In this document: positions 1 to 64,000 of the stretch, piece after piece
Position numbering within the stretch: the stretch's first letter is position 1
How the letters are laid out: each line of letters begins with the position of its first letter
Assembly (NCBI RefSeq): GCF_014280435.1
Contig: NZ_CP060388.1
Location: forward strand, 124,001-188,000
Origin: Sphingobium sp. KCTC 72723
GTDB taxonomy: Bacteria > Pseudomonadota > Alphaproteobacteria > Sphingomonadales > Sphingomonadaceae
DNA: 64,000 bases
Direction: 5' to 3'
Made by a program: the position numbers and the translations under genes
Notes under the pieces: generated by a model
What the model was told of the DNA's origin: nothing
Databases searched by the model: none
The model's input: only the letters and a program-made list of their open reading frames with translations

Positions 1-1
1 T

Positions 2-394
2 CCGCGCCTCGTCAGCTTGAAGAACCGGGCTATCGACGTGGTGTCGGGGCAGGTGGGCGAAGGGCGGATGGGACCGTTGCTGGCCGCCACCGCCAAGGGC
101 GATATTCGCCACATGGTGCCGCGCGCCGACGCGGTCGCACGAATGGACGAAGGCGGGATGCCCGCCTTGTTGCTGTTCCCGCGTTTTGGCCATGATCGTG
201 ATGTGCGGCCAGTGGGGCAGGCGGAAATCTTCATGCGGTTGACGCAGGCATCGACCAACTATGTCGCGCTGGGGGAGGCCGGCTTTACCGCGCTGACCCG
301 ATTTGTGCGTGGCGTCCCCGCGCGCGCGATCGACTTTCCGACCGGGGACGATGCCATCGCCATGGTAGAGCGGCTTTGGGAGGAAATGGCGTGA
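2..394 (+). CDS. HprK-related kinase (C-terminal part, truncated by window edge)
   Basis: The reading frame is open from base 2 to the stop at 394, so the gene starts left of the window. The visible 130 residues begin PRLVSLKN, a segment typical of the end of the HPr-kinase-like fold in the HprK-related kinase A proteins of exosortase/exopolysaccharide loci. A TTG at 17 is available but is unlikely to be the real start because the homologous sequence continues upstream of it. The stop overlaps the GTG of the next gene (GTGA), so the two are translationally coupled. Pairing with a nucleotidyltransferase-family gene is the usual order at the end of sphingomonad exosortase clusters. The P-loop half is not visible, so the assignment rests on the C-terminal motif and the neighbour. 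Confidence 0.6.
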   Translation, partial: PRLVSLKNRAIDVVSGQVGEGRMGPLLAATAKGDIRHMVPRADAVARMDEGGMPALLLFPRFGHDRDVRPVGQAEIFMRLTQASTNYVALGEAGFTALTRFVRGVPARAIDFPTGDDAIAMVERLWEEMA

Positions 395-1380
395 GCGCGG
401 CGCTGCTGGTGCGCGCGCTGCGCGATCCTGCGTCGGTTGCGGGGCTGGATGCGGCGGGCTGGAACGGCCTGATCGCAGCGGCGCGGGCCGAGCGGCTGAT
501 CGCCACGCTGGCCGTGCAGATTGAGGGTTTGCCGGTGCCGGATGCGGTCGAACCAATGCTGGCCGACGCCCGGCTGGACGCTGCGCGGGAAGCGCGGCAG
601 GCCTTGTGGGAAGCGGACCGGGCGGCGCAGGCGTTACGCGCGCTCGACGTGCGGGTCGTGCTGCTCAAGGGGACGGCCTATGCCGCGGCGGGGCTGAAGG
701 CGGGCGCAGGGCGCTTCATTGGCGACCTCGACATATTGGTGCCGCGCGACCGGCTGGACGCAGTCGAACAGGCCTTGTTCGCGGCGGGATGGGAATGGGC
801 CAAGCCCGATCCCTATGACGACGCCTATTATCGCCAATGGATGCACGAACTCCCCCCGATGATCCACGCGACGCGCGACCGGATGATCGATGTGCATCAC
901 ACGATATTGCCGCTGACCGCGCGCCCAAGGCCCGATGCAGCGACGCTGATCGCAGCGGCGGAACCCGCAGGCAACGGCTTATATATGCTGTCGGCGGAGG
1001 ATCGCGTCTGCCACGCAGTCGCGCATATGCTGGCCGACGGGGATTTGCAGGGCGGATTGCGCAACCTCTGGGACATATATGGCTTGCTGGCGGAGGCGGA
1101 CCCGGCAGCGCTGGATCGTCGCGTGGCGATCCATGGGCTTGCCGCGCATGTGCGGCAGGCGCGCAGACTGGCGGCGTCGCTGTATGGCGCGGGCGCGCGG
1201 TTGACGCTTTGGGATCGCGCGGTGCGGGCGCGGTTGCTGGCGCGCGATGGCTGGGGCCGCGAAACGCGCAAGGCACTGGTGTTCGCCTTCTTCGTCCGCT
1301 CGCACTGGCTGCGGATGCCGCCGCTGATGCTGGCGCGGCATTTATGGACCAAATGGCGCAAGGGGCATCGACCACAATAG
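391..1380 (+). CDS. nucleotidyltransferase family protein (NTP_transf_5-like)
   Basis: 329 residues from GTG 391, which overlaps the upstream stop and is preceded by GGGAGGAAA. A TTG at 376 would be an alternative start but ignores this ribosome site. The protein resembles the uncharacterised nucleotidyltransferase family PF14907: a helical N-terminus, then the polymerase-beta-like core LLKGTAYAAAG ... GDLDILVPR (around residues 90-120), where the D-x-D of GDLDIL supplies the metal-binding acids, and a later IDVHHTI segment. In sphingomonads such genes close exosortase/PEP-CTERM polysaccharide clusters beside HprK-like kinases. The substrate is not known. No membrane segment or signal peptide is visible. 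Confidence 0.7.
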   Translation: MSAALLVRALRDPASVAGLDAAGWNGLIAAARAERLIATLAVQIEGLPVPDAVEPMLADARLDAAREARQALWEADRAAQALRALDVRVVLLKGTAYAAAGLKAGAGRFIGDLDILVPRDRLDAVEQALFAAGWEWAKPDPYDDAYYRQWMHELPPMIHATRDRMIDVHHTILPLTARPRPDAATLIAAAEPAGNGLYMLSAEDRVCHAVAHMLADGDLQGGLRNLWDIYGLLAEADPAALDRRVAIHGLAAHVRQARRLAASLYGAGARLTLWDRAVRARLLARDGWGRETRKALVFAFFVRSHWLRMPPLMLARHLWTKWRKGHRPQ

Positions 1381-1402
1381 ACTGTGGCCGATGCCAACAC
1401 CC

Positions 1403-2758
1403 TCACTCCTTCTTCAAAATATCCAGCGCCAGCACCGTCGTCGCTTCGCTGGCCGTGGCGATCAGCGTGTCGGCCTGTGGCGCCCAGAAGGGGCTGTGGA
1501 GCGAGGGGAGGGATGCCTGACCGGCGGCGGCCTGCGCGATTCTGTCCGCTGGAACGCCGCCGACCCAGAATATGAAGCTGTTGATCGTCTTGTCCGCGCG
1601 GTAGAAACGGCTGAAATCCTCGCCGCCCATTACGGCCGGGGTCTTGACCACCTTGCCCTGCGGGAAATGGCCCTTCAGTACGTCCGCCATTTTTTCGGCA
1701 AATTCGGGCGGGTTGAAGGTGGAGGGGGTAAATTCATCCTTCACCGTCACCACCGGCATCCGGTCGTCCGGCACGCCTGCCGCGATCGCTTCGCCGCGCG
1801 CGATGCGCTTGATCCCCTCGATCAGTTTTGCGCGGGTTTCGTCGGAATAGCTGCGGATGGTGAGCAGCAACTTGGCTTCGTCGGGAATGATATTATGCTT
1901 GGCCCCGCCCTGAAAGCTGCCGACGGTAACGACGGCGGGATCCTGCGGTTCCTGCTCGCGGCTCACCAAAGTCTGGAGCGAGGTGACGATGCGCGCGCCC
2001 AGCACGATCGGGTCTTTGGTCGTATGCGGGTAAGCACCATGGCCGCCCACGCCACGCACCAGCACATCGACGCTGTCGACATTGGCCAGCGCATAGCCGG
2101 GCGTATAGCCGATGACTCCCGCCTCCAGATTGGCCGCATCATGGAAGGCGATGGCATGGGTCGGGCGCGGGAAGCGGGTGTAAAGTCCATCCTCCAGCAT
2201 CAACCGCGCGCCGCGCCCCACTTCCTCGGCGGGCTGGAGAATCATGACCAGCGTGCCTTTCCAGTCGTCCTTGCGCGCGGCCAGCAGCCTGGCGGTTTCG
2301 ATGAAGGCCGTCATATGCGTGTCATGGCCGCAGGCGTGCATGACGCCGGTTTCCACGCCTTCGGGCGTCTTGGTGCGGACTTTCGATGCGAAGGGCAGGC
2401 CGGTCTGTTCCACCACGGGCAATCCGTCCATGTCTGCCCGGATCAGCAGCACAGGGCCGGACCCGTTCTTCATCACCGCAACGACGCCGGTGCCGCCGAC
2501 CTTTTCGGTCACGTCGAATTTCATGGCTTTCAGGCGCTTGGCCAGTTTGGCGGCGGTATTCACTTCCTGCTCCGACAATTCGGGATTGGCGTGCAGGTCG
2601 CGATAGAGCGCCATCAATCCGTCCATATCCTTGGCGATCGCCGCGCCGATTGCGCTTTGCGCAGGCGCAGCGGCGGGCGGCGTTTCGGGCGCAGTCTGGG
2701 CCAGGGCTGTGGACGTGAAGCTGGCAGCGGCCAGCAGGACGGAAAGCGCATGGCGCAT
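1403..2758 (-). CDS. M20 family amidohydrolase/peptidase, secreted
   Basis: 451 residues. The N-terminus is a signal peptide ending near ALAQ (about residue 21), so the enzyme is probably periplasmic. The M20 metal-binding core is clear: the first metal region RADMDGLP, then HACGHDTH, then QPAEEVGRGA with the catalytic Glu pair, and GGEDFSRF near the C-terminus. This is the pattern of hippurate hydrolase/IAA-amino-acid hydrolase-type M20D enzymes, which cleave N-acyl amino acids or amides. It is convergent with the nucleotidyltransferase gene, separated by 22 bases. It stands alone on this strand, and the substrate cannot be inferred from context. Confidence 0.9.
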   Translation of the reverse strand: MRHALSVLLAAASFTSTALAQTAPETPPAAAPAQSAIGAAIAKDMDGLMALYRDLHANPELSEQEVNTAAKLAKRLKAMKFDVTEKVGGTGVVAVMKNGSGPVLLIRADMDGLPVVEQTGLPFASKVRTKTPEGVETGVMHACGHDTHMTAFIETARLLAARKDDWKGTLVMILQPAEEVGRGARLMLEDGLYTRFPRPTHAIAFHDAANLEAGVIGYTPGYALANVDSVDVLVRGVGGHGAYPHTTKDPIVLGARIVTSLQTLVSREQEPQDPAVVTVGSFQGGAKHNIIPDEAKLLLTIRSYSDETRAKLIEGIKRIARGEAIAAGVPDDRMPVVTVKDEFTPSTFNPPEFAEKMADVLKGHFPQGKVVKTPAVMGGEDFSRFYRADKTINSFIFWVGGVPADRIAQAAAGQASLPSLHSPFWAPQADTLIATASEATTVLALDILKKE

Positions 2759-2882
2759 GTCAAAAAACTCCCTTGTTGGGCCGGAGCATAAGGGGATTTT
2801 GCGCGGGTTAAAGGGGGCTGTGCGCGGTTGACGGGATCGTTGGCCAAAATAATGGCCGTTTCGGCGCTCTCCTGCGCGGCCC

Positions 2883-2911
2883 TTGAAATTTCACCTGTTT
2901 GATCCTATATC
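2883..2911 (+). promoter_or_regulatory. candidate sigma70 promoter upstream of small-gene trio
   Basis: TTGAAA at 2883-2888 and TATATC at 2906-2911 are separated by 17 bases, close to the alphaproteobacterial housekeeping consensus. It lies in the 290-base gap between the divergent M20 gene and the small gene at 3050. The rest of the gap shows no other gene-like signal. Confidence 0.4.
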
Positions 2912-3049
2912 GGGAGTGAAAGGAACGATCCGTCGCGCAACGCGACCGCATGATCGTCCGAACCCCCTGCGACATGGCCGTTTCCGGTGTTCCCTGGTGG
3001 CACCGCACACCCCCATGCCATCCTGATTCCCTATCGAAGGAGGCAACCC

Positions 3050-3301
3050 ATGGCCCAGACATCCGAATTCTGCCTAGCACAGCAATCCATCCACAATGCC
3101 CGCGCCGAATCGTCGGTCCTGCCCAATGTCCGGCGGATCGCGCAGACGGCGGCCAATGCCTGGGGCCGCGAAGCCAGTCTGGCCGCCGGTGCGGAGCGTC
3201 GCCGCGCGACCCGTAGCGTAGAGACGGAAGACATGGCCATCGCCGCTGAATTCCGTGCCGAGGATGAAGCCGAAGCCGCTGCATTGCTCGCCGCGCATTA
3301 A
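3050..3301 (+). CDS. small hypothetical protein (83 aa)
   Basis: ATG 3050 is preceded by a strong ribosome site (CGAAGGAGGCAACCC), which decides this start over the TTG at 2987. The protein is soluble and Ala/Glu/Arg-rich, with an acidic C-terminus (EDEAEAAALLAAH). No known domain is recognised. It heads a set of three closely spaced same-strand small genes (83, 42 and 89 residues) that look like one transcript from the promoter at 2883. Confidence 0.65.
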   Translation: MAQTSEFCLAQQSIHNARAESSVLPNVRRIAQTAANAWGREASLAAGAERRRATRSVETEDMAIAAEFRAEDEAEAAALLAAH

Positions 3302-3333
3302 GCGGTCGGGCCACCACTTAAAGGGATAATGTC

Positions 3334-3462
3334 ATGGCCAAAAGCCAGAAGAAATCGAGCCGCGAAACGCGCAAGCCCAAGGCGGAAAAACCGCCCAAGG
3401 CCAATGCGTCCAACCCATCCACAAAGCCTGCTCCGGTCGGCATCGTGACGCTGAAAAGTTGA
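3334..3462 (+). CDS. very small basic protein (42 aa)
   Basis: ATG 3334 follows AAAGGGATAATGTC, a usable ribosome site, and the frame ends in TGA at 3460-3462, two bases before the next ATG. The peptide is strongly basic (MAKSQKKSSRETRKPK start, about one quarter Lys/Arg) and Pro/Ala-rich, and is predicted to be disordered. Its position inside a tight run between two other small genes and the good ribosome site support translation. No function is recognised. Confidence 0.5.
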   Translation: MAKSQKKSSRETRKPKAEKPPKANASNPSTKPAPVGIVTLKS

Positions 3463-3464
3463 GC

Positions 3465-3734
3465 ATGGACAAGGAAGATCAGGCGGCCCCCGCCGCAAAC
3501 AACGGGCCGCGTCGCCGCTTCGTGCCGCATAATGCGGTGCGCCTGTCCCCTGCGGAAGCAGAGCGGCAGGGGCGCGTCACGCGCATCGCGATAGAGGCGC
3601 TGGGCGCGCAGGCGGCCATTCTGTTCCTCAACAGCACGCATGACGGCCTGCCCGATCGCCCGCTGCCGCTGGCGACGGCGAGCGAGGATGGATTGCGGTC
3701 GGTGCTGGCGTTGTTGACACCCGCTACCGCCTGA
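3465..3734 (+). CDS. small protein resembling the MbcA/ParS/Xre toxin-binding (DUF2384) domain
   Basis: 89 residues from ATG 3465, two bases after the preceding stop. A TTG at 3459 is possible but less likely. The C-terminal half (FLNSTHDGLPDRPLPL, then ATASEDGLRSVLALL) matches the pattern of the DUF2384 antitoxin C-terminal domain, where a short hydrophobic segment, 'P-L-x-L' and a final helix bind RES-type toxins. No RES toxin gene is adjacent, so if this is an antitoxin-like protein it is an orphan here. The assignment is by motif resemblance only. Confidence 0.45.
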   Translation: MDKEDQAAPAANNGPRRRFVPHNAVRLSPAEAERQGRVTRIAIEALGAQAAILFLNSTHDGLPDRPLPLATASEDGLRSVLALLTPATA

Positions 3735-3752
3735 AACGGGTGGGGGCGGCGC

Positions 3753-4544
3753 TTATTGCGCCGTCCACCCTCCGTCGATGCTCATGTTGGCGCCCGTGAT
3801 GCTGGCGGCGGCATCGCTGCACAGATATAGCGCCATGGAAGCGACCTGATCCACCGTGACGAACTGCTTGGTAGGTTGTCCGGCCAGCAGCACGTCGTTG
3901 ATCACTTGCTCCCGCGTCAGGCCGCGCGCCTTCATTGTGTCGGGAATCTGGTTTTCGACCAACGGTGTCCAGACATAGCCGGGCGATATGCAGTTGGCAG
4001 TGATGCCATAAGTTGCCACTTCCAGCGCAACTGTCTTGGTAAACCCGGCCAGACCGTGTTTGGCGGTCACATAGGCGCTTTTGAACGGCGAAGCGGCCAG
4101 CGAATGGGCGCTGGCGGTCTGGATGATGCGGCCCCATTTCTTCGATTTCATATAGGGTATGGCCAGCCGCGTGGTGTGGAACGCGCTGGTCAGGTTCAGC
4201 GCGATGATCAGGTTCCACTTGTCGACCGGAAACTCCTCCACCGGGGCGACATGCTGGGTGCCGGCATTGTTGATGAGGATGTCGACGCCACCAAAGGCAT
4301 CGGCGGCTTCCTTCATCATCGCTTCGATCTGGTCCGCCTTGGTCAGGTCATGGCCGCAATAGAGCGCTTTTCCGCCACTCGTTTCCTCCAGCGCGAGCCG
4401 TTCCTTCTCGATCGCGTCCGCGTCGCCAAAGCCGTTGATGACGACATTGGCGCCTTCCCCGGCCAGAATCTTGGCATAGGCCAGGCCGATGCCGGAAGTG
4501 GAACCGGTAATGAGCGCCGTCTTGCCAGCCAGAAACTTGCTCAT
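3753..4544 (-). CDS. bdhA: 3-hydroxybutyrate dehydrogenase (SDR family)
   Basis: 263 residues, the normal size for classical short-chain dehydrogenases. Motifs: TGSTSGIG cofactor loop (residues about 14-21), NNAG (about 91-94), catalytic Ser in QTASAHS and Y-V-T-A-K in SAYVTAKHG. The C-terminal segment ending GANMSIDGGWTAQ and the overall sequence match D-3-hydroxybutyrate dehydrogenase, which oxidises 3-hydroxybutyrate to acetoacetate with NAD+. The ATG overlaps the stop of the upstream patatin gene by four bases (ATGA), implying an operon concerned with polyhydroxybutyrate or lipid breakdown. Confidence 0.88.
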   Translation of the reverse strand: MSKFLAGKTALITGSTSGIGLAYAKILAGEGANVVINGFGDADAIEKERLALEETSGGKALYCGHDLTKADQIEAMMKEAADAFGGVDILINNAGTQHVAPVEEFPVDKWNLIIALNLTSAFHTTRLAIPYMKSKKWGRIIQTASAHSLAASPFKSAYVTAKHGLAGFTKTVALEVATYGITANCISPGYVWTPLVENQIPDTMKARGLTREQVINDVLLAGQPTKQFVTVDQVASMALYLCSDAAASITGANMSIDGGWTAQ

Positions 4545-5734
4545 GCCTTTTTCTCCTTGAGATGATCGGGTGCGTCGAGGTCGAACGTCGCGCTCTTGCC
4601 GTCGAGGATGTTGCGGGCGATCAGGTCGCCCTTGTGCATCACTTCCTCCACAGCGTCGCGGCCCTGCGCCCAGTGGTCCAGGATGGTCGGGCGCGAAAAT
4701 TCAAAGTCCCGCGCGCCGCTTTCCCATGCGCGGCTGCGGTAGATCAGGTGGACGATGTTGACCGATCCACCGTCCAGCATGGCGCGCAATTGCTGCGCTT
4801 CTGCGTCGTCGCTCAGTTCGGGCGGCAGCTTGTCGAGCAGCGCCTTGATCGCACCATGTTCGCGGCGCAGGCGCAGATACTGGTCGGTCACCTGCCGGGT
4901 GCGGCTGCTGAACTGAATGTCTTTCTGGCGCGAATAGACGTCGGTCATCTGCCGCGGCATTGGCCCTTCGGCGGGGAAAAGGTCCACCTGAAACACCAGC
5001 ATATCGTCGGTCTGGTGGTCCAGCACATGGGCGAGCGGCGTGTTGGACACGATGCCGCCGTCCCAATACCAGCGCCCGTCGATTTCGACCGGGGGCAGGC
5101 CGGGCGGCAACGCGCCGGACGCCATGATATGACGCGCGTCGATCCGCGTATTGCCGCCGGGGCCGCGCGTGTCCCAATAGGCGAAATTGCCGCTTTCGAC
5201 ATCGACTGCGCCGACCGACAGGCGCACCGGCCCGTCATTCAGCAAATCCCAGTCGACGCAGGCGTTCAACGTGTCGACCAGCGGCGCGCTGTCATAGAAG
5301 CTGATTGCGCCGGGCGATCCTTCGGGCATCAACGTGGCGGGCCACAGGCGCGGACGGAACATGCCCGGCACGCCGAACGTCGCGACCGTCCCGGCAGCGG
5401 CCAGATGGGCCAGCTCGCGGATATGGTCGATTTCGGGCAGCACGATATTGGGCATACCGCCCGACACGGTGTACCAGAATTTCTTGAGCCGGCTGATCCG
5501 GCGATGGGGCGGATTGCCCGCGATGATGGCCGCATTGACCGCGCCGATGGAAATGCCCGCGACCCAGCTGACATCCACCCCCAATTCGTCCAGCCGTTCG
5601 TAAACGCCCGATTGAAAGGAGCCGAGCGCGCCGCCACCCTGAAGCAGCAAGGCGACTTCGCGGGGCAGGGGAAGCGGCGTGCGCGCGCGGCGCGGGGGCT
5701 TGGCTTCTGCGGAAGGGGGAGGGGTGTTGGCCAT
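4541..5734 (-). CDS. patatin-like phospholipase with DUF3734
   Basis: 397 residues from ATG 5734. The frame stays open far upstream, but that part is antisense to the zinc peptidase gene and has no family match. The patatin core shows the oxyanion loop GGGALGSFQSG (about residue 34), nucleophile motif GISIGAVNA (G-x-S-x-G) and catalytic Asp in WDGGIVSNT. The C-terminal third (DVYSRQKDIQFSSRT, LRLRREHG) fits DUF3734. The family hydrolyses acyl esters. Its four-base overlap with 3-hydroxybutyrate dehydrogenase is a recurring alphaproteobacterial arrangement and suggests a role in PHB granule or lipid turnover. Confidence 0.88.
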   Translation of the reverse strand: MANTPPPSAEAKPPRRARTPLPLPREVALLLQGGGALGSFQSGVYERLDELGVDVSWVAGISIGAVNAAIIAGNPPHRRISRLKKFWYTVSGGMPNIVLPEIDHIRELAHLAAAGTVATFGVPGMFRPRLWPATLMPEGSPGAISFYDSAPLVDTLNACVDWDLLNDGPVRLSVGAVDVESGNFAYWDTRGPGGNTRIDARHIMASGALPPGLPPVEIDGRWYWDGGIVSNTPLAHVLDHQTDDMLVFQVDLFPAEGPMPRQMTDVYSRQKDIQFSSRTRQVTDQYLRLRREHGAIKALLDKLPPELSDDAEAQQLRAMLDGGSVNIVHLIYRSRAWESGARDFEFSRPTILDHWAQGRDAVEEVMHKGDLIARNILDGKSATFDLDAPDHLKEKKA

Positions 5735-5881
5735 GTCGCAGTGCAATATAGGGTTTGATGATCGCAATCCAACGCAATATCGGTGGATAAATATCGCTGC
5801 TATCGCAACCATATGGCGGCCGGGACGGTTCCATGCGGCAATCGAATCGCGTAGGCACGGGTTCAGCAGAGGGAGGACGCG

Positions 5882-6760
5882 ATGCGGCTCGACGACGAAC
5901 AGGAAAGCAGCCATTTCGAGGTTCAGGATGGCCGGGGTGGCGGCGGAGGCGGCGGCCTTGGCGGTGGCCTTGGCATGTTGTTGCCGCTGATCGGCAGCAA
6001 ATTTGGCTGTGGCGGTATCGCCGTCGTGCTGGTCATCATGGTGGTGATGGGCATGAACCCCTTGAGCCTGATCGGCGGTGGTGGTGGTGGACAGCAGGTC
6101 CAGACCGAACGCCCCGCAACCACCGAACTGACCGCCATTCAGCGCACGTCGTTGCAGGTGCTGGGATCGACCGAGCGGCGCTGGGCCGACATCTTCAAGG
6201 CGCAGGGCCAGCAATATCCGCCGCCCACGCTGGTATTCTACAGCCAGAATGGCCAGTCGGGCTGCGGCGCGGCGCAATCGGCGATGGGACCATTTTATTG
6301 CCCGGCCGATCAGCGCATTTATATCGACACCGATTTCTTCACCGAAATGGAACAGCGCTTCAATGCGCCGGGCGATTTCCCGATCGGCTATATCATCGCG
6401 CATGAAGTCGGCCACCATATCCAGACCATCACCGGCACGTCGGACAAGGTGCGTCAGGCGCAGCGCCGCGCGAGCGAGGCGGAAGGCAATGCGTTACAGG
6501 TGAAGATGGAGTTGCAGGCGGATTGCTACGCCGGGGTATGGGCCGCGCGCGACACCAATTTGATGGAAGCAGGCGACCTGGAAGAAGGCATGGGCGCGGC
6601 GCAGGCGATTGGCGACGATACGCTGCAAAAGGCAGCAGGCCGTCGCCCGGTTCCCGAAAGCTTCACCCATGGCAGCAGCGCACAGCGGATGGAGTGGCTG
6701 CAAAAGGGTCTGTCCAGCGGCGACCCAGCGCAGTGCGACACGTTCAGGGGCGTTTTATAA
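5882..6760 (+). CDS. neutral zinc metallopeptidase (YpfJ-like, PF04228)
   Basis: 292 residues, usual family length. A Gly-rich N-terminus leads into one hydrophobic segment (GIAVVLVIMVVMGM, about residues 41-54), so it is probably anchored in the inner membrane with the catalytic domain outside. The zinc site is HEVGHHIQ (about residues 176-183), and downstream ELQADCYAGVWA supplies the third-ligand Glu region. The substrate of this family is unknown. The gene is divergent from the patatin. Confidence 0.88.
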   Translation: MRLDDEQESSHFEVQDGRGGGGGGGLGGGLGMLLPLIGSKFGCGGIAVVLVIMVVMGMNPLSLIGGGGGGQQVQTERPATTELTAIQRTSLQVLGSTERRWADIFKAQGQQYPPPTLVFYSQNGQSGCGAAQSAMGPFYCPADQRIYIDTDFFTEMEQRFNAPGDFPIGYIIAHEVGHHIQTITGTSDKVRQAQRRASEAEGNALQVKMELQADCYAGVWAARDTNLMEAGDLEEGMGAAQAIGDDTLQKAAGRRPVPESFTHGSSAQRMEWLQKGLSSGDPAQCDTFRGVL

Positions 6761-6763
6761 CGC

Positions 6764-7111
6764 TTATTCCGCGTTGGGTGACCCCGGCGGCGCGCTGCCG
6801 GGGGAAAAGGCCATGCTGCCGGAGACTGTCGGTGCGGCCTGTTGTGGCAGGCCAGCGCCGGGGCTGAGCATCGGCTGGCCAGCCTCCGCCATCGGTTGGC
6901 CAAAGGTCGGGGCAGCGGCCATCGCCGGTGCGCCGGGTGGCGCGACCGGGGGGGCGACAGGCACCGGCACAGGGGGCGGTGGCACATCGGCTATCACGTT
7001 CTGCGCATCCTGCACCACAGGTTGCGGCGCACTGGGCAGCACAGTCTGCGTGGCCATGACAATGATGGGCGCGGCGAGCAAAGTGGCGATGGCGAAATTG
7101 CGATAGAGCAT
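6764..7111 (-). CDS. proline-rich small membrane-anchored hypothetical protein
   Basis: 115 residues from ATG 7111, with AAGAAG upstream as ribosome site; a TTG at 7144 is an alternative. An N-terminal hydrophobic stretch (FAIATLLAAPIIVMA) is followed by an extracytoplasmic Pro/Ala/Val-rich region (VPPPPVPVPVAPPVAPP) and a Gly/Pro-rich tail. This looks like a signal-anchored, disordered envelope protein. No family is recognised. Its stop lies three bases from the stop of the convergent metallopeptidase gene. Confidence 0.55.
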   Translation of the reverse strand: MLYRNFAIATLLAAPIIVMATQTVLPSAPQPVVQDAQNVIADVPPPPVPVPVAPPVAPPGAPAMAAAPTFGQPMAEAGQPMLSPGAGLPQQAAPTVSGSMAFSPGSAPPGSPNAE

Positions 7112-7194
7112 GAGCGAGCTTCTTCTTGGCGACGGTTTGGCCAAACTCTACCCGATATGGGTAAAGAAAATCCTCCATCGAACCCAAGCCGCTA

Positions 7195-7404
7195 TCAATG
7201 GCCGTCCAGCTTGCCCAGCAACGCCATCATATCGTCCGGCACGCTCTCGCGCGGGGGCGCAAAAGTGGAACGCAGCGCATTGCCCACACCCTCATAGGGT
7301 AAAGGCAGGCCGACGGTCACGAAACGGGCGGCATTGCCATCCTGTCCCGGTGCCGATCGGCTGAAAGATTTACGCTGCATGTCCATATAGTATTGAACGG
7401 TCAT
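7195..7404 (-). CDS. NepR-like anti-sigma factor (orphan)
   Basis: 69 residues from ATG 7404 (TTG 7413 also in frame). The C-terminal half, GVGNALRSTF followed by VPDDMMALLGKLD, matches the two-helix NepR signature (IGxxLRxxY ... VPDxxLxLLxxLD) of the anti-sigma factors that hold EcfG in the alphaproteobacterial general stress response until PhyR-P displaces them. The N-terminus is variable, as usual for NepR. Neither ecfG nor phyR lies nearby, so this would be a second, unlinked NepR. It is transcribed divergently from glnE, with about 90 bases between the start codons. The identification is by motif reading only. Confidence 0.6.
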   Translation of the reverse strand: MTVQYYMDMQRKSFSRSAPGQDGNAARFVTVGLPLPYEGVGNALRSTFAPPRESVPDDMMALLGKLDGH

Positions 7405-7494
7405 GGTGGACAAAAGTTTCTGGCGTTCGTCGCAAGGCCAAGCGATAGCGCGACGAAAGGAACCCTAAGCAGGGATAGGAGGCTGGGAGGTGGC

Positions 7495-10182
7495 ATGGTG
7501 ACGGACTGGTCGGACACAGCGGCACGCATACAGGCCCATTCTCCCTTTCTGGCGCGCGCCATGGTCCGTTACCCGCAGGTGGTGGATCTACTGGCGAGCG
7601 GGGACATGGACGCCGCGCTGGCGCTGGCCCAAATGCGCGATCCCGAAGACAGCGTTGCGCGGTCGTTGCGGCAGCGGCGCGGCGCGATCGCGCTGGTGAC
7701 GGCGGCGGCGGACCTGTCGGGCGCATGGGGGCTGGACCGGGTGACGCGCACGCTGTCCGACTTTGCCGACCAGGCAGTGGACGAAGCACTCGCCGCTGCC
7801 ATGGCCGAACGCTATCCCGATGCGGAACATCGTGGCTTCGTGGTGCTGGCGCTAGGCAAGCATGGCAGCCGCGAACTCAATTACTCGTCCGACATCGACC
7901 CTATCCTGCTGTACGACCCGGCGACCTTGCCCCGGCGGGAGCGGGAGGATGTGGCCGACGCCGCGGTGCGTATCGGGCGACGGATGAGCGAATTACTGAG
8001 CGCGCGCGATGGCGATGGCTATGTGTTTCGCGTCGACCTGCGCCTGCGCCCATCGCCCGAAGCCACCCCCATCGCGCTGCCGGTGGAGGCGGCGATCGGC
8101 TATTATGAATCCATGGCGCTGGGGTGGGAACAGGCCGCCTTCATCCGCGCGCGCCCGGCGGCGGGCGATATTGCGCTGGGCGATTATTTCCTGCGCCAGA
8201 TCCGTCCCTTTGTGTGGCGGCGCAGTCTGGATTTCGGCGCGATCGATGCGATCGTGGACATCAGCCGCCGCATCCGCGACCATTATGCGCAGGGGCAGGC
8301 GTTCGGGCCGGGTTACGACCTGAAACGGGGACGCGGCGGCATCCGTGAAGTCGAATTTTTCGCGCAGGTGCATCAACTGATCCATGGCGGGCGCGACCCG
8401 GCGCTGCGGTCTGGCAACACGCGCGAGGCATTGCGGGCGCTGGCGGGGGCTGGCGTGATAGAGGCGGACGTGGCGGCGCGACTGGATGACGCTTATGTGC
8501 TGTTCCGCACGATCGAACATCGTTTGCAGATGGTCGAGGATCTCCAGACCCACGAACTGCCCAAATCGACGGACGCGCTGGATAATGTCGCACAGTTGCA
8601 CGGCGTCGCGGATGGTGCGGCCCTGCTGGACCTGCTGCGCCCACAGGTCGAATGGGTCGGGCGCAATTATGACCGGCTGACCCCGGACAAGGACGACGCC
8701 ACCCTGTCGCAGGATGAGGATCGGCTGAAAGTGCAGCTGATCGAGATGGGTTTTGCCGATGCGGAGACGCCGTTCGCGCGGATCGCCCATTGGCGCGGTG
8801 GCAAAGTGCGTGCGTTGCGCAGCGCGCCATCGCGTGAGGCGCTGGAGGGTTTGCTGTCCGGCCTGATGCGCGCGCTGGCCATGGCGCCCGATCCGACCCA
8901 TGCGCTCAACCGGCTGGACGACATGATCGGGCGGCTGCCCAGTGCGATCAATTTCTTCAAGCTGCTCGCCGCGCGCCCGGCGCTGGTCGAATTGCTGGCG
9001 GAGATATTGAGCCATGCGCCCACGCTGGCGCAGGCATTGGGGCGGCGGGCGGAGCTGATCGACGGGCTGATCGACGCTACCGCGTTCGACCCGCCGCCTG
9101 CGGTCGATATACTGGCGGCGCAACTGGCCGCGCTGGAACCGGGGGAGGATTATCAGGCGCTGCTCGACCGGGTGCGACAGCGCGTGAATGATCGCCGTTT
9201 CGCGCTGGGCGTGCAAATCGTGCGCGGGTGCGATCCGCTGGAGGCAGGGCGCGGCTATGGCCGGGTGGCCGAAGCGGCGATCGAGGCATTGGCCGCAGGC
9301 ACGGTGGCGGAGTTCCAGACTGCGCATGGCCGCGTTGAAGACAGCGAGATGGTCATAGTGGCGCTGGGTCGCATGGGCGGCGGCGTGCTGACCCATGCGT
9401 CCGATCTGGACCTTGTTTTCCTGTTTACCGGCGACTTCCGGGCGGAATCGGACGGGCCAAAACCGCTGGGCGCGACGCAATATTTCAATCGTCTGGGGCA
9501 GCGTATCACCAATGCGCTGTCGGTCCATACCGCATTCGGCCCGCTCTATGATGTGGACACGCGGTTGCGGCCATCGGGCGCGCAGGGGTTGCTGGCGGTC
9601 AGTTTCGACAGCTTCGCCCGCTATCAGCGGGAGGATGCCTGGACATGGGAGCATCTGGCGCTGACCCGCGCCCGGCCGGTATTCGGATCGCCCACGGCGC
9701 GCGCCGCGCTGGATGCTATCCTGACCGAAACCCTGCGCCGTCCGCGCGATTTCGATGAACTGGCGCGGCAGGCGGTGCAGATGCGTCGCGACATAGCCAG
9801 GCATAAACCACCGGCCAGCGAGTTGGACGTCAAGCTGGTGCCAGGTGGCCTGATCGACCTGGAATTCCTGATCCACGTCACGCAGTTTCGCCATGGCATG
9901 GCGTTCGATCCTGACGTGGGCAAGGCGCTGGGCGAACTGGTCGCGGCGGGGCATTTGCCTGCCGAACTGATCGCCGCGCATGACCTCATCACGCGCTATC
10001 TGATCGTGTCCCGGCTGGTGTCGCCCGGATCGACCGAACCGGCAGAGGCGACGCGGCCTCTGGTGGCGCGGGCGTGCGGGGCTGACCATTGGGACAGGCT
10101 GCTTGAAAGCTATGCGAAGGCGCGGCAAAGCGTGGCGCAGGCTTGGGCCGCACTCGCCGCGCCCTATCAGGAGACGACATGA
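7495..10182 (+). CDS. glnE: bifunctional glutamine synthetase adenylyltransferase/deadenylase
   Basis: 895 residues from ATG 7495, chosen because GGGAGG lies just upstream; the frame stays open to 7393. Two nucleotidyltransferase domains are evident: the deadenylating domain with LGKHGSRELNYSSDID (about residue 120) and the adenylylating domain with GRMGGGVLTHASDLDL (about residue 625), each followed by a helical GlnD-like region. GlnE adds or removes AMP on glutamine synthetase according to nitrogen status. The stop overlaps the bcp start (ATGA), so the two genes are coupled. Confidence 0.93.
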   Translation: MVTDWSDTAARIQAHSPFLARAMVRYPQVVDLLASGDMDAALALAQMRDPEDSVARSLRQRRGAIALVTAAADLSGAWGLDRVTRTLSDFADQAVDEALAAAMAERYPDAEHRGFVVLALGKHGSRELNYSSDIDPILLYDPATLPRREREDVADAAVRIGRRMSELLSARDGDGYVFRVDLRLRPSPEATPIALPVEAAIGYYESMALGWEQAAFIRARPAAGDIALGDYFLRQIRPFVWRRSLDFGAIDAIVDISRRIRDHYAQGQAFGPGYDLKRGRGGIREVEFFAQVHQLIHGGRDPALRSGNTREALRALAGAGVIEADVAARLDDAYVLFRTIEHRLQMVEDLQTHELPKSTDALDNVAQLHGVADGAALLDLLRPQVEWVGRNYDRLTPDKDDATLSQDEDRLKVQLIEMGFADAETPFARIAHWRGGKVRALRSAPSREALEGLLSGLMRALAMAPDPTHALNRLDDMIGRLPSAINFFKLLAARPALVELLAEILSHAPTLAQALGRRAELIDGLIDATAFDPPPAVDILAAQLAALEPGEDYQALLDRVRQRVNDRRFALGVQIVRGCDPLEAGRGYGRVAEAAIEALAAGTVAEFQTAHGRVEDSEMVIVALGRMGGGVLTHASDLDLVFLFTGDFRAESDGPKPLGATQYFNRLGQRITNALSVHTAFGPLYDVDTRLRPSGAQGLLAVSFDSFARYQREDAWTWEHLALTRARPVFGSPTARAALDAILTETLRRPRDFDELARQAVQMRRDIARHKPPASELDVKLVPGGLIDLEFLIHVTQFRHGMAFDPDVGKALGELVAAGHLPAELIAAHDLITRYLIVSRLVSPGSTEPAEATRPLVARACGADHWDRLLESYAKARQSVAQAWAALAAPYQETT

Positions 10183-10643
10183 TGCTGGAACAAGGGCAAA
10201 GCGTGCCACCAGTGACGCTCAAGGATATGAACGGTGTGAACTTTGCGCTGGACAGCTTTTCCGGCCAGCCACTGGTCGTCTATTTCTATCCCAAGGCGGA
10301 TACGCCGGGCTGCACCAATGAAGCCAAGGACTTTACCGCCCTGGCCGATGATTTCGCGGCGGCAGGCGTGCCGGTGATCGGCGTGTCGAAGGACAAGCCT
10401 GCCAAGCTCAAGAAATTCGCCGACAAATATGCACTGCGCGTCACGCTCGCTTCCGATGAGGAAGGGGCGGCTTGTGAAGCGTTTGGCACCTGGGTCGAAA
10501 AGTCGCTTTACGGGCGCAAATATATGGGGATCGAACGCGCGACCTTCCTGATCGGCGCGGACGGGATCGTACAGCGCGTTTGGCCCAAGGTGAAGGTGAA
10601 GGACCATGCCGCGCAAGTGCTGGAGGCAGTGCGCGCGCTTTGA
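10179..10643 (+). CDS. bcp: thioredoxin-dependent thiol peroxidase (Bcp/PrxQ)
   Basis: 154 residues. ATG 10179 overlaps the glnE stop. The peroxidatic Cys45 sits in YPKADTPGCTNEA. The residue five positions on, where many PrxQ proteins keep the resolving Cys, is Lys here, so resolution must use another Cys (for example in EGAACEAFG) or an external thiol. The active-site Thr (T42) is present. The enzyme reduces H2O2 and alkyl hydroperoxides in the cytoplasm. Its stop overlaps the presumed TTG of the following DUF455 gene. Confidence 0.9.
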   Translation: MMLEQGQSVPPVTLKDMNGVNFALDSFSGQPLVVYFYPKADTPGCTNEAKDFTALADDFAAAGVPVIGVSKDKPAKLKKFADKYALRVTLASDEEGAACEAFGTWVEKSLYGRKYMGIERATFLIGADGIVQRVWPKVKVKDHAAQVLEAVRAL

Positions 10644-11448
10644 CTCTGCCCGATGATGTGACCAGCGTGGGCGTCGCCTGCGCCTATGTGATGCAGACTG
10701 CCGATCCGACCGCCAAGCTGATGACGGCGCGGGCGGTGGCGCGGGCGTGGCGGCTGGGACGACTGGCCCATCGCTTCGACATGGCCATGCCGGATCGGCC
10801 AGCCCGGCCCGATGCGCCCATTTTGCTATCGCCTGCCGAAATGCCCCGGCGCGGCAAGATGGGGTCCGAACGCGCGCGCATCGCCATGCTCCACGCGCTG
10901 GCCCATATCGAGTTCGTGGCGATCGACCTGGCGTTCGATCTGATCGGGCGTTTCGGGGATCATTTCCCCCGGCCTTCACGGACGAATGGATGCGGGTCGG
11001 CGCGGAAGAAGCGATGCACTTCACGCTGCTCGACCGGCGGTTGCGCCAGTGTGGCAGCCATTATGGCGCCCTGCCCGCGCATGACGGATTATGGCAGGCG
11101 GCGGAGGAAACGGCAGACGACGTGCTGGCGCGGCTGGCCATCGTTCCCATGGTGCTGGAGGCGCGGGCGCTGGACATCACCCCCGCCACGGTCGCGCGGT
11201 TCGAAGGGGCGGGGGATATGGTGTCGGCCCGGATGCTGCGGCGCATCATGGCGGATGAGATTCGGCATGTGGCGGCGGGGACGACATGGTTCGTGACGGC
11301 GACGAACCGATTGGGTCTATCTGCCCCGGAACATTACCAAATCCTTGTGAAACGCCATTTTCGCGGAACGGTTAAGCCGCCGTTCAACGACTCAGCGCGT
11401 CGACAGGCCGGTCTGACGCTGGAATTCTACGCCGCGCTTGCAACATGA
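10640..11448 (+). pseudogene. DUF455 ferritin-like protein, interrupted by a frameshift
   Basis: The first part is read from TTG 10640 (overlapping the bcp stop) through AMLHALAHIEFVAIDLAFDL. The second continues in the +2-shifted frame with FTDEWMRVGAEEAMHF, then MADEIRHVAAG and a normal end at 11448. Together they give a full-length DUF455 protein with both ferritin-like E-x2-H motifs (HIE, EEAMH, DEIRH). The break is at the run of five Cs at 10966-10970; six Cs would restore FPPAFTDEW in a single frame. The flanking protein sequence on both sides is well conserved, so the event is either very recent or an assembly error. Family function is unknown; it is predicted to be di-metal. Confidence 0.8.
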
Positions 11449-11554
11449 CGCGCGATTTGCAGTCTGTGCTGGCGGGGGCGATCCAGGTCGCCAATTTATA
11501 CAACACGGGAAGCACCGAGGGGCATAAGCCTCCGGTAACACAGTCGGGGTCGGC

Positions 11555-12295
11555 ATGTTTGTTCTTGATACGGTCAATGCTCGCGGTGCGCGTTTGTTCC
11601 ATTCTGCCATGAAGGCAGCAAAGATTGTCGGAGGGATCGGGATCGTCGGCGCGCTCTGTGCAGCCACCCCGGCCCAGGCCAATGCCCCGGTAACGGGCAG
11701 CGATGATCCCTATGGCGACGCTTCGGAAATCAACACCAGCCCGCTGGGTCCGCAGGATGTCGGCTTCTCCAACCTGTTTTCCAGCCTGCAACGGCTGGAT
11801 GGCAACGCTAAGACGGCGGCCTATATCCCGTCGGGCCGCCCGGTGGAAAAGCTGTCGCTGACGTCCAACTTCGGCGTCCGGTCCGACCCCTTCAATGGTG
11901 GCGCGCGGATGCACAAGGGCATCGACATTCCCGGCCCGATCGGCACCCCGATCCACGCAACCGCCGACGGCATCGTCAACCGCGCCGGATGGGCCAGCGG
12001 TTATGGCAACCTCGTCCAGATCTCGCACGGCAGCGGCATGGAAACGCGCTACGGCCATATGTCGAAGCTGCTGGTTCCGGCCAACTCCTATGTAAAGCGC
12101 GGCCAGATCATCGGCCTGATGGGGTCGACTGGCCGCTCGACCGGCAGCCACCTTCATTATGAAGTCCGCGTCGATGGCGCGGCGATCAACCCGCTGCCCT
12201 TCGTTGCCGGTCCCGACTATCTGGTCGCAGTGAACAGCAAGCCCCCGATCGCCATGGGCGGCCCGACCAAGGCGCAGGAAAAGAGCGTCGACTGA
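11555..12295 (+). CDS. M23 family murein endopeptidase (LytM/NlpD type)
   Basis: 246 residues from ATG 11555; ATG 11609 is an alternative that begins directly with the signal peptide (MKAAKIVGG ... ATPAQA). The peptidase domain occupies roughly residues 95-225, with zinc ligands in MHKGIDIP (H-x3-D) and GSHLHYEVR (H-x-H), and the supporting His in RYGHMSKL. All catalytic positions are intact, so it is probably an active periplasmic peptidoglycan endopeptidase rather than an inactive activator. It is followed by a strong terminator. Confidence 0.9.
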   Translation: MFVLDTVNARGARLFHSAMKAAKIVGGIGIVGALCAATPAQANAPVTGSDDPYGDASEINTSPLGPQDVGFSNLFSSLQRLDGNAKTAAYIPSGRPVEKLSLTSNFGVRSDPFNGGARMHKGIDIPGPIGTPIHATADGIVNRAGWASGYGNLVQISHGSGMETRYGHMSKLLVPANSYVKRGQIIGLMGSTGRSTGSHLHYEVRVDGAAINPLPFVAGPDYLVAVNSKPPIAMGGPTKAQEKSVD

Positions 12296-12317
12296 TCGAC
12301 GCTTTTATTCGACATTC

Positions 12318-12357
12318 GCAAAAGGCCCGGCCACCGATGGGTTGCCGGGCCTTTTGC
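12318..12357. terminator. bidirectional-looking rho-independent terminator
   Basis: A perfect 14-bp inverted repeat (12318-12331 with 12344-12357; arm GCAAAAGGCCCGGC) surrounds a 12-base loop, and the 3' arm contains TTTT. It ends the M23 peptidase transcript and insulates erpA. Confidence 0.85.
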
Positions 12358-12377
12358 TTGCGCCTATCTAGGTAGCC

Positions 12378-12704
12378 ATGACCGATATTGATCTCACGCC
12401 TTCTGCTGCTGCCCGTGTCGCGGCTATTGCCGCCAAGCAGGGTAAGCCTGCGATCCTGCGGCTGGCCGTAGAGGGTGGGGGCTGTTCGGGCTTTCAATAT
12501 CGTTTCGGCCTGGCCGATATGGTCGAGGCCGACGACCTGTCGGTGGAGCGCGATGGCGTGACGCTGGTGGTGGACGATGTCAGCCTGGACCTGGTGCGCG
12601 GGTCGGCGGTGGATTTCGTGTCCGACCTTGGCGGCGCAGCGTTCAAGGTGACGAACCCCAATGCGACTGCCGGTTGCGGATGCGGCACCAGCTTCTCGGT
12701 CTGA
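12378..12704 (+). CDS. erpA: A-type iron-sulfur carrier (ErpA/IscA family)
   Basis: 108 residues, normal length. The three invariant cysteines are present: GGCSGFQY (about residue 37) and the C-terminal CGCGTSF. The protein carries [Fe-S] clusters to apo-proteins in the cytosol. The gene is monocistronic-looking, just downstream of a terminator and 50 bases before xth. ErpA is preferred over IscA because no isc/suf genes are adjacent, but the families are not separable with certainty here. Confidence 0.85.
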   Translation: MTDIDLTPSAAARVAAIAAKQGKPAILRLAVEGGGCSGFQYRFGLADMVEADDLSVERDGVTLVVDDVSLDLVRGSAVDFVSDLGGAAFKVTNPNATAGCGCGTSFSV

Positions 12705-12754
12705 TAGCCAAGGGCGGTTCTTCCCATTAGGGACGTGGACGAGGAGAATCGTCC

Positions 12755-13531
12755 ATGCGTATCGCCACCTTCAACATCAACGGCACCAAGGCGCGCCTGC
12801 CGCGCCTGCTGGAATGGCTGGACGAAACGCGGCCGGACATTGCCTGCCTTCAGGAAATCAAGACGTCCGACGAAACCTTTCCGGTCAAGGATATAGAGGA
12901 CGCTGGCTATGGCGTTATCTGGCACGGGCAGAAGGGGTTTAATGGCGTCGCGATTTTGGCGCGCGGGCAAACCCCGGTGGAAGTGCGGCGCGGCCTGGAT
13001 GGCGAGCCGGAAGATGAGCATAGCCGCTATCTGGAGGCCGACGTGATGGGCGTGCGCGTCGCCAGCATCTACCTGCCCAACGGCAATCCGCAACCTGGCC
13101 CGAAATTCGATTACAAGCTGCGCTGGATGAAGCGCCTGCGCGCCCGCGCGGCGGAAATCTGGGCGGAGGAAGTGCCTGCGATCCTGGCCGGAGACTATAA
13201 TGTCATTCCGCGCGATGATGATGTCTATGCGGTGAAGGCCATGGCCAGTGACGCGCTGATGCAGCCCGAAAGCCGCGCCGCCTATCGCCGGTTGCTGGCT
13301 GATGGCTGGACCGACGCGCTGCGCAGCCGCCATCCGGCGGGCGGGGTGTGGACCTATTGGGACTATCAGATGAACGCCTGGCCCCGCGACGCGGGTTTTC
13401 GTATCGACCATCTGCTGCTCAGCCCCGCCGCTGCCGACCGACTGGTCGACGCGCAGGTCGACAAGGCGTTTCGCGGCCGGGAAAAGGCCAGCGATCATGC
13501 GCCGGTGTGGGTGGAATTGCGATCGGTGTAA
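12755..13531 (+). CDS. xth: exodeoxyribonuclease III
   Basis: 258 residues; GAGGAGAATCGTCC precedes ATG 12755. Endonuclease/exonuclease/phosphatase fold with all signature elements: FNINGTKARL, LQEIKTSD (metal-binding Glu), GDYNVIPRDDD (catalytic Asp/Asn), and the C-terminal SDHAPVWVEL with the general-base His. It removes 3' blocking groups and cleaves AP sites during base excision repair. Convergent with modC, 43 bases away. Confidence 0.93.
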   Translation: MRIATFNINGTKARLPRLLEWLDETRPDIACLQEIKTSDETFPVKDIEDAGYGVIWHGQKGFNGVAILARGQTPVEVRRGLDGEPEDEHSRYLEADVMGVRVASIYLPNGNPQPGPKFDYKLRWMKRLRARAAEIWAEEVPAILAGDYNVIPRDDDVYAVKAMASDALMQPESRAAYRRLLADGWTDALRSRHPAGGVWTYWDYQMNAWPRDAGFRIDHLLLSPAAADRLVDAQVDKAFRGREKASDHAPVWVELRSV

Positions 13532-13574
13532 AATGGCTGGTGGGTCCGGCTTTCGGCAAGGACGGGGCAGGCAA

Positions 13575-14210
13575 TCAGCTATGGTCGGGGATATTCTCGC
13601 CACGCAGCACTATGACCTGCGAGGCGAGCCGTTCCGCTTCCCGTTCGTCATGCGTGACATAGAGGATGGGAATGGCGATACTGGACAGGATGTTTTCCAG
13701 CGCCGCCATGATGTCGCCCTTGCGTGCGGGGTCGATCGATGCGAGCGGTTCGTCCATCAGCAGGAAACGGGGTGCAGACAGCAACGCCCGGCCGATCGCG
13801 ACCCGCTGCGCCTCACCGCCCGACAGCGATCCGGGCCAGCGGTCGAGCAACGCGCCGATCCCCAACAGCGCGACGACATGATCGAAATCGAGCAGGCACG
13901 GCGCGCGGCGGGCGTAGGTCAGATTGTCGCGCACGCGCATGTGGGGGAATAAGCGGCGGTCCTGAAATATATACCCCGCGCCGCGCCGGGCCGCTGGTTT
14001 GTCGATCCCCGCGCCGCTGTCGAACAGCGTTTCGCCGGCGACGCGGACATGGCCATGATCGGGCCTCACGATACCCGCCACCATGTTGAGGATGCTGGTC
14101 TTGCCCGCGCCCGACGGCCCGACCAGCGCAATGAGGCCGCTGCCCGTCCGGCAGGTCAGGCTGATGTCGCGACGGCCGATCCGCCGTGTGATGTTGAGGT
14201 CAAAGGACAT
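13575..14210 (-). CDS. modC: molybdate ABC transporter ATP-binding protein
   Basis: 211 residues. Walker A GPSGAGKTS (about residue 30), signature LSGGEAQR, Walker B FLLMDEPLASID and the switch His in YVTHDEREA are complete. The C-terminal TOBE/Mop regulatory domain found in longer ModC proteins (around 350 residues) is absent, giving the short form. Its start overlaps modB by 11 bases, completing modA-modB-modC on this strand. It energises molybdate import needed for the molybdopterin enzyme encoded divergently. Confidence 0.9.
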   Translation of the reverse strand: MSFDLNITRRIGRRDISLTCRTGSGLIALVGPSGAGKTSILNMVAGIVRPDHGHVRVAGETLFDSGAGIDKPAARRGAGYIFQDRRLFPHMRVRDNLTYARRAPCLLDFDHVVALLGIGALLDRWPGSLSGGEAQRVAIGRALLSAPRFLLMDEPLASIDPARKGDIMAALENILSSIAIPILYVTHDEREAERLASQVIVLRGENIPDHS

Positions 14211-14943
14211 GGTTGGCCCTTCCTCCGCTGGCCTTTCCCCTGCTGGCGCGTCGGGCCAGCATTTCCGACGCCATCAGCGCGCCGATCGACAGCAGGATGG
14301 AAATGATCGCCAGCGATGTGGCCATCCTTTCCCCGCCGGGCATCTGCAATGCGGAATAGATGGCGATGGGCAGGGTGCGGGTTTCGCCCGGAATGTCGGA
14401 CACGAAGGTGATGGTCGCGCCAAATTCGCCGATGGAGCGGGCAAAGCCCAATATCGCGGCCGCAACGATGCCCGGTACGCACAGCGGCAGCGACACGGTG
14501 AGGAACAGGCGCGTGCCGCTCGCGCCCAATGTTCTGGCCGCGTCCTCCAGCCCCATGTCGAGCGCCTCGATCGACAGCCGCATCGCGCGCACCATCAGCG
14601 GCAGCGCCATGATTGCGGCGGCCAGCGCCGCGCCGGTCCAGCGGAACAGCAGGGTGATGCCGAAATGGGTGGCCAGGAACGATCCGATCGGGCCGTTCGC
14701 CCCGAACAGCAACAGCAATGCCCATCCGGTCACCACCGGCGGGACGACCAGCGGCAGGTGGACCAGCGCATCGACCAGCAGTTTGAAGGGAAATTGCCAC
14801 CGCGCCAGCATCCACGCCAGCGCGAAGGCAGGCGGCATCATGATCGCCACCGCAACCAGGCTGATCTTGAGCGACAGGCCGATAATGGCCCATATTTCTG
14901 TCGGCAGGCCGAAAAACGTCACGATGTGGGAAAGCCATGGCAA
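14200..14943 (-). CDS. modB: molybdate ABC transporter permease
   Basis: About 247 residues if TTG 14943 is used; GTG 14922 is equally possible and neither has a good ribosome site. The frame runs open to 15057, but that extra N-terminus is encoded by a palindromic repeat (15011-15060) and is unlikely to be native. Five to six membrane segments and the permease EAA loop (EDAARTLGASGTRLF) identify the ModB family; the segment FARSIGEFGATITF is characteristic. It forms the membrane channel with ModC and receives molybdate from ModA. The start region appears to have been altered by the repeat insertion. Confidence 0.85.
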   Translation of the reverse strand: MPWLSHIVTFFGLPTEIWAIIGLSLKISLVAVAIMMPPAFALAWMLARWQFPFKLLVDALVHLPLVVPPVVTGWALLLLFGANGPIGSFLATHFGITLLFRWTGAALAAAIMALPLMVRAMRLSIEALDMGLEDAARTLGASGTRLFLTVSLPLCVPGIVAAAILGFARSIGEFGATITFVSDIPGETRTLPIAIYSALQMPGGERMATSLAIISILLSIGALMASEMLARRASRGKASGGRANHVL

Positions 14944-15010
14944 AGGAGAGGCAGGAATTTTGAAGCATGGGCCGCCGCCCGTCCAGACAATTATCAGGAA
15001 AGCGGGAAAA

Positions 15011-15060
15011 GCCGGGTGGGGGTGCGGGCCGGTGCGGCAGAATGTGCGTAGGCACATTCT
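15011..15060. repeat. partial long-palindrome repeat (half element)
   Basis: Contains the arm CCGGGTGGGGGTGCGGGCC plus GGTGCGG seen in the two full palindromes at 30532 and 54061, followed by a perfect 9-bp hairpin AGAATGTGC/GCACATTCT at 15040-15060. Only one half of the palindrome is recognisable. It fills most of the modA-modB junction. Confidence 0.6.
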
Positions 15061-15072
15061 CCAACAAACACT

Positions 15073-15840
15073 TTACGGCGTGGTAAAGCCGTGGCGGGCA
15101 AGGATCGCCTTGCCTGCGGGCGACAACAGGAAGCGGCGAAATCCTTCGGCTTGCCTGTGACGGCTGGTGGTCAGGCGGGCGAGGGGGTAGCGGATCGGCG
15201 GATGGCTGGATGCGGGGAAGGTGCCGACCACCACCACGCCCTGCGAAGCGCGCGCGTCGGTCGCATAGACGACACCCAGCGGCGTTGCGCCCCGTTCCAC
15301 CAGCGCCAGCGCGGCACGGACATTTTCCCCGCGCGCTATCCTGCCGACAAGCTGTGGCCATACGCCAAGGGCGCTCAGCGCGGCCTGGCCATATTTGCCC
15401 GCTGGCACGCTGTCGGGATTGGCCATGGCCAGTCGCCCGTCGCCCAGCGCCCGCGCGATCGGCATGGCGCGCGCGATTCGCAAGCGGACGGGCTTGCCCG
15501 CTGGCGCGACCAGCACCAGCCGGTTGCCCGCCAGATTCGCGCGCGTTCCCCGCATGACGAAGCCTGCCTTTTGCACGTCGGTCATCCATTCCTCATCGGC
15601 TGACAGGAACAGGTCGGGCGGTGCGCCTGCGCGGATTTGACGCGCCAGTGCGGAGGAGGCAGCGAAGGAGAGGACTGGCCGGTCATGGCCGCGCGCGGTC
15701 CACGCATCGGCGGCCTGCGTCATCGCTTCCTGCATACTGGCGGCGGCAAGGACCAGCGGACCGCGATTGTCCGGGGCGGCAAAGGCGGGCGCTGAAATAG
15801 ACAGCGAGATGGACAATAGCAGGCGTAAAATGATCGTCAT
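15073..15840 (-). CDS. modA: molybdate ABC transporter substrate-binding protein
   Basis: 255 residues from ATG 15840, which begins the signal peptide (MTIILRLLLSISLS ... APAFA). An in-frame extension to 15876 lacks sense as a leader. The periplasmic-binding fold shows the ModA pattern: LVLAAASMQEAM with the first oxyanion-binding Ser, SFAASSALARQI with the second, and GAPPDLFLSADEEWM. The protein captures molybdate in the periplasm. First gene of modABC. No ModE box or molybdenum-cofactor riboswitch was recognised in the 110 bases upstream. Confidence 0.9.
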   Translation of the reverse strand: MTIILRLLLSISLSISAPAFAAPDNRGPLVLAAASMQEAMTQAADAWTARGHDRPVLSFAASSALARQIRAGAPPDLFLSADEEWMTDVQKAGFVMRGTRANLAGNRLVLVAPAGKPVRLRIARAMPIARALGDGRLAMANPDSVPAGKYGQAALSALGVWPQLVGRIARGENVRAALALVERGATPLGVVYATDARASQGVVVVGTFPASSHPPIRYPLARLTTSRHRQAEGFRRFLLSPAGKAILARHGFTTP

Positions 15841-16002
15841 GACCCTATGTCTGCATCGCTGTCGCCAAAGGCGCAAGATGGCCCGCTTTTGTCAGGCGCG
15901 CCAATCGGTTAGGAAGCAAGCCATGACCGAGCGAAACGGACCTGCGCGCTGACACATGCGATCATCAAAAGCCAGTGCGGCCAATGCGGCGTCGGCTGCG
16001 GC

Positions 16003-17592
16003 GTGCGGGCGTTCACGGGCGACGACCGGCATCTCAGGATCGAGGGGGACCGGCTGCACCCGGCCAATGGCGGCGACCTGTGCGACAGGGTTGCGGTGCT
16101 GGAGGATATGGCGGCGCTGGACGGGCGATTGCTGCTCCCGATGGTCAATGGGCGGCGGCAGGATTGGGACCGGACGATCACACGGATCGCGCGCCAATTG
16201 ACGGCGGTGATGGCGCGCCATGGGCCGGGCAGCGTGGCGCTGCATGTCGGTGGCGGCCTGCTGACCGAGGATTATTATGTCGCCAACAAGCTGATGAAAG
16301 GCTTTCTGGGTTCGGCCCATATCCATGCGCCATGGTGCGGCGACGCGGGGGCGGCGCAGCGCGCGGCCTTTGGCGAGGATGTGATGCCCGCTGCCTATGA
16401 GGATATCGACCGGGCCGACATGATTCTGATGACCAGCGCGGACATGGCGCAGGCGCATCCGGTGCTGATGGAGCGGATAATCGCGGCGCGGCATGAGCGG
16501 GACGCGCGGGTGATCGTCCTGGGGGAAGGGGCGGGGATCGAAGTGGACCTGTGCCTGCCGATCATGCCGGGCAGCGCGGGATTGCTGATCGCGGGATTGC
16601 TGCTCCATTGCCATGATAGCGGCGCGACGGATGCCGCGTGGATGGCGCGGCATGTGAGCGTCCCGCCCGGTTTCTGGGACGATTTGCGACCTGGGCGCGA
16701 TGTGTGGTCAGTGGCGCGCGGGTGCGGGATTGCGCCGGGCGCGATCCGCGATTTCTATGAAGCGGTGGCGGGATGCGACCGGCTGGTGACGCTGTTCGGT
16801 GAAGGGGAAGCGCTTGGGCGTGCGGTGCTGAACTTTCATCTGGCGATGGCTAGGATCGGGCGACCGGGGGCTGCGCCATTCGCGCTGACAGCGGCGGCCA
16901 ACGCGATGGGCGGGCGCGAAACGGGCTGCATCGCCACCGATCTTGCCGCGCATCGCCCCTTCACCCCCGAAGCGATGGCCAGCGTTGCGCGTTTCTGGGG
17001 CGCGCGCCGACTGGCCGATGCGCCGGGGCTGGCGGGGGATGCGCTGTTGCAGGCGATGCGCGACGGGCAGGTCAAGGCGCTGTGGAGCATCGGCGGCGAC
17101 AGCGACCCGTGGCTGGAAGCGGCGCGGGCCGCCGTGCCTTTGACGATCCGTTCGACCGACCGGCTGCCCGAACCGGGCGAAGCGTGGACCATATTGCTGC
17201 CATCGGCGGCATGGGTGGAAAAGGACGGGACGCTGACTGGCATGGACCGCCTGATCAGTCGCCAGCGTCGCCTGTTCGCGTTGCCCGGCGAAGCGCGGCC
17301 CGACTGGTGGATGCTGACGCGGGTGGGGCAGGCAATGGGGTGGGCGGACGCCTTTCATTATGAACATGCCGCCGATGTCTATCGCGAACATGTGCGGCTG
17401 ACCGCTTATCATAATGACGGCGCGCGGTTGCTGAACCTCAAGCGCCATGCGCCGATTTCCAACCCGGCCTATGCGGAGCTGACGCCATGGCGCTGGGGCG
17501 AAACGCCGTTCGACGAGGGGCGTTTCCCGACGGAGGACGGGCGGGCGATGCTGGTGCCGATGCGGGATCAGGACGCCGCAGCGATCCCCTGA
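16003..17592 (+). CDS. molybdopterin oxidoreductase, nitrate reductase (NasA)-like, truncated/degenerate
   Basis: The frame from GTG 16003 gives 529 residues, but homology extends upstream without a start codon. Bases 15976-16002 encode C-G-Q-C-G-V-G-C-G, the [4Fe-4S] cysteine motif of NasA/FdhF proteins, and GGDLC follows at about residue 26. The nearest ATG (15923, MTERNGPAR) is in another frame, so a one-base indel before 15976 is suspected. Downstream, catalytic-domain blocks are present (NKLMKGFLGSAHIHAPWCGD, AANAMGGRETG). The C-terminus stops after DGRAMLVPM, so the dinucleotide-binding domain typical of NasA (total over 700 residues) is missing. It lies next to modABC. Probably a decaying assimilatory nitrate reductase or a reduced relative. 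Confidence 0.7.
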   Translation: MRAFTGDDRHLRIEGDRLHPANGGDLCDRVAVLEDMAALDGRLLLPMVNGRRQDWDRTITRIARQLTAVMARHGPGSVALHVGGGLLTEDYYVANKLMKGFLGSAHIHAPWCGDAGAAQRAAFGEDVMPAAYEDIDRADMILMTSADMAQAHPVLMERIIAARHERDARVIVLGEGAGIEVDLCLPIMPGSAGLLIAGLLLHCHDSGATDAAWMARHVSVPPGFWDDLRPGRDVWSVARGCGIAPGAIRDFYEAVAGCDRLVTLFGEGEALGRAVLNFHLAMARIGRPGAAPFALTAAANAMGGRETGCIATDLAAHRPFTPEAMASVARFWGARRLADAPGLAGDALLQAMRDGQVKALWSIGGDSDPWLEAARAAVPLTIRSTDRLPEPGEAWTILLPSAAWVEKDGTLTGMDRLISRQRRLFALPGEARPDWWMLTRVGQAMGWADAFHYEHAADVYREHVRLTAYHNDGARLLNLKRHAPISNPAYAELTPWRWGETPFDEGRFPTEDGRAMLVPMRDQDAAAIP

Positions 17593-18740
17593 AGATGCGC
17601 GAGCAGGGCGTCGCCATTGGCCGCCCAGGTGAAACGCAGCGCGGCTTCGCGCACCTTTTCCTGCTCCGGCGGATCGTCGAGAATGGCGCGGATGGCAGCG
17701 GCGATCGCTTCGGGTTCGCGCGCGACGATCTGTCCCGCTTCCGGGCGGTCCAGCAATTCGCGCGCGCCGCCGACATCGCTGATGACGATGGGGGTGCCGC
17801 AGGCCAGCGATTCGACCCAGGCATTGGCCAGGCCTTCGGACGCGGACGGCAGCGCCATGACGTCGGCGGCGGCAAAGATGCGCGGCAATTTATGATGGGG
17901 AACGGAACCCAGAAAACCGATGCGCCGGTCCACGCCCAGTTCCTGCGCCAGACTTTCGATATTGCGGCGATATTGCCCCTGTCCCGCCAGTAGCAGCGTG
18001 ACGTCGGGCAGCAGCGGCAGCGCGCGCGCGAGCAGATCCTGCCCCTTGCGCGGGATCAGCGCGCCCACGCACAGCACCACCGGGCCGTTAAAGCTCAATG
18101 CCGCCTTGGCCGCTGCGCGATCGGTGATTTCGAACGTGTCGAGATCCACCCCGGTATAATGGACACGGATCTTGTCCGCATCCATGCCCATCTTCGCCAT
18201 GGAACGGCGCATCGCGCCTGACACGGCGAGCAGCCCGGCGGCCTCGTTGCCTGCCTGCCGCACCATTGCGCGGGTGCCGCGCTGCGTCCCCCAATGATGA
18301 ATGTCCGCGCCGCGCGCCTTCACCGAATAGGGGATGCCCAGCGCGCGCGACAGACGCTGCGCCACCGGACCGTCGGGGAAGAAGAAGCTGGCGTCGATCA
18401 CGTCGAACGGGCGCTGCGCATGGAGTTTTTTGACGAGCGGCAGGATGGCGCGTGTCATCGTCCACACGTTCGTGCGCCCGCCAACCTTGGGGATGATCGG
18501 AAAGGTCGGGCGATGGACGGTCAGTTCGCGCCAACGTTCCTTGCGCGGCAAAGCGCGCAGTTGCGCATAATGGGGGGCAAGCGACAGCGGCCATGGCGGT
18601 ATGCCGAGCGGGGCAATCACCGTCACGTCGGCTTCCGCGCGGCTGGCCAGTTCGCGCGCCTGTCGTTCCACGAACACGCCGAAATTGGGACGGCTGATGT
18701 CGGGAAAGAGGGTGGATAGCATGAGGACGTTGAGCGTCAT
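17568..18740 (-). CDS. glycosyltransferase family 4
   Basis: 390 residues of GT-B fold. The N-terminal domain has FPDISRPNFGVFVERQ; the C-terminal donor domain has VGALIPRKGQDLL and the E-x7-E motif in SASEGLANAWVESLACGTPIV, with the retaining-GT4 features complete. It transfers a sugar from an NDP- or polyprenyl-linked donor, probably for exopolysaccharide or cell-surface glycan. The last 25 bases overlap the 3' end of the convergent nasA-like gene, which is consistent with a past deletion at this junction. Confidence 0.88.
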   Translation of the reverse strand: MTLNVLMLSTLFPDISRPNFGVFVERQARELASRAEADVTVIAPLGIPPWPLSLAPHYAQLRALPRKERWRELTVHRPTFPIIPKVGGRTNVWTMTRAILPLVKKLHAQRPFDVIDASFFFPDGPVAQRLSRALGIPYSVKARGADIHHWGTQRGTRAMVRQAGNEAAGLLAVSGAMRRSMAKMGMDADKIRVHYTGVDLDTFEITDRAAAKAALSFNGPVVLCVGALIPRKGQDLLARALPLLPDVTLLLAGQGQYRRNIESLAQELGVDRRIGFLGSVPHHKLPRIFAAADVMALPSASEGLANAWVESLACGTPIVISDVGGARELLDRPEAGQIVAREPEAIAAAIRAILDDPPEQEKVREAALRFTWAANGDALLAHLQGIAAAS

Positions 18741-18798
18741 CTTGTCTCTTTCGCGCAGAAGCCTTTGATAACTGGTTAAGGAGGTGGAAGCGATATGA

Positions 18799-19362
18799 CT
18801 AGAGCCGTCGGACGAGCTGTTCCGCGACTGCGGCCCATGGCGGATCGGTCAGCACCAGCTGGCGCGCGCCGGACCCCAGCGGCAGCAGTTGCAGCCGGTC
18901 CCCCTCTCGCCCGATCAGTCGGCCGAACAGGAAGCGGCCCGCCGGACGGGGGAGCAGGATGTCGCGGTTGAGCGCGCTGGCGAAATCGTCGGGCGCGATG
19001 CGGCGGCACCAGATCGCGTCGCCGCTACGATAATCGCCGATGCTGGCGCTGACATGCACGCCGACCATGCCGTCCGCCGCGATGGGCGCCGGGAAGGTGA
19101 GGGCGCGGGTCGGCGCGCGCGCGCCGTCCGGTCCCAGCAGCGCGGCGACCGGCACGTCGCTTTGCCCCGGCATCGCCACCAGTTCGGCGGTCGTCACCCC
19201 CAGCGCCAATGCAATCCGGTTCAGCCATTTGACCGACACGGTTCGGGTGCCGGTTTCCAGGCGGCCGATCGTCTGCGCCGTGGTGGGCGGATCGCACAGC
19301 GTGCCAACCTGTTCCAGCGTCAAGCCTCTGGCCTTGCGGACTTCGCGGATGCGCGTGATCAT
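18799..19362 (-). CDS. XRE-family transcriptional regulator
   Basis: 187 residues. N-terminal Cro/C1 helix-turn-helix (residues about 3-60: IREVRKARGLTLEQVG, then TIGRLETGTRTVSVKWL). The rest is a beta-rich domain with GDAIWCRR and a hydrophobic C-terminus that resembles the S24/LexA-like dimerisation half of C1-type repressors but lacks an obvious Ser-Lys dyad. It is divergent from the DUF6456 gene, with a 99-base spacer that could hold an autoregulatory operator. Confidence 0.8.
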   Translation of the reverse strand: MITRIREVRKARGLTLEQVGTLCDPPTTAQTIGRLETGTRTVSVKWLNRIALALGVTTAELVAMPGQSDVPVAALLGPDGARAPTRALTFPAPIAADGMVGVHVSASIGDYRSGDAIWCRRIAPDDFASALNRDILLPRPAGRFLFGRLIGREGDRLQLLPLGSGARQLVLTDPPWAAVAEQLVRRL

Positions 19363-19461
19363 TGCGTCCTCATAAATAACCTATCTGGTTTTATCTTTCC
19401 TACAAATGATCCGCCATGGCAAGGGCTGATTCCCCGCTCCAGACCCAAAGGAAAGACCGGC

Positions 19462-19956
19462 ATGTCCCATAAGCCCGCCATCAGCCCCGTCGCCAGCCCC
19501 GCCGCCAGTCATGTCGAACAGATGATCGAGGATCCGCAGGGCCGCGTGCAAAGCGTGCTGGTCAATCTGGGCGAATCGCCGCTCGCCTGGCTCCATGCGC
19601 GCGGTCATTTGAGTGAACGGCACTATCTGGCGGGGGACAGGCTGCGTGCCGATTGGGAGAAAGCGGGGCTGGGCGCGCGCGTGACGATGCGCTGGGACGC
19701 GGCACCAAGCACCGGCGGGCGCGGGGCGGCGGGGCAGGCGGTCGACCCGACGCTGACGCAAGTGTCGGCGCGCGAACGGTTCGACGGTGCGATTGGCGCG
19801 GCCGGGCCGGGGCTGGCCGACATATTATGGCGCGTCGTGTGCGCAGGCGAAGGGCTGGTCGCGGCGGAAAAGGCATTGGGCTGGCCCAGCCGCGCGGGGA
19901 AGCTGGTGCTAACGCTGGCGCTGGATCGGGTGGCGGGCTGGTATCGAGTGGGGTGA
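19462..19956 (+). CDS. DUF6456 domain-containing protein
   Basis: 164 residues from ATG 19462, preceded by AAAGGAAAGACC. The core LAWLHARGHLSERHYLAGDRLRADW and the C-terminal GPGLADILWRVVCAGEGL plus LALDRVAGWY match the DUF6456 proteins common in sphingomonads, which resemble phage-derived helix-turn-helix proteins. The function is unknown. No signal peptide. Confidence 0.75.
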   Translation: MSHKPAISPVASPAASHVEQMIEDPQGRVQSVLVNLGESPLAWLHARGHLSERHYLAGDRLRADWEKAGLGARVTMRWDAAPSTGGRGAAGQAVDPTLTQVSARERFDGAIGAAGPGLADILWRVVCAGEGLVAAEKALGWPSRAGKLVLTLALDRVAGWYRVG

Positions 19957-20033
19957 GGGAGGGGTCGCAAATGGCCAATGTGGGAGGTTGGGAGCAGGCG
20001 TCGTTCTACCCGCAACCGGACGCTTTCCCATAT

Positions 20034-20162
20034 CGTCACCCCAGCGAAGGCTGGGGTCTCAGGCGATGGCAAGATGAGTTTTGCCAAATAGCATTATGGA
20101 TTGCTTCAGGTCAGACCGTCGCGCGCCTCCGCCTGAGATGCCAGCCTTCGCTGGCATGACGG
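20034..20162. repeat. dispersed palindromic repeat, CGTCAYCCCAGC family (copy 1)
   Basis: Ends CGTCACCCCAGCGAAGGCTG (20034) and CAGCCTTCGCTGGCATGACG (to about 20161) form an interrupted inverted repeat. Each end is itself a small hairpin (CCCCAGCGAAGGCTGGGG; GCCAGCCTTCGCTGGC). An internal CTCAGGCG/CGCCTGAG pair adds a further stem. Fills the 240-base gap between two convergent genes. Other copies: 35543, 40892, 48702, 61483 and inside mtaB. Confidence 0.85.
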
Positions 20163-20195
20163 CGGGGGTAAAATCGCCATCCCCCTAAATAGCCT

Positions 20196-20738
20196 CTACC
20201 CCGCCATCCCGGCGCCGAGCAGAAGCAGCAGTTTGACGTCGATGGCATAGCCCTCCGCGCGCCAGATCGCGACCTGATCGGCAAGCCTGTCTATGCCCAC
20301 GCGATGGACGATGATGTCTTCGCCATCCACGCCGCCGCCATCGCCGGTGCGTTCAAGATCGAAAGCGCGGAACAGAGTGAAGCTTTCCGACACCATGCCG
20401 GGCGAGCTGTAAAATTGCCCCAGCGATTCGAGCCGGGCGGGGCGGTAGCCGGTTTCCTCCTCCAGTTCGCGCGCGGCGGCGATGGTCGCGTCCTCGCCCG
20501 CGTCATGATCGCCGACTAGGCCAGCGGGCAATTCGATGCAGCGACGGCCCAGCGGCACGCGATATTGATCGACCAGCAGGATGTGGCGACCGTCCGCCGC
20601 TTCGTCGATGGCGACGATGACGGCGGCGTGGATGCCGCGCGCGCGCCCGACATATTCCCATTTGCCGCGCCGCTTGGCGGTGATGAAGCGACCTTCCCAC
20701 ATCACTTCTTCGGGGGCGTTCCGATCCGGGTCTGTCAT
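20196..20738 (-). CDS. NUDIX hydrolase (ADP-ribose pyrophosphatase-like)
   Basis: 180 residues. A perfect Nudix box is seen: G-x5-E-x7-R-E-x-x-E-E-x-G in GDHDAGEDATIAAARELEEETGY (about residues 76-98, written in part). ELPAGLVGD before it and the glycine-rich region after are usual for ADP-ribose/NDP-sugar pyrophosphatases. It hydrolyses nucleoside diphosphates linked to another moiety. It is the last gene of the lemA-TPM-TPM-NUDIX run; its ATG overlaps the upstream stop by four bases. Confidence 0.88.
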   Translation of the reverse strand: MTDPDRNAPEEVMWEGRFITAKRRGKWEYVGRARGIHAAVIVAIDEAADGRHILLVDQYRVPLGRRCIELPAGLVGDHDAGEDATIAAARELEEETGYRPARLESLGQFYSSPGMVSESFTLFRAFDLERTGDGGGVDGEDIIVHRVGIDRLADQVAIWRAEGYAIDVKLLLLLGAGMAG

Positions 20739-21412
20739 AATTCGATCAGCCTGTCGGGCAATTCGTTGATGTCGTCATCGGCGCGCGGAAAGTGCGTGGC
20801 CAATATTGCGCCGACCTGCCGCACTTCTTCGGCCAGTCCTTCGCCGGGACGACCCGCGCGAATGGCGGTGATGAGCGCCGCCATCGCTTCGCCCCAGACT
20901 TGCGGGGCGACCTTGTCGTTGATCGCGCGGTCGGCGACCAGTTCGGCGCGATGTTCGTCGAGCGAGAGGTAGAGCAGCACGCCGGTGCGCCCCTGCGTGC
21001 GCGCTTCGACCGCCGAACGGAATAGCAGGATGGCGCGGCGGCGGACCCGGCGCGCCTTGGTCGCGCGCGGGGTCAGCGCCATGCGCAGCGGCGTGATCGC
21101 CAGCAGATAACGCACGATCAGGAATTTGAGGAGGAGGAAGCCGAGGACGCCGGTCAGCAGCTTCCAGTCGTCCAGCACATGCTCCCAATCGCGCAGCAGC
21201 GAGGAGAGGAGCGCGCGCAACTGCGCCGGAAAAGCCGCCATGATGGACAGGGCCAGAAAGACCGCGCCCGCCGCCCAGCTTAGCCCGACATCATTGTAGG
21301 AATCGGAACGGCGCGCGACGATCGTGACGATTTCGCCCGATGTGTGCGCTTCGGCCTGCGCCACCGCAGCGGTGACGAGGGCATGATCGGCTTCATTCAG
21401 ATGGAGTTGCAT
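20735..21412 (-). CDS. TPM-domain membrane protein
   Basis: 225 residues from ATG 21412 (the long upstream frame is antisense-like Gly/Arg-rich translation of the preceding gene). TPM domain (PF04536) with HTSGEIVTIVARRSD near the N-terminus, two membrane segments (AAGAVFLALSIMAAF; LLTGVLGFLLLKFLIV) and a second TPM-like part with RTGVLLYLSLDEHRAELVADRAI. Its start overlaps the stop of the preceding TPM gene. The pair probably works as partner envelope proteins with LemA. Confidence 0.82.
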   Translation of the reverse strand: MQLHLNEADHALVTAAVAQAEAHTSGEIVTIVARRSDSYNDVGLSWAAGAVFLALSIMAAFPAQLRALLSSLLRDWEHVLDDWKLLTGVLGFLLLKFLIVRYLLAITPLRMALTPRATKARRVRRRAILLFRSAVEARTQGRTGVLLYLSLDEHRAELVADRAINDKVAPQVWGEAMAALITAIRAGRPGEGLAEEVRQVGAILATHFPRADDDINELPDRLIEL

Positions 21413-22224
21413 TACCAGTCCCCCGAAGCGCCGCCGCCGCCGAAGCTGCCGCCGCCGCCCGAAAAGCCGCCGCCCCCGCCCCAACCGCCACCACCACCGC
21501 CGCCCCAGCCCGATCCACCACCACCGCCAAAATCGCCCGGTCCCCACAGGATGATGGGCGGGCCGCCCGATCCGCTGCGATAACGTTGGCCCTTGCCGCC
21601 GCCACCGCCGCGCCGACCCGCTGCCATCGCCACGAAGATGACGATCAGGATGATCGCCCAGATAAACAACATGCCGCCACCGCCCCCATTGCCGGAACCC
21701 TGACGCTGCGCCGCCTCCGCGGCTGCGGCGCGGGCCTTGGCTTCGTCGGGGGGCAGCAGCATCAGCTTGCCGATCTCGTCCGCGCCTGCGTCTATACCGC
21801 CGGGCATGTCGCCTGCCTTGAAGCGCGGAGTAATGGCGGTGCGAATGATCTGGGAGGACAGGGCGTCGGTCAGCACGCCTTCCATGCCGTAACCGACTTC
21901 GATCCGTATCTTGCGTTCGGCAGGCGCGACGATCAGCAGCGCGCCGTCATTCTTCGCCTTATCGCCAATGCCCCAGGCACGGCCCAGCCGATAGCCATAG
22001 TCGGCAATGTCATAGCCTTGTAAGTCGGGGATCGTCGCCACGACCAGTTGCCGCCCGCTCTGCTGTTCCAGGCCAGCGAGCTTGGCGGTCAGCGCCTGCT
22101 CCTGCGCCGGGGACAGCAGGGCAGCATCGTCCACCACCCGCCCGGCCAGTTTGGGGAAAGTCTGCCCCAGCGCTGCGGGCGCGAACGCCAGCAGCGCGAG
22201 GACAAGAAGCCAGCGGCGAATCAT
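21412..22224 (-). CDS. TPM-domain protein with Gly-rich tail (YgcG family)
   Basis: 270 residues. Signal peptide (MIRRWLLVLALLAFAPAALG), then the TPM domain (PF04536) at about residues 28-150: GRVVDDAALLSPAQEQAL, VVATIPDLQGYDI, YGYRLGRAWGIGDK. One membrane helix (MLFIWAIILIVIFVAM) follows, then a cytoplasmic tail dominated by Gly, Trp and Ser ending SGGGGSFGGGGASGDW, as is typical of YgcG-like proteins. It lies four bases after lemA. Confidence 0.88.
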   Translation of the reverse strand: MIRRWLLVLALLAFAPAALGQTFPKLAGRVVDDAALLSPAQEQALTAKLAGLEQQSGRQLVVATIPDLQGYDIADYGYRLGRAWGIGDKAKNDGALLIVAPAERKIRIEVGYGMEGVLTDALSSQIIRTAITPRFKAGDMPGGIDAGADEIGKLMLLPPDEAKARAAAAEAAQRQGSGNGGGGGMLFIWAIILIVIFVAMAAGRRGGGGGKGQRYRSGSGGPPIILWGPGDFGGGGGSGWGGGGGGGWGGGGGFSGGGGSFGGGGASGDW

Positions 22225-22228
22225 GCGA

Positions 22229-22831
22229 TCAATTGCCGAAGTCGACCTTGGGCGCTTCTTCCGCGCCGGGCGTGGTTGCCTGGAACGGGGTCATAGGCTT
22301 GGCGCCGTGGATGATCTTCGCGCCGATCGCGTCGGGGAAGGTGCGGATGCGGGTGTTATAGGCCTGCACCGCGCCATTATAGTCGCGGATCGACACGGCG
22401 ATGCGGTTTTCCGTCCCTTCAAGCTGCGATTGCAGCTGGAGGAAATTCTCGTTGCTCTTGAGTTCGGGATAGGCCTCCACCGACGCGAGCAGGCGGCCCA
22501 GCCCCTGGCTCAACTGCGCCTGCGCGGCCTGGAACTGCGCGACCTTGGCCGGGTCGGACAGATCCTCTGCATTGACCTGAACCGATGTCGCCTTGGCGCG
22601 GGCTTCGGTCACGCGGACCAGCGTATCCTGTTCCTGCTTGCCCGCCGCCTTCACCGTGGCGACGAGGTTGCCGACCAGATTGGAGCGGCGCTGATATTGC
22701 GCCTGGACATCGGCCCATTTGGCCTTGGCCTCTTCCTGCGCCGTCGGCACGCTGTTGATGCCACAGGCCGACAGCGCAAATGCGCCGATCAGCGGGAGCA
22801 GGGTAGGGGAAAAGCGGCGCAGAAGCGTCAT
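22229..22831 (-). CDS. lemA: LemA family lipoprotein
   Basis: 200 residues from ATG 22831. The N-terminal lipoprotein signal ends in the lipobox L-S-A-C. The LemA four-helix domain follows: AQYQRRSNLVGNLVATVKAA, EAYPELKSNENFLQLQSQLEGTE and the C-terminal YNTRIRTFPDAIGA block are diagnostic. First gene of the lemA-TPM-TPM-NUDIX operon. The family is membrane-associated, of undefined biochemical role, and is very often paired with TPM-domain proteins, as here. Confidence 0.9.
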   Translation of the reverse strand: MTLLRRFSPTLLPLIGAFALSACGINSVPTAQEEAKAKWADVQAQYQRRSNLVGNLVATVKAAGKQEQDTLVRVTEARAKATSVQVNAEDLSDPAKVAQFQAAQAQLSQGLGRLLASVEAYPELKSNENFLQLQSQLEGTENRIAVSIRDYNGAVQAYNTRIRTFPDAIGAKIIHGAKPMTPFQATTPGAEEAPKVDFGN

Positions 22832-22935
22832 GGAACATCCTCGGCTTTTTGTTTCGTCCTTGAAATAGGGCGTTGTCCCACCGCGCGCAACGGGCCATGC
22901 AGGGAATATCTTTAGGCTGAACAAGGGGTTTACCC

Positions 22936-23373
22936 ATGGGACTGATTTCCGAATTCAAGACATTCATCAATCGCGGCAATGTGATGGACCTGGCGGTCGG
23001 CGTCATCATCGGCGGGGCATTTGCCACCATCACCAAATCGCTGACCGATGACCTGATCATGCCGGTGGTCGGCTATATTTTCGGCGGGGCCGATTTTTCG
23101 GGCTACTTCATCCGGCTGGGCGACGTGCCTGCCGACTTCAAGGGCAATCTGGCCAGCTATGCCGATCTGAAGGCAGCGGGTGTCGCGATGTTCGGTTGGG
23201 GCGCGTTCCTGACCACGATGGTCAATTTCCTGATTCTGGCCTTCATCATCTTCCTGTTGATGCGTGCCGTGAACAAGCTGACCGCTGCGCCCGCCGCCGA
23301 AGCGGCTGCCCCCGCACCCACGCCGGAGGACGTCATGCTGCTGCGTGAAATTCGCGACTCCTTGAAAAAATAA
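22936..23373 (+). CDS. mscL: large-conductance mechanosensitive channel
   Basis: 145 residues. N-terminal [23 protein letters not shown] (written in part) is the MscL first helix; the second transmembrane helix is [25 protein letters not shown]. The C-terminal cytoplasmic bundle, with [15 protein letters not shown], is complete. It opens on hypo-osmotic shock to release solutes. Monocistronic, 104 bases from divergent lemA. Confidence 0.94.
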
Positions 23374-23403
23374 CCGTTTTTGCGACGAAACGAGCGTGCG
23401 ACG

Positions 23404-23428
23404 GGAACCATCGGGCGCGCGGCCGGTT
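23404..23428 (+). promoter_or_regulatory. candidate EcfG-type (general stress) promoter
   Basis: GGAAC at 23404-23408 and GTT at 23426-23428, with 17 bases between, fit the GGAAC-N16/17-(c)GTT pattern bound by EcfG sigma factors. It lies about 90 bases upstream of the small lipoprotein gene. The pattern is short, so chance occurrence is possible. Confidence 0.3.
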
Positions 23429-23517
23429 GATCGGCGTCAGGGTTTCAGGCGGTGTTCGCTGTGTGAAGCCCTAACCAAATGATGTCTGCCCCAGGGGGCG
23501 CAACAGGAGAATACGCC

Positions 23518-23787
23518 GTGAAAACTTTCGTCAAGATCCTTGGCCTCGCCAGCCTTGTCGCCCTCGCCGCGTGCGATTCCGCCAAGGAAAACCAGGTCGA
23601 GAACGCTTACGAGAACAAGGCGGACGCGCTCGAAAACCAGGCCGACAATATGGAAGACATGGCTGATAACTTGACCGGCAGCGCCGAAAATGCGGCTGAA
23701 AACGCCGCCGACGCACTGGAAAACAAGGCCGACGCCACGCGCGAAGCCGGCGACAAGGCCGAGGACGCCGTCGAAAAGCAGCAGTAA
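23518..23787 (+). CDS. small coiled-coil lipoprotein
   Basis: 89 residues from GTG 23518, after CAGGAGAATACGCC; an ATG at 23479 is in frame but without this ribosome site. Signal MKTFVKILGLASLVALAAC ends in lipobox L-A-A-C. The mature part is a polar, heptad-like helix built of repeats such as NKADALENQADNMEDMADN and ENAADALENKADATREAG, so it is an extended coiled coil attached to a membrane. The family is uncharacterised. Followed by a strong terminator, so monocistronic. Possible stress control from the GGAAC...GTT motif upstream. Confidence 0.8.
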   Translation: MKTFVKILGLASLVALAACDSAKENQVENAYENKADALENQADNMEDMADNLTGSAENAAENAADALENKADATREAGDKAEDAVEKQQ

Positions 23788-23808
23788 GCGCTTTTTCAAC
23801 GAGATTGA

Positions 23809-23841
23809 GGGGCGTCGTGGCATGGCCACGGCGCCCCTTTT
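23809..23841 (+). terminator. rho-independent terminator
   Basis: Hairpin GGGGCGTCGTGGC/GCCACGGCGCCCC (13 bp with one G-T pair, 3-base loop) followed by TTTT, 21 bases after the lipoprotein stop. Confidence 0.88.
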
Positions 23842-23923
23842 CGTGCGCGTCGTGCGGCCTTTAACGCGGCCTTAACCACGCAACCCCATGGTGATCCGTG
23901 CGCGTATCCATGGGACCGGTGGA

Positions 23924-26293
23924 ATGGACGATTTACTTCAGGAATTCATATCCGAGACTCAGGAAACGCTGGAGGCACTGGCGGGGGAGGTCGTGGCGTG
24001 GGAAACCGATCCGACCGACCGCGACCGGCTCGACGCGATCTTCCGCTTCTTTCACACGGTCAAGGGCAGCTGTGGCTTCCTGAACCTGCCCCGGTTCGAA
24101 CGATTGAGCCACGCGGCCGAAGATGTGCTGTCGGACATTCGCGCTGGCAAGAAAGTGGCCGATCCTGCAACGGTCAGCGCGGTGCTGGGCCTGATGGACC
24201 GGATCGGCGAATTGGCCGAAGCGGTCGCTGTCGGCGCGGCATTGCCGCATGAGAATGACGATTATCTGATCGCGGCGCTGACAGCGCAGCCCGAACAGCC
24301 GGTGCAGGCCGAAGCCAGCGCCGCGCCAGTCGCTGCCCCGCGACAGGGCGGCCAGTCGGGACCGCGCACGATCCGCCTGCCCCTCAGCCTGATCGACCAG
24401 TTGATGAACGGCGTGTCGGACATGGTGCTGGCGCGCAACGAATTGTCGCGCAAATTGCGTGAGCGTTCGGTGGACGCCGAACTGGACACAGTGTTCGAGC
24501 GGCTTTCCACCTGCGTCGCGGATATGCGCGATGTCATTTCCAAGACGCGGATGCAGCGCGTCGACCGGCTGTTCGCCGCAATTCCGCGCATGGTACGCGA
24601 TCTTGGCCGTGACCTCGGCAAGCAGATCGACCTGACGCTCGAAGGCGGCGACGTGGAGATGGACCGGGAAATGGTGGAGATGGTCGTCGACCCGCTCACC
24701 CATATCGTCCGCAACAGCATCGACCATGGGATTGAAACCCCCGAAGCCCGCCGGGCAGTCGGCAAGCCGGAAATCGGCAAGCTGCGGCTGGAAGCGCGCC
24801 AGTCTGGCAACCAGATCGTCATTGCGATCAGCGACGATGGCGCAGGCATCAATAGCGCGCGGCTGGTGGAAAAGGCGATCGGTGCCGGGCGGCTGACGCC
24901 TGAAGCAGCGGCGCGGATGACCGATCAGGAGAAGCTCGACCTCATCTTTCACCCCGGCCTGTCGACGGCAAATGCAGTGACGGCGATTTCCGGGCGCGGC
25001 GTGGGCATGGACGTGGTTCGCGCCAATGTGGAGCGGATCGGCGGGGTCATCGCGCTGGACAATCATCCGGGGCAGGGGCTGTGCATCACGTTGCGGGTGC
25101 CGTTGACGCTGACCATCATTCCGGGCCTGATCGTGCGTGCGGGCGGCTTGCACTTCGCCATCCCGCGTTCGGCGGTCGTGGAGATATTGCACGACAATAA
25201 CGACACGCTGCGCATCAGCGCGGTCGGCGGGGCCAAGATCGCCGCCATTCGCGGGATCCGCCATTCGATGATCGATCTGGAAGATGTGCTGGGCATGGCC
25301 ATGCCTGCGCAGTCGGGACCGCGCGCCATCATGGTGGTGCGGTCGGCAACCGGCGTCCCCTTTGCCATGGGCGTGTCGGCCGTGGACAATCATGAGGAAC
25401 TGGTGATCCGTCCCGCGTCGCCGCTGGTGATGGCGACGGGCGTTTATGCCGGCATGACATTGCCCGACAATGGCAAGCCGATGCTGTTGCTGGATGCGGC
25501 GGGGCTGGCCAGTGCGGCCGGCCTGACCAACATCATAGACGATCGCGCAGCCAAGGCGCTGGAGGAACAAGCCGATGCGCAGAGCGGCGTCGAAATGGTC
25601 GCTGCGCTGCGGTTCGAGGAATGTTCGGGCGAACGCCGCCTGCTCAAGCTGTCGTTGATCGAACGGGTCGAGGATATCGACGTGACCCTGTTCGGCCGGT
25701 CGGGCGGTCGCGCCTTCGTGCGGCTGGACGGGCGGCTGGTGCCGGTGGCCAATGGCCTGTCGAATTTCGATGGCGCAAAGGTTTCGGCCCTGCGCCTGCG
25801 CGATGGTCAGCGCGAAGCCTGCTATCCGGTCGCCGCAGTGCTGGACATCGTCCAGATGCCGATGGTGCCGGACATGGTGGCTATGCACGGCATATTGAGC
25901 GGCGTTGCGGTCATCGATGGCGAACATCTGGAAGTCGTCAATCCTTTCGCCCTGTTCGCCGGGCTGCCTGACGATGCGATCGTGGAGCGGGCGCGCGGCC
26001 GGTGCGTGCTGGCAGATGGTGACGATGGCTGGACGCGCGAGATATTGGCGCCGTTGCTGCGGCAGGCGGGGCATGAAGTGGTGCTGGGCCTGCCCGGTGA
26101 TGCAGCAGTGGATCCGGGCGACGTGGTGCTATGCACCGGCGCAGATGCCGCGCAGGCCGCCGGGATCATGGCCGATCTGGTCGGTTGCCGGGTCGTCCAC
26201 CTGCGCGCGTCGCCGCGCGCCACCGGGCCGCAGGATGGCAGCATCTATCGTTACGATCAGGACGCGCTGATGGCAGCGATCGGACGGGGATAG
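23924..26293 (+). CDS. cheA: chemotaxis histidine kinase CheA
   Basis: 789 residues from ATG 23924 (MDDLLQEF, with GGTGGA upstream); ATG 23888 would add 12 residues. Domains: HPt (1-110) with phospho-accepting His44 in FFHTVKGSC; a short linker without a clear CheY-binding P2 domain; dimerisation and HATPase with HIVRNSIDHG (N box), DDGAGI (G1) and GRGVGMDVV (G2); CheW-like domain; then about 200 further residues with a second CheW-like stretch and a degenerate receiver-like tail lacking an obvious phospho-Asp. It autophosphorylates and passes phosphate to CheY and CheB. First gene of cheA-W-Y-B-R. Confidence 0.93.
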   Translation: MDDLLQEFISETQETLEALAGEVVAWETDPTDRDRLDAIFRFFHTVKGSCGFLNLPRFERLSHAAEDVLSDIRAGKKVADPATVSAVLGLMDRIGELAEAVAVGAALPHENDDYLIAALTAQPEQPVQAEASAAPVAAPRQGGQSGPRTIRLPLSLIDQLMNGVSDMVLARNELSRKLRERSVDAELDTVFERLSTCVADMRDVISKTRMQRVDRLFAAIPRMVRDLGRDLGKQIDLTLEGGDVEMDREMVEMVVDPLTHIVRNSIDHGIETPEARRAVGKPEIGKLRLEARQSGNQIVIAISDDGAGINSARLVEKAIGAGRLTPEAAARMTDQEKLDLIFHPGLSTANAVTAISGRGVGMDVVRANVERIGGVIALDNHPGQGLCITLRVPLTLTIIPGLIVRAGGLHFAIPRSAVVEILHDNNDTLRISAVGGAKIAAIRGIRHSMIDLEDVLGMAMPAQSGPRAIMVVRSATGVPFAMGVSAVDNHEELVIRPASPLVMATGVYAGMTLPDNGKPMLLLDAAGLASAAGLTNIIDDRAAKALEEQADAQSGVEMVAALRFEECSGERRLLKLSLIERVEDIDVTLFGRSGGRAFVRLDGRLVPVANGLSNFDGAKVSALRLRDGQREACYPVAAVLDIVQMPMVPDMVAMHGILSGVAVIDGEHLEVVNPFALFAGLPDDAIVERARGRCVLADGDDGWTREILAPLLRQAGHEVVLGLPGDAAVDPGDVVLCTGADAAQAAGIMADLVGCRVVHLRASPRATGPQDGSIYRYDQDALMAAIGRG

Positions 26294-26297
26294 GATC

Positions 26298-26735
26298 ATG
26301 GACAGACTATATCTTTTCGCAACGCTGGCCGACACGCGCATCGCCGTGGAAACGGGCGAGGTGGAGGCCGTCGTGAAGCTGACCGATGTGTCGCCGGTGC
26401 CGGGCATGGGCGCGCATGTCGCGGGCCTTTCCGCCCTGCGCAGCCGGGTGCTGACCATCATCGATGTCGCGGCGTTGATCCATGGCGTGCCGACTGCGCC
26501 CGAACGGCGCGGCCTGGCGATCATCGCCAATATCAGCGGCCACAGCTATGGCCTGATGGTCGATGGCGTAACGGACATATGTCGCGTGCCGGAGGGTGAA
26601 CTGCCCCTGCGCGGTCAGCTGGACGCGGTCTGGGCGCCCTATGCGCGCGCCATTGTCGAGCATGACGGCCAGCCCTGGCTGCTGGTGTCGCTCGCTGGTT
26701 TCATCGAAGGAGGCGGCCTGGCGCAGGCCGCCTGA
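26298..26735 (+). CDS. cheW: chemotaxis coupling protein CheW
   Basis: 145 residues, four bases after cheA. CheW fold with AVVKLTDVSPVPGMGAHVAGLSALR (written in part) and VLTIIDVAALIHG, followed by GLMVDGVTDICRVPEGEL. It links chemoreceptor signalling domains to CheA. The N-terminus is shorter than in enteric CheW but the two beta-barrel halves are complete. Confidence 0.88.
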   Translation: MDRLYLFATLADTRIAVETGEVEAVVKLTDVSPVPGMGAHVAGLSALRSRVLTIIDVAALIHGVPTAPERRGLAIIANISGHSYGLMVDGVTDICRVPEGELPLRGQLDAVWAPYARAIVEHDGQPWLLVSLAGFIEGGGLAQAA

Positions 26736-26849
26736 TAAATCGTCATTATCGAACAGAAAAACCGGCGCGTTTACCAATTGCTTGGCTTTGCCGGCTATGC
26801 TGATCATCCGGCCCATTGAACCGGGACGTATAAAATAAAGGGACGCTTC

Positions 26850-27215
26850 ATGAAGAATTGCCTGGTCGTCGACGATTCGAAGGTCATCCGCAAGGTGGCT
26901 CGCCACATTCTGGAATCACTCGACCTGACCGTCAGCGAAGCGGTGGACGGGCAGGATGCCCTGACCCAGTGCGAGGCTTCCGCCCCGGACGTGGTCCTGC
27001 TCGACTGGAACATGCCGGTCATGAGCGGGATGGAGTTTCTCCAGGCGCTGTCGAGCGCGAAGATGGCGGCGCGGCCCAAGATCATTTTCTGCACCACCGA
27101 AAACGGCATCAGCCATATCAAGGCAGCGGTCGAGGCCGGGGCGGACGAATATGTGATGAAGCCGTTCGATCGTGAAACGCTGGAAAGCAAACTGGCGATC
27201 GTCGGCGTCATCTAG
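26850..27215 (+). CDS. cheY: chemotaxis response regulator CheY
   Basis: 121 residues, single receiver domain. Acidic pair D8-D9, phospho-acceptor D52 in VVLLDWNMP, switch Thr in FCTTEN and Lys in VMKPFD are all present. ATG 26850 follows AAAGGGACG. A 114-base gap after cheW means it may have its own promoter. When phosphorylated by CheA it should bind the flagellar switch or another motility output. Confidence 0.92.
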   Translation: MKNCLVVDDSKVIRKVARHILESLDLTVSEAVDGQDALTQCEASAPDVVLLDWNMPVMSGMEFLQALSSAKMAARPKIIFCTTENGISHIKAAVEAGADEYVMKPFDRETLESKLAIVGVI

Positions 27216-27288
27216 CCGGGCGGCCTGCCTGCCCTGTTCAAGGAGTATTCCCAGCCTTCCCTTCATCTTTCGTGCGGAAAGACCCGTG

Positions 27289-28371
27289 ATGACCGTCAAC
27301 ATGCCGATCATGACCAGTGACAGGAGCGCGCGCACGCAGGTGCGCACTTTGGTTGTGGACGATTCGGTCGTCGTGCGAACCGTGATCGAGCGTATCCTGA
27401 ACGCCGATCCGGCCTATGCCGTGGTCCATAAGGCCAGCAATGCCGAACAGGCGCTGGGCTATGTCGCCGACAATGATGTCGATCTGGTGCTGTTGGACAT
27501 CGAATTGCCGGGGCAGAGCGGGCTGGCCGCGCTGCCCGCCATTCTGCGCGCCAACGGGCAGGTGAAGGTCGCGATCCTTTCGGGCAAGTGCGAGGAAGGC
27601 AGCGCGGCGGCGATCGAGGCGCTGGCGCTGGGCGCAAGCGACATCGTGTCGAAGCCGGGCAGCGGCAGTTTCGGCGAAAATTTCCCCCAGGCACTGATCG
27701 AACGGCTCAACCGGCTGTTTGCCGACAGGCCCGCGCCGCAGGCACCATCGCGCCCGGCGATGCCGCCGGTGGTACAGCCTGCCGCGCAACCGATCGCGTG
27801 CCTGGGCATTGGCGCATCGACGGGCGGCATTCATGCGCTGGCGCAGCTTTTTGCGGGCCTTGCCGCACCGCTGGGCGTGCCGGTGTTGCTGACCCAGCAT
27901 CTGCCGGCAAGCTTCACTGTCTATTTCGCGCAACAACTGGCGCGGATGACCAGCCTGAAAGTGCATGTCGCGCAAACCGGCGATACGCTGATGCCCGATA
28001 CCGTCTATGTCGCGCCGGGTGACGCCAATCTGATATTGCGGCGGGGATTGCACGGGCGGGTGACGATCATCTTAAACTCCGAACGCACGCCTGCGGGCAA
28101 TTTGCCCGGTGTCGATCCGATGTTCGCCAGCATGGCCGACGTCTATGGCGCGGGTGCCGCCGGGGTCGTGCTGACCGGCATGGGGCGCGACGGGACCGTG
28201 GGAGCGCGCGACATCGTGGCCGCTGGCGGCTGGATCGTGGCGCAGGATGAAGCGAGCAGCGTGGTGTGGGGAATGCCGGGATCGGTCGCGGGGGCAGGGT
28301 TGACCTGCGCCGTGATGGAACCGCAGGCGATCATGGATTTCGTCGCAAGACGCGGGAAGGTTTTTGTTTGA
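27289..28371 (+). CDS. cheB: chemotaxis-specific protein-glutamate methylesterase CheB
   Basis: 360 residues from ATG 27289 (GGAAAG upstream); nearby ATGs at 27301 and 27310 are also possible. Receiver domain at residues about 18-140 with D24-D25 and phospho-Asp70 (VLLDIELPG). Catalytic domain after a Pro/Ala linker: GIGASTGGIHAL (Ser), LTQHLPASF (His) and TGMGRDGTVGA (Asp) form the triad. It removes methyl groups from and deamidates chemoreceptors. Its stop overlaps the cheR start (TGATG). Confidence 0.92.
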   Translation: MTVNMPIMTSDRSARTQVRTLVVDDSVVVRTVIERILNADPAYAVVHKASNAEQALGYVADNDVDLVLLDIELPGQSGLAALPAILRANGQVKVAILSGKCEEGSAAAIEALALGASDIVSKPGSGSFGENFPQALIERLNRLFADRPAPQAPSRPAMPPVVQPAAQPIACLGIGASTGGIHALAQLFAGLAAPLGVPVLLTQHLPASFTVYFAQQLARMTSLKVHVAQTGDTLMPDTVYVAPGDANLILRRGLHGRVTIILNSERTPAGNLPGVDPMFASMADVYGAGAAGVVLTGMGRDGTVGARDIVAAGGWIVAQDEASSVVWGMPGSVAGAGLTCAVMEPQAIMDFVARRGKVFV

Positions 28372-29252
28372 TGGTCATGCCGCCGCCCTCCGCTTCTGCT
28401 GCGTTTCAGGGGGCCGCGCGCGTCCTGTCGGGCCTGCTGGAAGCGCGCACCGGGCAGATATTGTCGGAAGGGCGCGCATGGCGGATGGAAACCGCGCTGC
28501 GCCCGGTCATGCGGACCCATGGCCTGACCGACATGGACGAACTGGCCGCCCGTTTGCTGCGCAAGGGGGATACGGGGCTGGAAGCCGATGTGGTCAACGC
28601 GCTGCTCAACAATGAAAGCAGCTTCTTTCGCGACCTCCAGATTTTCGACATGATTCACCGCCAGATCCTGCCCGCCATCCACGCCGATCGGCCGGATCGG
28701 ACGCTGCGGATCTGGAGCGCAGGCTGTTCGACGGGGCAGGAGGCCTATTCGCTGGCGATCCGCCTGCGTAACGACGCCGCGCGCTGGAGCGGGTGGCGGA
28801 TCGAGATATTGGCGACCGACATTTCCACCGCCGCGATCGAGCAGGCGCGATCGGGCATATTTTCGCAGATGGACGTACAGCGCGGCCTGGGCGTCGGCGA
28901 CCTCATCAAATGGTTCGAACCTGCGGGGGAAGATTGGCGGGCCAGCCCCGAACTGCGCCGGATGATCGATTTCCGCCACGATAATCTGTTCGATGCCAAG
29001 GCGCCGAGCGGTGCCTACGACCTGCTGCTATGCCGCAACGTGCTGCTCTACTTCACGCCGGAACGGCGGCAGGCGGTGTTGCAATTGCTGGGTCGGCACA
29101 GCCATGCCCGGTCGATATTGCTGCTGGGCGCGGGCGAAACCGTGATTGGCCATGGCGATGATTTCACCGCCCATCCCGATTTCCGCGGCGGCTATGCGCG
29201 GCAGGCGGCCGTGCCGGACGGGACGATGGGCCGGGTGCGGCGCGCGGGGTAA
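28371..29252 (+). CDS. cheR: chemoreceptor methyltransferase CheR
   Basis: 293 residues from ATG 28371, coupled to cheB. N-terminal helical domain, then the SAM-binding methyltransferase: NNESSFFRD, WSAGCSTGQEAYSLAI, ATDISTAAIEQAR and LLLCRNVLLYF are the standard CheR blocks. It methylates glutamates of chemoreceptors. Last gene of the che run. The one receptor in this window (31969) has no CheR-docking pentapeptide at its C-terminus. Confidence 0.92.
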   Translation: MVMPPPSASAAFQGAARVLSGLLEARTGQILSEGRAWRMETALRPVMRTHGLTDMDELAARLLRKGDTGLEADVVNALLNNESSFFRDLQIFDMIHRQILPAIHADRPDRTLRIWSAGCSTGQEAYSLAIRLRNDAARWSGWRIEILATDISTAAIEQARSGIFSQMDVQRGLGVGDLIKWFEPAGEDWRASPELRRMIDFRHDNLFDAKAPSGAYDLLLCRNVLLYFTPERRQAVLQLLGRHSHARSILLLGAGETVIGHGDDFTAHPDFRGGYARQAAVPDGTMGRVRRAG

Positions 29253-29372
29253 CTGCGCAACGCGCTTGATTGCCGTGCGGCTCTGCGTCATTGTCCCTGT
29301 CAACGTGGCTTCTGGTGAAGCTGGCCGTAAAGGACGCAATGCGTTGGATGCTCTGGTAACTGGCCTTTCCCG

Positions 29373-30071
29373 ATGACCGACATGCCGATGATCGAAACGC
29401 CGTCGCCCAATTTCGATGAGCGCAGCCTGCCCATCACCATGCTGGTGCTGCACTATACCGGGATGCCGGATGCTGCGAGCGCGATCAACTGGCTGGCCAA
29501 TCCCGAATCCAAAGTGTCGGCCCATTATGTCGTGACCGAAGATGGCCAGATCATCCGCATGGTCGATGAAGCCAAGCGGGCGTGGCACGCGGGCCGATCG
29601 CACTGGCGCGGGATGGACGACATCAACAGCGCCAGCATCGGCATAGAGATCGTCAATCCGGGGCATGAATGGGGCTATCGCCCTTTCCCCGAAGCGCAGA
29701 TGGGGTCGTTGATCCCGCTGGTCCATGCCATCGTCCAGCGCCATGGCATCACGCGCGGCAATATCGTCGGCCACAGCGACATTGCGCCCGCGCGCAAGCA
29801 GGATCCGGGCGAGCTGTTCCCCTGGGCGCAACTGGCGCGGTTGCGGCTGGCGCTGCCGCGCCCGACCAAGAATCTGATGGACCCGCACTGGACCGACAGC
29901 GGCTTCATGCTGGCGCTGGAACGCTTTGGCTATGACATTGCCGATCCGCAGGCCGCGGTGGTCGCATTCCAGCGTCGCTTCCGTCCAGAAGTAATCGACG
30001 GGGTGATTTGTGGCGAATGTCGCGCCATCCTGCTCGCGCTGTTGCTGCCCAAGCCCAGGGGCGATGAATAA
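29373..30071 (+). CDS. N-acetylmuramoyl-L-alanine amidase (AmpD type)
   Basis: 232 residues. Amidase_2 domain: zinc ligand in VLHYTGM, AHYVVTEDGQI, the central IGIEIVNPGHEWGY, and the C-terminal ligands in VGHSDIAPARKQDPGELF. A peptidoglycan-binding_1-like helical domain follows (GYDIADPQAAVVAFQRRFRP). No signal peptide is visible, as in cytoplasmic AmpD, which cleaves anhydro-muropeptides during cell-wall recycling. It immediately precedes the RNase P RNA gene. Confidence 0.9.
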   Translation: MTDMPMIETPSPNFDERSLPITMLVLHYTGMPDAASAINWLANPESKVSAHYVVTEDGQIIRMVDEAKRAWHAGRSHWRGMDDINSASIGIEIVNPGHEWGYRPFPEAQMGSLIPLVHAIVQRHGITRGNIVGHSDIAPARKQDPGELFPWAQLARLRLALPRPTKNLMDPHWTDSGFMLALERFGYDIADPQAAVVAFQRRFRPEVIDGVICGECRAILLALLLPKPRGDE

Positions 30072-30112
30072 GTGGGGTGACTCATGGCCGCCAAGCCGAT
30101 AGAGGCGAGCGC

Positions 30113-30521
30113 GCCAGAGGGCCGGGCGGCCGCGGCGTGGCGGGTAACTTCCACGGCGAGGAAAGTCCGGGCTCCACGAAATGACGGTGCCGGTTAACGA
30201 CCGGCTGGAGCGATCCAAGGGACAGTGCAACAGAAAGCAGGTCGCCTCAGTCTTTTAGACTAAGCCTTCGGGCGGGCGAAATTGAAAGGGTGCGGTAAGA
30301 GCGCACCGCGTCTGCGGCAACGCAAGGCGGCACGGTAAACCCCACCGGGAGCAAGACCGAATAGGGACGGCGCGCGATGTCAAAATCGCTAGGCCAGTTT
30401 CGGCTGAGATCGTCCGGGTTGGTTGCTTGAGGAACGGAGCAATCCGTTCCCTAGAGGAATGGTCGCCTATCCTTCGACGCAGGTCGCGGGTGGACAGAAC
30501 CCGGCTTACAGGCCCTCTGGC
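30113..30521 (+). ncRNA. rnpB: RNase P RNA, bacterial class A
   Basis: The diagnostic core GAGGAAAGTCCGGGCTCC is at about 30159-30176, with further conserved pieces ACAGAAAGCAGG, GTAAACCCCACCGGGAGCAA, GACCGAATAGGGACG and the 3' GACAGAACCCGGCTTA. The ends are set by helix P1: GCCAGAGGGCC (30113-30123) pairs perfectly with GGCCCTCTGGC (30511-30521). It is the catalytic RNA that matures tRNA 5' ends. Ends are estimated to within a few bases. Confidence 0.95.
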
Positions 30522-30531
30522 ATTTATTTGA

Positions 30532-30660
30532 GATATTTTGCCGCACCGGCCCGCCCCCCCCCACCCGGCCACCCACAGAATATCCTGAACGGATGGCCGG
30601 GCGGGGGGGGGGCGGTGCGGACTGCAAAATCTGCTCTTTCGCGCATTTCCCAACAGGCTC
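30532..30660. repeat. long GC palindrome (CCGCACC family, full copy)
   Basis: Arms CCGCACCGGCCCGCC... (30541-30572) and TGGCCGGGCGGG...CGGTGCGG (30594-30620) are near-complementary around a 21-base loop, with outer ATTTTG/CAAAAT steps. It includes a run of nine Cs and one of ten Gs. It lies directly downstream of rnpB and shares its arms with the element at 54061. It also contains AACAGGCTCT, as that element does. Confidence 0.75.
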
Positions 30661-30717
30661 TCAGCAAATATTGCAGGTGGGGTGGCTTTCCGCCCGCACC
30701 TTCCCTAATTCGGAACC

Positions 30718-31266
30718 ATGGCACGAAACAGCCGATCCAATGACTGGGGCTTTCCCCGCTGGCGCGCCTATGGTGCATCGCGTGAGGCGCAGCGCGTCCG
30801 CATGTGCGACCGCTTTGGTTGCGACCAGCCGGGCGACTGCCCCGCGCCCAAATCCCCCAACAGCCCGGAACGCTGGTATTTCTGCCCCGATCATGCGGGC
30901 GAATATAACCGCAACTGGGACTATTTTCAGGGACTGGACCAGGAAGAGCGCGAACAGCGCGAGCGGGACGAGCGACGCGACGCGGGCGGTTATCAGGGCA
31001 GCGCCTATCATAGCTGGGGCGGGCCGGGCGACGGCAGCCGTTCGCGCGACGAAATGCACGCGCTCAAGGCGCTGGAACTGGAAGACGATGCCGATTTCGA
31101 GGCGGTCAAGAAAAGCTGGCGGCGGCTGGCCAAGGAGTTTCACCCCGACGTCAAGCCCGGCGACGCGCAGGCAGCGGTGATGTTTCAGGCGATTCAGGCA
31201 GCCTATGAAGTGTTGCGCACCGCCGAGGAACGGCGGACCTGGAAGCCGCGCGGCGCAGTCGATTGA
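30718..31266 (+). CDS. DnaJ-domain protein
   Basis: 182 residues. A J domain sits at the C-terminus (about residues 117-175) with ALKALELEDDADFEAVKKSWR, HPD in EFHPDVKPGD and QAAYEVLRT. The N-terminal part has a Cys/His cluster (CDRFGCDQPGDC, YFCPDHAGEY) that may bind metal, followed by an Arg/Glu-rich linker. It should stimulate a DnaK-type chaperone through the HPD loop. Such J-proteins with an N-terminal Cys motif are common in alphaproteobacteria, function undefined. Confidence 0.88.
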   Translation: MARNSRSNDWGFPRWRAYGASREAQRVRMCDRFGCDQPGDCPAPKSPNSPERWYFCPDHAGEYNRNWDYFQGLDQEEREQRERDERRDAGGYQGSAYHSWGGPGDGSRSRDEMHALKALELEDDADFEAVKKSWRRLAKEFHPDVKPGDAQAAVMFQAIQAAYEVLRTAEERRTWKPRGAVD

Positions 31267-31276
31267 GGATGGACTG

Positions 31277-31588
31277 TTGAAGGACAGGGTCCGTTCCAAC
31301 TGGCAGAATGCCGTGCTGATATGCCGCAAATGCGAAAAGAAGCTGGACGGTGGCTTCGGTCCGAAAGGGAATGAGCGGCTGGCCAAGGCGCTGCGGCGGC
31401 ATTTGTCGCTGGGCAAGGGGCGCAAGGCAGCGGCGGGCATCGTCGAGGTCAGCTGCCTTGGCGTATGCCCCAAAGGGGCCGTGACCATCGTCAATGGCGC
31501 GCAGAGCCGCGACTGGTTGCTGGTGCAGCCGGGCGCGGATCTGGATGCGCTGGGTCAGGCATTGGGGCTGACTGGCGACACGCCCTAA
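31277..31588 (+). CDS. (2Fe-2S) ferredoxin domain-containing protein
   Basis: 103 residues from TTG 31277, preceded by GAGGATGG; the frame continues upstream into the DnaJ-like gene, so the start is inferred. Thioredoxin-like [2Fe-2S] fold with four cysteines: VLICRKCEKK (two) and VSCLGVCPKGAVTI (two), the spacing of NuoE-type/sucrase-like ferredoxins. Probably an electron carrier. Eleven bases follow the DnaJ-like stop, so the genes are co-transcribed. Confidence 0.75.
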   Translation: MKDRVRSNWQNAVLICRKCEKKLDGGFGPKGNERLAKALRRHLSLGKGRKAAAGIVEVSCLGVCPKGAVTIVNGAQSRDWLLVQPGADLDALGQALGLTGDTP

Positions 31589-31657
31589 GCGGCTCAATCC
31601 ACGCTGCTTTTCAACATCGTTAATCCAATACTTACCAATCTATCCTAATCGGATGGA

Positions 31658-31972
31658 ATGTCTCGATCTTCCTCCTTTCGACGCTGGTTGCCCTTGTTGG
31701 CGCAATCTGTTTTGGTCCTTGTCGGGCTGGTCGGCCTTTATGCCGTTCCACCGGCACAAGGCCGCATGGTGCTGGTGCCGCTATCGGCGCAGGGGCGTGC
31801 GACGCTTGCCGCCGTCGCGATCGACCATGGCGCGCGGCTGGTCGCGGCAGGCCCATGGACGGGTTCCCTGCTGGTCGATGGACAGCGCGACCTGCTGGTC
31901 GGGCCATTGCTGCGCCATGGCGTCATCGCCCTGTCCAGCGCGGCGCGTGGATGCGGGGAGTCCGGTCGATGA
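31658..31972 (+). CDS. small single-pass membrane protein upstream of MCP
   Basis: 104 residues. One N-terminal hydrophobic segment ([18 protein letters not shown]) followed by a short extracytoplasmic domain. No known family. The stop overlaps the ATG of the chemoreceptor gene (ATGA), so it is co-translated with it and may be a partner of that receptor. Confidence 0.6.
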
Positions 31973-33501
31973 GTGCCGAAACGAGCCTTACCCGATTGCG
32001 GCTTCAGGGATTGCGGGTGCTGCTGTTTGCCAGTTGGCTGTGGACGCTGATGCTGGGCGTTGCGACGCTGTTGCTGCCCGGCGTGCATGGCGGGCAGGCG
32101 CTGGCGCTGTCGATGCTGGTCAACATCCTGCCGACCCTTATGCTGCTCCAGCAGCGCACCGACATCGTCGCGCGGCTGGCCATGGGGACGCTGGCGGCGG
32201 TGCAGCCTGCCATCGGCCTGTTCCTGCTGTCGGGCCATGCGTGGCAGATGGACGGGCATATGTATTTCTTCGTGGCGCTGGCGGGGCTGGCGCTGCTGTA
32301 TGACTGGCGGCCGATCTGGCTGGGTGCCGGGTTGGTGGCGCTGCATCATCTGGTGCTGAACTTCATCGTGCCGACTTGGGTGTTTCCCGGCGGCAGCGAC
32401 CTGGAACGGGTGGCGATCCATGGTGTCGCCGTCATCCTGCAAGCGGCGGTGCTGAGCTATCTGACCGTGCGTCTGCGTGCGATGTTGCGTGCGCTCGATG
32501 GCCATATCGAACAATCATCCCGTCTGACCGAGCAGGCACAGGCAGGGCGCGGTGCGGCCGAAGCGGCGATGGTGGCGAGTCGCGATGCGGATGCGCGCGA
32601 AGCGGCGCTGCGGCGCACGCAGGAAAAGGATATGGCGCGGATGGCGGCGGACCGGCGTGACGCGACGCTGGCGCTGGTGCGCGAATTTCGCGAATCGGTG
32701 TCGGGCATCGTCGGCGCGGTCGGGGCGGCGACGCATGAACTGGAAGAATCGGCCCAGTTGCTGAACGGTCTGGCCCGGCGGGCCAGCATGGGAACAGGCG
32801 AAACGGTGGCGGCGGCCGAACAATCCTCTGCCAGCGCCGCATTGCTGGCCCGGCGGATCGAGCGTTTGTCCCAGTCGATCACGGCCATCGCGACTGCGGC
32901 CCAGCAGCAGGCGACGCTTGGCGGCGAAGCGCAGCGCGTGTCGAGCGCCGGGCATCTGGCGGTGCAGGACATGGAAGGACGCACTGCGTCGATCACCAGC
33001 TTTGCCGATTCGATCAACGATATTGCGTCCCGTACCAACTTGCTGGCGCTCAACGCCACGATCGAGGCGGCGCGGGCCGGCGATGTCGGACGCGGTTTTG
33101 CCGTGGTCGCGGGAGAGGTCAAGCAATTGGCCAGCCAGACAAGCAGCGCCACGGGCGAAATCCAGTCGCTGGCATGGTCGGCACGGCAGGGCGCGGGCGT
33201 CGCGCGCGAAGCCTTGTCCGATGTGGCGGGGGCCGTCGAACAATTGGCGGACGCGGCCGATGCTATCCAGCGCGCCGCCGCCGATCAGCGCGATGCGACG
33301 GCGGCAATCAACCAGTCGGCGCAGGATACCGCGCGCGATGCGACCGAAATGACGCGCCAGATGGAGGGCGTGGCCGATGTCGCGCGCAACACCGAAAGCC
33401 TGTCGGACCGAGTGTCGAGCGCGGCGACTGGCCTGTCGCGGACGGCGCAGAATCTGCAACGGGCGACCGATCTGTTCGTGGCCCAGCTGGAAGCGGCGTG
33501 A
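31969..33501 (+). CDS. methyl-accepting chemotaxis protein with polytopic membrane sensor
   Basis: 510 residues from ATG 31969, overlapping the small membrane protein gene. The N-terminal 170 residues contain about six membrane helices and no periplasmic domain or HAMP, followed by a coiled coil. The signalling tip is seen in [22 protein letters not shown] (written in part) and [13 protein letters not shown]. This is a membrane-embedded sensor, so it may read membrane-related or intracellular cues. It lies 2.7 kb after cheR, probably feeding the same CheA. No C-terminal CheR-tether pentapeptide. Confidence 0.88.
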
Positions 33502-33507
33502 GCGCTG

Positions 33508-33945
33508 TTAGCCCGCGCGCCTGATCGGTTCGCCGGTCGAGCGCGCCCCATCTGCGAGGGGGTAGAGCCGCTTGTTTTCCCGGTCGATCCGATCGGTCAG
33601 CGCGGTCAATATGCGGGCGGTTTCCGAACAGAAACCGCTCCAGTCGCGGGCAACGCGATCATCGCTCCATGCCGACATATAAGTGGCAAAGGCGTCGGCC
33701 AGCGCGCCGGTTTCGGTCTGAAGCCGGGCAGCGGTATCGCGGACCTGAGTATCACCCGATTTTTGCAGCGCGGGGTAGAGTATGCGATCTTCGAGCGCCA
33801 GATGGGCCATCAACTGGCGTGCCAGTTGCCATCGAATCGCCCCGACCTGGGCCGGATGCGCCACATTGGCGGTCGCCTGCGTCAGCTGTTTCGCCGTCAG
33901 GCTGATATCGTCATGCTGACGGCGCAGTTCGGTCAAGTCCATCAT
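33508..33945 (-). CDS. hemerythrin-like domain protein
   Basis: 145 residues. Four-helix pattern with HDDI near residue 10, HLALEDRILYP (H-x3-E) in the second helix and RENKRLYPLAD at the C-terminus, where some hemerythrin His ligands are replaced by Asp/Glu. Iron binding is therefore probable but not certain. Such proteins are implicated in oxygen, NO or iron sensing. It follows sodB on the same strand, beyond a terminator-like hairpin. Confidence 0.7.
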   Translation of the reverse strand: MMDLTELRRQHDDISLTAKQLTQATANVAHPAQVGAIRWQLARQLMAHLALEDRILYPALQKSGDTQVRDTAARLQTETGALADAFATYMSAWSDDRVARDWSGFCSETARILTALTDRIDRENKRLYPLADGARSTGEPIRRAG

Positions 33946-34032
33946 GTGACATCTCCGTCCCTACGGAAATCATGATGGCTGGCGCGCCTTAATAAAAGAT
34001 TGTGTTCCCGCCATTATGGGCGGGAAAGGCAA

Positions 34033-34062
34033 GACGCCCGGTCCCAATGGGAACCGGGCGTC
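34033..34062 (-). terminator. probable terminator of sodB
   Basis: GACGCCCGGT/ACCGGGCGTC forms a perfect 10-bp stem with a CCC/GGG extension around CAAT. On the minus strand it is followed by TTGCCTTT. It lies 10 bases after the sodB stop. Confidence 0.65.
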
Positions 34063-34071
34063 ATGTTCCTG

Positions 34072-34686
34072 TCAGGCCGGCTGGTCGGCGCGGCTGGCGC
34101 CTTGACCGTCCAGATTTTCCGCTGCAAAATCCCAGTTGATCGCTTCCTTCAGCAGCTTTTCGGCATAGGCGGGGCGCAGGTTGCGATAGTCGATATAATA
34201 GGCATGTTCCCATACATCGAGGATCAGCAGCGGCGCATGGTCTTCATGCGCGACGGGGGTGTCGGCGTCATGATAGCTGGTGACTTCCAGCTTGCCGTCC
34301 TTGAGGATCAGCGCAGCCCAGCCGCTGGCGAAATGGCCGACGGCCTCCGCCTTCATCTTGTCGATCAGGGCGTCGACCGAACCGAAAGCGTCCTCGATCT
34401 TGGCCAGCAGGTCGCCGGTCGGCGCGGTCTTGGTCGGCGACAACGACTTCCAGTAGAAGGTGTGGTTCCAGATCTGGCCGACCTGGTTGAACAGACCGCC
34501 CTTGGCCGTCTTGATCAGTTCGACCAGCGACTTGCCCTGAAGGCTTGCGTCGGCGGCGACCAGTTCATTGGCCTTCACGACATAGGCATTGTGATGCTTG
34601 CCATGATGGAAATCGAACGTTTCGACCGACAGGATGTCGCCGAAAGCGTCCTTGGCATAGGGCAGGTCGGGAAGAACAAAGGCCAT
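34072..34686 (-). CDS. sodB: superoxide dismutase, Fe/Mn type
   Basis: 204 residues from ATG 34686, preceded by GAGGAGTT; the upstream extension is not family-like. Metal ligands H27 (FDFHHGKHH), His in IWNHTFYW, and D/H in LDVWEHAYYIDY are intact. The Gln in FNQVGQIWNH lies in the position seen in Fe-type enzymes. It dismutates superoxide in the cytoplasm. Ends at a hairpin terminator. Confidence 0.93.
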   Translation of the reverse strand: MAFVLPDLPYAKDAFGDILSVETFDFHHGKHHNAYVVKANELVAADASLQGKSLVELIKTAKGGLFNQVGQIWNHTFYWKSLSPTKTAPTGDLLAKIEDAFGSVDALIDKMKAEAVGHFASGWAALILKDGKLEVTSYHDADTPVAHEDHAPLLILDVWEHAYYIDYRNLRPAYAEKLLKEAINWDFAAENLDGQGASRADQPA

Positions 34687-34871
34687 GGCGGAACTCCTCG
34701 GTTTCGTAATGGGGACGGTCGCACAACGGCTGGCGCGGCCGATTGGTTCAATGGACCGGATCATGGTCCGGGCGGGGCGCTGGCGCGACCGCCCTTGTCC
34801 CATATGCGCACCCTGCGCCCATGAAAACCCATATGTGACTATTGCGAAACGATTGCAGAAACGGCCGGCAA

Positions 34872-35531
34872 TTATCCCTGCGGCGGGGTGGTTTCACCCA
34901 CTTCGTCGCTGTCCAGCCCGTCGCCCAGATTAAGGCCGTGGCGCATCAGCATCGGCACATTGGCAGCGGCAAAGACGACCGAAACGATGGTGACGCCCCA
35001 CACCTTGACCGCCAGCCATGTGTCGAAGTCCATCGAACGGCGCATGGCTTCGTTGGCAATGGCCATGCCCACGAAGAACAAGGCCCAGTTGCGCGACAGC
35101 TTCATCCAGCCGGTGTGCGACAATCCGTCATAGGCGGCCTGAAGCAGATATTTGAGCAGCGGCTGGCCGCGCAGCAACCCGGCGAACAGCATCAGCGCAA
35201 AGAAGCTGTAGATGATCGTGGGTTTGAGCTGAATGAAGCGCTGGTCGTGGAAATAGATGGTCAGCCCGCCGAAAAACAGGATCAGCATCGCCGACAGCCA
35301 CAGCATGGGCGACACCCGGCCCAGCTTCACCTTGGATATGATGACGGCAATGACGATCGCGGCCATGAAGGCGGCGGTGCCGACCGTCATCGCGGTGATC
35401 GGATTGCCCCACCCCCAGATCCAGCCGGCCCCCTTATAGGTCAGGAAGAATATCAGCAGCGGCCCGAAATCGAGCGCCAGGCTGAGCGTGCCGCCATGTT
35501 TGGGCGGCTGGGTGGGCTTGGTGGTGGTCAT
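34872..35531 (-). CDS. yciB: inner-membrane septation protein A (YciB/IspZ family)
   Basis: 219 residues from ATG 35531. An in-frame extension to 35621 is encoded by a dispersed repeat and can be discarded. Polytopic (about five helices) with family blocks LALDFGPLLIFFLTY, AVIISKVKLGRVSPMLW, FFGGLTIYFHDQRFIQLKPTI (in part) and the C-terminal VWGVTIVSVVFAAANVPML. Linked to cell-envelope synthesis and septation. It follows ftsY on the same strand, with a repeat between them. Confidence 0.9.
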   Translation of the reverse strand: MTTTKPTQPPKHGGTLSLALDFGPLLIFFLTYKGAGWIWGWGNPITAMTVGTAAFMAAIVIAVIISKVKLGRVSPMLWLSAMLILFFGGLTIYFHDQRFIQLKPTIIYSFFALMLFAGLLRGQPLLKYLLQAAYDGLSHTGWMKLSRNWALFFVGMAIANEAMRRSMDFDTWLAVKVWGVTIVSVVFAAANVPMLMRHGLNLGDGLDSDEVGETTPPQG

Positions 35532-35542
35532 CAAAATCGCTC

Positions 35543-35625
35543 CGTCATCCCAGCGAAGGCTGGGATCCCACTTTTCTTCGCGGTGGTCAGAAGGAAGGGA
35601 GATGCCAGCCTGCGCTGGCATGACG
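35543..35625. repeat. dispersed palindromic repeat, CGTCAYCCCAGC family (copy 2)
   Basis: CGTCATCCCAGCGAAGGCTG at 35543 and CCAGCCTGCGCTGGCATGACG to 35625, inverted, separated by a variable core. It fills the ftsY-yciB junction and may act as a processing or attenuation hairpin in that transcript. Confidence 0.85.
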
Positions 35626-35636
35626 AAAGGAGGGCA

Positions 35637-36575
35637 TCACCGCGCATAGGCGGTCCCGGCAATGGCGCGGGCCATGTCGCCTGCATCGAACGGGCGCAGA
35701 TCCTCGATCTTTTCGCCCACGCCAATGGCATGGATGGGCAGGCGATATTTCTCCGCCGCCGCGACCAGCACGCCGCCGCGCGCCGTGCCGTCCAGCTTGG
35801 TCATGACCAGGCCAGTGACTTGCGCGACTTCCTTGAAAACCTCGATCTGGTTCAATGCATTTTGTCCCGTTGTGGCATCCAGCACCAACACAACGTCGTG
35901 GGGGGCCGCCGGGTTCAACCGGCCCAGCACTCGGCGCACCTTGGCCAGCTCGTCCATCAGCTCGGTCTTGTTCTGCAAACGCCCGGCAGTGTCCACGATC
36001 AGCACGTCGATGCCGGTCGCCGTTGCCTGCTTGACCGCGTCGAACACGATGCCCGCCGCGTCGCCGCCTTCCTTGCCCGCGACGATGGGGATGCCCAGGC
36101 GATCGGCCCATATTTTAAGCTGGCCGATGGCCGCCGCGCGGAACGTGTCGCCCGCCGCCAGCATCACGCCATAATCCTGTTCCAGAAACTGGCTGGCCAG
36201 CTTGGCGATGGTCGTGGTCTTGCCCGAACCATTGACGCCGATCACCAATATCACCTGCGGCCGGGGAAAAGCTTCTATTTCCAGCGGGCGGGCGACCGGG
36301 GCCAGCACCTTCTCGATTTCCTCCGCGATGATTTCGCGCAGATAATCCTCGGTCAGTTCCTTGTTAAAACGCCCGGCGGCCAGCCGTTCGCGCACGCGCC
36401 CGGCCATGGCGGGGCCAAGGTCGGTCATGATCAGCGCTTCCTCGATCTCGTCGAGGGTCTGGTCATCGAGTGCGGCCTTGCCGAAAAGGCCGGTGAGATT
36501 TTCGCCGAGCTTGTCGGACGTGCGCTTCAATCCGCCAAAGAGGCGATCGCGCCAGCTGGTTCCTGTGTCAGTCAT
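35637..36575 (-). CDS. ftsY: signal recognition particle receptor FtsY
   Basis: 312 residues, a compact form lacking the long acidic A domain. NG domain: GVNGSGKTTTIAKLA (G1), AAGDTFRAAAIGQL, VLIVDTAGRLQNK (G3), VMTKLDGTARGG (G4) and the closing GVGEKIEDLRPFDA. It docks SRP-ribosome complexes to the membrane; its partner gene ffh lies 5 kb away on the other strand. The ATG overlaps the mtaB stop. Confidence 0.95.
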   Translation of the reverse strand: MTDTGTSWRDRLFGGLKRTSDKLGENLTGLFGKAALDDQTLDEIEEALIMTDLGPAMAGRVRERLAAGRFNKELTEDYLREIIAEEIEKVLAPVARPLEIEAFPRPQVILVIGVNGSGKTTTIAKLASQFLEQDYGVMLAAGDTFRAAAIGQLKIWADRLGIPIVAGKEGGDAAGIVFDAVKQATATGIDVLIVDTAGRLQNKTELMDELAKVRRVLGRLNPAAPHDVVLVLDATTGQNALNQIEVFKEVAQVTGLVMTKLDGTARGGVLVAAAEKYRLPIHAIGVGEKIEDLRPFDAGDMARAIAGTAYAR

Positions 36576-37945
36576 TGCCCGACCTCTTGCGCGATCAGGA
36601 CGCCCTTCTCAAGCCCCGTGATCGTTGCGGCCACGATGGCGCCGGGCGTTTGCGGCGTGGCAAAACGGACCGGCGCGAAATTTTCGGCGTGGCCGCGCGC
36701 GCCGCTCAGTTCGACCAGCATCGATTGGCGCGTGCCGACCAGCGATGCCAGCCACGCTTCCCGTTGCCCTTCGCACGCGGCGCGCAGGCGGGCGGCGCGC
36801 GCCTTGATAATTGCGCGATCCACCTGCGGCATCCGCGCGGCGGGGGTGCCGGTGCGCGGCGAATAGGGAAAGATATGGCCGTGGACGATCTGGCAATCGG
36901 CCACCAGCGCCAGGCTGTTTTCGAACATCGCGTCATCTTCGGTCGGGAAACCGGCGATGATGTCCGCGCCAATGCTGATGTCCGGGCGCGCGCTTTTGAG
37001 CCGCTCCACGATGCGCACCGCGTCGGCCCGGCTGTGGCGGCGCTTCATGCGCTTGAGGATCATGTCGTCGCCCGCCTGCAACGACAGATGCAAATGCGGC
37101 ATCATGCGCGGTTCGTGGGCGATCAGGTCGAACAGGCGTTCGTCAATTTCCACACTGTCGATGGACGACAGGCGCAGGCGGGGCAGGTCCGGCACGCCCT
37201 TCAATATCCGTTCGACCAGAGAACCCAGCGACGGGCTGCCCGGCAGGTCGGGGCCATAGCTGGTGACATCCACCCCGGTCAGCACGATTTCGCGATAGCC
37301 CGCATCCACCAGTTCGCGTGCCTTGTCCACGACTGCGCCGGCCGGAACGGAGCGGCTGTTGCCCCTGCCATAGGGGATGATGCAAAAAGTGCAGCGATGG
37401 TCGCAACCATTTTGCACCTCCAGAAAGGCGCGGGCATGATCGGCAAAGGCGCTGGCCATATGGGGCGCAGTGTCGCGCACGGCCATGATGTCGGCGACGC
37501 GGATTTTCTCCGGCATTATCCCGGCGAACGCCGGGCTTTCGCGTTCTTCACTCCGCGTCCTCTGCGCCTCTGCGCGCAAAATATTCTCTTCGCGCAGAGG
37601 CGCAGAGGACGCTGAGAAAAAAGGGTCCGGCTGTCGCCGGGATGACGGAAGATAGGCTTGCGCCTCCAGCTTTTCCCGGTTGCCCAGCACCAGATCGACT
37701 TCGGCCATTGCCCCAAAGGTTTCCGGGTCGGTCTGCGCGGCGCATCCGGTGACGATGATCCGTGCGTCGGGCTGTTCGCGCCGGGCGCGGCGGATCGCCT
37801 GCCGGGTCTGACGCACCGCCTCTGCCGTCACGGCGCAACTGTTGACGACGACCAGCCCGTCCTGCGCGCCAGCCATATCCCTTATGGCCTCGCTCTCCGC
37901 AATGTTGAGGCGGCAGCCCAGCGTGATGATGTCGGGTCCGGCCAT
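36572..37945 (-). CDS. mtaB: tRNA t6A37 methylthiotransferase MtaB with an in-frame repeat insert
   Basis: 457 residues. N-terminal UPF0004 domain with TLGCRLN, NSCAVTAEA and TGCAAQT (three cluster cysteines), radical-SAM C-x3-C-x2-C in CDHRCTFCIIPYGRG, and a TRAM-like C-terminus. It adds a methylthio group to N6-threonylcarbamoyl-adenosine 37 of tRNA. Residues about 100-144 (SSRRQPDPFFSASSAP ... SPAFAGIMPEK) are not family sequence: they are translated from a palindromic repeat at 37515-37648 inserted in frame between the first domain and the radical-SAM core. The enzyme should still fold if this is an exposed linker. Confidence 0.9.
   Translation of the reverse strand: MAGPDIITLGCRLNIAESEAIRDMAGAQDGLVVVNSCAVTAEAVRQTRQAIRRARREQPDARIIVTGCAAQTDPETFGAMAEVDLVLGNREKLEAQAYLPSSRRQPDPFFSASSAPLREENILRAEAQRTRSEERESPAFAGIMPEKIRVADIMAVRDTAPHMASAFADHARAFLEVQNGCDHRCTFCIIPYGRGNSRSVPAGAVVDKARELVDAGYREIVLTGVDVTSYGPDLPGSPSLGSLVERILKGVPDLPRLRLSSIDSVEIDERLFDLIAHEPRMMPHLHLSLQAGDDMILKRMKRRHSRADAVRIVERLKSARPDISIGADIIAGFPTEDDAMFENSLALVADCQIVHGHIFPYSPRTGTPAARMPQVDRAIIKARAARLRAACEGQREAWLASLVGTRQSMLVELSGARGHAENFAPVRFATPQTPGAIVAATITGLEKGVLIAQEVGQ
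37515..37648. repeat. palindromic repeat inside mtaB coding sequence
   Basis: Outer ends ATCCCGGCGAACGCCGGG and CCGGCTGTCGCCGGGATGACGG match the organisation of the CGTCATCCC repeats. The core is a perfect 22-bp inverted repeat (37555-37576 with 37591-37612, beginning GCGTCCTCTGCGCC) around a 14-base AT-rich loop. The total length (about 134 bases plus the junction) leaves the mtaB frame open. Confidence 0.85.
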
Positions 37946-37948
37946 GGC

Positions 37949-38749
37949 TTAAAAGCGCGACCAGTCCGCCTCGCCATCGAACACATGGGTGGCCGGACCA
38001 GTCATGCTGATAGTGCCGCCCGGCGTCCAGTCGATGATCAGGTCACCGCCCGGCAGGCTGACGGTCACGGGACCGCGCACCAGCTTGCGGCGCACGGCGG
38101 CAACGGCCGTGGCGCACGCCCCGGTGCCGCAGGCGCGGGTCAGGCCAGCGCCCCTTTCCCAAACGATCAGGCGGATATGATCGTCGCCCATAACCTGTGC
38201 GAAATTCACGTTCACGCGGGCGGGAAAGAGCGGGTCGGTTTCGATGATCGGGCCAAGCCGGGCCGTGTCCACCGCGTCCAGATCCTCCACGAAGAAGATG
38301 ACATGCGGATTGCCGACATTGACGGCGGCAGGCGCAGGCAGGTCTTCCCAACTCGCGCTCATGGTCAGCGTGTCCATGGCATAGGCCAGCGGGATCGCGT
38401 CCCAATCGAAACGCGGCGCCCCCATATCGACGCGCGCGCCGCCATCGATCACCTTTGCGTCGAGCAGGCCCGCGCGCGTGCGGATCAGCACATCGCGGCC
38501 TACGAACAACGGCACGCAGCGGGTGGCGTTGCCGCACGCCTCCACTTCGCTGCCGTCGGCGTTGAATATCTGCATCGAAACATCTGCATCGTCGGCGTTG
38601 CCAATCAGGATCAACTGGTCGCACCCGATCCCGGCATGACGATCGGCAATAGCGCGCGCGCGCCCCTGCGTCATCTCCACCGCATCGACGCGCGCGTCGA
38701 TCACGACAAAGTCGTTGCCCAGGCCATGCATTTTGGAAAAGCGTCCCAT
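37949..38749 (-). CDS. dapF: diaminopimelate epimerase
   Basis: 266 residues from ATG 38749 (MGRFSKMHGLGNDF); the frame upstream runs into the inverted repeat and is not native. The two catalytic cysteines are in EACGNATRC and TRACGTGACA. It converts LL- to meso-diaminopimelate for lysine and peptidoglycan synthesis. First gene of dapF-mtaB-ftsY-yciB; mtaB starts four bases after its stop. Confidence 0.94.
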   Translation of the reverse strand: MGRFSKMHGLGNDFVVIDARVDAVEMTQGRARAIADRHAGIGCDQLILIGNADDADVSMQIFNADGSEVEACGNATRCVPLFVGRDVLIRTRAGLLDAKVIDGGARVDMGAPRFDWDAIPLAYAMDTLTMSASWEDLPAPAAVNVGNPHVIFFVEDLDAVDTARLGPIIETDPLFPARVNVNFAQVMGDDHIRLIVWERGAGLTRACGTGACATAVAAVRRKLVRGPVTVSLPGGDLIIDWTPGGTISMTGPATHVFDGEADWSRF

Positions 38750-38794
38750 GATGGCCGCGCATGTAGGGTATAGCGGGTCAAAATGCCACAACCT

Positions 38795-38825
38795 CCGTTC
38801 GGGCTGAGCTTGTCGAAGCCTTGCC
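38795..38825 (+). repeat. left inverted repeat flanking GIY-YIG gene
   Basis: A 31-base sequence beginning CCGTTCGGGCTGAGCTTGTC whose reverse complement matches 39127-39157 at 29 of 31 positions. It lies 19 bases before the GIY-YIG start codon and 45 bases upstream of dapF. Confidence 0.9.
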
Positions 38826-38844
38826 TTTCTGATTTCCTCCCGCA

Positions 38845-39183
38845 ATGCCCTTCTGGACCTATATGCTCCATTGCAACCGTGGTGCTCTTTATGTCGGGCA
38901 CACCGACAATTTGGAGCAACGTATCGCCCAGCATGAGCATGGCGCTATTCCAGGATTTACGGCAGACCGTTTGCCGGTGAAGCTGATCTGGTCTGAATAT
39001 TTTTCCACCCGTATCGAAGCGCTTGAGATGGAGCGGCGAATCAAAGGCTGGAGTCGCGCCAAGAAGCTGGCGTTGGTTCGTGGTGATTGGGATCGGATCA
39101 GTCTGTTGGCGCGCAGCAAGGGGAAGGGCAAGGCTTCGACAGGCTCCGCCCGAACGGGAAAAGAGGATTGTCATGGCGATTAA
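38845..39183 (+). CDS. GIY-YIG nuclease family protein (COG2827 type)
   Basis: 112 residues. The GIY-YIG core has YMLHCNRGALYVGHTDNL (Y-M-L and Y-V-G replacing GIY/YIG), the Arg in QRIAQHEHG, and the catalytic Glu region EALEMERRIKGWSRAKK. It is the single-domain, UvrC-N-like type predicted to nick DNA. The last 20 residues (KGKGKASTGSARTGKED) are translated from the right inverted repeat, so the repeat sets the C-terminus. The start lacks a clear ribosome site. The 3' end overlaps the higA start by 11 bases. The function of these stand-alone nucleases is unknown; the flanking repeats suggest the gene and repeats move or are maintained together. Confidence 0.85.
   Translation: MPFWTYMLHCNRGALYVGHTDNLEQRIAQHEHGAIPGFTADRLPVKLIWSEYFSTRIEALEMERRIKGWSRAKKLALVRGDWDRISLLARSKGKGKASTGSARTGKEDCHGD
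39127..39157 (+). repeat. right inverted repeat overlapping GIY-YIG 3' end
   Basis: A 31-base sequence beginning GGCAAGGCTTCGACAGGCTC, inverted relative to 38795-38825 with two mismatches. It lies inside the nuclease reading frame and 15 bases before the higA start. Confidence 0.9.
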
Positions 39184-39469
39184 GATGCACGCTTCGCTGG
39201 CGGTCCATCCCGGCGATTGGCTCAAGACCGAAATTGTCGCGGCGCATGGCCTCAAAGTCGGCGATCTGGCCGATCATCTGTGCGTCACGCTCCAGACCGT
39301 CAGCCGCCTGCTCAATCAGCGGCAGGATTTGACGGCGGACATGGCGATCCGGTTCGAAAAGCTGTTCGGCATTGACGCGGATACGCTGGTGCGGATGCAG
39401 ATGCGTCACGATCTGTCACTGGCGCGGCAACATGCCGATGCGCTGGAGGTCAAACCGCTGGCGGCGTGA
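39173..39469 (+). CDS. higA: HigA-family antitoxin-like regulator without HigB
   Basis: 98 residues from ATG 39173, with AGAGGA upstream. The VHPGDWLKTEIVAAHGLKVGDLA opening (in part) and the helix-turn-helix VTLQTVSRLLNQRQDLTADMAIRFEKLFG are the HigA addiction-module pattern. Normal higBA pairs have a RelE-like toxin immediately upstream; here that position is held by the GIY-YIG gene, which overlaps it by 11 bases. It may be an orphan, or may control the nuclease gene. Confidence 0.82.
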   Translation: MAIKMHASLAVHPGDWLKTEIVAAHGLKVGDLADHLCVTLQTVSRLLNQRQDLTADMAIRFEKLFGIDADTLVRMQMRHDLSLARQHADALEVKPLAA

Positions 39470-39472
39470 TGT

Positions 39473-40870
39473 TTAGCCCGCCACCACAGCCCGCTTCTGC
39501 CCATAGAGAAAATATACCGCCAGCCCCACCGCGTTCCACGCGAAGCAGGCCATGATCGTCTGCATCGGCAGGCTGATGAACAGATAGGCGCATCCCCCGA
39601 TCGCGCCCAGCCCCACGAACCACGCGGCAGGCGTGCGGAACGGACGGCGCAAGTTGGGCGAGCGGCGGCGCAGGACGAGGAGGCAGGCACCCACGGCGGT
39701 GAATGCGATCAGCGTGCCCGCATTTGCCAGCGCGGCAATCTCGTCAATCGGCAGCAGGCCCGCGATGATCGCGACCAGCACGGCCGTCACGATGGTGATC
39801 CGCACCGGCGTTCCGCGCTTGGAAATCTTGGCCAGCGATTGCGGCAAAAACCCGTCGCGCGCCATGACCAGAAATATGCGGCTCTGGCCATAGAGGAAGC
39901 CGAGCAGCACAGTGGGCAGGGCGATGACGGCGGCGATGGCGACGATCCGCGCCACGCTGCCCTGACCCATTTCGCGCAGGATGAGGGCCAGCGGTTCGGG
40001 GCTGTCGGCAAAGCGGGTGAAGGGCATCGCGCCGATCGCGGCGGCAGCGACCAGGACATAGATGATGGTGCAGACGATCAGCGACCCGACGATGCCGATG
40101 GCCAGGTCGCGGTCCGGGTTCTTGGCTTCTTCCGCCGCCGTCGAAATCGCGTCGAAACCGTAAAAGGCGAAGAAGATGATCGCGGCGGCGGCCATGACGC
40201 CGCGCTCGACCCCGTCCGGTCCCATATGTTTGGCAAAGCCGAACGGCATGAACGGCTCCAAATTCTGCGCGTCGAAGGCAGGCAGGGCGAACCAGACGAA
40301 CAGGCTCAACGTCGCGATCTTGATCAGCACCAGTACGCTGTTCAGCCGCGCGCTTTCATGGGTGCCGAGCATCAGCAGGCCCGCGACTACCGCAATGATG
40401 AAGATGGCGGGCAGGTTGATGATGCCGCCCAGTTCCGGCCCCTGCGTCAGGCTGACGGGAAAACCGATGCCGGTCAGCAACGGCGCGGCATAGCCCGACC
40501 AGCCGACCGCCACCGTCGACACGACCAGCGAATATTCCAGAATGAGGCTCCACCCCACGACCCAGGCGATCCCTTCGCCCAGCGCGACATAGCTATAGCT
40601 GTAGGCGCTGCCCGCCGCGGGCATCATGGTCGACAATTCGGCATAGGCGAGGGCGGCGCAGGCGCAGATCGCGCCCGCAATGGCAAAGGAGAGCAGAACG
40701 GCAGGCCCGGCCCGGTCCGCGCCGACGCCGATCAGCGTCAATATGCCCGTGCCGACGATCGCCCCCACGCCCAGCGCCAGCAGATGCGGCCAGGACAGGG
40801 TTCGCGCCAGCCGCTGCTGGTCGCCGCTCGGCGTCATCGCCTCCATCGGCTTGCGGCGTGTCCAGCTCAT
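39473..40870 (-). CDS. APC-superfamily amino acid permease
   Basis: 465 residues with 12 or so membrane helices. The first helix contains GVGAIVGTGILTLIG, the cationic-amino-acid-transporter-like substrate motif, and helix 6 contains FFAFYGFDAISTAAEEAKNP (in part), diagnostic of the CAT/YhdG subgroup. Imports amino acids, specificity unknown. Its stop is only a few bases from the convergent higA stop. Confidence 0.88.
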   Translation of the reverse strand: MSWTRRKPMEAMTPSGDQQRLARTLSWPHLLALGVGAIVGTGILTLIGVGADRAGPAVLLSFAIAGAICACAALAYAELSTMMPAAGSAYSYSYVALGEGIAWVVGWSLILEYSLVVSTVAVGWSGYAAPLLTGIGFPVSLTQGPELGGIINLPAIFIIAVVAGLLMLGTHESARLNSVLVLIKIATLSLFVWFALPAFDAQNLEPFMPFGFAKHMGPDGVERGVMAAAAIIFFAFYGFDAISTAAEEAKNPDRDLAIGIVGSLIVCTIIYVLVAAAAIGAMPFTRFADSPEPLALILREMGQGSVARIVAIAAVIALPTVLLGFLYGQSRIFLVMARDGFLPQSLAKISKRGTPVRITIVTAVLVAIIAGLLPIDEIAALANAGTLIAFTAVGACLLVLRRRSPNLRRPFRTPAAWFVGLGAIGGCAYLFISLPMQTIMACFAWNAVGLAVYFLYGQKRAVVAG

Positions 40871-40891
40871 GGTGCGGTTCCCTCATCATCC

Positions 40892-40980
40892 CTCATGCCA
40901 GCGGCGGCTGGCATCCCTGTTTTTCTGGCGACACAGTGGTGCAAAAGAAAGCGGGATGCCAGCCTTGCGTGCCATGACGG
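40892..40980. repeat. dispersed palindromic repeat, CGTCAYCCCAGC family (diverged copy 3)
   Basis: CTCATGCCAGCGGCGGCTGGCAT at 40892 and GGGATGCCAGCC...GCCATGACGG to 40980 are inverted ends of the same family with several substitutions. It occupies most of the gap before the ffh leader. The remaining 230 bases to the ffh start show no gene. Confidence 0.65.
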
Positions 40981-41211
40981 GAAAGGCGGCGGCACGACTT
41001 GCGATTATCGCATGTCTGCGCTAAGGGCGCGTCTGCAATCGGGCGGGTTTCCGTTCGGTCCCTGACAAATCCATTGAGCGCGCACCCGGAAACGGGCCTG
41101 CATCAGGCGTTCTGCATGGACGCTGGTTGGCGAGGTTTCGCCCACCGGCGATTTTGTCGTTTTGGCGGGAATGCAAAGATTTTCAGGCCTTTGGGGCCAA
41201 TTGAGGTGATG

Positions 41212-42687
41212 ATGTTCGATTCGCTGAGCGATCGTCTGAGTGGGGTATTCGACAAGCTGCGTGGGCGTGGTGCGCTTACGGAGGACGATGTCCGCGCCGC
41301 GATGCGTGAAGTGCGAATCGCGCTGCTGGAAGCCGACGTCGCGCTGCCGGTCGTGCGCCAGTTCGTCGATCAGGCGACCGAACGCGCCGTGGGCAGCGAC
41401 GTGCTGCGTTCGGTCACGCCGGGGCAGATGGTCGTCAAGATCGTCTCCGACACACTCACCGAAACGCTGGGTTCCGACACGTCGGACCTGATGATCGACG
41501 TCACCCCGCCCGCCGTCATCATGATGGTCGGCTTGCAGGGTTCGGGCAAGACGACGACGACCGCCAAGATCGCCAAGCGGCTGAAGGAGCGGGACCGTAA
41601 GAAAGTGCTGATGGCGTCGCTCGACGTCCAGCGCCCCGCCGCGCAGGAACAGCTGGCGGTGCTGGGCACCCAGTGCGACGTCGCGACCCTGCCGATCGTG
41701 CCGGGGCAACAGCCGGTGGACATCGCCCGTCGCGCGCTCCAGTCGGCCAAGTTGCAGGGCTTTGACGTCGTCATGCTCGATACCGCCGGTCGCCTGCATG
41801 TCGATCAGGCGCTGATGGATGAGATGAAGGCGGTCGCCGACGTGGCGACGCCTGCCGAAATCCTGCTGGTCGTGGACTCGCTGACGGGTCAGGATGCGGT
41901 CAATGTGGCGCAGAGCTTTACGAGCCAGGTGCCGCTGACCGGCGTGGTGCTGACCCGTATGGACGGCGACGCGCGCGGTGGTGCGGCGCTGTCGATGCGG
42001 GCGGTCACTGGCCGCCCGATCAAGTTCGCCGGCACCGGGGAGAAACTCGACGCGCTGGAGGTGTTCCATCCGCAGCGAGTCGCGCAGCGTATCTTGGGCA
42101 TGGGCGATGTCGTATCGCTGGTCGAGCGCGCCGCCGAAAGCATCGACGCGGACGAAGCCGACAAGCTGGCCAAGAAGATGGCCAAGGGTCAGTTCGACAT
42201 GAACGACCTGCGCGCGCAACTGGGCCAGATGCGCCGCATGGGCGGGCTGGGCGCGCTGGCGGGCATGTTGCCAGGCCTGAAAAAGGCGCAGGCAGCGATG
42301 GCCAATAGCGGCGCGAACGACAAGACGCTGATCCACCTCGACGCGATGATCGGCTCCATGACGCCCAAGGAGCGGGAAAAGCCCGCCCTGATCAACGCCA
42401 AGCGCAAGATCCGCATCGCCAAGGGTGCCGGTCGCAGCGTGCAGGAAGTCAACCGTCTCCTGAAAATGCATCAGGAAATGGAAGGCGCGATGAAGAAGAT
42501 CCGCAAGATGGGCGGCCTGAAAGGGCTGGCCAAGATGTTCACGGGTGGCGGCATGGGTGGCCTTGGCGGCCCGGATGGCGCAGGTGGTCCTCCCGACCTG
42601 TCGGGCCTTGGCGGCGCGCTGGGCGGATTGGGCGGCGGCAACATGCCAAAGCTTCCGCCCGGCTTTCAGAATTTCATGAAGAAATAA
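41212..42687 (+). CDS. ffh: signal recognition particle protein Ffh
   Basis: 491 residues from ATG 41212; GAGGTG upstream favours it over ATG 41209, and the frame stays open to 40999. NG domain: GLQGSGKTTTTAKIA, SLDVQRPAAQEQL, VVMLDTAGRLH, VLTRMDGDARGG, GTGEKLDALEVF. The methionine-rich M domain binds signal peptides and 4.5S RNA (LGQMRRMGGLGALAGMLPG, SMTPKERE, RIAKGAGRSVQEVNRLL), with a Gly-rich tail. Works with FtsY. Precedes rpsP by 41 bases, probably one transcript. Confidence 0.96.
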   Translation: MFDSLSDRLSGVFDKLRGRGALTEDDVRAAMREVRIALLEADVALPVVRQFVDQATERAVGSDVLRSVTPGQMVVKIVSDTLTETLGSDTSDLMIDVTPPAVIMMVGLQGSGKTTTTAKIAKRLKERDRKKVLMASLDVQRPAAQEQLAVLGTQCDVATLPIVPGQQPVDIARRALQSAKLQGFDVVMLDTAGRLHVDQALMDEMKAVADVATPAEILLVVDSLTGQDAVNVAQSFTSQVPLTGVVLTRMDGDARGGAALSMRAVTGRPIKFAGTGEKLDALEVFHPQRVAQRILGMGDVVSLVERAAESIDADEADKLAKKMAKGQFDMNDLRAQLGQMRRMGGLGALAGMLPGLKKAQAAMANSGANDKTLIHLDAMIGSMTPKEREKPALINAKRKIRIAKGAGRSVQEVNRLLKMHQEMEGAMKKIRKMGGLKGLAKMFTGGGMGGLGGPDGAGGPPDLSGLGGALGGLGGGNMPKLPPGFQNFMKK

Positions 42688-42728
42688 TCAGTTCCAACAT
42701 ATCGGTTTGAAGTAGAAAGGTAAGTTCC

Positions 42729-43223
42729 ATGGCAACGTCCATTCGTCTGTCGCGCGGCGGCTCCAAGAAGCGTCCCTATTATCGTATCGTCGTGGCCGAC
42801 AGCCGCGCGCCGCGTGATGGCAAGTTCATCGAGCGTATCGGCAGCTATAACCCGGTCCTGCCCAAGGGCGATGAAAAGCGCGTCATTCTCGACACAGAAC
42901 GCGCCAAGCATTGGGTTGCCGCCGGCGCGCAGCCGACCGACCGCGTCGCACGCTTTCTGGACGCCGCTGGCGTGAAGGAACGCCCCGCACGCAACAACCC
43001 GAACAAGGCAGTGCCGGGCCAGAAGGCCAAGGACCGCGCCGAAGATCGTGCGGCCAAGATCGCCGAAGCGCAGGAAGCTGCCGACGCTGCCCGCGCCGCA
43101 GCCGAAGAAGCCGCCAAGGCTCCTGTCGAAGCGCCTGTGGTTGAAGAAGCCGCTGCCGCTGAAGAAGCGCCCGCTGCCGAAGCGCCTGCCGAAGAAGCCG
43201 CCGCTGAAAAGACCGAGGGCTGA
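42729..43223 (+). CDS. rpsP: 30S ribosomal protein S16 with long Ala/Glu/Pro tail
   Basis: 164 residues. The first 80 are canonical S16 ([20 protein letters not shown] in part, [10 protein letters not shown]). The remaining 80 are low-complexity Ala/Glu/Pro/Lys ([22 protein letters not shown]), about twice the usual family length; similar tails occur in alphaproteobacterial S16. First gene of the rpsP-rimM-(insert)-trmD-rplS set. Confidence 0.95.
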
Positions 43224-43228
43224 TCCTC

Positions 43229-43723
43229 TTGACCGACAAGCCCGTCACGCTCGCCGCGATCATCGGGGCGCATGGGGTGGCGGGCGAAGTCCGTCTGAAA
43301 CTGTTTGGCGAAGGGGCCGAAAGCCTCAAAGCCTATGGCAGTTTCGATGCGGCGGGGCGCACATTGACGTTGAAGTCGGTGCGCCCCAGCCCCAATGGCG
43401 CGGTCGCGCGTTTCGCCGAGGTGGAGACACGAAGCGCAGCCGAAGCCCTGCGCGGCACGGCGCTTACCGTCCCGCGATCCGCCCTGCCGCCTTTGGGCGA
43501 GGGCGAATATTATCATGCCGACGTGATCGGCCTGCCCTGCACGTCCAGCGAGGGCGAAGCCTTGGGCGACATCATCGCGATCGAAAATTTCGGCGCGGGC
43601 GACGTGATCGAAATCCAGCGCCCGTCCTTGGATGACAAGCCCGGCAAGCGCTTCATGGTGCCGATGCACGCAGTCACACTGTCGGACGATGCGGCTATGA
43701 TTGACGCGCTGTTCGTGGAATAG
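43229..43723 (+). CDS. rimM: 16S rRNA processing protein RimM
   Basis: 164 residues from TTG 43229, five bases after rpsP. N-terminal RimM barrel (LAAIIGAHGVAGEVRLKLFG in part) and the PRC-like C-terminal half (EYYHADVIGL, FMVPMHAVTLSDDAAM). Assists 30S head maturation by binding S19. The stop TAG at 43721-43723 runs into the palindrome that begins the inserted vapBC unit. Confidence 0.93.
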   Translation: MTDKPVTLAAIIGAHGVAGEVRLKLFGEGAESLKAYGSFDAAGRTLTLKSVRPSPNGAVARFAEVETRSAAEALRGTALTVPRSALPPLGEGEYYHADVIGLPCTSSEGEALGDIIAIENFGAGDVIEIQRPSLDDKPGKRFMVPMHAVTLSDDAAMIDALFVE

Positions 43724-43743
43724 TATATACTTTCTGTATATAC
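43723..43743. promoter_or_regulatory. candidate vapBC operator
   Basis: Two copies of the self-complementary octamer GTATATAC at 43723-43730 and 43736-43743, centres 13 bases apart, lie 14 bases before the vapB start. Such paired AT-rich palindromes upstream of an AbrB/MazE-type antitoxin are typical autoregulatory sites. The AT-rich block contrasts with the GC-rich surroundings. Confidence 0.7.
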
Positions 43744-43756
43744 GAAAGGCGCGATC

Positions 43757-44023
43757 ATGGGCGAAGAATATCGGGCCAGGATTTTCAAGTCGGGCAACAG
43801 CCTGGCCTTGCGCCTGCCAAAGGCGCTGGGCTTGGCCGAAGGCGAGGAAGTCGTTCTGCTTCCCCATGAAGATGGCAGCATCTCTTTCTGGAAAGAAGAT
43901 CAGGCACGACAGGTTTTCCTCGCGCTTTACGGCAGCATGTCGACTGACTTCATGCAGGATGGACGCGGCGATACCGAACAGGCAGACCGCGACTGGACGT
44001 CCGGTGCGCCGCAAGCCGCATGA
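43757..44023 (+). CDS. vapB: VapB-type antitoxin, AbrB/MazE swapped-hairpin domain
   Basis: 88 residues. The AbrB-like DNA-binding domain is at the N-terminus (ARIFKSGNSLALRLPKALGL in part; EGEEVVLLPHEDGSISFW). The C-terminus (QADRDWTSGAPQAA) would be the toxin-neutralising part. The ATG-overlapping junction with vapC (ATGA) and the paired GTATATAC operator support an autoregulated antitoxin-toxin pair. Confidence 0.85.
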   Translation: MGEEYRARIFKSGNSLALRLPKALGLAEGEEVVLLPHEDGSISFWKEDQARQVFLALYGSMSTDFMQDGRGDTEQADRDWTSGAPQAA

Positions 44024-44415
44024 CCAGCGGCTATCTGCTCGACACGAATGTCTGCATCGACTTTCTGCTGGGACGCAGCGCCGCACTGGTGGAACGGGTG
44101 GGCAACAGCTTTGGCGCGCTGGCGGTATCGGCAATCACGGCGGCGGAATTGCGCGTGGGCAGTCGCACGTCCAGCGATCCAAAGGGCGATATGCGCCGGG
44201 TCGATACGTTTCTTTCGATGCTCGACATTGCGCCGTTCGATGCGCGCGCAGCCGCAAGCTATGCTGATGTCGTGCGTCATGTCGGCGTGCGGCGCAAAAG
44301 TTTCGATCGGCTGATCGGGGCGCAGGCGCTGCTGCTCGGCCTGACGCTGGTGACCTGCAACGAACGCGATTTTGCCGACATTTCCGGGCTTAGGCTGGAG
44401 AACTGGACATTATGA
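44020..44415 (+). CDS. vapC: VapC-type PIN-domain ribonuclease toxin
   Basis: 131 residues. PIN-domain acids: LLDTNVCIDFL (first Asp), SAITAAELRVG (Glu), KSFDRLIGAQALLLGL (Asp in place of the more usual N-D pair) and TCNERDFADI (last Asp region). The family cleaves tRNA or rRNA. It is coupled to vapB upstream and overlaps the serine-hydrolase gene downstream (ATGA), so the three genes form one unit within the ribosomal operon. Confidence 0.88.
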   Translation: MTSGYLLDTNVCIDFLLGRSAALVERVGNSFGALAVSAITAAELRVGSRTSSDPKGDMRRVDTFLSMLDIAPFDARAAASYADVVRHVGVRRKSFDRLIGAQALLLGLTLVTCNERDFADISGLRLENWTL

Positions 44416-45908
44416 TCCGCGCGATTCTCCTCCTGCTCCTCGCGATCATCCCCGCCACGGCCCACGCGGCCGACCCCGCCAAAATCGCCGCTGTCATCCC
44501 CGACATCGACCGCATCTTCGCCGAGTTTCAGGTGGACAGCCATGCCCCCGGCCTTGTCTACGGCATCGTTGCGGACGGGCGGATGGTCCATGTAAAGGGG
44601 CTGGGCGTGCAGGATCTGGTCGACAAACGCCCGGTCACGCCCGACAGCCTGTTCCGCATCGCGTCGATGACCAAGGCGTTTACGGCACTTGCCATCCTGA
44701 AACTGCGCGACGACGGGAAACTGGGGCTGGACGATCTGGCCGAAACCCATGTGCCGGAACTGCGCAACTGGACCTATCCGACCAGGGACAGCCCGCGCAT
44801 CCGCATCCGCGACCTGCTGACCCACAGCGCGGGCTTTGTGGACGACAACCCGTGGGGCGACCGGCAGACGCCATTGCCGCAGGCCGACTTCACGAAGATG
44901 CTGGCGCAGGGCGTGCCGTTCAGCACCGCGCCCGGCACGGCCTATGAATATAGCAATTTTGGCTATGCGCTGCTGGGGCGGGTCATAGCCAACGTGTCGG
45001 GGCAGCCCTATCGCCGCTATGTCGAACGCACGCTGCTCACTCCGCTGGGCATGGCGTCCAGCGGCTATCAGATGAGCGAATGGCCGCTGAAGCGCCGCGC
45101 GATCGGTTATCGCTGGGCGGACGGCCACTGGACGCAGGAACCGACGATGGCCGATGGCGCGTTCGGCGCAATGGGTGGGTTGCAGACCAGTGCGAATGAT
45201 TATGCGCGCTGGGTCGCCTTCCTGCTGTCGGCCTGGCCCGCGCGCGACGATGCGGAGGCAGGTCCGGTGGCGCGCGCGTCGGTGCGGATGCTGGCGCAGG
45301 GCAGCAATTTCGTGACGCTGGCGCAGCGTAACGGCACGAGTGGGCCGAGCGCCTGCCGTCAGGCGGCGGCCTATGGCTTTGCGATGCGGGTGGCGCAGGA
45401 TTGTGACCTGGGCCTGACGCTGGCGCATGGCGGCGGCTATCCCGGCTATGGCAGCCATGTGATGCTGATGCCCGACCATGGCGTGGGCATTTTCGTCTTT
45501 ACCAACCGGACTTATAATGGCGGCAGCGGCGCGGCCTGGGACGCGGCGGTGGCGCTGCATCGGGCGGGCGCGCTGATCGCGCGGACGCTGCCGGTGTCGG
45601 CGTTGCTGGCCGATGGCTATGGCGCGGCTGCCCGCATCTATGCGGCGGGCGATGTGCTGGCGGCGCGGGACAGGCTGGCGATGAACTTCCTGATGGACGC
45701 CGACGCCGCACATTGGGCGCGCAAACTGGCGGCGCTGAAAAGCGAAGTCGGCGCCTGCCGCAGCGACGCGCCGATCGTCGCCACCGGCGCGCTGTCGGGG
45801 CGCTTCACCTGGACGTGCGAAAAGGGGCGGGTCGCAGGCACGATCCTGCTCGCCCCCACGCCGACAGCGCAGATTCAGGAATGGAAGATCGCGATCAAGA
45901 CGCCCTGA
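44412..45908 (+). CDS. serine hydrolase, beta-lactamase (class C-like) family
   Basis: 498 residues. Signal peptide MIRAILLLLLAIIPATAHA, so periplasmic. S-x-x-K in RIASMTKAFTALAI (about residue 82), Y-x-N in YEYSNFGYALLG (about residue 180), and a later HGGGYPGYGSH motif in place of KTG. This is the esterase/D-aminopeptidase/beta-lactamase-like group; the substrate is unknown. The C-terminal 130 residues form an extra domain with two cysteines (GACRSD, FTWTCEKG). The start overlaps the vapC stop. Confidence 0.87.
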   Translation: MIRAILLLLLAIIPATAHAADPAKIAAVIPDIDRIFAEFQVDSHAPGLVYGIVADGRMVHVKGLGVQDLVDKRPVTPDSLFRIASMTKAFTALAILKLRDDGKLGLDDLAETHVPELRNWTYPTRDSPRIRIRDLLTHSAGFVDDNPWGDRQTPLPQADFTKMLAQGVPFSTAPGTAYEYSNFGYALLGRVIANVSGQPYRRYVERTLLTPLGMASSGYQMSEWPLKRRAIGYRWADGHWTQEPTMADGAFGAMGGLQTSANDYARWVAFLLSAWPARDDAEAGPVARASVRMLAQGSNFVTLAQRNGTSGPSACRQAAAYGFAMRVAQDCDLGLTLAHGGGYPGYGSHVMLMPDHGVGIFVFTNRTYNGGSGAAWDAAVALHRAGALIARTLPVSALLADGYGAAARIYAAGDVLAARDRLAMNFLMDADAAHWARKLAALKSEVGACRSDAPIVATGALSGRFTWTCEKGRVAGTILLAPTPTAQIQEWKIAIKTP

Positions 45909-45946
45909 ACTGGACGTCTTTGCGCCATTGTCCTAAGTGCTGCGCC

Positions 45947-46219
45947 ATGGCAAAAATCCTGACGGCTCTTTATTTGGTGATGATGCTGGCGGCTGGCTGG
46001 CGCTTGTTCGGGCTGGGCTGGTCGCGCGGCATCAAGATCGTAACGGCGGTGGCGGTGCTTCTGCCGCTGCCATTGCTGCTGATCCTGCCCGCGCTGATGC
46101 AGCCGCAGCGCCCCTTTGCCGACCTGCTGCGCGCCATTGGCCTTGCGCTGCTGGTCTGCGGGGCGCTTTGCATTGCGGGCGGCTGGTCGGCGGCCTGGCT
46201 GCGGGCGCGGCGCAGATGA
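45947..46219 (+). CDS. small membrane protein preceding trmD
   Basis: 90 residues from ATG 45947. Three hydrophobic segments ([60 protein letters not shown], each in part) mark it as an integral membrane protein. No family recognised. Its stop overlaps the trmD start (ATGA), so it belongs to that transcript. Confidence 0.65.
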
Positions 46220-46953
46220 GCTTTGCCGCGCAGATATTGACGCTCTATCCGGAGATGTTTCCGGGGCCGCTGGGCGTATCGCTGGCGGGCAGGGCGCTGA
46301 TGGAGGGGAAATGGTCGTGCGATCCCATCTGTATCCGCGACTTTGCCACCGACAAGCATCGCACGGTGGACGATACGCCTGCGGGCGGCGGCGCGGGCAT
46401 GGTGTTGCGCGCGGACATAGTAGCATGCGCGGTCGACCATGCGCTGGAACGCCGCCCGGACCTGCCCGTGCTGGCGATGACGCCGCGCGGCGCGCCGATT
46501 ACGCAAGCCCGTGTGCGCCAACTGGCGGAGGGGTCGGGCGCAACCATCCTGTGCGGCCGGTTCGAGGGATTTGACGAACGGATTTTCGACGCCCGCCCGA
46601 TTGAGCAGGTCAGCATGGGCGACATCATATTGTCCGGCGGGGAAATGGCCGCGCTGCTGCTGCTGGATGCTTGCGTCAGGCTGCTTCCCGGTGTAATGGG
46701 CGCGGCTTCCAGTGGGGTGGAGGAGTCCTTTGAAACGGGGCTGCTTGAATATCCCCACTATACCCGCCCGGTAGAATGGGAGGGACGCACGATCCCGCAG
46801 GTGTTGCGATCGGGGGATCATGCGAAGATCGCTGCCTGGCGGAAACAAAGGGCGGATGATGATACACGGCTAAGGCGGCCGGACCTTTGGGAACGTCACA
46901 CTGGCGTTCGGGTCGAGTCGCCCTCTGGTGCGCAACGCGACTTGAAGGACTGA
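46216..46953 (+). CDS. trmD: tRNA (guanine-N1)-methyltransferase TrmD
   Basis: 245 residues from ATG 46216. Trefoil-knot SPOUT methyltransferase: [39 protein letters not shown] (in part), [12 protein letters not shown] and the knot segment ISGGE-like [15 protein letters not shown], then [21 protein letters not shown] (in part). Makes m1G37 in tRNA. Displaced from rimM by 2.5 kb of inserted genes, but still two bases from rplS. Confidence 0.95.
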
Positions 46954-46955
46954 CC

Positions 46956-47324
46956 ATGAACATCCTCCAGCAGATCGAGGCGGAAAACATCGCTGCCCTC
47001 GGCAAGACCATCCCTGAATTCCGTCCCGGCGACACGCTGCGCGTCGGCGTGAAGGTCGTCGAAGGCGAACGGAGCCGCGTCCAGAATTACGAAGGCGTGT
47101 GCATCGCGCGTTCGAACAAGGGCATGGGTTCCAACTTCACCGTGCGCAAGATTTCGTTCGGCGAAGGCGTGGAGCGCGTATTCCCGCTTTATTCGCCCAA
47201 CCTAGATTCGATCACCGTCGTTCGTCGCGGTGTCGTGCGTCGTGCCAAGCTCTATTATCTGCGCGGCCGCACCGGCAAGCGCGCGCGCATCGCCGAGCGC
47301 CGCGACGTCCGCACCGAAGGTTGA
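46956..47324 (+). CDS. rplS: 50S ribosomal protein L19
   Basis: 122 residues from ATG 46956, after TTGAAGGACTGACC. Canonical L19: [22 protein letters not shown] (in part), [21 protein letters not shown] (in part), [21 protein letters not shown]. Last gene of the rpsP-rplS group, closed by a strong terminator. Confidence 0.97.
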
Positions 47325-47364
47325 TCCTTCGGCTGTCCTTTACCGGATAGCGCAGGCAGGCAAA

Positions 47365-47400
47365 GAAAAGGCGGTGGCTCCCCGGAGCCGCCGCCTTTTT
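47365..47400 (+). terminator. rho-independent terminator after rplS
   Basis: GGCGGTGGCTCC/GGAGCCGCCGCC (12-bp stem with one G-T pair, 2-base loop) followed by TTTTT, and preceded by AAAA so that it can also serve the convergent transporter gene. Confidence 0.9.
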
Positions 47401-47410
47401 CATGGGCGTC

Positions 47411-48682
47411 TTACCGGCGGCTGGTAAACCACAGCCCGCCCAGGCTGATCGCGGCGGCCGCTGACATATAGAGGCCGACCAGCGCCACACCCTGCGCCGC
47501 GATCAGCCAGGTGGCGACGATGGGTGCCAGCGCCCCACCAATGATTCCACCCAGATTGAACGAGAAGGACGCGCCGGTATAGCGCAGCTGGATCGGGAAC
47601 AGGGCAGGCAGATATGCCCCCAGCGGCCCATAGACGAACCCCATCAGGAACAGCGCGAGGCTCAGGATCGCAAAGATCGGCAACAGCGCGCCGGTGCCGA
47701 TCATCGGGCCAAAAATCAGCCCCATGAAGATCGTGCCGATACAGCCCCATGCCAGCACGCGGGTCGGGCTGGTCCTGTCCGCCCACCATCCAGCGATCAC
47801 GATGCTGACCGCCATGAACAGGATCGCGCCGAGCTGCACCGACAGGAAGGCGCTGCGGTCGATTTTCAGCGCGGTGGTGCCGTATCCCAGCGCAAAGGCC
47901 GTCGCGATATAATAGATGGCAAAGCAGGCCACGACCGCAAAAGTGCCAGCGATCGCGGCACCCAGATGCTCTTTCAGCAAGGTGGCGAGCGGCATGGCGG
48001 GCGGTGGCGCATCCGCCTGCGCAGCGGCAAACTCAGGCGTTTCGGTCAGCTTCAGCCGCACCCAAAGGCCCAGAAACACCAGCACCGCGCTGCCCAGGAA
48101 GGGCAGGCGCCAGCCCCAGGCGAAAAACTCCGCGTCGGTCAGGATGGAGCCAAGGATCAGGAACAGGCCATTGGCCGCGATGAAGCCGACCGGCGCCCCC
48201 AGTTGCGGGAACATGCCAAAGCGTGCGCGCCATCCCGGTGGTGCGTTCTCCACCGCCAGCAGCGCCGCGCCGCCCCATTCGCCGCCCAGCCCCAGCCCCT
48301 GACCAAAGCGCAGCAGGCACAGGATCAGCGGCGCCCACCAGCCGATCTGCGCATGGGTCGGCAGGAAACCGATCGCCAGCGTGCATCCGCCCATCAGCAT
48401 CAGCGACGTCACCAGTGTCGCCTTGCGTCCCACCCGGTCGCCATAATGGCCGAACACCGCTGCCCCCAGCGGTCGGGCGAGAAAGGCGAGGGCCAGGCTG
48501 CCATAGGACGCCATCAACTGCGCCGACGGGCTGGACGATGGGAAAAACAGCGATGGGAAGATCAGGCTGGCGGCGGTCGCATAGATATAGAAGTCGTAAA
48601 ATTCGACTGCCGTGCCGATCAGGCTGGCCCCCAGCACCCGCTTGTGCCGCCACATTTCGCCGATGCCGCTTGCTTCCGCCAT
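47411..48682 (-). CDS. MFS transporter, metabolite:H+ symporter (MHS) family
   Basis: 423 residues, 12 membrane helices. The MHS signature is clear: GTAVEFYDFYIYATAASLIF (in part) in helix 1, FGHYGDRVGRKATLV in loop 2-3 (MFS motif A) and LGGEWGGAALLAVENAP in helix 4-5, where the family keeps a G-x-E-x-G block. Relatives import dicarboxylates, shikimate, proline/betaine or similar. It stands alone. Confidence 0.88.
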   Translation of the reverse strand: MAEASGIGEMWRHKRVLGASLIGTAVEFYDFYIYATAASLIFPSLFFPSSSPSAQLMASYGSLALAFLARPLGAAVFGHYGDRVGRKATLVTSLMLMGGCTLAIGFLPTHAQIGWWAPLILCLLRFGQGLGLGGEWGGAALLAVENAPPGWRARFGMFPQLGAPVGFIAANGLFLILGSILTDAEFFAWGWRLPFLGSAVLVFLGLWVRLKLTETPEFAAAQADAPPPAMPLATLLKEHLGAAIAGTFAVVACFAIYYIATAFALGYGTTALKIDRSAFLSVQLGAILFMAVSIVIAGWWADRTSPTRVLAWGCIGTIFMGLIFGPMIGTGALLPIFAILSLALFLMGFVYGPLGAYLPALFPIQLRYTGASFSFNLGGIIGGALAPIVATWLIAAQGVALVGLYMSAAAAISLGGLWFTSRR

Positions 48683-48701
48683 ATCGTCTCGCCCCTAATT
48701 T

Positions 48702-48785
48702 CGTCATTCCAGTGCAGGCTGGAATCTCTGTTCTGGCGGCCATGCGCGCAGGAAAGTGAGATCCCAGCCTGCGCTGGGATGACGG
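48702..48785. repeat. dispersed palindromic repeat, CGTCAYCCCAGC family (copy 4)
   Basis: CGTCATTCCAGTGCAGGCTG at 48702 and CCCAGCCTGCGCTGGGATGACGG ending 48785 are inverted relative to each other, with compensating changes in each end hairpin (TTCCAG...CTGGAA; CCCAGC...GCTGGG). It fills the gap between two minus-strand genes. Confidence 0.85.
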
Positions 48786-48789
48786 TGTC

Positions 48790-49602
48790 TTATCGTTTGC
48801 GCTTCTGGTTCAGCAATTCATACGCCATCACCGCCGTCGCCACTGCTGCGTTCAGGCTGTCGGCCTTGCCCAGCATCGGCATCTTCACCAGCAGGTCGCA
48901 TTCCGCCTCATAGGCTTCCGGCAACCCCTGCGCTTCATTGCCGACCAGCAGGAAGGACGGGCTTTGATAGCGCGGTTCCTGATAGTCGTGCGTGGCTTTC
49001 AGGCTGGTGCCGATCAGTTCGCCCGGCCCGCTGCGCAGCCATGTCATGAATTCCGGCCAGCGTGCCTGCGTGATCGACTGGGTGAACAAAGCGCCCATGC
49101 TGGCCCGCACCGATTCGACGGAAAAGGGATCGACGCAATCGTCGACCAGAATCAGCCCGCCAGCCCCCACCGCGTCCCCGGTGCGCAGGATGGTGCCAAG
49201 GTTGCCCGGATCGCGCAGCGATTGCGCGACGATCCAGATGTCGGCCTTGCTGCGATCCAGCTTTTCCAGCGGGGTCAGCCGGTCGCGATAGACGCCCACG
49301 ACTGCCTGCGCATTGTCCTTGCCGCTGATTTTGGACAAAATGTCGGCCGAAGTTTCGATGACATCATAGCCCGCCGCTTCGCCGCCTGCATCCTCCATCG
49401 CCGCGATCAGATCGCGCGCCAGCGGATGCGTGGACCCGGCGTGAAACAGCATTTCCGGCAACACGCCTTCCTCGCGTGCTTCGGTCAGGATGCGCAGTCC
49501 TTCGGCCAGAAACAGCCCTTCGGCCTTGCGGAATTTCTTTTCCCGCAAGGATCGCACACGCTTCACCAGCGGGTTGGAAAATCCGGTGATTTCGCGTGCC
49601 AC
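48790..49602 (-). CDS. TrmH/SpoU family RNA 2'-O-methyltransferase
   Basis: 270 residues from GTG 49602 (the frame stays open to 49662; GTG gives MAREITGFSNPLVK, the usual N-terminus). Substrate-binding domain RVRSLREKKFRKAEGLFLAEG (in part), then the SPOUT core: QSLRDPGNLGTILRTGDAVG (in part), VDDCVDPFSVESVRASMGALF (in part), LLVGNEAQGLP and MLGKADSLNAAVATAVMAYE (in part), all three SpoU motifs present. Methylates rRNA or tRNA ribose; target not predictable. Confidence 0.9.
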   Translation of the reverse strand: MAREITGFSNPLVKRVRSLREKKFRKAEGLFLAEGLRILTEAREEGVLPEMLFHAGSTHPLARDLIAAMEDAGGEAAGYDVIETSADILSKISGKDNAQAVVGVYRDRLTPLEKLDRSKADIWIVAQSLRDPGNLGTILRTGDAVGAGGLILVDDCVDPFSVESVRASMGALFTQSITQARWPEFMTWLRSGPGELIGTSLKATHDYQEPRYQSPSFLLVGNEAQGLPEAYEAECDLLVKMPMLGKADSLNAAVATAVMAYELLNQKRKR

Positions 49603-49733
49603 GATGCGTCTGTTCCCAATAAAAGGCGGATCAAGCGGCCTCTCTACCGGGCCGATGCACAAAAAGACAGGGGGCAGGGTGACAGGTCGTTACGCGATGG
49701 ATTTGGCCCTCGATATTTGCGAAAGGGGCAGGC

Positions 49734-50810
49734 ATGGACACGCAAGTTTCGCCCCCGACCCGGATAGAGGATGGTTTCTTCCTCGCGCTGGTGCTGATCG
49801 TCTCGATCGCCTTTGCGATGGTGGTCCAGCCGCTGTTCGCTGCCATCCTGTGGGGTGTGATCGCCGCGATCCTGTTCGCGCCGGTCAATAAACGGCTGCT
49901 GACGTTCATGCCGACTCACCGCAACGGGGCGGCGCTCATCACCCTGATGCTGATCCTGTGCATCGTCATCGTGCCTGCCATCGTGCTGGCCATGGCGCTG
50001 TTGCAGGAAGCAGTCTATTTCTACGCCAAGATCCAGGCGGGCGAAATCGACTTCGCCCGCATGTTCGCGCAGGTACTCAACAGCCTGCCTGCATGGGCGC
50101 GGGGATTTCTGCGCAACTGGGGGCTGACCAATTTCGACGCGGCGCAGGCGATGCTGACGCGCGGCATCACCAGCAGCTTCCGCACGCTGGCGACACAGGC
50201 ACTGGTGATCGGGCAAAGCGCGTTCGGCTTCATCATGGCGCTGGGCGTCATGCTCTACCTCGCCTTCTTCCTGCTGCGCGATGGCGAGGAACTGGCCGGG
50301 CGGGTCGCCGCCGCCGCGCCGCTGCGCGCGCATCAGCGTCAGGCGCTGATCCAGCAATTCGTCGTCGTCATCCGCGCCACGATCAAGGGCAGCATCGTCG
50401 TCGCCATCGTTCAGGGGCTGATCGGCGGAGTCATATTCTGGGCGCTGGGCATACAGGGCGCGCTGCTGTGGGGCGTGCTGATGGGCGCTTTCTCGCTGCT
50501 GCCCGCCATCGGCACGGGCCTGATCTGGGTGCCGGTCGCCATCTATCTGTTTGCCAGCGGGGCGTTCTGGCAGGGGGCGGTGCTGGTCGCGTGCGGGGTG
50601 CTGGTGATCGGCATGGTCGACAATGTGCTGCGCCCGATCCTGGTCGGTCGCGACACGCGCATCCCCGACTATGTCGTGCTGATTTCCACATTGGGCGGCA
50701 TCGAAATGTTCGGCTTCAACGGCATCGTCATTGGCCCGGTGATTGCCGCGCTGTTCATCGCGACGTGGAACATCTTTACCCGGATGCGCGCAGCAGCCAT
50801 CGCTGAATAG
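49734..50810 (+). CDS. AI-2E family transporter
   Basis: 358 residues with about eight membrane helices. Family features: paired N-terminal helices (FFLALVLIVSIAFAMVVQPLF in part), the ATIKGSIVVAIVQGLIGG segment, and DNVLRPILVG near the C-terminus followed by ISTLGGIEMFGFNGIVIGPV (in part). Members export autoinducer-2 or act as Na+/H+ antiporters; the role is not resolvable here. Divergent from the RNA methyltransferase gene. Confidence 0.88.
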   Translation: MDTQVSPPTRIEDGFFLALVLIVSIAFAMVVQPLFAAILWGVIAAILFAPVNKRLLTFMPTHRNGAALITLMLILCIVIVPAIVLAMALLQEAVYFYAKIQAGEIDFARMFAQVLNSLPAWARGFLRNWGLTNFDAAQAMLTRGITSSFRTLATQALVIGQSAFGFIMALGVMLYLAFFLLRDGEELAGRVAAAAPLRAHQRQALIQQFVVVIRATIKGSIVVAIVQGLIGGVIFWALGIQGALLWGVLMGAFSLLPAIGTGLIWVPVAIYLFASGAFWQGAVLVACGVLVIGMVDNVLRPILVGRDTRIPDYVVLISTLGGIEMFGFNGIVIGPVIAALFIATWNIFTRMRAAAIAE

Positions 50811-50821
50811 CGCGCTCATAA

Positions 50822-50865
50822 CGGGACGCCCCTAACAGGCCCAGTGCGGGACGCCCCTAACAGGC
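50822..50865 (+). repeat. 19-bp direct repeat pair upstream of the response regulator
   Basis: CGGGACGCCCCTAACAGGC occurs at 50822-50840 and again, identically, at 50847-50865, a 25-base spacing. It occupies the 98-base gap between the AI-2E stop and the regulator start. Two exact sites on roughly the same helix face (2.4 turns) could be an autoregulatory OmpR-type operator, or the scar of a small duplication. Confidence 0.6.
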
Positions 50866-50908
50866 TTTGTCACTGGCCGCTTTCTCGTTTATCTGGGAAG
50901 CGGGGGGC

Positions 50909-51652
50909 ATGATGGAGCAAAGTGACCAGATTTCCATATTGCTGGTGGAGGATGATGCGGCTGCGCGCGCCAATATCGCGGCCATCCTGACCGGCGCGGG
51001 CATGGCAGTGGAGCAGGCGGAGGATGGCGCGGTGGGCCTGACCCGCGCGGGCAGCGGCACCCATGACGTCGTCATTCTCGACCGGATGCTGCCCAGCCTG
51101 TCGGGCATCGACATCGTCAAACGGATGCGCGGCGCGGGTGTGGGCGCGCCGGTGCTGATGCTGTCGGCGCTTGGCCGCAGCGAACATCGGGTCGAAGGGC
51201 TGGAAAGCGGCGTCGATGATTATCTGGCCAAACCGTTCGAGCCGGACGAACTGGTCGCGCGCGTCCGTGCGCTGTGGCGTCGCGCCAGCCGCCGCAACCC
51301 TGATCCCGTGCTGCTGTTCGGCGACCTGGAATGTCATGTAAAGGCGCGCACCGTCTGGCGGCAGGGGCGGCATCTGGCGCTTTCGCCCAAGGAATTCGAA
51401 CTGTTCCTCTACCTGATGCATCATGCAGGGGAAGTCGTGACGCGCGAAATGCTGCTGCGCCATGTGTGGAAATTGAGTTTCGATCCCCAGACCAATGTGG
51501 TCGACGTCAATGTCGGCCGCCTGCGCCGCAAGCTGGAAGAAGGGTTTGACGGCCCCGTGCTGGAAACCGTGTGGGGGACAGGATATCGGCTGATCGCTGC
51601 CGCTCCCGCCGTCGCTGCGACGGGACGGGCGGGCGCAGCGTCCGGTGGCTAG
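50909..51652 (+). CDS. OmpR/PhoB-family response regulator
   Basis: 247 residues from ATG 50909 (GGAAGCGGGGGGC upstream; ATG 50912 also possible). Receiver: E14-D15-D16, phospho-Asp58 (VVILDRMLP), Ser/Lys switch in LMLSALG and LAKPFEP. The winged-helix DNA-binding domain has HLALSPKEFELFLYLMHHAG (in part), LLRHVWKLSFDPQTNVVDVNV (in part), RLRRKLE and TVWGTGYRL. Its stop overlaps the kinase GTG. Confidence 0.93.
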   Translation: MMEQSDQISILLVEDDAAARANIAAILTGAGMAVEQAEDGAVGLTRAGSGTHDVVILDRMLPSLSGIDIVKRMRGAGVGAPVLMLSALGRSEHRVEGLESGVDDYLAKPFEPDELVARVRALWRRASRRNPDPVLLFGDLECHVKARTVWRQGRHLALSPKEFELFLYLMHHAGEVVTREMLLRHVWKLSFDPQTNVVDVNVGRLRRKLEEGFDGPVLETVWGTGYRLIAAAPAVAATGRAGAASGG

Positions 51653-53015
51653 GGTCGACCTGCTCCGGTCGGTATTCGGCCGGGTTACGCTATCTGCCCT
51701 GCTGGTCAGCCTGTTGTCCACGCTGGCGCTGTTTCTGGTGGTGCAGAAAATCGTTCAGGATGATGGCCGCATGATGCTGGCCCGCGAAGTCGATACCGAC
51801 CTGGCGGGGTTGGCCGACATCTATGTCAGCGGCGGGACGCCCGAATTGCGCGCGCGCATCGCTGACCGGCTGGCCATGGAGCGGGAGGATGGCGAACGCG
51901 CCTGGTATCTGCTGGCCGACAGGGCCGGTCGGCCGGTGGCGGGCAATCTGGATCGCTGGCCCGGCATCGACGCGCGCGTATCGCAGACCCGTTTCGTCAC
52001 GCTGCCCGATGGCGAACGGATGTTCGCGCGCGCCACGCAACTGGGTTCGGGCGCGCGCCTGCTGGTCGGGCGCAGCCATTATCGCGGCGAAGCGCTGCTG
52101 GGGCGGCTGGCCGTCGCCTTCGCCGGGGCAGGCGCGCTGATCGCCTTGCTCAGCCTGCTTGCGGGCCATTATGCCGCGCTGCGCCTGCGCGTGCGGGTGG
52201 AAGCGGTGAACGCGACGTTCGCGGCGGTGCGCGCCGGGCATATCGCCGCCCGCGCGCCGGAGCCGGGAACCACGTCCGACGACGAACTGGCCGAACTGGC
52301 GGTCAACACCAACGCGATGCTGGATCAGGTCGAACGGCTGATCGAGGCGCAGCGCGCCGTGTCGGATCAGACCGCGCACGAAATCCGCACGCCCCTGATG
52401 CACCTGGACACACGCATCCTCAAGGCGATGGAAGGGACGCAGGACGCTGCACTGCTGCGCACGCTGGGCCAGTCGCGTGAGGAAATACGCGGGGTCGTGC
52501 GGCTGCTCGATTCGCTGCTCGACATTGCAGGCAGTCAGGCGATGCGCGGCGACCTGCGCGGGCTGGTCGATGTCGACCTTAGCGACATATTGGAAAATCT
52601 GGCCGACCTTTATGGCGCCAGTGCGGAGGAACTGGGCATCGGTTTCCACGCCCGCATCGCATCGGGCATCATGCTGCGCGCGGACCCGATGCAGATGACG
52701 CGGCTGTTGTCCAACTTGCTCGACAATGCGTTCAAATATGTGCCGAGCGGCGGGTCGGTGGCGCTGTCGCTGTTACCCGGCCCGCGCATCATCGTGCAGG
52801 ATGATGGCCCCGGTATCGCGCAGGCCGACCGGGAAAGGGTGTTCGAACGCTATGTCCGGCTGGACGAGGCGCAGGGGCATCGGGGGCGTAACGGTCACGG
52901 GCTTGGGCTGGCCCTTGCCATGGCGATTGCGCAACGGCATGAGCTGTCCCTGCATGTGGAGGATGCCGCGCCCGGCGCGCGCTTCATCCTTCAGCCGGAG
53001 GTGCGCGATGATTAG
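51645..53015 (+). CDS. sensor histidine kinase
   Basis: 456 residues from GTG 51645, overlapping the regulator stop. Two membrane helices (VTLSALLVSLLSTLALFLVVQ; LAVAFAGAGALIALLSLLAGHY, each in part) flank a periplasmic sensor of about 120 residues. HAMP, then the H-box SDQTAHEIRTPLMHL, N-box LLSNLLDNAFKYV, G1 DDGPGI and G2 GHGLGLALA are intact. The sensor domain has no recognised ligand motif. It phosphorylates the adjacent regulator; the next gene overlaps its 3' end. Confidence 0.92.
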   Translation: MARVDLLRSVFGRVTLSALLVSLLSTLALFLVVQKIVQDDGRMMLAREVDTDLAGLADIYVSGGTPELRARIADRLAMEREDGERAWYLLADRAGRPVAGNLDRWPGIDARVSQTRFVTLPDGERMFARATQLGSGARLLVGRSHYRGEALLGRLAVAFAGAGALIALLSLLAGHYAALRLRVRVEAVNATFAAVRAGHIAARAPEPGTTSDDELAELAVNTNAMLDQVERLIEAQRAVSDQTAHEIRTPLMHLDTRILKAMEGTQDAALLRTLGQSREEIRGVVRLLDSLLDIAGSQAMRGDLRGLVDVDLSDILENLADLYGASAEELGIGFHARIASGIMLRADPMQMTRLLSNLLDNAFKYVPSGGSVALSLLPGPRIIVQDDGPGIAQADRERVFERYVRLDEAQGHRGRNGHGLGLALAMAIAQRHELSLHVEDAAPGARFILQPEVRDD

Positions 53016-53580
53016 GCTGCTGCTGCCCGCCCTGTTGATGACCGCCGCGCCAGCGCCCGGACCGGCGGCGGAACTGCTGCCCGCCGACCCGGTGCTGCGC
53101 ACGTTGGTGGAGGGGGACGCAGCGGTCGCAAAGCGCGATCATGCCGGGTTGGCGGACATGGCGCAGCTTTTGAAGGTGCTGGGTGCAACCCCGGTGGAGG
53201 GGCAGGACGATCTGGCCGTTGCATGGACCGACGCGGCTCAGGCCCATGGTGCCACCCGATCGACGCTGGCCTTTCGCGGGCGCGCGCTGGGACCGGCCTA
53301 TCGGCGCGGGTCGCTGGTGGCGGGCGGCACCTTTACCATGCGCCAATTATTCCTCGCGGGTCAGCGTGCGCAGATTTCGGTCGCACCGGCGGGCGGGGCG
53401 GGACGGGGCGCGGGTCTTTCCATCCGGGTGCAGGGGGCCGACGGCGCAACGCTGTGCGCCAAGCCCGTTGGCGGCCCGCAGGCCGATTGCGCCTGGCTGC
53501 CGGTCTTTACCGACCGCTATGACATCGTCATCGAAAATGGCGGATCGACCCCCGCGACTTTCTATCTGATTGTGCGCTGA
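53008..53580 (+). CDS. secreted protein of unknown function coupled to the two-component system
   Basis: 190 residues from ATG 53008, overlapping the kinase stop by eight bases. Short signal peptide (MIRLLLPALLMTAAPAPGPA). The mature part has ADGATLCAKPVGGPQADCAWLP (in part), two cysteines likely to form a disulfide, and ends RYDIVIENGGSTPATFYLIVR (in part), resembling a beta-sandwich like bacterial pre-peptidase C-terminal domains. Tight coupling suggests an accessory periplasmic component of the sensing unit. Confidence 0.65.
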   Translation: MIRLLLPALLMTAAPAPGPAAELLPADPVLRTLVEGDAAVAKRDHAGLADMAQLLKVLGATPVEGQDDLAVAWTDAAQAHGATRSTLAFRGRALGPAYRRGSLVAGGTFTMRQLFLAGQRAQISVAPAGGAGRGAGLSIRVQGADGATLCAKPVGGPQADCAWLPVFTDRYDIVIENGGSTPATFYLIVR

Positions 53581-53693
53581 GGCTCCTTTCGTCGCTCCAT
53601 CGGTGCGCTTCGTCCATTCTGCACATGTGTTCAGGCGAAAAAGCCGGGGGTCGGGGCGTTGCCCCTTCCGTGCAATGATGAGGAGACGACCCC

Positions 53694-54059
53694 ATGAACC
53701 GCAAGATTTTCGCTGCCGCTATAGTCATCAGCTTGTCCTCCACCGCCGCGCTGGCGCAGGGCGAAGGACCAGTAAGCTATGAGGAGCAGCTGGCCCGTGT
53801 CGAAGTGGAACTAACCTATCAGGCACCCATTGCCGGGGTCGAAAACGACTATTGGTTCAATTATCAGACTGACCTGGCCGAAGCGCGCAAGGAATTGACC
53901 AAGGATCTGCGCGGATCGTCCGATGCGGAGGATAATCGCGATGCCTGGGAAGAATATCGCGCCGAACTGGCCGATGCACGGGGTGATTATGCCAAGGAAA
54001 TGGCCGAGAAAGGCTATCCCGTCGGGCAGGTTCGCGTGCTGACCGACACCGGACGCTAA
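53694..54059 (+). CDS. small secreted helical protein, unknown
   Basis: 121 residues; GAGGAGACGACCCC precedes ATG 53694. Signal peptide MNRKIFAAAIVISLSSTAALA. The mature part is highly charged and helical (EARKELTKDLRGSSDAEDNRDAWEEYRAELADARGDYAKEM in outline), Trp/Tyr-containing but without cysteines. No family recognised. Monocistronic. The adjacent 54061 palindrome begins two bases after its stop. Confidence 0.7.
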   Translation: MNRKIFAAAIVISLSSTAALAQGEGPVSYEEQLARVEVELTYQAPIAGVENDYWFNYQTDLAEARKELTKDLRGSSDAEDNRDAWEEYRAELADARGDYAKEMAEKGYPVGQVRVLTDTGR

Positions 54060-54060
54060 A

Positions 54061-54211
54061 AGTCTGTCTCGAAATGCGCGAAAGAGCGCATTTCGGTTGC
54101 CGCACCGGCCCTCACCCCCACCCGACCTCCCATTCAGGATACACTCTGTGGGAGGTCGGGTGGGGGTGAGGGCCGGTGCGGATGCGCCAAAGGCGCATTC
54201 CGAGACAGGCT
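54061..54211. repeat. long perfect palindrome (CCGCACC family, full copy)
   Basis: A perfect 33-bp inverted repeat, 54100-54132 against 54149-54181 (arm starts CCGCACCGGCCCTCACCCCC), with a 16-base loop. Each side carries a further small hairpin, CGAAATGCGC/GCGCATTTCG on the left and ATGCGCC/GGCGCAT on the right. The outermost GTCTGTCTCG and CGAGACAGGC also pair, so the entire 150 bases can fold as one cruciform. It begins beside the preceding stop and ends at the IS target site. Related copies at 30532 and 15011. Confidence 0.9.
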
Positions 54212-54237
54212 CTAAGCTCGGCTTTGTACGTTTTTGG

Positions 54238-54522
54238 TCAGGTCCAGGTCCAGAAGATGCTGTTTTCAGCGATGTGGTCGAGGGCTTGATCGAGGGGCAA
54301 GACGCATCCGCCCATATCGTCGATATCTTCCCATTTTCGCCGGTGTGACCAGTAGCCGAGCCTGATTTCGTCGCGCGTGCCGACAGGCTTGAGGCGGGCG
54401 ATCGGTGCCTCGGTTTCCAGCAGATAGAGATGGTAAGCGCCCTTGTCCTCATACCATCCGACGCCGCCGCCGTTGGCCGCGTCGAACGTCTCGATGCGCA
54501 GAATGATTTCCTCGTCTTTCAT
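54238..54522 (-). CDS. accessory ORF inside the IS, unknown protein (94 aa)
   Basis: 94 residues, mixed and acidic (MKDEEIILRIETFDAANGGG start; Trp-rich C-terminus with YWSHRRKWEDIDDMGG and SIFWTWT). Amino-acid composition looks like a genuine folded protein and no other strong frame covers the stretch. It lies between the left inverted repeat and the transposase, on the opposite strand. No ribosome site is obvious. No family recognised. It could be a passenger, an inhibitor of transposition, or a host gene captured by the element. Confidence 0.55.
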   Translation of the reverse strand: MKDEEIILRIETFDAANGGGVGWYEDKGAYHLYLLETEAPIARLKPVGTRDEIRLGYWSHRRKWEDIDDMGGCVLPLDQALDHIAENSIFWTWT

Positions 54523-54627
54523 GGTGCATCCATAGCTGCCGTCGGGTCACAGCATATTCGAGTCACCTCGCCGCATGGCAACAGCCTAAGCGTTGCAACG
54601 TGCTTCAGTCAGGATTCGAAGCATGGA

Positions 54628-56004
54628 ATGCTGGACCAGAACAAGGCCGTTATCGGCGATCCCGTCCCCCAGATTCTGCGCCAATGGCTGCAGGCATGGC
54701 GTCCCTGCTTTACGGCTCCCAGTTGGGAGCATGTACTTGTTCTTGTGATGGGCGGCCTGCTGGCCACGGGCAAACGGACCGTTACGTCTTGCCTGCGTGT
54801 GACCGGCCGAGCCGATGCTGCCAACTTTGCAACCTATCACCAGATCCTCAACCGCGCCCGCTGGAGTTCGCGTGCCGTTGCCAGGCGTTTACTGGGCATT
54901 GTGGTCGAACGGCTCGTGCCCGATGGTCCTGTGGTCATCGGTATGGACGACACCATTGAACGGCGATGGGGGCGCCGGATCACCGCACGGGGTATCTACC
55001 GCGACCCGGTCCGCTCCAGTCACGGCCATTTCGTCAAAGCCAGCGGACTGCGCTGGCTCAGCTTCATGGTGCTCACCCCGGTGTCATGGACCCGCCTGAT
55101 CAAGGCACTGCCAGTCTTGACGTTGCTCGCTCCTTCGGAACGATCGAACCGTCAACGCGGCTGTCGTCATAAATTGCTGACGGACTGGGCCCGGCAGGGC
55201 GCGCTGCAGCTGTCTCGCTGGCTGCCGGGTCGGCGGATCATCTTCATTGGCGACAGCAGCTTTGCTGTCCACGAACTGGCACATGCGATCGTCCGCCGGG
55301 CCACACTCATCAGCCGACTGCGGCTCGACGCCAACTTGTTTGCGCAGCCTGCGGGGCGAACGGCACGCACGATGGGGCGACCGGCGCAGAAAGGGCGAGC
55401 ATTACCAAAACTCAAGACCCTGCTCGCCAACCCGGCGACACGCTGGACCAGCATTCTCGTCTCTGCCTGGTATGGCCATCTCAACGGCAAGATGCTCGAG
55501 ATCACATCTGACATCGCCTTATGGTACAGGCCCGGCACTCCGGTCTTGCCGGTCCGATGGGTCCTGGTTCGCGATCCTGAAGGAAAGCGCGGCCCGCAGG
55601 CCTTCTTCAGTACCGACATCACCCTCGAGCCCGCCGAGATAATCGCCCTCTACGTCCGCCGATGGCAGATCGAGGTCACCTTTGCCGAAACCCGCGCGCA
55701 CTTGGGTGTCGAGACACAGCGCCAGTGGACCGACAAAGCCATAGCGCGAACCACGCCGGCGCTGCTGGGTCTCTACAGCCTTATATCGCTATGGGCCTGC
55801 GATCTGTTGACCACTAAAAGCACCCCTTATTCCGCCGCGTGGTATCGAAAAACCAGCCTGACATTCAGTGACGCCATCGGAGCCGTCCGCCTCCAACTCT
55901 GGGTCGGAGACATTAATCAACACTCCCCGCCGCACCCAGAACCGCACTATATTCCCACAACCCGCCTAAAACGCATGGCTCAGGCACTATGCTTCGCTAC
56001 CTGA
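54628..56004 (+). CDS. IS701-family DDE transposase
   Basis: 458 residues from ATG 54628. DDE_5-type catalytic residues: first Asp in VVIGMDDTIERRWG, second in IIFIGDSSFAVHE, Glu in RRWQIEVTFAETRAHLG. An N-terminal helical DNA-binding region precedes them. The frame is uninterrupted, so the element may still be active. The stop lies just inside the right inverted repeat. Confidence 0.88.
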   Translation: MLDQNKAVIGDPVPQILRQWLQAWRPCFTAPSWEHVLVLVMGGLLATGKRTVTSCLRVTGRADAANFATYHQILNRARWSSRAVARRLLGIVVERLVPDGPVVIGMDDTIERRWGRRITARGIYRDPVRSSHGHFVKASGLRWLSFMVLTPVSWTRLIKALPVLTLLAPSERSNRQRGCRHKLLTDWARQGALQLSRWLPGRRIIFIGDSSFAVHELAHAIVRRATLISRLRLDANLFAQPAGRTARTMGRPAQKGRALPKLKTLLANPATRWTSILVSAWYGHLNGKMLEITSDIALWYRPGTPVLPVRWVLVRDPEGKRGPQAFFSTDITLEPAEIIALYVRRWQIEVTFAETRAHLGVETQRQWTDKAIARTTPALLGLYSLISLWACDLLTTKSTPYSAAWYRKTSLTFSDAIGAVRLQLWVGDINQHSPPHPEPHYIPTTRLKRMAQALCFAT

Positions 56005-56057
56005 TCGTACAAAGTCGAGCTAAGGCAAAGCGGGGAGGGGGACCGCCCCTTTCCCGC

Positions 56058-57296
56058 TCAGTCCGCGTCGGGATTGCGGAAATTCAATCGCCGCGTCACC
56101 GTGTAGTCCAGCACGCCCACCAGCAGATAGCTGATCCATTGCTTGATCAGCGTCGGCATCGTCCGGGTTGCGCGATGGTCGGCCATGGTGATCGTCCGGC
56201 TCTCGCCCATGCGTGCCGTGATGAAATCGCGCACCTGCGCAGCGAAACCGGCGTCCTCGATCCGCAGCATGATCTCCAGATTGACGAACAGGCTGCGCAT
56301 GTCGAAATTGGCCGACCCCACGAATACTGCGTCGTCGATGACGATCAGCTTCATGTGCAGCTTGCGCGGCTGATATTCGGCAATCTCCACCCCACGCTTG
56401 AGCAACGGCCCGTAGAGCAGCCGCGCCGCCGCCACGGTCGCGCCATTGTCCGACCGGGCGGGCAGGATGATCCGCGCGCCATCGCGCCGCGCCGCCCGCG
56501 CGATGCGTTTCAACATCCCCCGCCCCGGCGAGAAATAGGCCGCGATCATGTCTACGCGCCGCGCCTGTTCCAGGTCGTGCTTCACCACCTGCGCCCACGG
56601 GCTTAGCCGCCGGGTCGGCCCGCCAATCAGCCAGCGGAACGGATCGGCCGGGTCATGGCGCAGCGACGGGTGCCATCCGCGCACCATGCGCCGCAACGTG
56701 CGGAACCGCTGCTTCTTCGTCATGACCCAGCGCCACAATTGCCCATACCATAGCGTCATGGCCTCCACCTGCGATCCTTCGATCCACAGGCCCAGGTCGA
56801 ACCAGCAATCATCGGCGGGGATGCCGAAATAGCCATCCTCCACATTGAATCCGCCAATCACCATGCGCTTGTCGTCGGCGATCGCCATTTTCTGGTGGTT
56901 GCGGATCAGGTAACGGGTCGACCGCCGCGTGCCGAACCGGCCGAAATGCGCGCCCGCTTCGACCAGTGGCGCGAAGAAAGCGTCGGGCGTGTCGGCCGAT
57001 CCGAAACCATCGACCATCAACGTCACAGTCACCCCACGCGCCCGCGCGGCAATGAGCGCGTCGCGCACCATCGCCCCGCTGCCATCGGCGGCAAAGATAT
57101 AATAATAGAGCTTCAGATTGTCGCGCGCGCCCGCGATCAGCGTCATCAGCGTGTCGCGCAACACGCCCCCGTCCGCGATCAGGCGCAGCCGGTTGCCGCC
57201 AATCGTTACGCCTATATCGTCTGTTCGGGCAGCATCGGGGGACGGGTTGCTGGTCGCCATCGGGCCTTCATGCCGCTTTTTGGCGGGGGTTGCCAT
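56058..57296 (-). CDS. phospholipase D/cardiolipin synthase-like protein
   Basis: 412 residues from ATG 57296; ATG 57260 (MATSNPSP) is an alternative start. Two PLD active-site motifs: [18 protein letters not shown] and [21 protein letters not shown] (in part), each H-x-K-x4-[15 protein letters not shown] and the FFAPLVEAG region match ClsB/C-like cardiolipin synthases without N-terminal membrane helices. It transfers phosphatidyl groups between lipids. Confidence 0.87.
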
Positions 57297-57383
57297 GGCT
57301 TTATGGCCTTTTCATTGACTCATGCGGGGGGTACTGCTACCGCGCCAACTCGTAATTCCCCCTTGATGTTGCAGGAGGCCCGT

Positions 57384-57728
57384 TTGGCCCGCGTTACCGT
57401 CGAAGATTGTGTCGACAAGGTTACCAACCGCTTTGACCTCGTCCTGCTCGCCGCTCAGCGCGCGCGGGAGATTTCGGGCGGCGCGGAACTGACCGTCGAT
57501 CGCGACCGGGATAAAAATCCCGTCGTCGCCCTGCGTGAAATCGCGGAAGAAACCGTATTCCCGGCCGATCTGCATGATTCGGCCATCGCGTCGCTGCAAA
57601 AGGTGCAGATCGACGATGACGATACGCCGGATGAAATTGGCTCGATCGCCCAGTCGGCGGAGGCGCTGCGCCTGACCGCTGCTGCGCCGCCGCGCAATCA
57701 GAATATCGGTGGCGATTACGACGGCTGA
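57384..57728 (+). CDS. rpoZ: RNA polymerase omega subunit
   Basis: 114 residues from TTG 57384, set by GCAGGAGG five to ten bases upstream and by the family N-terminus (M)[12 protein letters not shown]. Omega core: [17 protein letters not shown], then [13 protein letters not shown]. It assists assembly of the beta' subunit. The C-terminal tail ([14 protein letters not shown]...) is the usual alphaproteobacterial extension. Confidence 0.93.
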
Positions 57729-57753
57729 TCGCTCGACCTGTTCGGAGAGGAAA

Positions 57754-57786
57754 GAGGCCCGGCCTGCGCAAGCAGGACCGGGCCTC
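57754..57786. terminator. hairpin terminator between rpoZ and the HPr operon
   Basis: GAGGCCCGG...CCGGGCCTC with an inner CCTGC/GCAGG stem around GCAA makes a strong 14-bp hairpin between convergent genes. On the minus strand it is followed by TTTCC, so it best fits termination of the HPr transcript. Confidence 0.75.
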
Positions 57787-57831
57787 ATCAATTCTGGGGC
57801 TGCCCCGCGCGTCTGCGTTGGGCCGTCAGGG

Positions 57832-58104
57832 TCATTCTTCCCCGAACTTGTCCTCGACCAGGCCCACCAGCTTGCCCAGGCAATCGATCGCGTCCGGGCC
57901 GCTCGCCTTGATCGTGATGCTGTCGCCCATCGCCGCGCCCAACATCATCAGGCCCATGATCGACGTGCCGGTCACGTCGCTGCCATCCTTGCTGACGGTA
58001 ATCGCAGCGGGCAGGCCGCTGGCCAGTGTCACGAATTTCGCGCTGGCACGGGCATGAAGCCCGCGCTTGTTGCTGATCAAGACGAGCTGGCTGATTTCAT
58101 TCAT
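57832..58104 (-). CDS. ptsH: HPr-family phosphocarrier protein
   Basis: 90 residues. Active-site His17 in KRGLHARASAKFV and the regulatory Ser in GTSIMGLMMLGAAMGD (Ser46 equivalent) are present, so it can be phosphorylated both by Enzyme I and by HprK. Start overlaps the EIIA stop. No sugar-specific EIIB/EIIC genes are nearby, consistent with the regulatory PTS of alphaproteobacteria. Confidence 0.92.
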   Translation of the reverse strand: MNEISQLVLISNKRGLHARASAKFVTLASGLPAAITVSKDGSDVTGTSIMGLMMLGAAMGDSITIKASGPDAIDCLGKLVGLVEDKFGEE

Positions 58105-58505
58105 GTGGTGCTACCCAATAGTTCTGAAGCGACGCTGATATATTTCTGGCCCGCCTCACGCGCGGCGGCGACGGCGGCGCGCACGTCCATGACCTTGCGT
58201 GCGCTTTCCAGGCGAATGAGCATGGGCAGGTTGATGCCCGCAATCACCTCTATTTCGCCCGCTTTCAACAGGGATATGGCCAGATTGGAAGGGGTGCCGC
58301 CGAACAGGTCGGTCAGCAGGATGACGCCGGTGCCGTCATTGACGCGCGCAACGGCGGTCGCGATGTCCGCGCGGCGCAGCTCCATGTCATCCTCCGGCCC
58401 GATGCAGATCGTTTCGATCTGCTGTTGCGGGCCGACGACATGTTCCATGGCGACGACGAATTCGGTCGCCAGCGACCCATGGGTGACGAGTACGAGTCCG
58501 ATCAT
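58101..58505 (-). CDS. PTS EIIA component, mannose family
   Basis: 134 residues. Phosphorylation site His9 in VLVTHGSLA, plus LLTDLFGGTPSN and VIAGINLPML, the EIIA-Man fold pattern. Accepts phosphate from HPr and is thought to signal metabolic status rather than import sugar. Overlaps rapZ upstream and ptsH downstream by four bases each. Confidence 0.91.
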   Translation of the reverse strand: MIGLVLVTHGSLATEFVVAMEHVVGPQQQIETICIGPEDDMELRRADIATAVARVNDGTGVILLTDLFGGTPSNLAISLLKAGEIEVIAGINLPMLIRLESARKVMDVRAAVAAAREAGQKYISVASELLGSTT

Positions 58506-59467
58506 GTGATTTTGCGGCCCACCTGCTTCATGATATTTGCTTTCGGGCCTCCCGGTCGGCGCTTCTCCAGACTATCCTGGGGCGACGATTCCATATTGCG
58601 GTGCGAGACGGTGGGCGAAAAGCCCGCATCTTGCAAGTATCTGGCGACACGTTCTGCAACATGGACCGAACGATGTCGCCCCCCGGTGCAGCCGAACGCT
58701 ACGGTAATATAGGATTTTCCAGCATCGGCGTAGCGCGGCAACAGCGTGGCGAGCAGATCCTCGATCTTGCCCACCGCCGCCTCATAGGCCGGATCGGCCA
58801 TGATATAGGCCGCCACATCACCGTCCAGCCCGGTCTTTGGCCGCAAATCCTCGTCCCAATGCGGGTTGCGCAGGAATCGCATGTCGAACATCAGGTCCGC
58901 GTTGCGGGGCACTCCGCGCGAAAAACCGAACGACAGGATCGTCAGCACCGGATCGGACAACCGTTCCAGCGAAAAGCGGTTGCGGATTTCCTGTTGCAGG
59001 CCGTTGCTGCTGAAACTGGTCGTGTCGATCACTTGGCTGGCCCAGCGGCGCAATGGCTCGGTCAATTCGCGTTCGCGCGCAATGCCATCGGCCGCCGGGC
59101 GATCAAGCGCTAGCGGATGCCGCCGCCGGGTTTCGGCAAAGCGGCGCTCCAATTCGGTCCCGGAACAGTCCAGATAGAGCGTCTCTATGTCATGGCCATG
59201 CCGTTCGCGCATTGCCTTGATCCGCTGGACGATGGCCTGCGCGTCGAACCCACGGGTGCGTGCGTCGATGCCCAGCGCCAGCGGCCGCTCGTCCGCGCCC
59301 GCATGGCCGGATGAAAGCGGCGTATCGAGCAATCGGTCGAGCAGCACCAGCGGCAGATTGTCCACCACTTCCCAGCCCATATCCTCCAGCGTCTTGAGCG
59401 CCGTCGTCTTGCCAGCGCCCGCCAGCCCCGACAGCAGCAGGATCGACTTGGGGTGGGATGACGTCAT
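58502..59467 (-). CDS. rapZ: RNase adapter protein RapZ (YvcJ family)
   Basis: 321 residues, with an N-terminal P-loop (LLLSGLAGAGKTTALKTLE in part), the DNLPLVLLDRLL region, FSFGFSRGVPRNADLMFDMRFL (in part) and the C-terminal AFGCTGGRHRSVHVAERVA (in part), all standard. Binds nucleotides and, in enterobacteria, guides RNase E to small RNAs; in this gene group it works with the PTS-Ntr proteins. Overlaps hprK by four bases. Confidence 0.93.
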   Translation of the reverse strand: MTSSHPKSILLLSGLAGAGKTTALKTLEDMGWEVVDNLPLVLLDRLLDTPLSSGHAGADERPLALGIDARTRGFDAQAIVQRIKAMRERHGHDIETLYLDCSGTELERRFAETRRRHPLALDRPAADGIARERELTEPLRRWASQVIDTTSFSSNGLQQEIRNRFSLERLSDPVLTILSFGFSRGVPRNADLMFDMRFLRNPHWDEDLRPKTGLDGDVAAYIMADPAYEAAVGKIEDLLATLLPRYADAGKSYITVAFGCTGGRHRSVHVAERVARYLQDAGFSPTVSHRNMESSPQDSLEKRRPGGPKANIMKQVGRKIT

Positions 59468-59901
59468 GGCGCCAGGCCCAATATGCGCAGCGCCAGTTCG
59501 ACCTTGATCGGGGCGGAGGCTTCACGCGGCGCGATCTTGACCACCGGCACGTCCATCCCCGCAACCGCGCGGAACAGCGGGTCGAGTGGCATCCGGTCCA
59601 CCTGATCGAACAGATCGACCAGCAACGCGACCGGCACGTTCGCGACATGGGGCATTGCAACGATGCCCAGGCTGCGCACCTCCATCTTGCCCGCAATCGT
59701 CGCAGGCGCGGTCGCGACCAGCCGCCCGTCCATGCGTTTGATCAGCGTATAATCGTCACTGATCAGGGTCGCCCCCCGGTCTATGAGCCGCAGCCCCAGG
59801 TCGGACTTGCCGATCCCGCTGATCCCGCACAGCAAAACCGCGCGGCCACCAATGGCCACGCTCGTCGCATGAAGCGTCTCGGATGAAAGTGCGCGCGCCA
59901 T
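59464..59901 (-). CDS. hprK: HPr kinase/phosphorylase, short form
   Basis: 145 residues from ATG 59901; ATG 59925 is another candidate. Only the catalytic domain is present, as usual in alphaproteobacteria, which lack the N-terminal domain of the Firmicute enzyme. P-loop LLCGISGIGKSDLGLRLIDRGA (in part) and the RSLGIVAMPHVANVPVALLVDL region (in part) identify it. It phosphorylates the regulatory Ser of HPr. First gene of hprK-rapZ-EIIA-ptsH. Confidence 0.9.
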   Translation of the reverse strand: MARALSSETLHATSVAIGGRAVLLCGISGIGKSDLGLRLIDRGATLISDDYTLIKRMDGRLVATAPATIAGKMEVRSLGIVAMPHVANVPVALLVDLFDQVDRMPLDPLFRAVAGMDVPVVKIAPREASAPIKVELALRILGLAP

Positions 59902-59982
59902 ATCCCCGGCAGCCTTGTAGAACATCGGGGGGAGGCGTGGGAAACGGTTTTTGCGGGGGGAAAGGGACGATCGGCCCAAGCC

Positions 59983-60013
59983 CTCATGCCAGCGCATTCT
60001 GGCATCTCAGGCG
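59983..60013. repeat. half copy of the CGTCAYCCCAGC-family repeat
   Basis: CTCATGCCAGCGCATTCTGG with GGCATCTCAGGCG (59983-60013) matches one end of the family, including the hairpin ATGCCAGCGCATTCTGGCAT. No partner end lies nearby. Confidence 0.5.
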
Positions 60014-60051
60014 CGGGCGCTCAATGGGACGCTCAGCCCACCCCCAAACAG

Positions 60052-60080
60052 AAAAAGGGCGGCACCTTGCGGCACCGCCC
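60052..60080 (-). terminator. terminator of rplJ-rplL
   Basis: Minus strand: GGGCGGTGCC, loop GCAA, GGTGCCGCCC, then TTTTT, a 10-bp stem with two G-T pairs, 60 bases after the rplL stop. Confidence 0.85.
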
Positions 60081-60140
60081 CTATATCCGCCAGCCCCAGG
60101 GGCCAGCCCGGTTCGCCCCGCATGACGCGAGGCATACCGA

Positions 60141-60512
60141 TTACTTGAGTTCGACGGTCGCGCCGGCGGCTTCCAGCTGGGTCTTGACCTTGTTGGCCTC
60201 GTCCTTGCTGACGCCTTCCTTGATCGCCTTGGGAGCCGACTCAACCAGGGTCTTGGCTTCGGTCAGGCCCAGGCCGGTGATGGCGCGAACTTCCTTGATG
60301 ACGTTGATCTTCTTGCCACCGTCGCCGGTCAGGATCACGTCGAATTCGGTCTGCTCTTCAGCAGCCGGTGCAGCGGCAGCGGCCGGGCCGGCAACGGCTA
60401 CGGCAGCAGCGGCGCTAACGCCCCACTTTTCTTCCAGAGCCTTCGACAGGTCGGCGGCTTCGAGGACGGTGAGGGCCGAAAGCTGTTCGACCAGAGCGTT
60501 GATGTCTGCCAT
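60141..60512 (-). CDS. rplL: 50S ribosomal protein L7/L12
   Basis: 123 residues from ATG 60512. N-terminal dimerisation helix [21 protein letters not shown] (in part), Ala/Pro hinge ([13 protein letters not shown]) and the C-terminal factor-binding domain [20 protein letters not shown] (in part) ending TVELK. Forms the stalk with L10, recruiting translational GTPases. Downstream of rplJ. Confidence 0.97.
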
Positions 60513-60584
60513 GTGAAATATTCCTTGAGATTGGGGCAAAAAGCCCCCGATAAATTGTCAAACGAATAGGGGTCGGGGGCAGCC

Positions 60585-61100
60585 TTAGGCTGCTTCCTTC
60601 TCCGCATAGGCGTTGAAGACCCGCGCAAGCTGCGAAGCCGGCGTCTGGATGACGGTAGCGAGCTTGGTTGCCGGCGCCTGGATGAGGCCGATAATCTTTG
60701 CACGCAGTTCGTCCAGCGACGGCATCGACGCCAGGGCTTTCACGCCCTCCACGTCGAGCAGCACTGTGCCCATCGCGCCACCAACGATTTCGATCTTGTC
60801 GTTGGTCTTTGCGAATTCGACCACAACCTTGGCGGCTGCGATCGGATCGGCCGAGGTGGCAAGGCCGACCGGGCCAGTCAGCAGGTCGCTGAGGCTGGAA
60901 TAGTCGGTGCCATCAAGGGCGATACGGGCGAGGCGGTTCTTCGTAACCTTGTAGGTTGCTCCCGCTTCGCGCATCTTCTGGCGCAGGACAGTCGACTGTG
61001 CGACGGTCATGCCAAGGTTGCGGGTCACAACGACCACGCCAACTTCTGCCAGCTCTGCGTTCAGCTTGGAAACGACCTCAGCTTTCTGATTACGATCCAT
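60585..61100 (-). CDS. rplJ: 50S ribosomal protein L10
   Basis: 171 residues from ATG 61100. L10 blocks VVVVTRNLGMTVAQSTVLRQKMRE (in part), YKVTKNRLARIAL and LIQAPATKLATVIQTPASQLARV (in part). It anchors L7/L12 dimers on the ribosome through its C-terminal helix. rplK/rplA do not immediately precede it; the 560 bases upstream hold only a leader and a repeat. Confidence 0.96.
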   Translation of the reverse strand: MDRNQKAEVVSKLNAELAEVGVVVVTRNLGMTVAQSTVLRQKMREAGATYKVTKNRLARIALDGTDYSSLSDLLTGPVGLATSADPIAAAKVVVEFAKTNDKIEIVGGAMGTVLLDVEGVKALASMPSLDELRAKIIGLIQAPATKLATVIQTPASQLARVFNAYAEKEAA

Positions 61101-61482
61101 GCCATTCTCCACTTCATATCCGCCGCCGGTTGCCCGGCAAAACGGCTAAAACCCGCAGCCAAAGCTACGGGGCACTAAGTCCGAAGGGGAGAGATCGACT
61201 GGCCCGCATCCGTTTGACCGGAACAGGCAGACCCGAATCGGGCGCTTGGCCCGTCCGGTAAAGAACTTTTCCCCGCCTAGGCTGGACATTAAGAAGGGCA
61301 TATTCCCTTCACCAACTGTCTCGGACGGTGGACCCATAGGGGTCCGGTGCGGGTCGCTTAGGGGAAAAGGCGCGCGGTGTCACGCGGAAATTGGGTGCTG
61401 CGGGAAGGGTGAGGGTAGGGGGGGAATGGCGAGTGACGACCATATGTGGAGGAGCGAGGGTCGTTTTAGCGTGCCACATAGC
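61101..61482 (-). promoter_or_regulatory. untranslated leader region of rplJL (possible L10 leader)
   Basis: 380 bases without a gene upstream of rplJ. The 160 bases next to the start have several potential stems (for example GCCGGTTGCCCGGC-like at about 61126-61140). In many bacteria this region folds into the L10 leader, which binds L10(L7/L12) for feedback control. The structure was not verified and no promoter was located with confidence. Confidence 0.3.
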
Positions 61483-61599
61483 CGTCACCCCAGCGAAGGC
61501 TGGGGTCTCAGGCGGCAGTAGAATGAGGCCAGTCGTCCTGCGCTATCCGTTGACGCAGCGTGCGCCTGCCTGAGATGCCAGCCTTCGCTGGCATGACGG
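61483..61599. repeat. dispersed palindromic repeat, CGTCAYCCCAGC family (copy 5)
   Basis: CGTCACCCCAGCGAAGGCTG at 61483 and GCCAGCCTTCGCTGGCATGACGG ending about 61599 are nearly identical to the ends of copy 1 (20034), including CTCAGGCG. The core differs between copies. It separates rplJ from the RSH gene. Confidence 0.88.
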
Positions 61600-61660
61600 C
61601 ATTTTTCAGACGTCCAAACTGAAAGCCGACCGTCCGCCACCCACCCAAAATCATCCCCCG

Positions 61661-63769
61661 CTAAACCCGGTCCGCCTGCACCACGACATCGATCGCGCGC
61701 AACGCCGACAATATCCGCATCAGATGCTGGGCGTCGGCGACTTCCAGGTCGATGACGTCGGTGTGGAACGGGCCTTCGCGGTTGACCAGTTGCAGGTTGA
61801 GAATGTTCGCCTTGGTCGCGCCGAATATGTTGGCCACCGCCGCCAGCGCGCCCGGCTGGTTCTTGACGATCACCGACAGCCGTGCCGCCCCGCCCTTGGA
61901 CTTGCTGTCCCAGCTAAGGTCAATCCAGTCGTCATCCTGCCCCGCCTCCAGCGCGCGGCAATCGATCGTATGCACCTCGATCGGCTCGCCGGTGCGGCGC
62001 ACGCCCACGATCCGGTCGCCCGGCACCGGGTGGCAGCAATCGGACAGTTTGAACGCGATGCCCGGCGTCAGCCCGCGGATCGACACTGGCGCGTGCTGGC
62101 GCGGATGCGCTTCCTCCTCCATGCCCGACACGCTGGTGGAACCGGGGATCAGCGCCTCCATCACTTCAGAATCGAGCAGCCGATGCGTGGCGATGGCCAC
62201 CATCAGCGCCGCGCGATCCTCCAGCTTCAACCGCTTGAGCGCCGCCGCCAAAGCCTTGTCGCCCAGTTCCTTGGCCAGGTCGGGCGACAGGCGGCCGATG
62301 ATTTCCTCATACAGCTTCTCGCCCAGCGCGACCTGTTCGCCGCGCTGCTTCTGGCGAATATAACGGCGGATCGCCGCGCGCGCCTTGCCGGTAATGGCAA
62401 AGGTCAGCCATCCGGGCTGCGGTTCCTGCCCCCCCGATTTCAAAATCTCGACCTGATCGCCATTTTCCAGGGACGTGCGCAACGGCACCACCCGGCCATT
62501 GACCTTGGCCCCCACCGTCTGGTTGCCCAGCGACGTATGCACCGCATAGGCAAAATCCACCGGGGTCGACCCCTTGGGCAACTGGTGCAATTCGCCCTTG
62601 GGAGAGAATGCGAAGATGCGGTCCTGATACATCGCCATGCGCGTATGTTCGAGCAGCTCGTCCGCGTCCTGGCTCTGTTCCAATATCTCGACCAGGTCGC
62701 GCAGCCAGGCGGCATGATGGTCGGTCGCATCGCCCTTCTGCTTATAGGCCCAATGCGCCGCCAGCCCCAGTTCGGCGTCATTATGCATGTCGCGGCTGCG
62801 GATCTGCACTTCGATCCGGGCATTGTCCTGATGAATGACGGTGGTGTGGACGGATCGGTATCCGTTGCGCTTGGGGGTGGAGATATAATCCTTGAACCGG
62901 CCCGGCACCATCTTGAACGTCTGATGGATGATGCCCAGCGCGCGGTAACAATCCGCCGTCGTTTCGGTGATGACGCGAAATGCCATCACGTCGGTCAGCT
63001 GCTCGAAACTGATATGGCGTTCCTGCATCTTCTTCCAGATGGAGAAGGGGTGTTTCTCCCGCCCCGACACCGTGACCGGAATGTCCGACCCGCCCAGCAG
63101 CAATTGCAGTTCCGCGCCGATCCGGTCGACCTTGTCATGGCCGCCTTCCTTCAACTGCTCCAGTCGCTTGGTGATGCTGTCATAGGCTTCCGGCTCGATC
63201 TCGCGGAACGAGAGCAACTGCATTTCGCGCATGAAATCATACATGCCGATCCGCTCCGCCAGCGGCGCGTAGATATCCATCGTCTCGCGCGCGATGCGGC
63301 GGCGCTTGTCGGGATTTTTGATGAAGTGCAGCGTGCGCATATTGTGCAGCCGGTCGGCGAGCTTCACCAACAGCACCCGAATATCGTCCGACATGGCGAG
63401 CAGGAACTTGCGCAGATTCTCCGCCGCCCGCTCATTTTCGGACATTGCCTCGATCTTCGACAACTTGGTCACGCCATCGACCATCCGCGCGACATCCTTG
63501 CCGAACGCCGCCTCGATCTCCTCATAGGTGACCAGCGTATCCTCGATCGTGTCGTGCAGCAGGGCGGTGACGATCGTCTGGTCGTCCAGCCCGAAATCGG
63601 TGAGAATCCCCGCCACCTCGATCGGGTGGCTGAAATAGGGGTCGCCGCTGGCCCGCTTCTGGCTCCCATGTTTCTGGACCGAAAACACATAGGCGCGGTT
63701 GATCATCGCTTCGTCCGCATTGGGATCGTAGCGCTTTACCCGTTCGACAAGTTCATATTGGCGTAGCAT
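61661..63769 (-). CDS. bifunctional (p)ppGpp synthetase/hydrolase (RSH)
   Basis: 702 residues from ATG 63769 (MLRQYELVERV). Hydrolase HD domain: FSHPIEVAGIL, TALLHDTIEDT and KLADRLHNMRTLHF; the His-Asp pair is intact. Synthetase domain: NGYRSVHTTVIH and EVQIRSRDMHNDAELGLAAHW (in part). TGS domain (FAFSPKGELHQLPKGSTPVDFAY in part), helical region and C-terminal ACT domain (ANIFGATKANILNLQLV). All catalytic features suggest the single long RSH enzyme typical of alphaproteobacteria, controlling the stringent response. Confidence 0.93.
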   Translation of the reverse strand: MLRQYELVERVKRYDPNADEAMINRAYVFSVQKHGSQKRASGDPYFSHPIEVAGILTDFGLDDQTIVTALLHDTIEDTLVTYEEIEAAFGKDVARMVDGVTKLSKIEAMSENERAAENLRKFLLAMSDDIRVLLVKLADRLHNMRTLHFIKNPDKRRRIARETMDIYAPLAERIGMYDFMREMQLLSFREIEPEAYDSITKRLEQLKEGGHDKVDRIGAELQLLLGGSDIPVTVSGREKHPFSIWKKMQERHISFEQLTDVMAFRVITETTADCYRALGIIHQTFKMVPGRFKDYISTPKRNGYRSVHTTVIHQDNARIEVQIRSRDMHNDAELGLAAHWAYKQKGDATDHHAAWLRDLVEILEQSQDADELLEHTRMAMYQDRIFAFSPKGELHQLPKGSTPVDFAYAVHTSLGNQTVGAKVNGRVVPLRTSLENGDQVEILKSGGQEPQPGWLTFAITGKARAAIRRYIRQKQRGEQVALGEKLYEEIIGRLSPDLAKELGDKALAAALKRLKLEDRAALMVAIATHRLLDSEVMEALIPGSTSVSGMEEEAHPRQHAPVSIRGLTPGIAFKLSDCCHPVPGDRIVGVRRTGEPIEVHTIDCRALEAGQDDDWIDLSWDSKSKGGAARLSVIVKNQPGALAAVANIFGATKANILNLQLVNREGPFHTDVIDLEVADAQHLMRILSALRAIDVVVQADRV

Positions 63770-63822
63770 CTCTACCCGATTGTGTTGGATGCCCCTTGCT
63801 GCGCAACAAAAAAATGCCCATC

Positions 63823-63841
63823 TTGCCAATATAACCGGCAA
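63823..63841. promoter_or_regulatory. inverted repeat, candidate operator of the HxlR regulator
   Basis: TTGCC-AATATAACC-GGCAA forms a 5-bp dyad over an AT-rich centre in the spacer between two divergent genes, about 35 bases before the HxlR start. HxlR regulators commonly bind such divergent-promoter dyads. Short, so uncertain. Confidence 0.3.
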
Positions 63842-63876
63842 TTTTTGCAAGTCCGGCCGCTTTGGACTATTGCGTC

Positions 63877-64000
63877 ATGAGCATGAAACATAATCTCGCC
63901 CAGGATCTCGATCAATGCACGCTGCCCGGCGCGCTGGAAGCGATGGGGGAACGCTGGTCGTTTCTCATCCTGCGCGGCGCATTGTCGGGCATCCGCCATT
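63877..64000 (+). CDS. HxlR-family transcriptional regulator (N-terminal part, cut by window edge)
   Basis: 41 residues visible from ATG 63877 (ATG 63883 also possible). The sequence CTLPGALEAMGERWSFLILRGALSGIRH (in outline) is the N-terminal winged-helix opening of the HxlR family, with the characteristic Cys before P-x-x-x-A-x-x-x-x-G-x-x-W. Divergent from RSH. The C-terminal part lies beyond the window. Confidence 0.85.
   Translation, partial: MSMKHNLAQDLDQCTLPGALEAMGERWSFLILRGALSGIRH

Follow-up and report, generated by a model that had tools for sequence, protein, structure and literature searches.

A small GIY-YIG nuclease gene between inverted REP-like repeats in Sphingobium: a putative mobile unit resembling REPtrons

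Described REP systems, homing nucleases and the window unit

The closest described counterparts of the locus reported here are the REPtrons, which associate a RAYT (TnpA-REP) enzyme gene with flanking REPs of the GTAG type; in the available parts of the source articles, they appear as repeat-specific systems accompanied by many dispersed REPs, often arranged as dimers (PMC3733652, PMC8266576). Another group of REPs, tagged by CGTC, "apparently lack a dedicated transposase" according to Di Nocera et al. 2013 (PMC3733652), whose accessible text mentions S. chlorophenolicum, S. wittichii and N. aromaticivorans and holds no occurrence of the term GIY-YIG. Free-standing GIY-YIG nucleases located between genes are known from the intronless homing of the phage T4 Seg proteins, during which non-homologous resident DNA is replaced, and flanking REPs go unmentioned in the available portions of the two reports (PMC1564403, PMC2988022). 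The same portion of the former states that no GIY-YIG homing endonucleases were found in Alphaproteobacteria and asks whether other GIY-YIG members act as molecular parasites (PMC1564403). Finally, a repair role is proposed for COG2827 genes of Caulobacter in the accessible part of PMC1839093.

The window analysed here is a stretch of 64,000 nucleotides of Sphingobium sp. KCTC 72723 (contig NZ_CP060388.1, positions 124,001 to 188,000 of the forward strand), and window coordinates are counted from its first letter. It contains a small GIY-YIG nuclease gene (38845..39183, + strand; 112 aa; PF01541, 63.5 bits), for which a profile search returned no NCBIfam match, together with two REP-like arms. 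The left arm (38795..38829, + strand) carries a CCGTTCG tag pointing outward, followed by a CTGAGC..TGTCGAAG core, and the right arm (39123..39157, - strand) is inverted and lies inside the nuclease coding frame, which reads through it. The segments 38795-38825 and 39127-39157 match at 29 of 31 positions; extended without gaps, the arms reach 35 nt at 91% and stand 293 nt apart. An earlier description made from the letters of the window alone (the sequence-only reading) had reported a nuclease gene between inverted repeats of this quality, the in-frame right arm and the order of the genes, all of which are present as described. Terminal inverted repeats are thus found on the unit, as they are on an insertion sequence, and the segment 38795-39157 would represent, as part of the explanation that we favour, a compact mobile unit of ~0.36 kb made of a GIY-YIG gene between two inverted REP-like repeats. 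The catalytic residues expected of a GIY-YIG homing endonuclease are in place: 99-100% of 137 proteins retain Arg, His and Glu, the Tyr and Gly motif of the same proteins being partly imposed by the regular expression used for their extraction.

With REPtrons, the unit and its relatives share an enzyme gene flanked by REPs, numerous dispersed REPs that often form dimers, and an agreement between enzyme type and REP type that is detailed below. They differ by their enzyme, a GIY-YIG nuclease (PF01541) instead of a Y1/HUH transposase, by the tags of their arms, which are CCGTTCG-like or CGTC and not GTAG, and by the resident DNA that seems to be displaced at the window locus; the differences in enzyme and tag set them apart from RAYT REPtrons. 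The CGTC superfamily was recognised by its CGTC tag, a stem of 8-9 bp, a loop of 4-5 nt and a CCA-like tail. Many nuclease arms of the B type belong there, with a CGTC tag, a palindromic stem and a CCA-like tail (tag and tail judged by eye), and short B pairs are mostly head-to-head as in that superfamily, whereas the arms of the window unit fall outside it by their CCGTTCG tag, and the survey reports, in its available text, no dedicated enzyme for these repeats (PMC3733652). Like the T4 Seg genes, the window gene is free-standing between its neighbours and resident DNA would have been replaced, and unlike them it has flanking REPs. Overall, the locus looks like a REPtron-like element with a GIY-YIG nuclease, which by analogy may work in a way that resembles a REPtron or an intronless homing element.

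We take the small GIY-YIG genes considered here to be of the COG2827 type, and presumably the COG2827/YhbQ/YazA proteins, which are also small and have the same domain, are linked to these PF01541 proteins as a family. Unlike the proteins studied here, they are described as possible repair back-ups or Slx1 relatives, and not as REP partners, in the available parts of the articles concerned (PMC1839093, PMC7017083). No paper linking GIY-YIG genes with REPs was found among the papers listed in the literature searched (titles and the beginnings of abstracts, preprints and most subscription journals lying outside its scope); the GIY-YIG/REP association is real and general and, as far as this search reaches, undescribed.

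Framing of GIY-YIG genes and repeat types

Seven PF01541 matches were found in the window genome, corresponding to six small genes and to one domain in a 679-aa frame that was taken as UvrC. A repeat finder detected bracketing inverted repeats at the loci L002 to L005 and none at L006, which scored 18 in a later inverted-repeat scan. Framing was scored within 300 nt on each side (match +1, mismatch -2) with a threshold of at least 14. Named genomes provided 53 loci, 51 of them with enough flank, and 34 of these 51 related loci were framed, compared with none of 408 shifted positions taken within them. The survey was extended to a family set of 99 genomes of the same family with 309 PF01541 matches, UvrC included, from which 148 loci were tested (146 among the matches listed, the best by E-value, plus L005 and L006). 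Framing was found at 127 of the 148 loci vs 4 of 592 shifted positions, and at a score of at least 16 these figures became 121/148 vs 0/592; at least one framed locus occurs in 58 of the 63 genomes that contribute the 148 loci. For the control family ParE (PF05016) in the same 99 genomes, none of 30 loci and 1 of 120 of their own shifted positions were framed. Chance framing is ruled out by the shifted controls together with this control family. Outside the family, 64 of 66 phylum-wide loci were testable, of which 18 were framed (vs 0 of 256 shifted positions) and 46 were not. The association is strong in the family and partial elsewhere. A search of related genomes for the same flanking repeats had been suggested along with the first description of the locus, and inverted repeats do frame most of the GIY-YIG loci tested in the family.

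The framed units have a median length of 389 bp (IQR 368.5-411.5, range 348-718, n=119). In 25 of these 119 the nuclease frame continues across the right arm, as it does in the window, in 33 it ends within that arm, and in 61 it ends ahead of it. At the fourth small GIY-YIG gene of the window genome (L004, G000:C1:4167709-4170897), the C-terminal part looks disrupted by eye, and the arms are nonetheless 97% complementary. In Bosea, Methylobacterium and related genomes (L049-L053, L056, L058), the nucleases are framed mostly by repeats of another kind, which contain CATCCTGAG. In the genome of an uncultured Dehalococcoidia, framing also occurs at two GIY-YIG loci (L037 and L038; scores of 18 and 16), hinting at a spread beyond Pseudomonadota.

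Repeat type follows nuclease type. A protein was obtained for 119 of the 127 framed loci, of which 13 were unlabelled and 2 ambiguous, leaving 104 for comparison. For 98 of the 104 nucleases, the closest one in a different genome shares their repeat type, the labels having been defined after inspection of the arms and related loci being counted more than once. Full shuffling of the labels gave a mean of 25.2 same-type matches (maximum 45), and shuffling within genomes a mean of 59.3 (maximum 79). Within the 24 genomes that have at least two labelled types, the nearest nuclease is of the same type in 71 of 74 cases. In the same vein, A repeats reach a median of 36 in genomes with an A1 unit vs 4 in those with other labelled units (p=7e-4); for Bg repeats, the copy number showed no significant difference according to whether a genome carries a labelled Bg unit (27 where it does vs 14 where it does not, p=0.25).

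Both kinds of repeats are multicopy. The A-type core pattern occurs 21 times in the window genome and is present in 66 of the 99 family genomes, its reversed control giving 3 matches across all 99. The window genome has 108 occurrences of the palindromic B pattern (2 for the reversed control), and 94 of the 99 genomes have one or more, low B counts meaning little since the reversed control reaches up to 5 per genome. Repeat load rises with the number of GIY-YIG matches (Spearman 0.66, 99 genomes): the 24 genomes with a single match, presumably UvrC, have medians of 0 for A and 2 for B, and the 75 genomes with at least two have 9 and 21 (p=3.5e-9 for the sum of both repeats between these two groups), and loads of at least 20 repeats are seen in 1 of the former 24 vs 51 of the latter 75.

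In the window itself, a solo CGTC-tagged REP dimer with outward tags (35543..35625, no strand assigned) forms a predicted strong DNA hairpin (z -5.17), and other CGTC-tagged REP pairs, also without strand, lie at 20034..20161, 48702..48784 and 61483..61598. The B arms of L005 and L003, the latter with a GTG-type tag, fold with z-scores of -3.33 and -2.26 (stem 8, loop 4), and the A arms of the window unit fold poorly alone (z -0.49 and +0.80). Among 112 distinct A1 repeats, two stem pairs display compensatory changes (C-G 69 and G-C 35 for one; T-A 39, G-C 35 and C-G 24 for the other), the next two pairs of the stem holding in 75 and 38 of the 112 only. In the examined loci, short neighbouring B pairs (at most 100 nt) are outward-tagged in 20 of 29 cases, and short A pairs of the same span show no uniform orientation, 12 of 50 pointing outward. 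By eye, outward pairs and units have sub-terminal sequence in common.

Nuclease-free REP pairs are common in the examined loci and the biochemical link between nuclease and REPs is putative, which would suit a scenario in which another enzyme moves the REPs and the nuclease genes travel as passengers trapped between two copies. We consider this scenario unlikely in view of the uniform unit length and of the type matching. Moreover, the available text of Di Nocera et al. 2013 (PMC3733652) describes CGTC repeats as lacking an association with transposase genes, and a search of the window genome for PF01797 (Y1/HUH transposase) gave no match at E <= 0.001. On this search, a RAYT was rejected as the REP mover in that genome.

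Gain, loss and exchange at the trmJ-nrdR and dapF sites

The gene names used below (trmJ, nrdR, dapF, mtaB and the permease) are those that we assume from our own reading of the sequence or from recall. At the trmJ-nrdR site, which harbours the L002 unit in the window genome, 30 of 61 same-genus genomes were read. Five of these 30 sites are essentially empty (7-60 bp), one contains repeats only (L351), one a decayed nuclease (L358), and 23 a nuclease over most of its length, that of L339 falling into two pieces and being possibly frameshifted. By eye, the units present there split into three nuclease/repeat subtypes, and several of them are adjoined by broken arms of another subtype. Placed on a trmJ tree of 29 rows (L337, at a contig end, was dropped; L351 and L358 were assigned to type iii from their arms), site type requires 17 changes for a minimum possible of 3, with a mean of 15.9 for shuffled labels and 182 of 200 shuffles as low as the observed value. 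Presence and type at trmJ-nrdR are without phylogenetic signal, and fixed sites gain and lose units. Flank co-conversion gave no signal among 22 loci, where old tracts could have decayed, and no clean insertion with target duplication was seen, the empty trmJ sites being too diverged for base-exact junctions. In L333 and L334, old left arms seem interrupted ~13 nt in from the CCGTTCG tag (three breaks, by eye), which would fit cutting inside the REP.

The lack of phylogenetic signal in presence and type at one site is difficult to reconcile with a housekeeping repair nuclease, a UvrC-like back-up next to which REPs would merely collect between genes; the same holds for the type matching that survives label shuffling within genomes, and for the shifted positions and ParE genes of the same genomes, which are almost never framed. 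Such a function is therefore, in our opinion, quite improbable, even if the accessible part of PMC1839093 proposes a repair role and mentions an SOS box at one Caulobacter gene, and even if the 46 unframed loci out of 64 in the phylum-wide set speak in its favour.

At the second site, the unit stands between dapF (37949..38749, - strand), the conserved left neighbour, and an orphan higA antitoxin gene (39173..39469, + strand; TIGR02607, 71.2 bits), itself followed by an amino-acid permease-like gene (39473..40870, - strand), which is the right neighbour in many relatives. The ORF that precedes higA in the window is the nuclease, with no higB there, and the 11-bp overlap between both frames (39173-39183) was confirmed, in agreement with what had been noticed from the letters. 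The dapF site was surveyed in 30 of the 59 same-genus genomes with a dapF match. The unit is present in two of these 30, with higA in the window genome and without it in L379, whose compared stretch reads as L008 from Sphingobium lactosutens; the dapF-unit-permease arrangement also exists in that species. Two loci contain an A-repeat pair then higA, four contain higB-higA without the nuclease, one a higB fragment, and 21 none of these arrangements. In L377 (identical to L210), a REP pair surrounds an internally deleted nuclease whose start and end are still recognisable.

The comparison with relatives gives a simple account of the orphan antitoxin gene. In L207, the ORF preceding higA is HigB (PF05015, 45.1 bits), which the HigB proteins of the other three higBA relatives match at 81-88%. 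The nuclease frame terminates on the same TAA as higB, and its 11-bp overlap with higA is the overlap that higB makes with higA in these relatives; the segment 39163..39183 (+ strand), including the stop codon at 39181-39183, is likely a relic of the displaced higB 3' end that now terminates the nuclease frame. Ending on the higB stop codon explains both the 11-bp overlap and the orphan HigA. Most likely, to judge from the relatives, the unit displaced higB at the dapF site and left HigA orphaned; from this unrooted comparison we infer the direction of change, and the loss of higB by insertion rather than earlier. No target-site duplication is evident by eye at this site, and in the four higBA relatives neither the A nor the B pattern occurs over the 700 nt that lie upstream of dapF, so that no pre-existing REP target is seen for the window insertion.

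The sequence-only reading had also proposed that the nuclease is a DNA-cutting toxin with HigA as its repressor or antidote, a pairing that the 11-bp overlap and gene order of the window locus alone would suggest and that is extremely improbable: it was rejected on synteny, because the overlap and the stop codon belong to higB, because higA is kept behind an ordinary higB with the nuclease absent in four of the 30 same-genus dapF loci, an outcome that the sequence-only reading itself had named as a refutation, and because the unit occurs without higA in L379/L008, so that the two genes are not kept together. A HigA query also found three places in the window genome, the two others of which are not near the other five small GIY-YIG genes, and nothing supports a repression or neutralisation of the nuclease by HigA.

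Other features of the region deserve mention. Upstream of dapF, its frame continues without a stop across the left REP arm as far as a TTG at 38845 (window 38750-38845); automatic annotation may give dapF too long an N-terminus, its start being probably at 38749. In L389, another same-genus genome, a CGTC-type REP dimer lies upstream of dapF, which indicates that this intergenic site takes different repeat types. Within the mtaB-like gene (window 36572-37945), an in-frame stretch at ~37470-37650, with a translation ending in PAFAGIMPEK, and the DNA around 37647 resemble a CGTC-type REP inserted within the gene.

Proposed mechanism and significance for bacterial repeats

The comparison across genomes establishes the framing, the type matching, the multicopy repeats with their copy-number association, and the presence/absence and type change at a fixed site. 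As part of the best explanation of the locus, the window unit would be one of a large class found in sphingomonads and some other alphaproteobacteria. In the mechanism that we propose, the nuclease would recognise its own REP type and nick or cut there, repair would then copy the unit in, and this homing-like replacement could remove resident DNA. Resident DNA does appear displaced, with the loss of higB at dapF and the type changes at trmJ-nrdR, the cognate nature of these sites being putative. The same enzyme would also serve the short REP dimers, as forms that are non-autonomous or have lost internal sequence, and HigA would be a bystander left over from higBA. We regard this explanation as a whole (a mobile REP-bounded unit, homing-like copying, a displaced higB, a bystander HigA and non-autonomous REP dimers) as probable, our confidence being slightly tempered by the higBA relatives, in which no REP target is visible, and by cognate-site replacement, which is only putative. 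Of the initial interpretation of the locus, the mobile unit analogous to REPs with their RAYT enzymes is upheld by framing, type matching and gain and loss at fixed sites, and the toxin-antitoxin pair with HigA is abandoned.

On a broader scale, we lean, if only slightly, towards the view that CGTC-tagged and CTGAG..TCGAAG REPs have their missing dedicated enzymes in the small GIY-YIG nucleases of the COG2827 type. These nucleases and REPs would form together a distinct class of mobile elements of ~0.4 kb that spread by REP-directed, homing-like replacement and are convergent with HUH REPtrons, and their internally deleted relatives would account for a large part of the short interspersed repeats in alphaproteobacteria.

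REPs are common repeats of bacterial genomes, and the enzyme of the CGTC superfamily is apparently missing according to the one survey found. Since a nuclease family is framed type by type by such repeats, the question of the missing enzyme becomes directly testable. If the explanation is true, REP-like elements arose also with an enzyme chemistry unrelated to that of HUH transposases, and GIY-YIG homing nucleases would be linked with REP biology. Many annotated small GIY-YIG genes, read-through C-termini and orphaned neighbours of these genomes would then be traces of mobile DNA. To conclude, our results point to a very small mobile element and put forward a candidate for the enzyme that serves a large class of repeats in bacteria.
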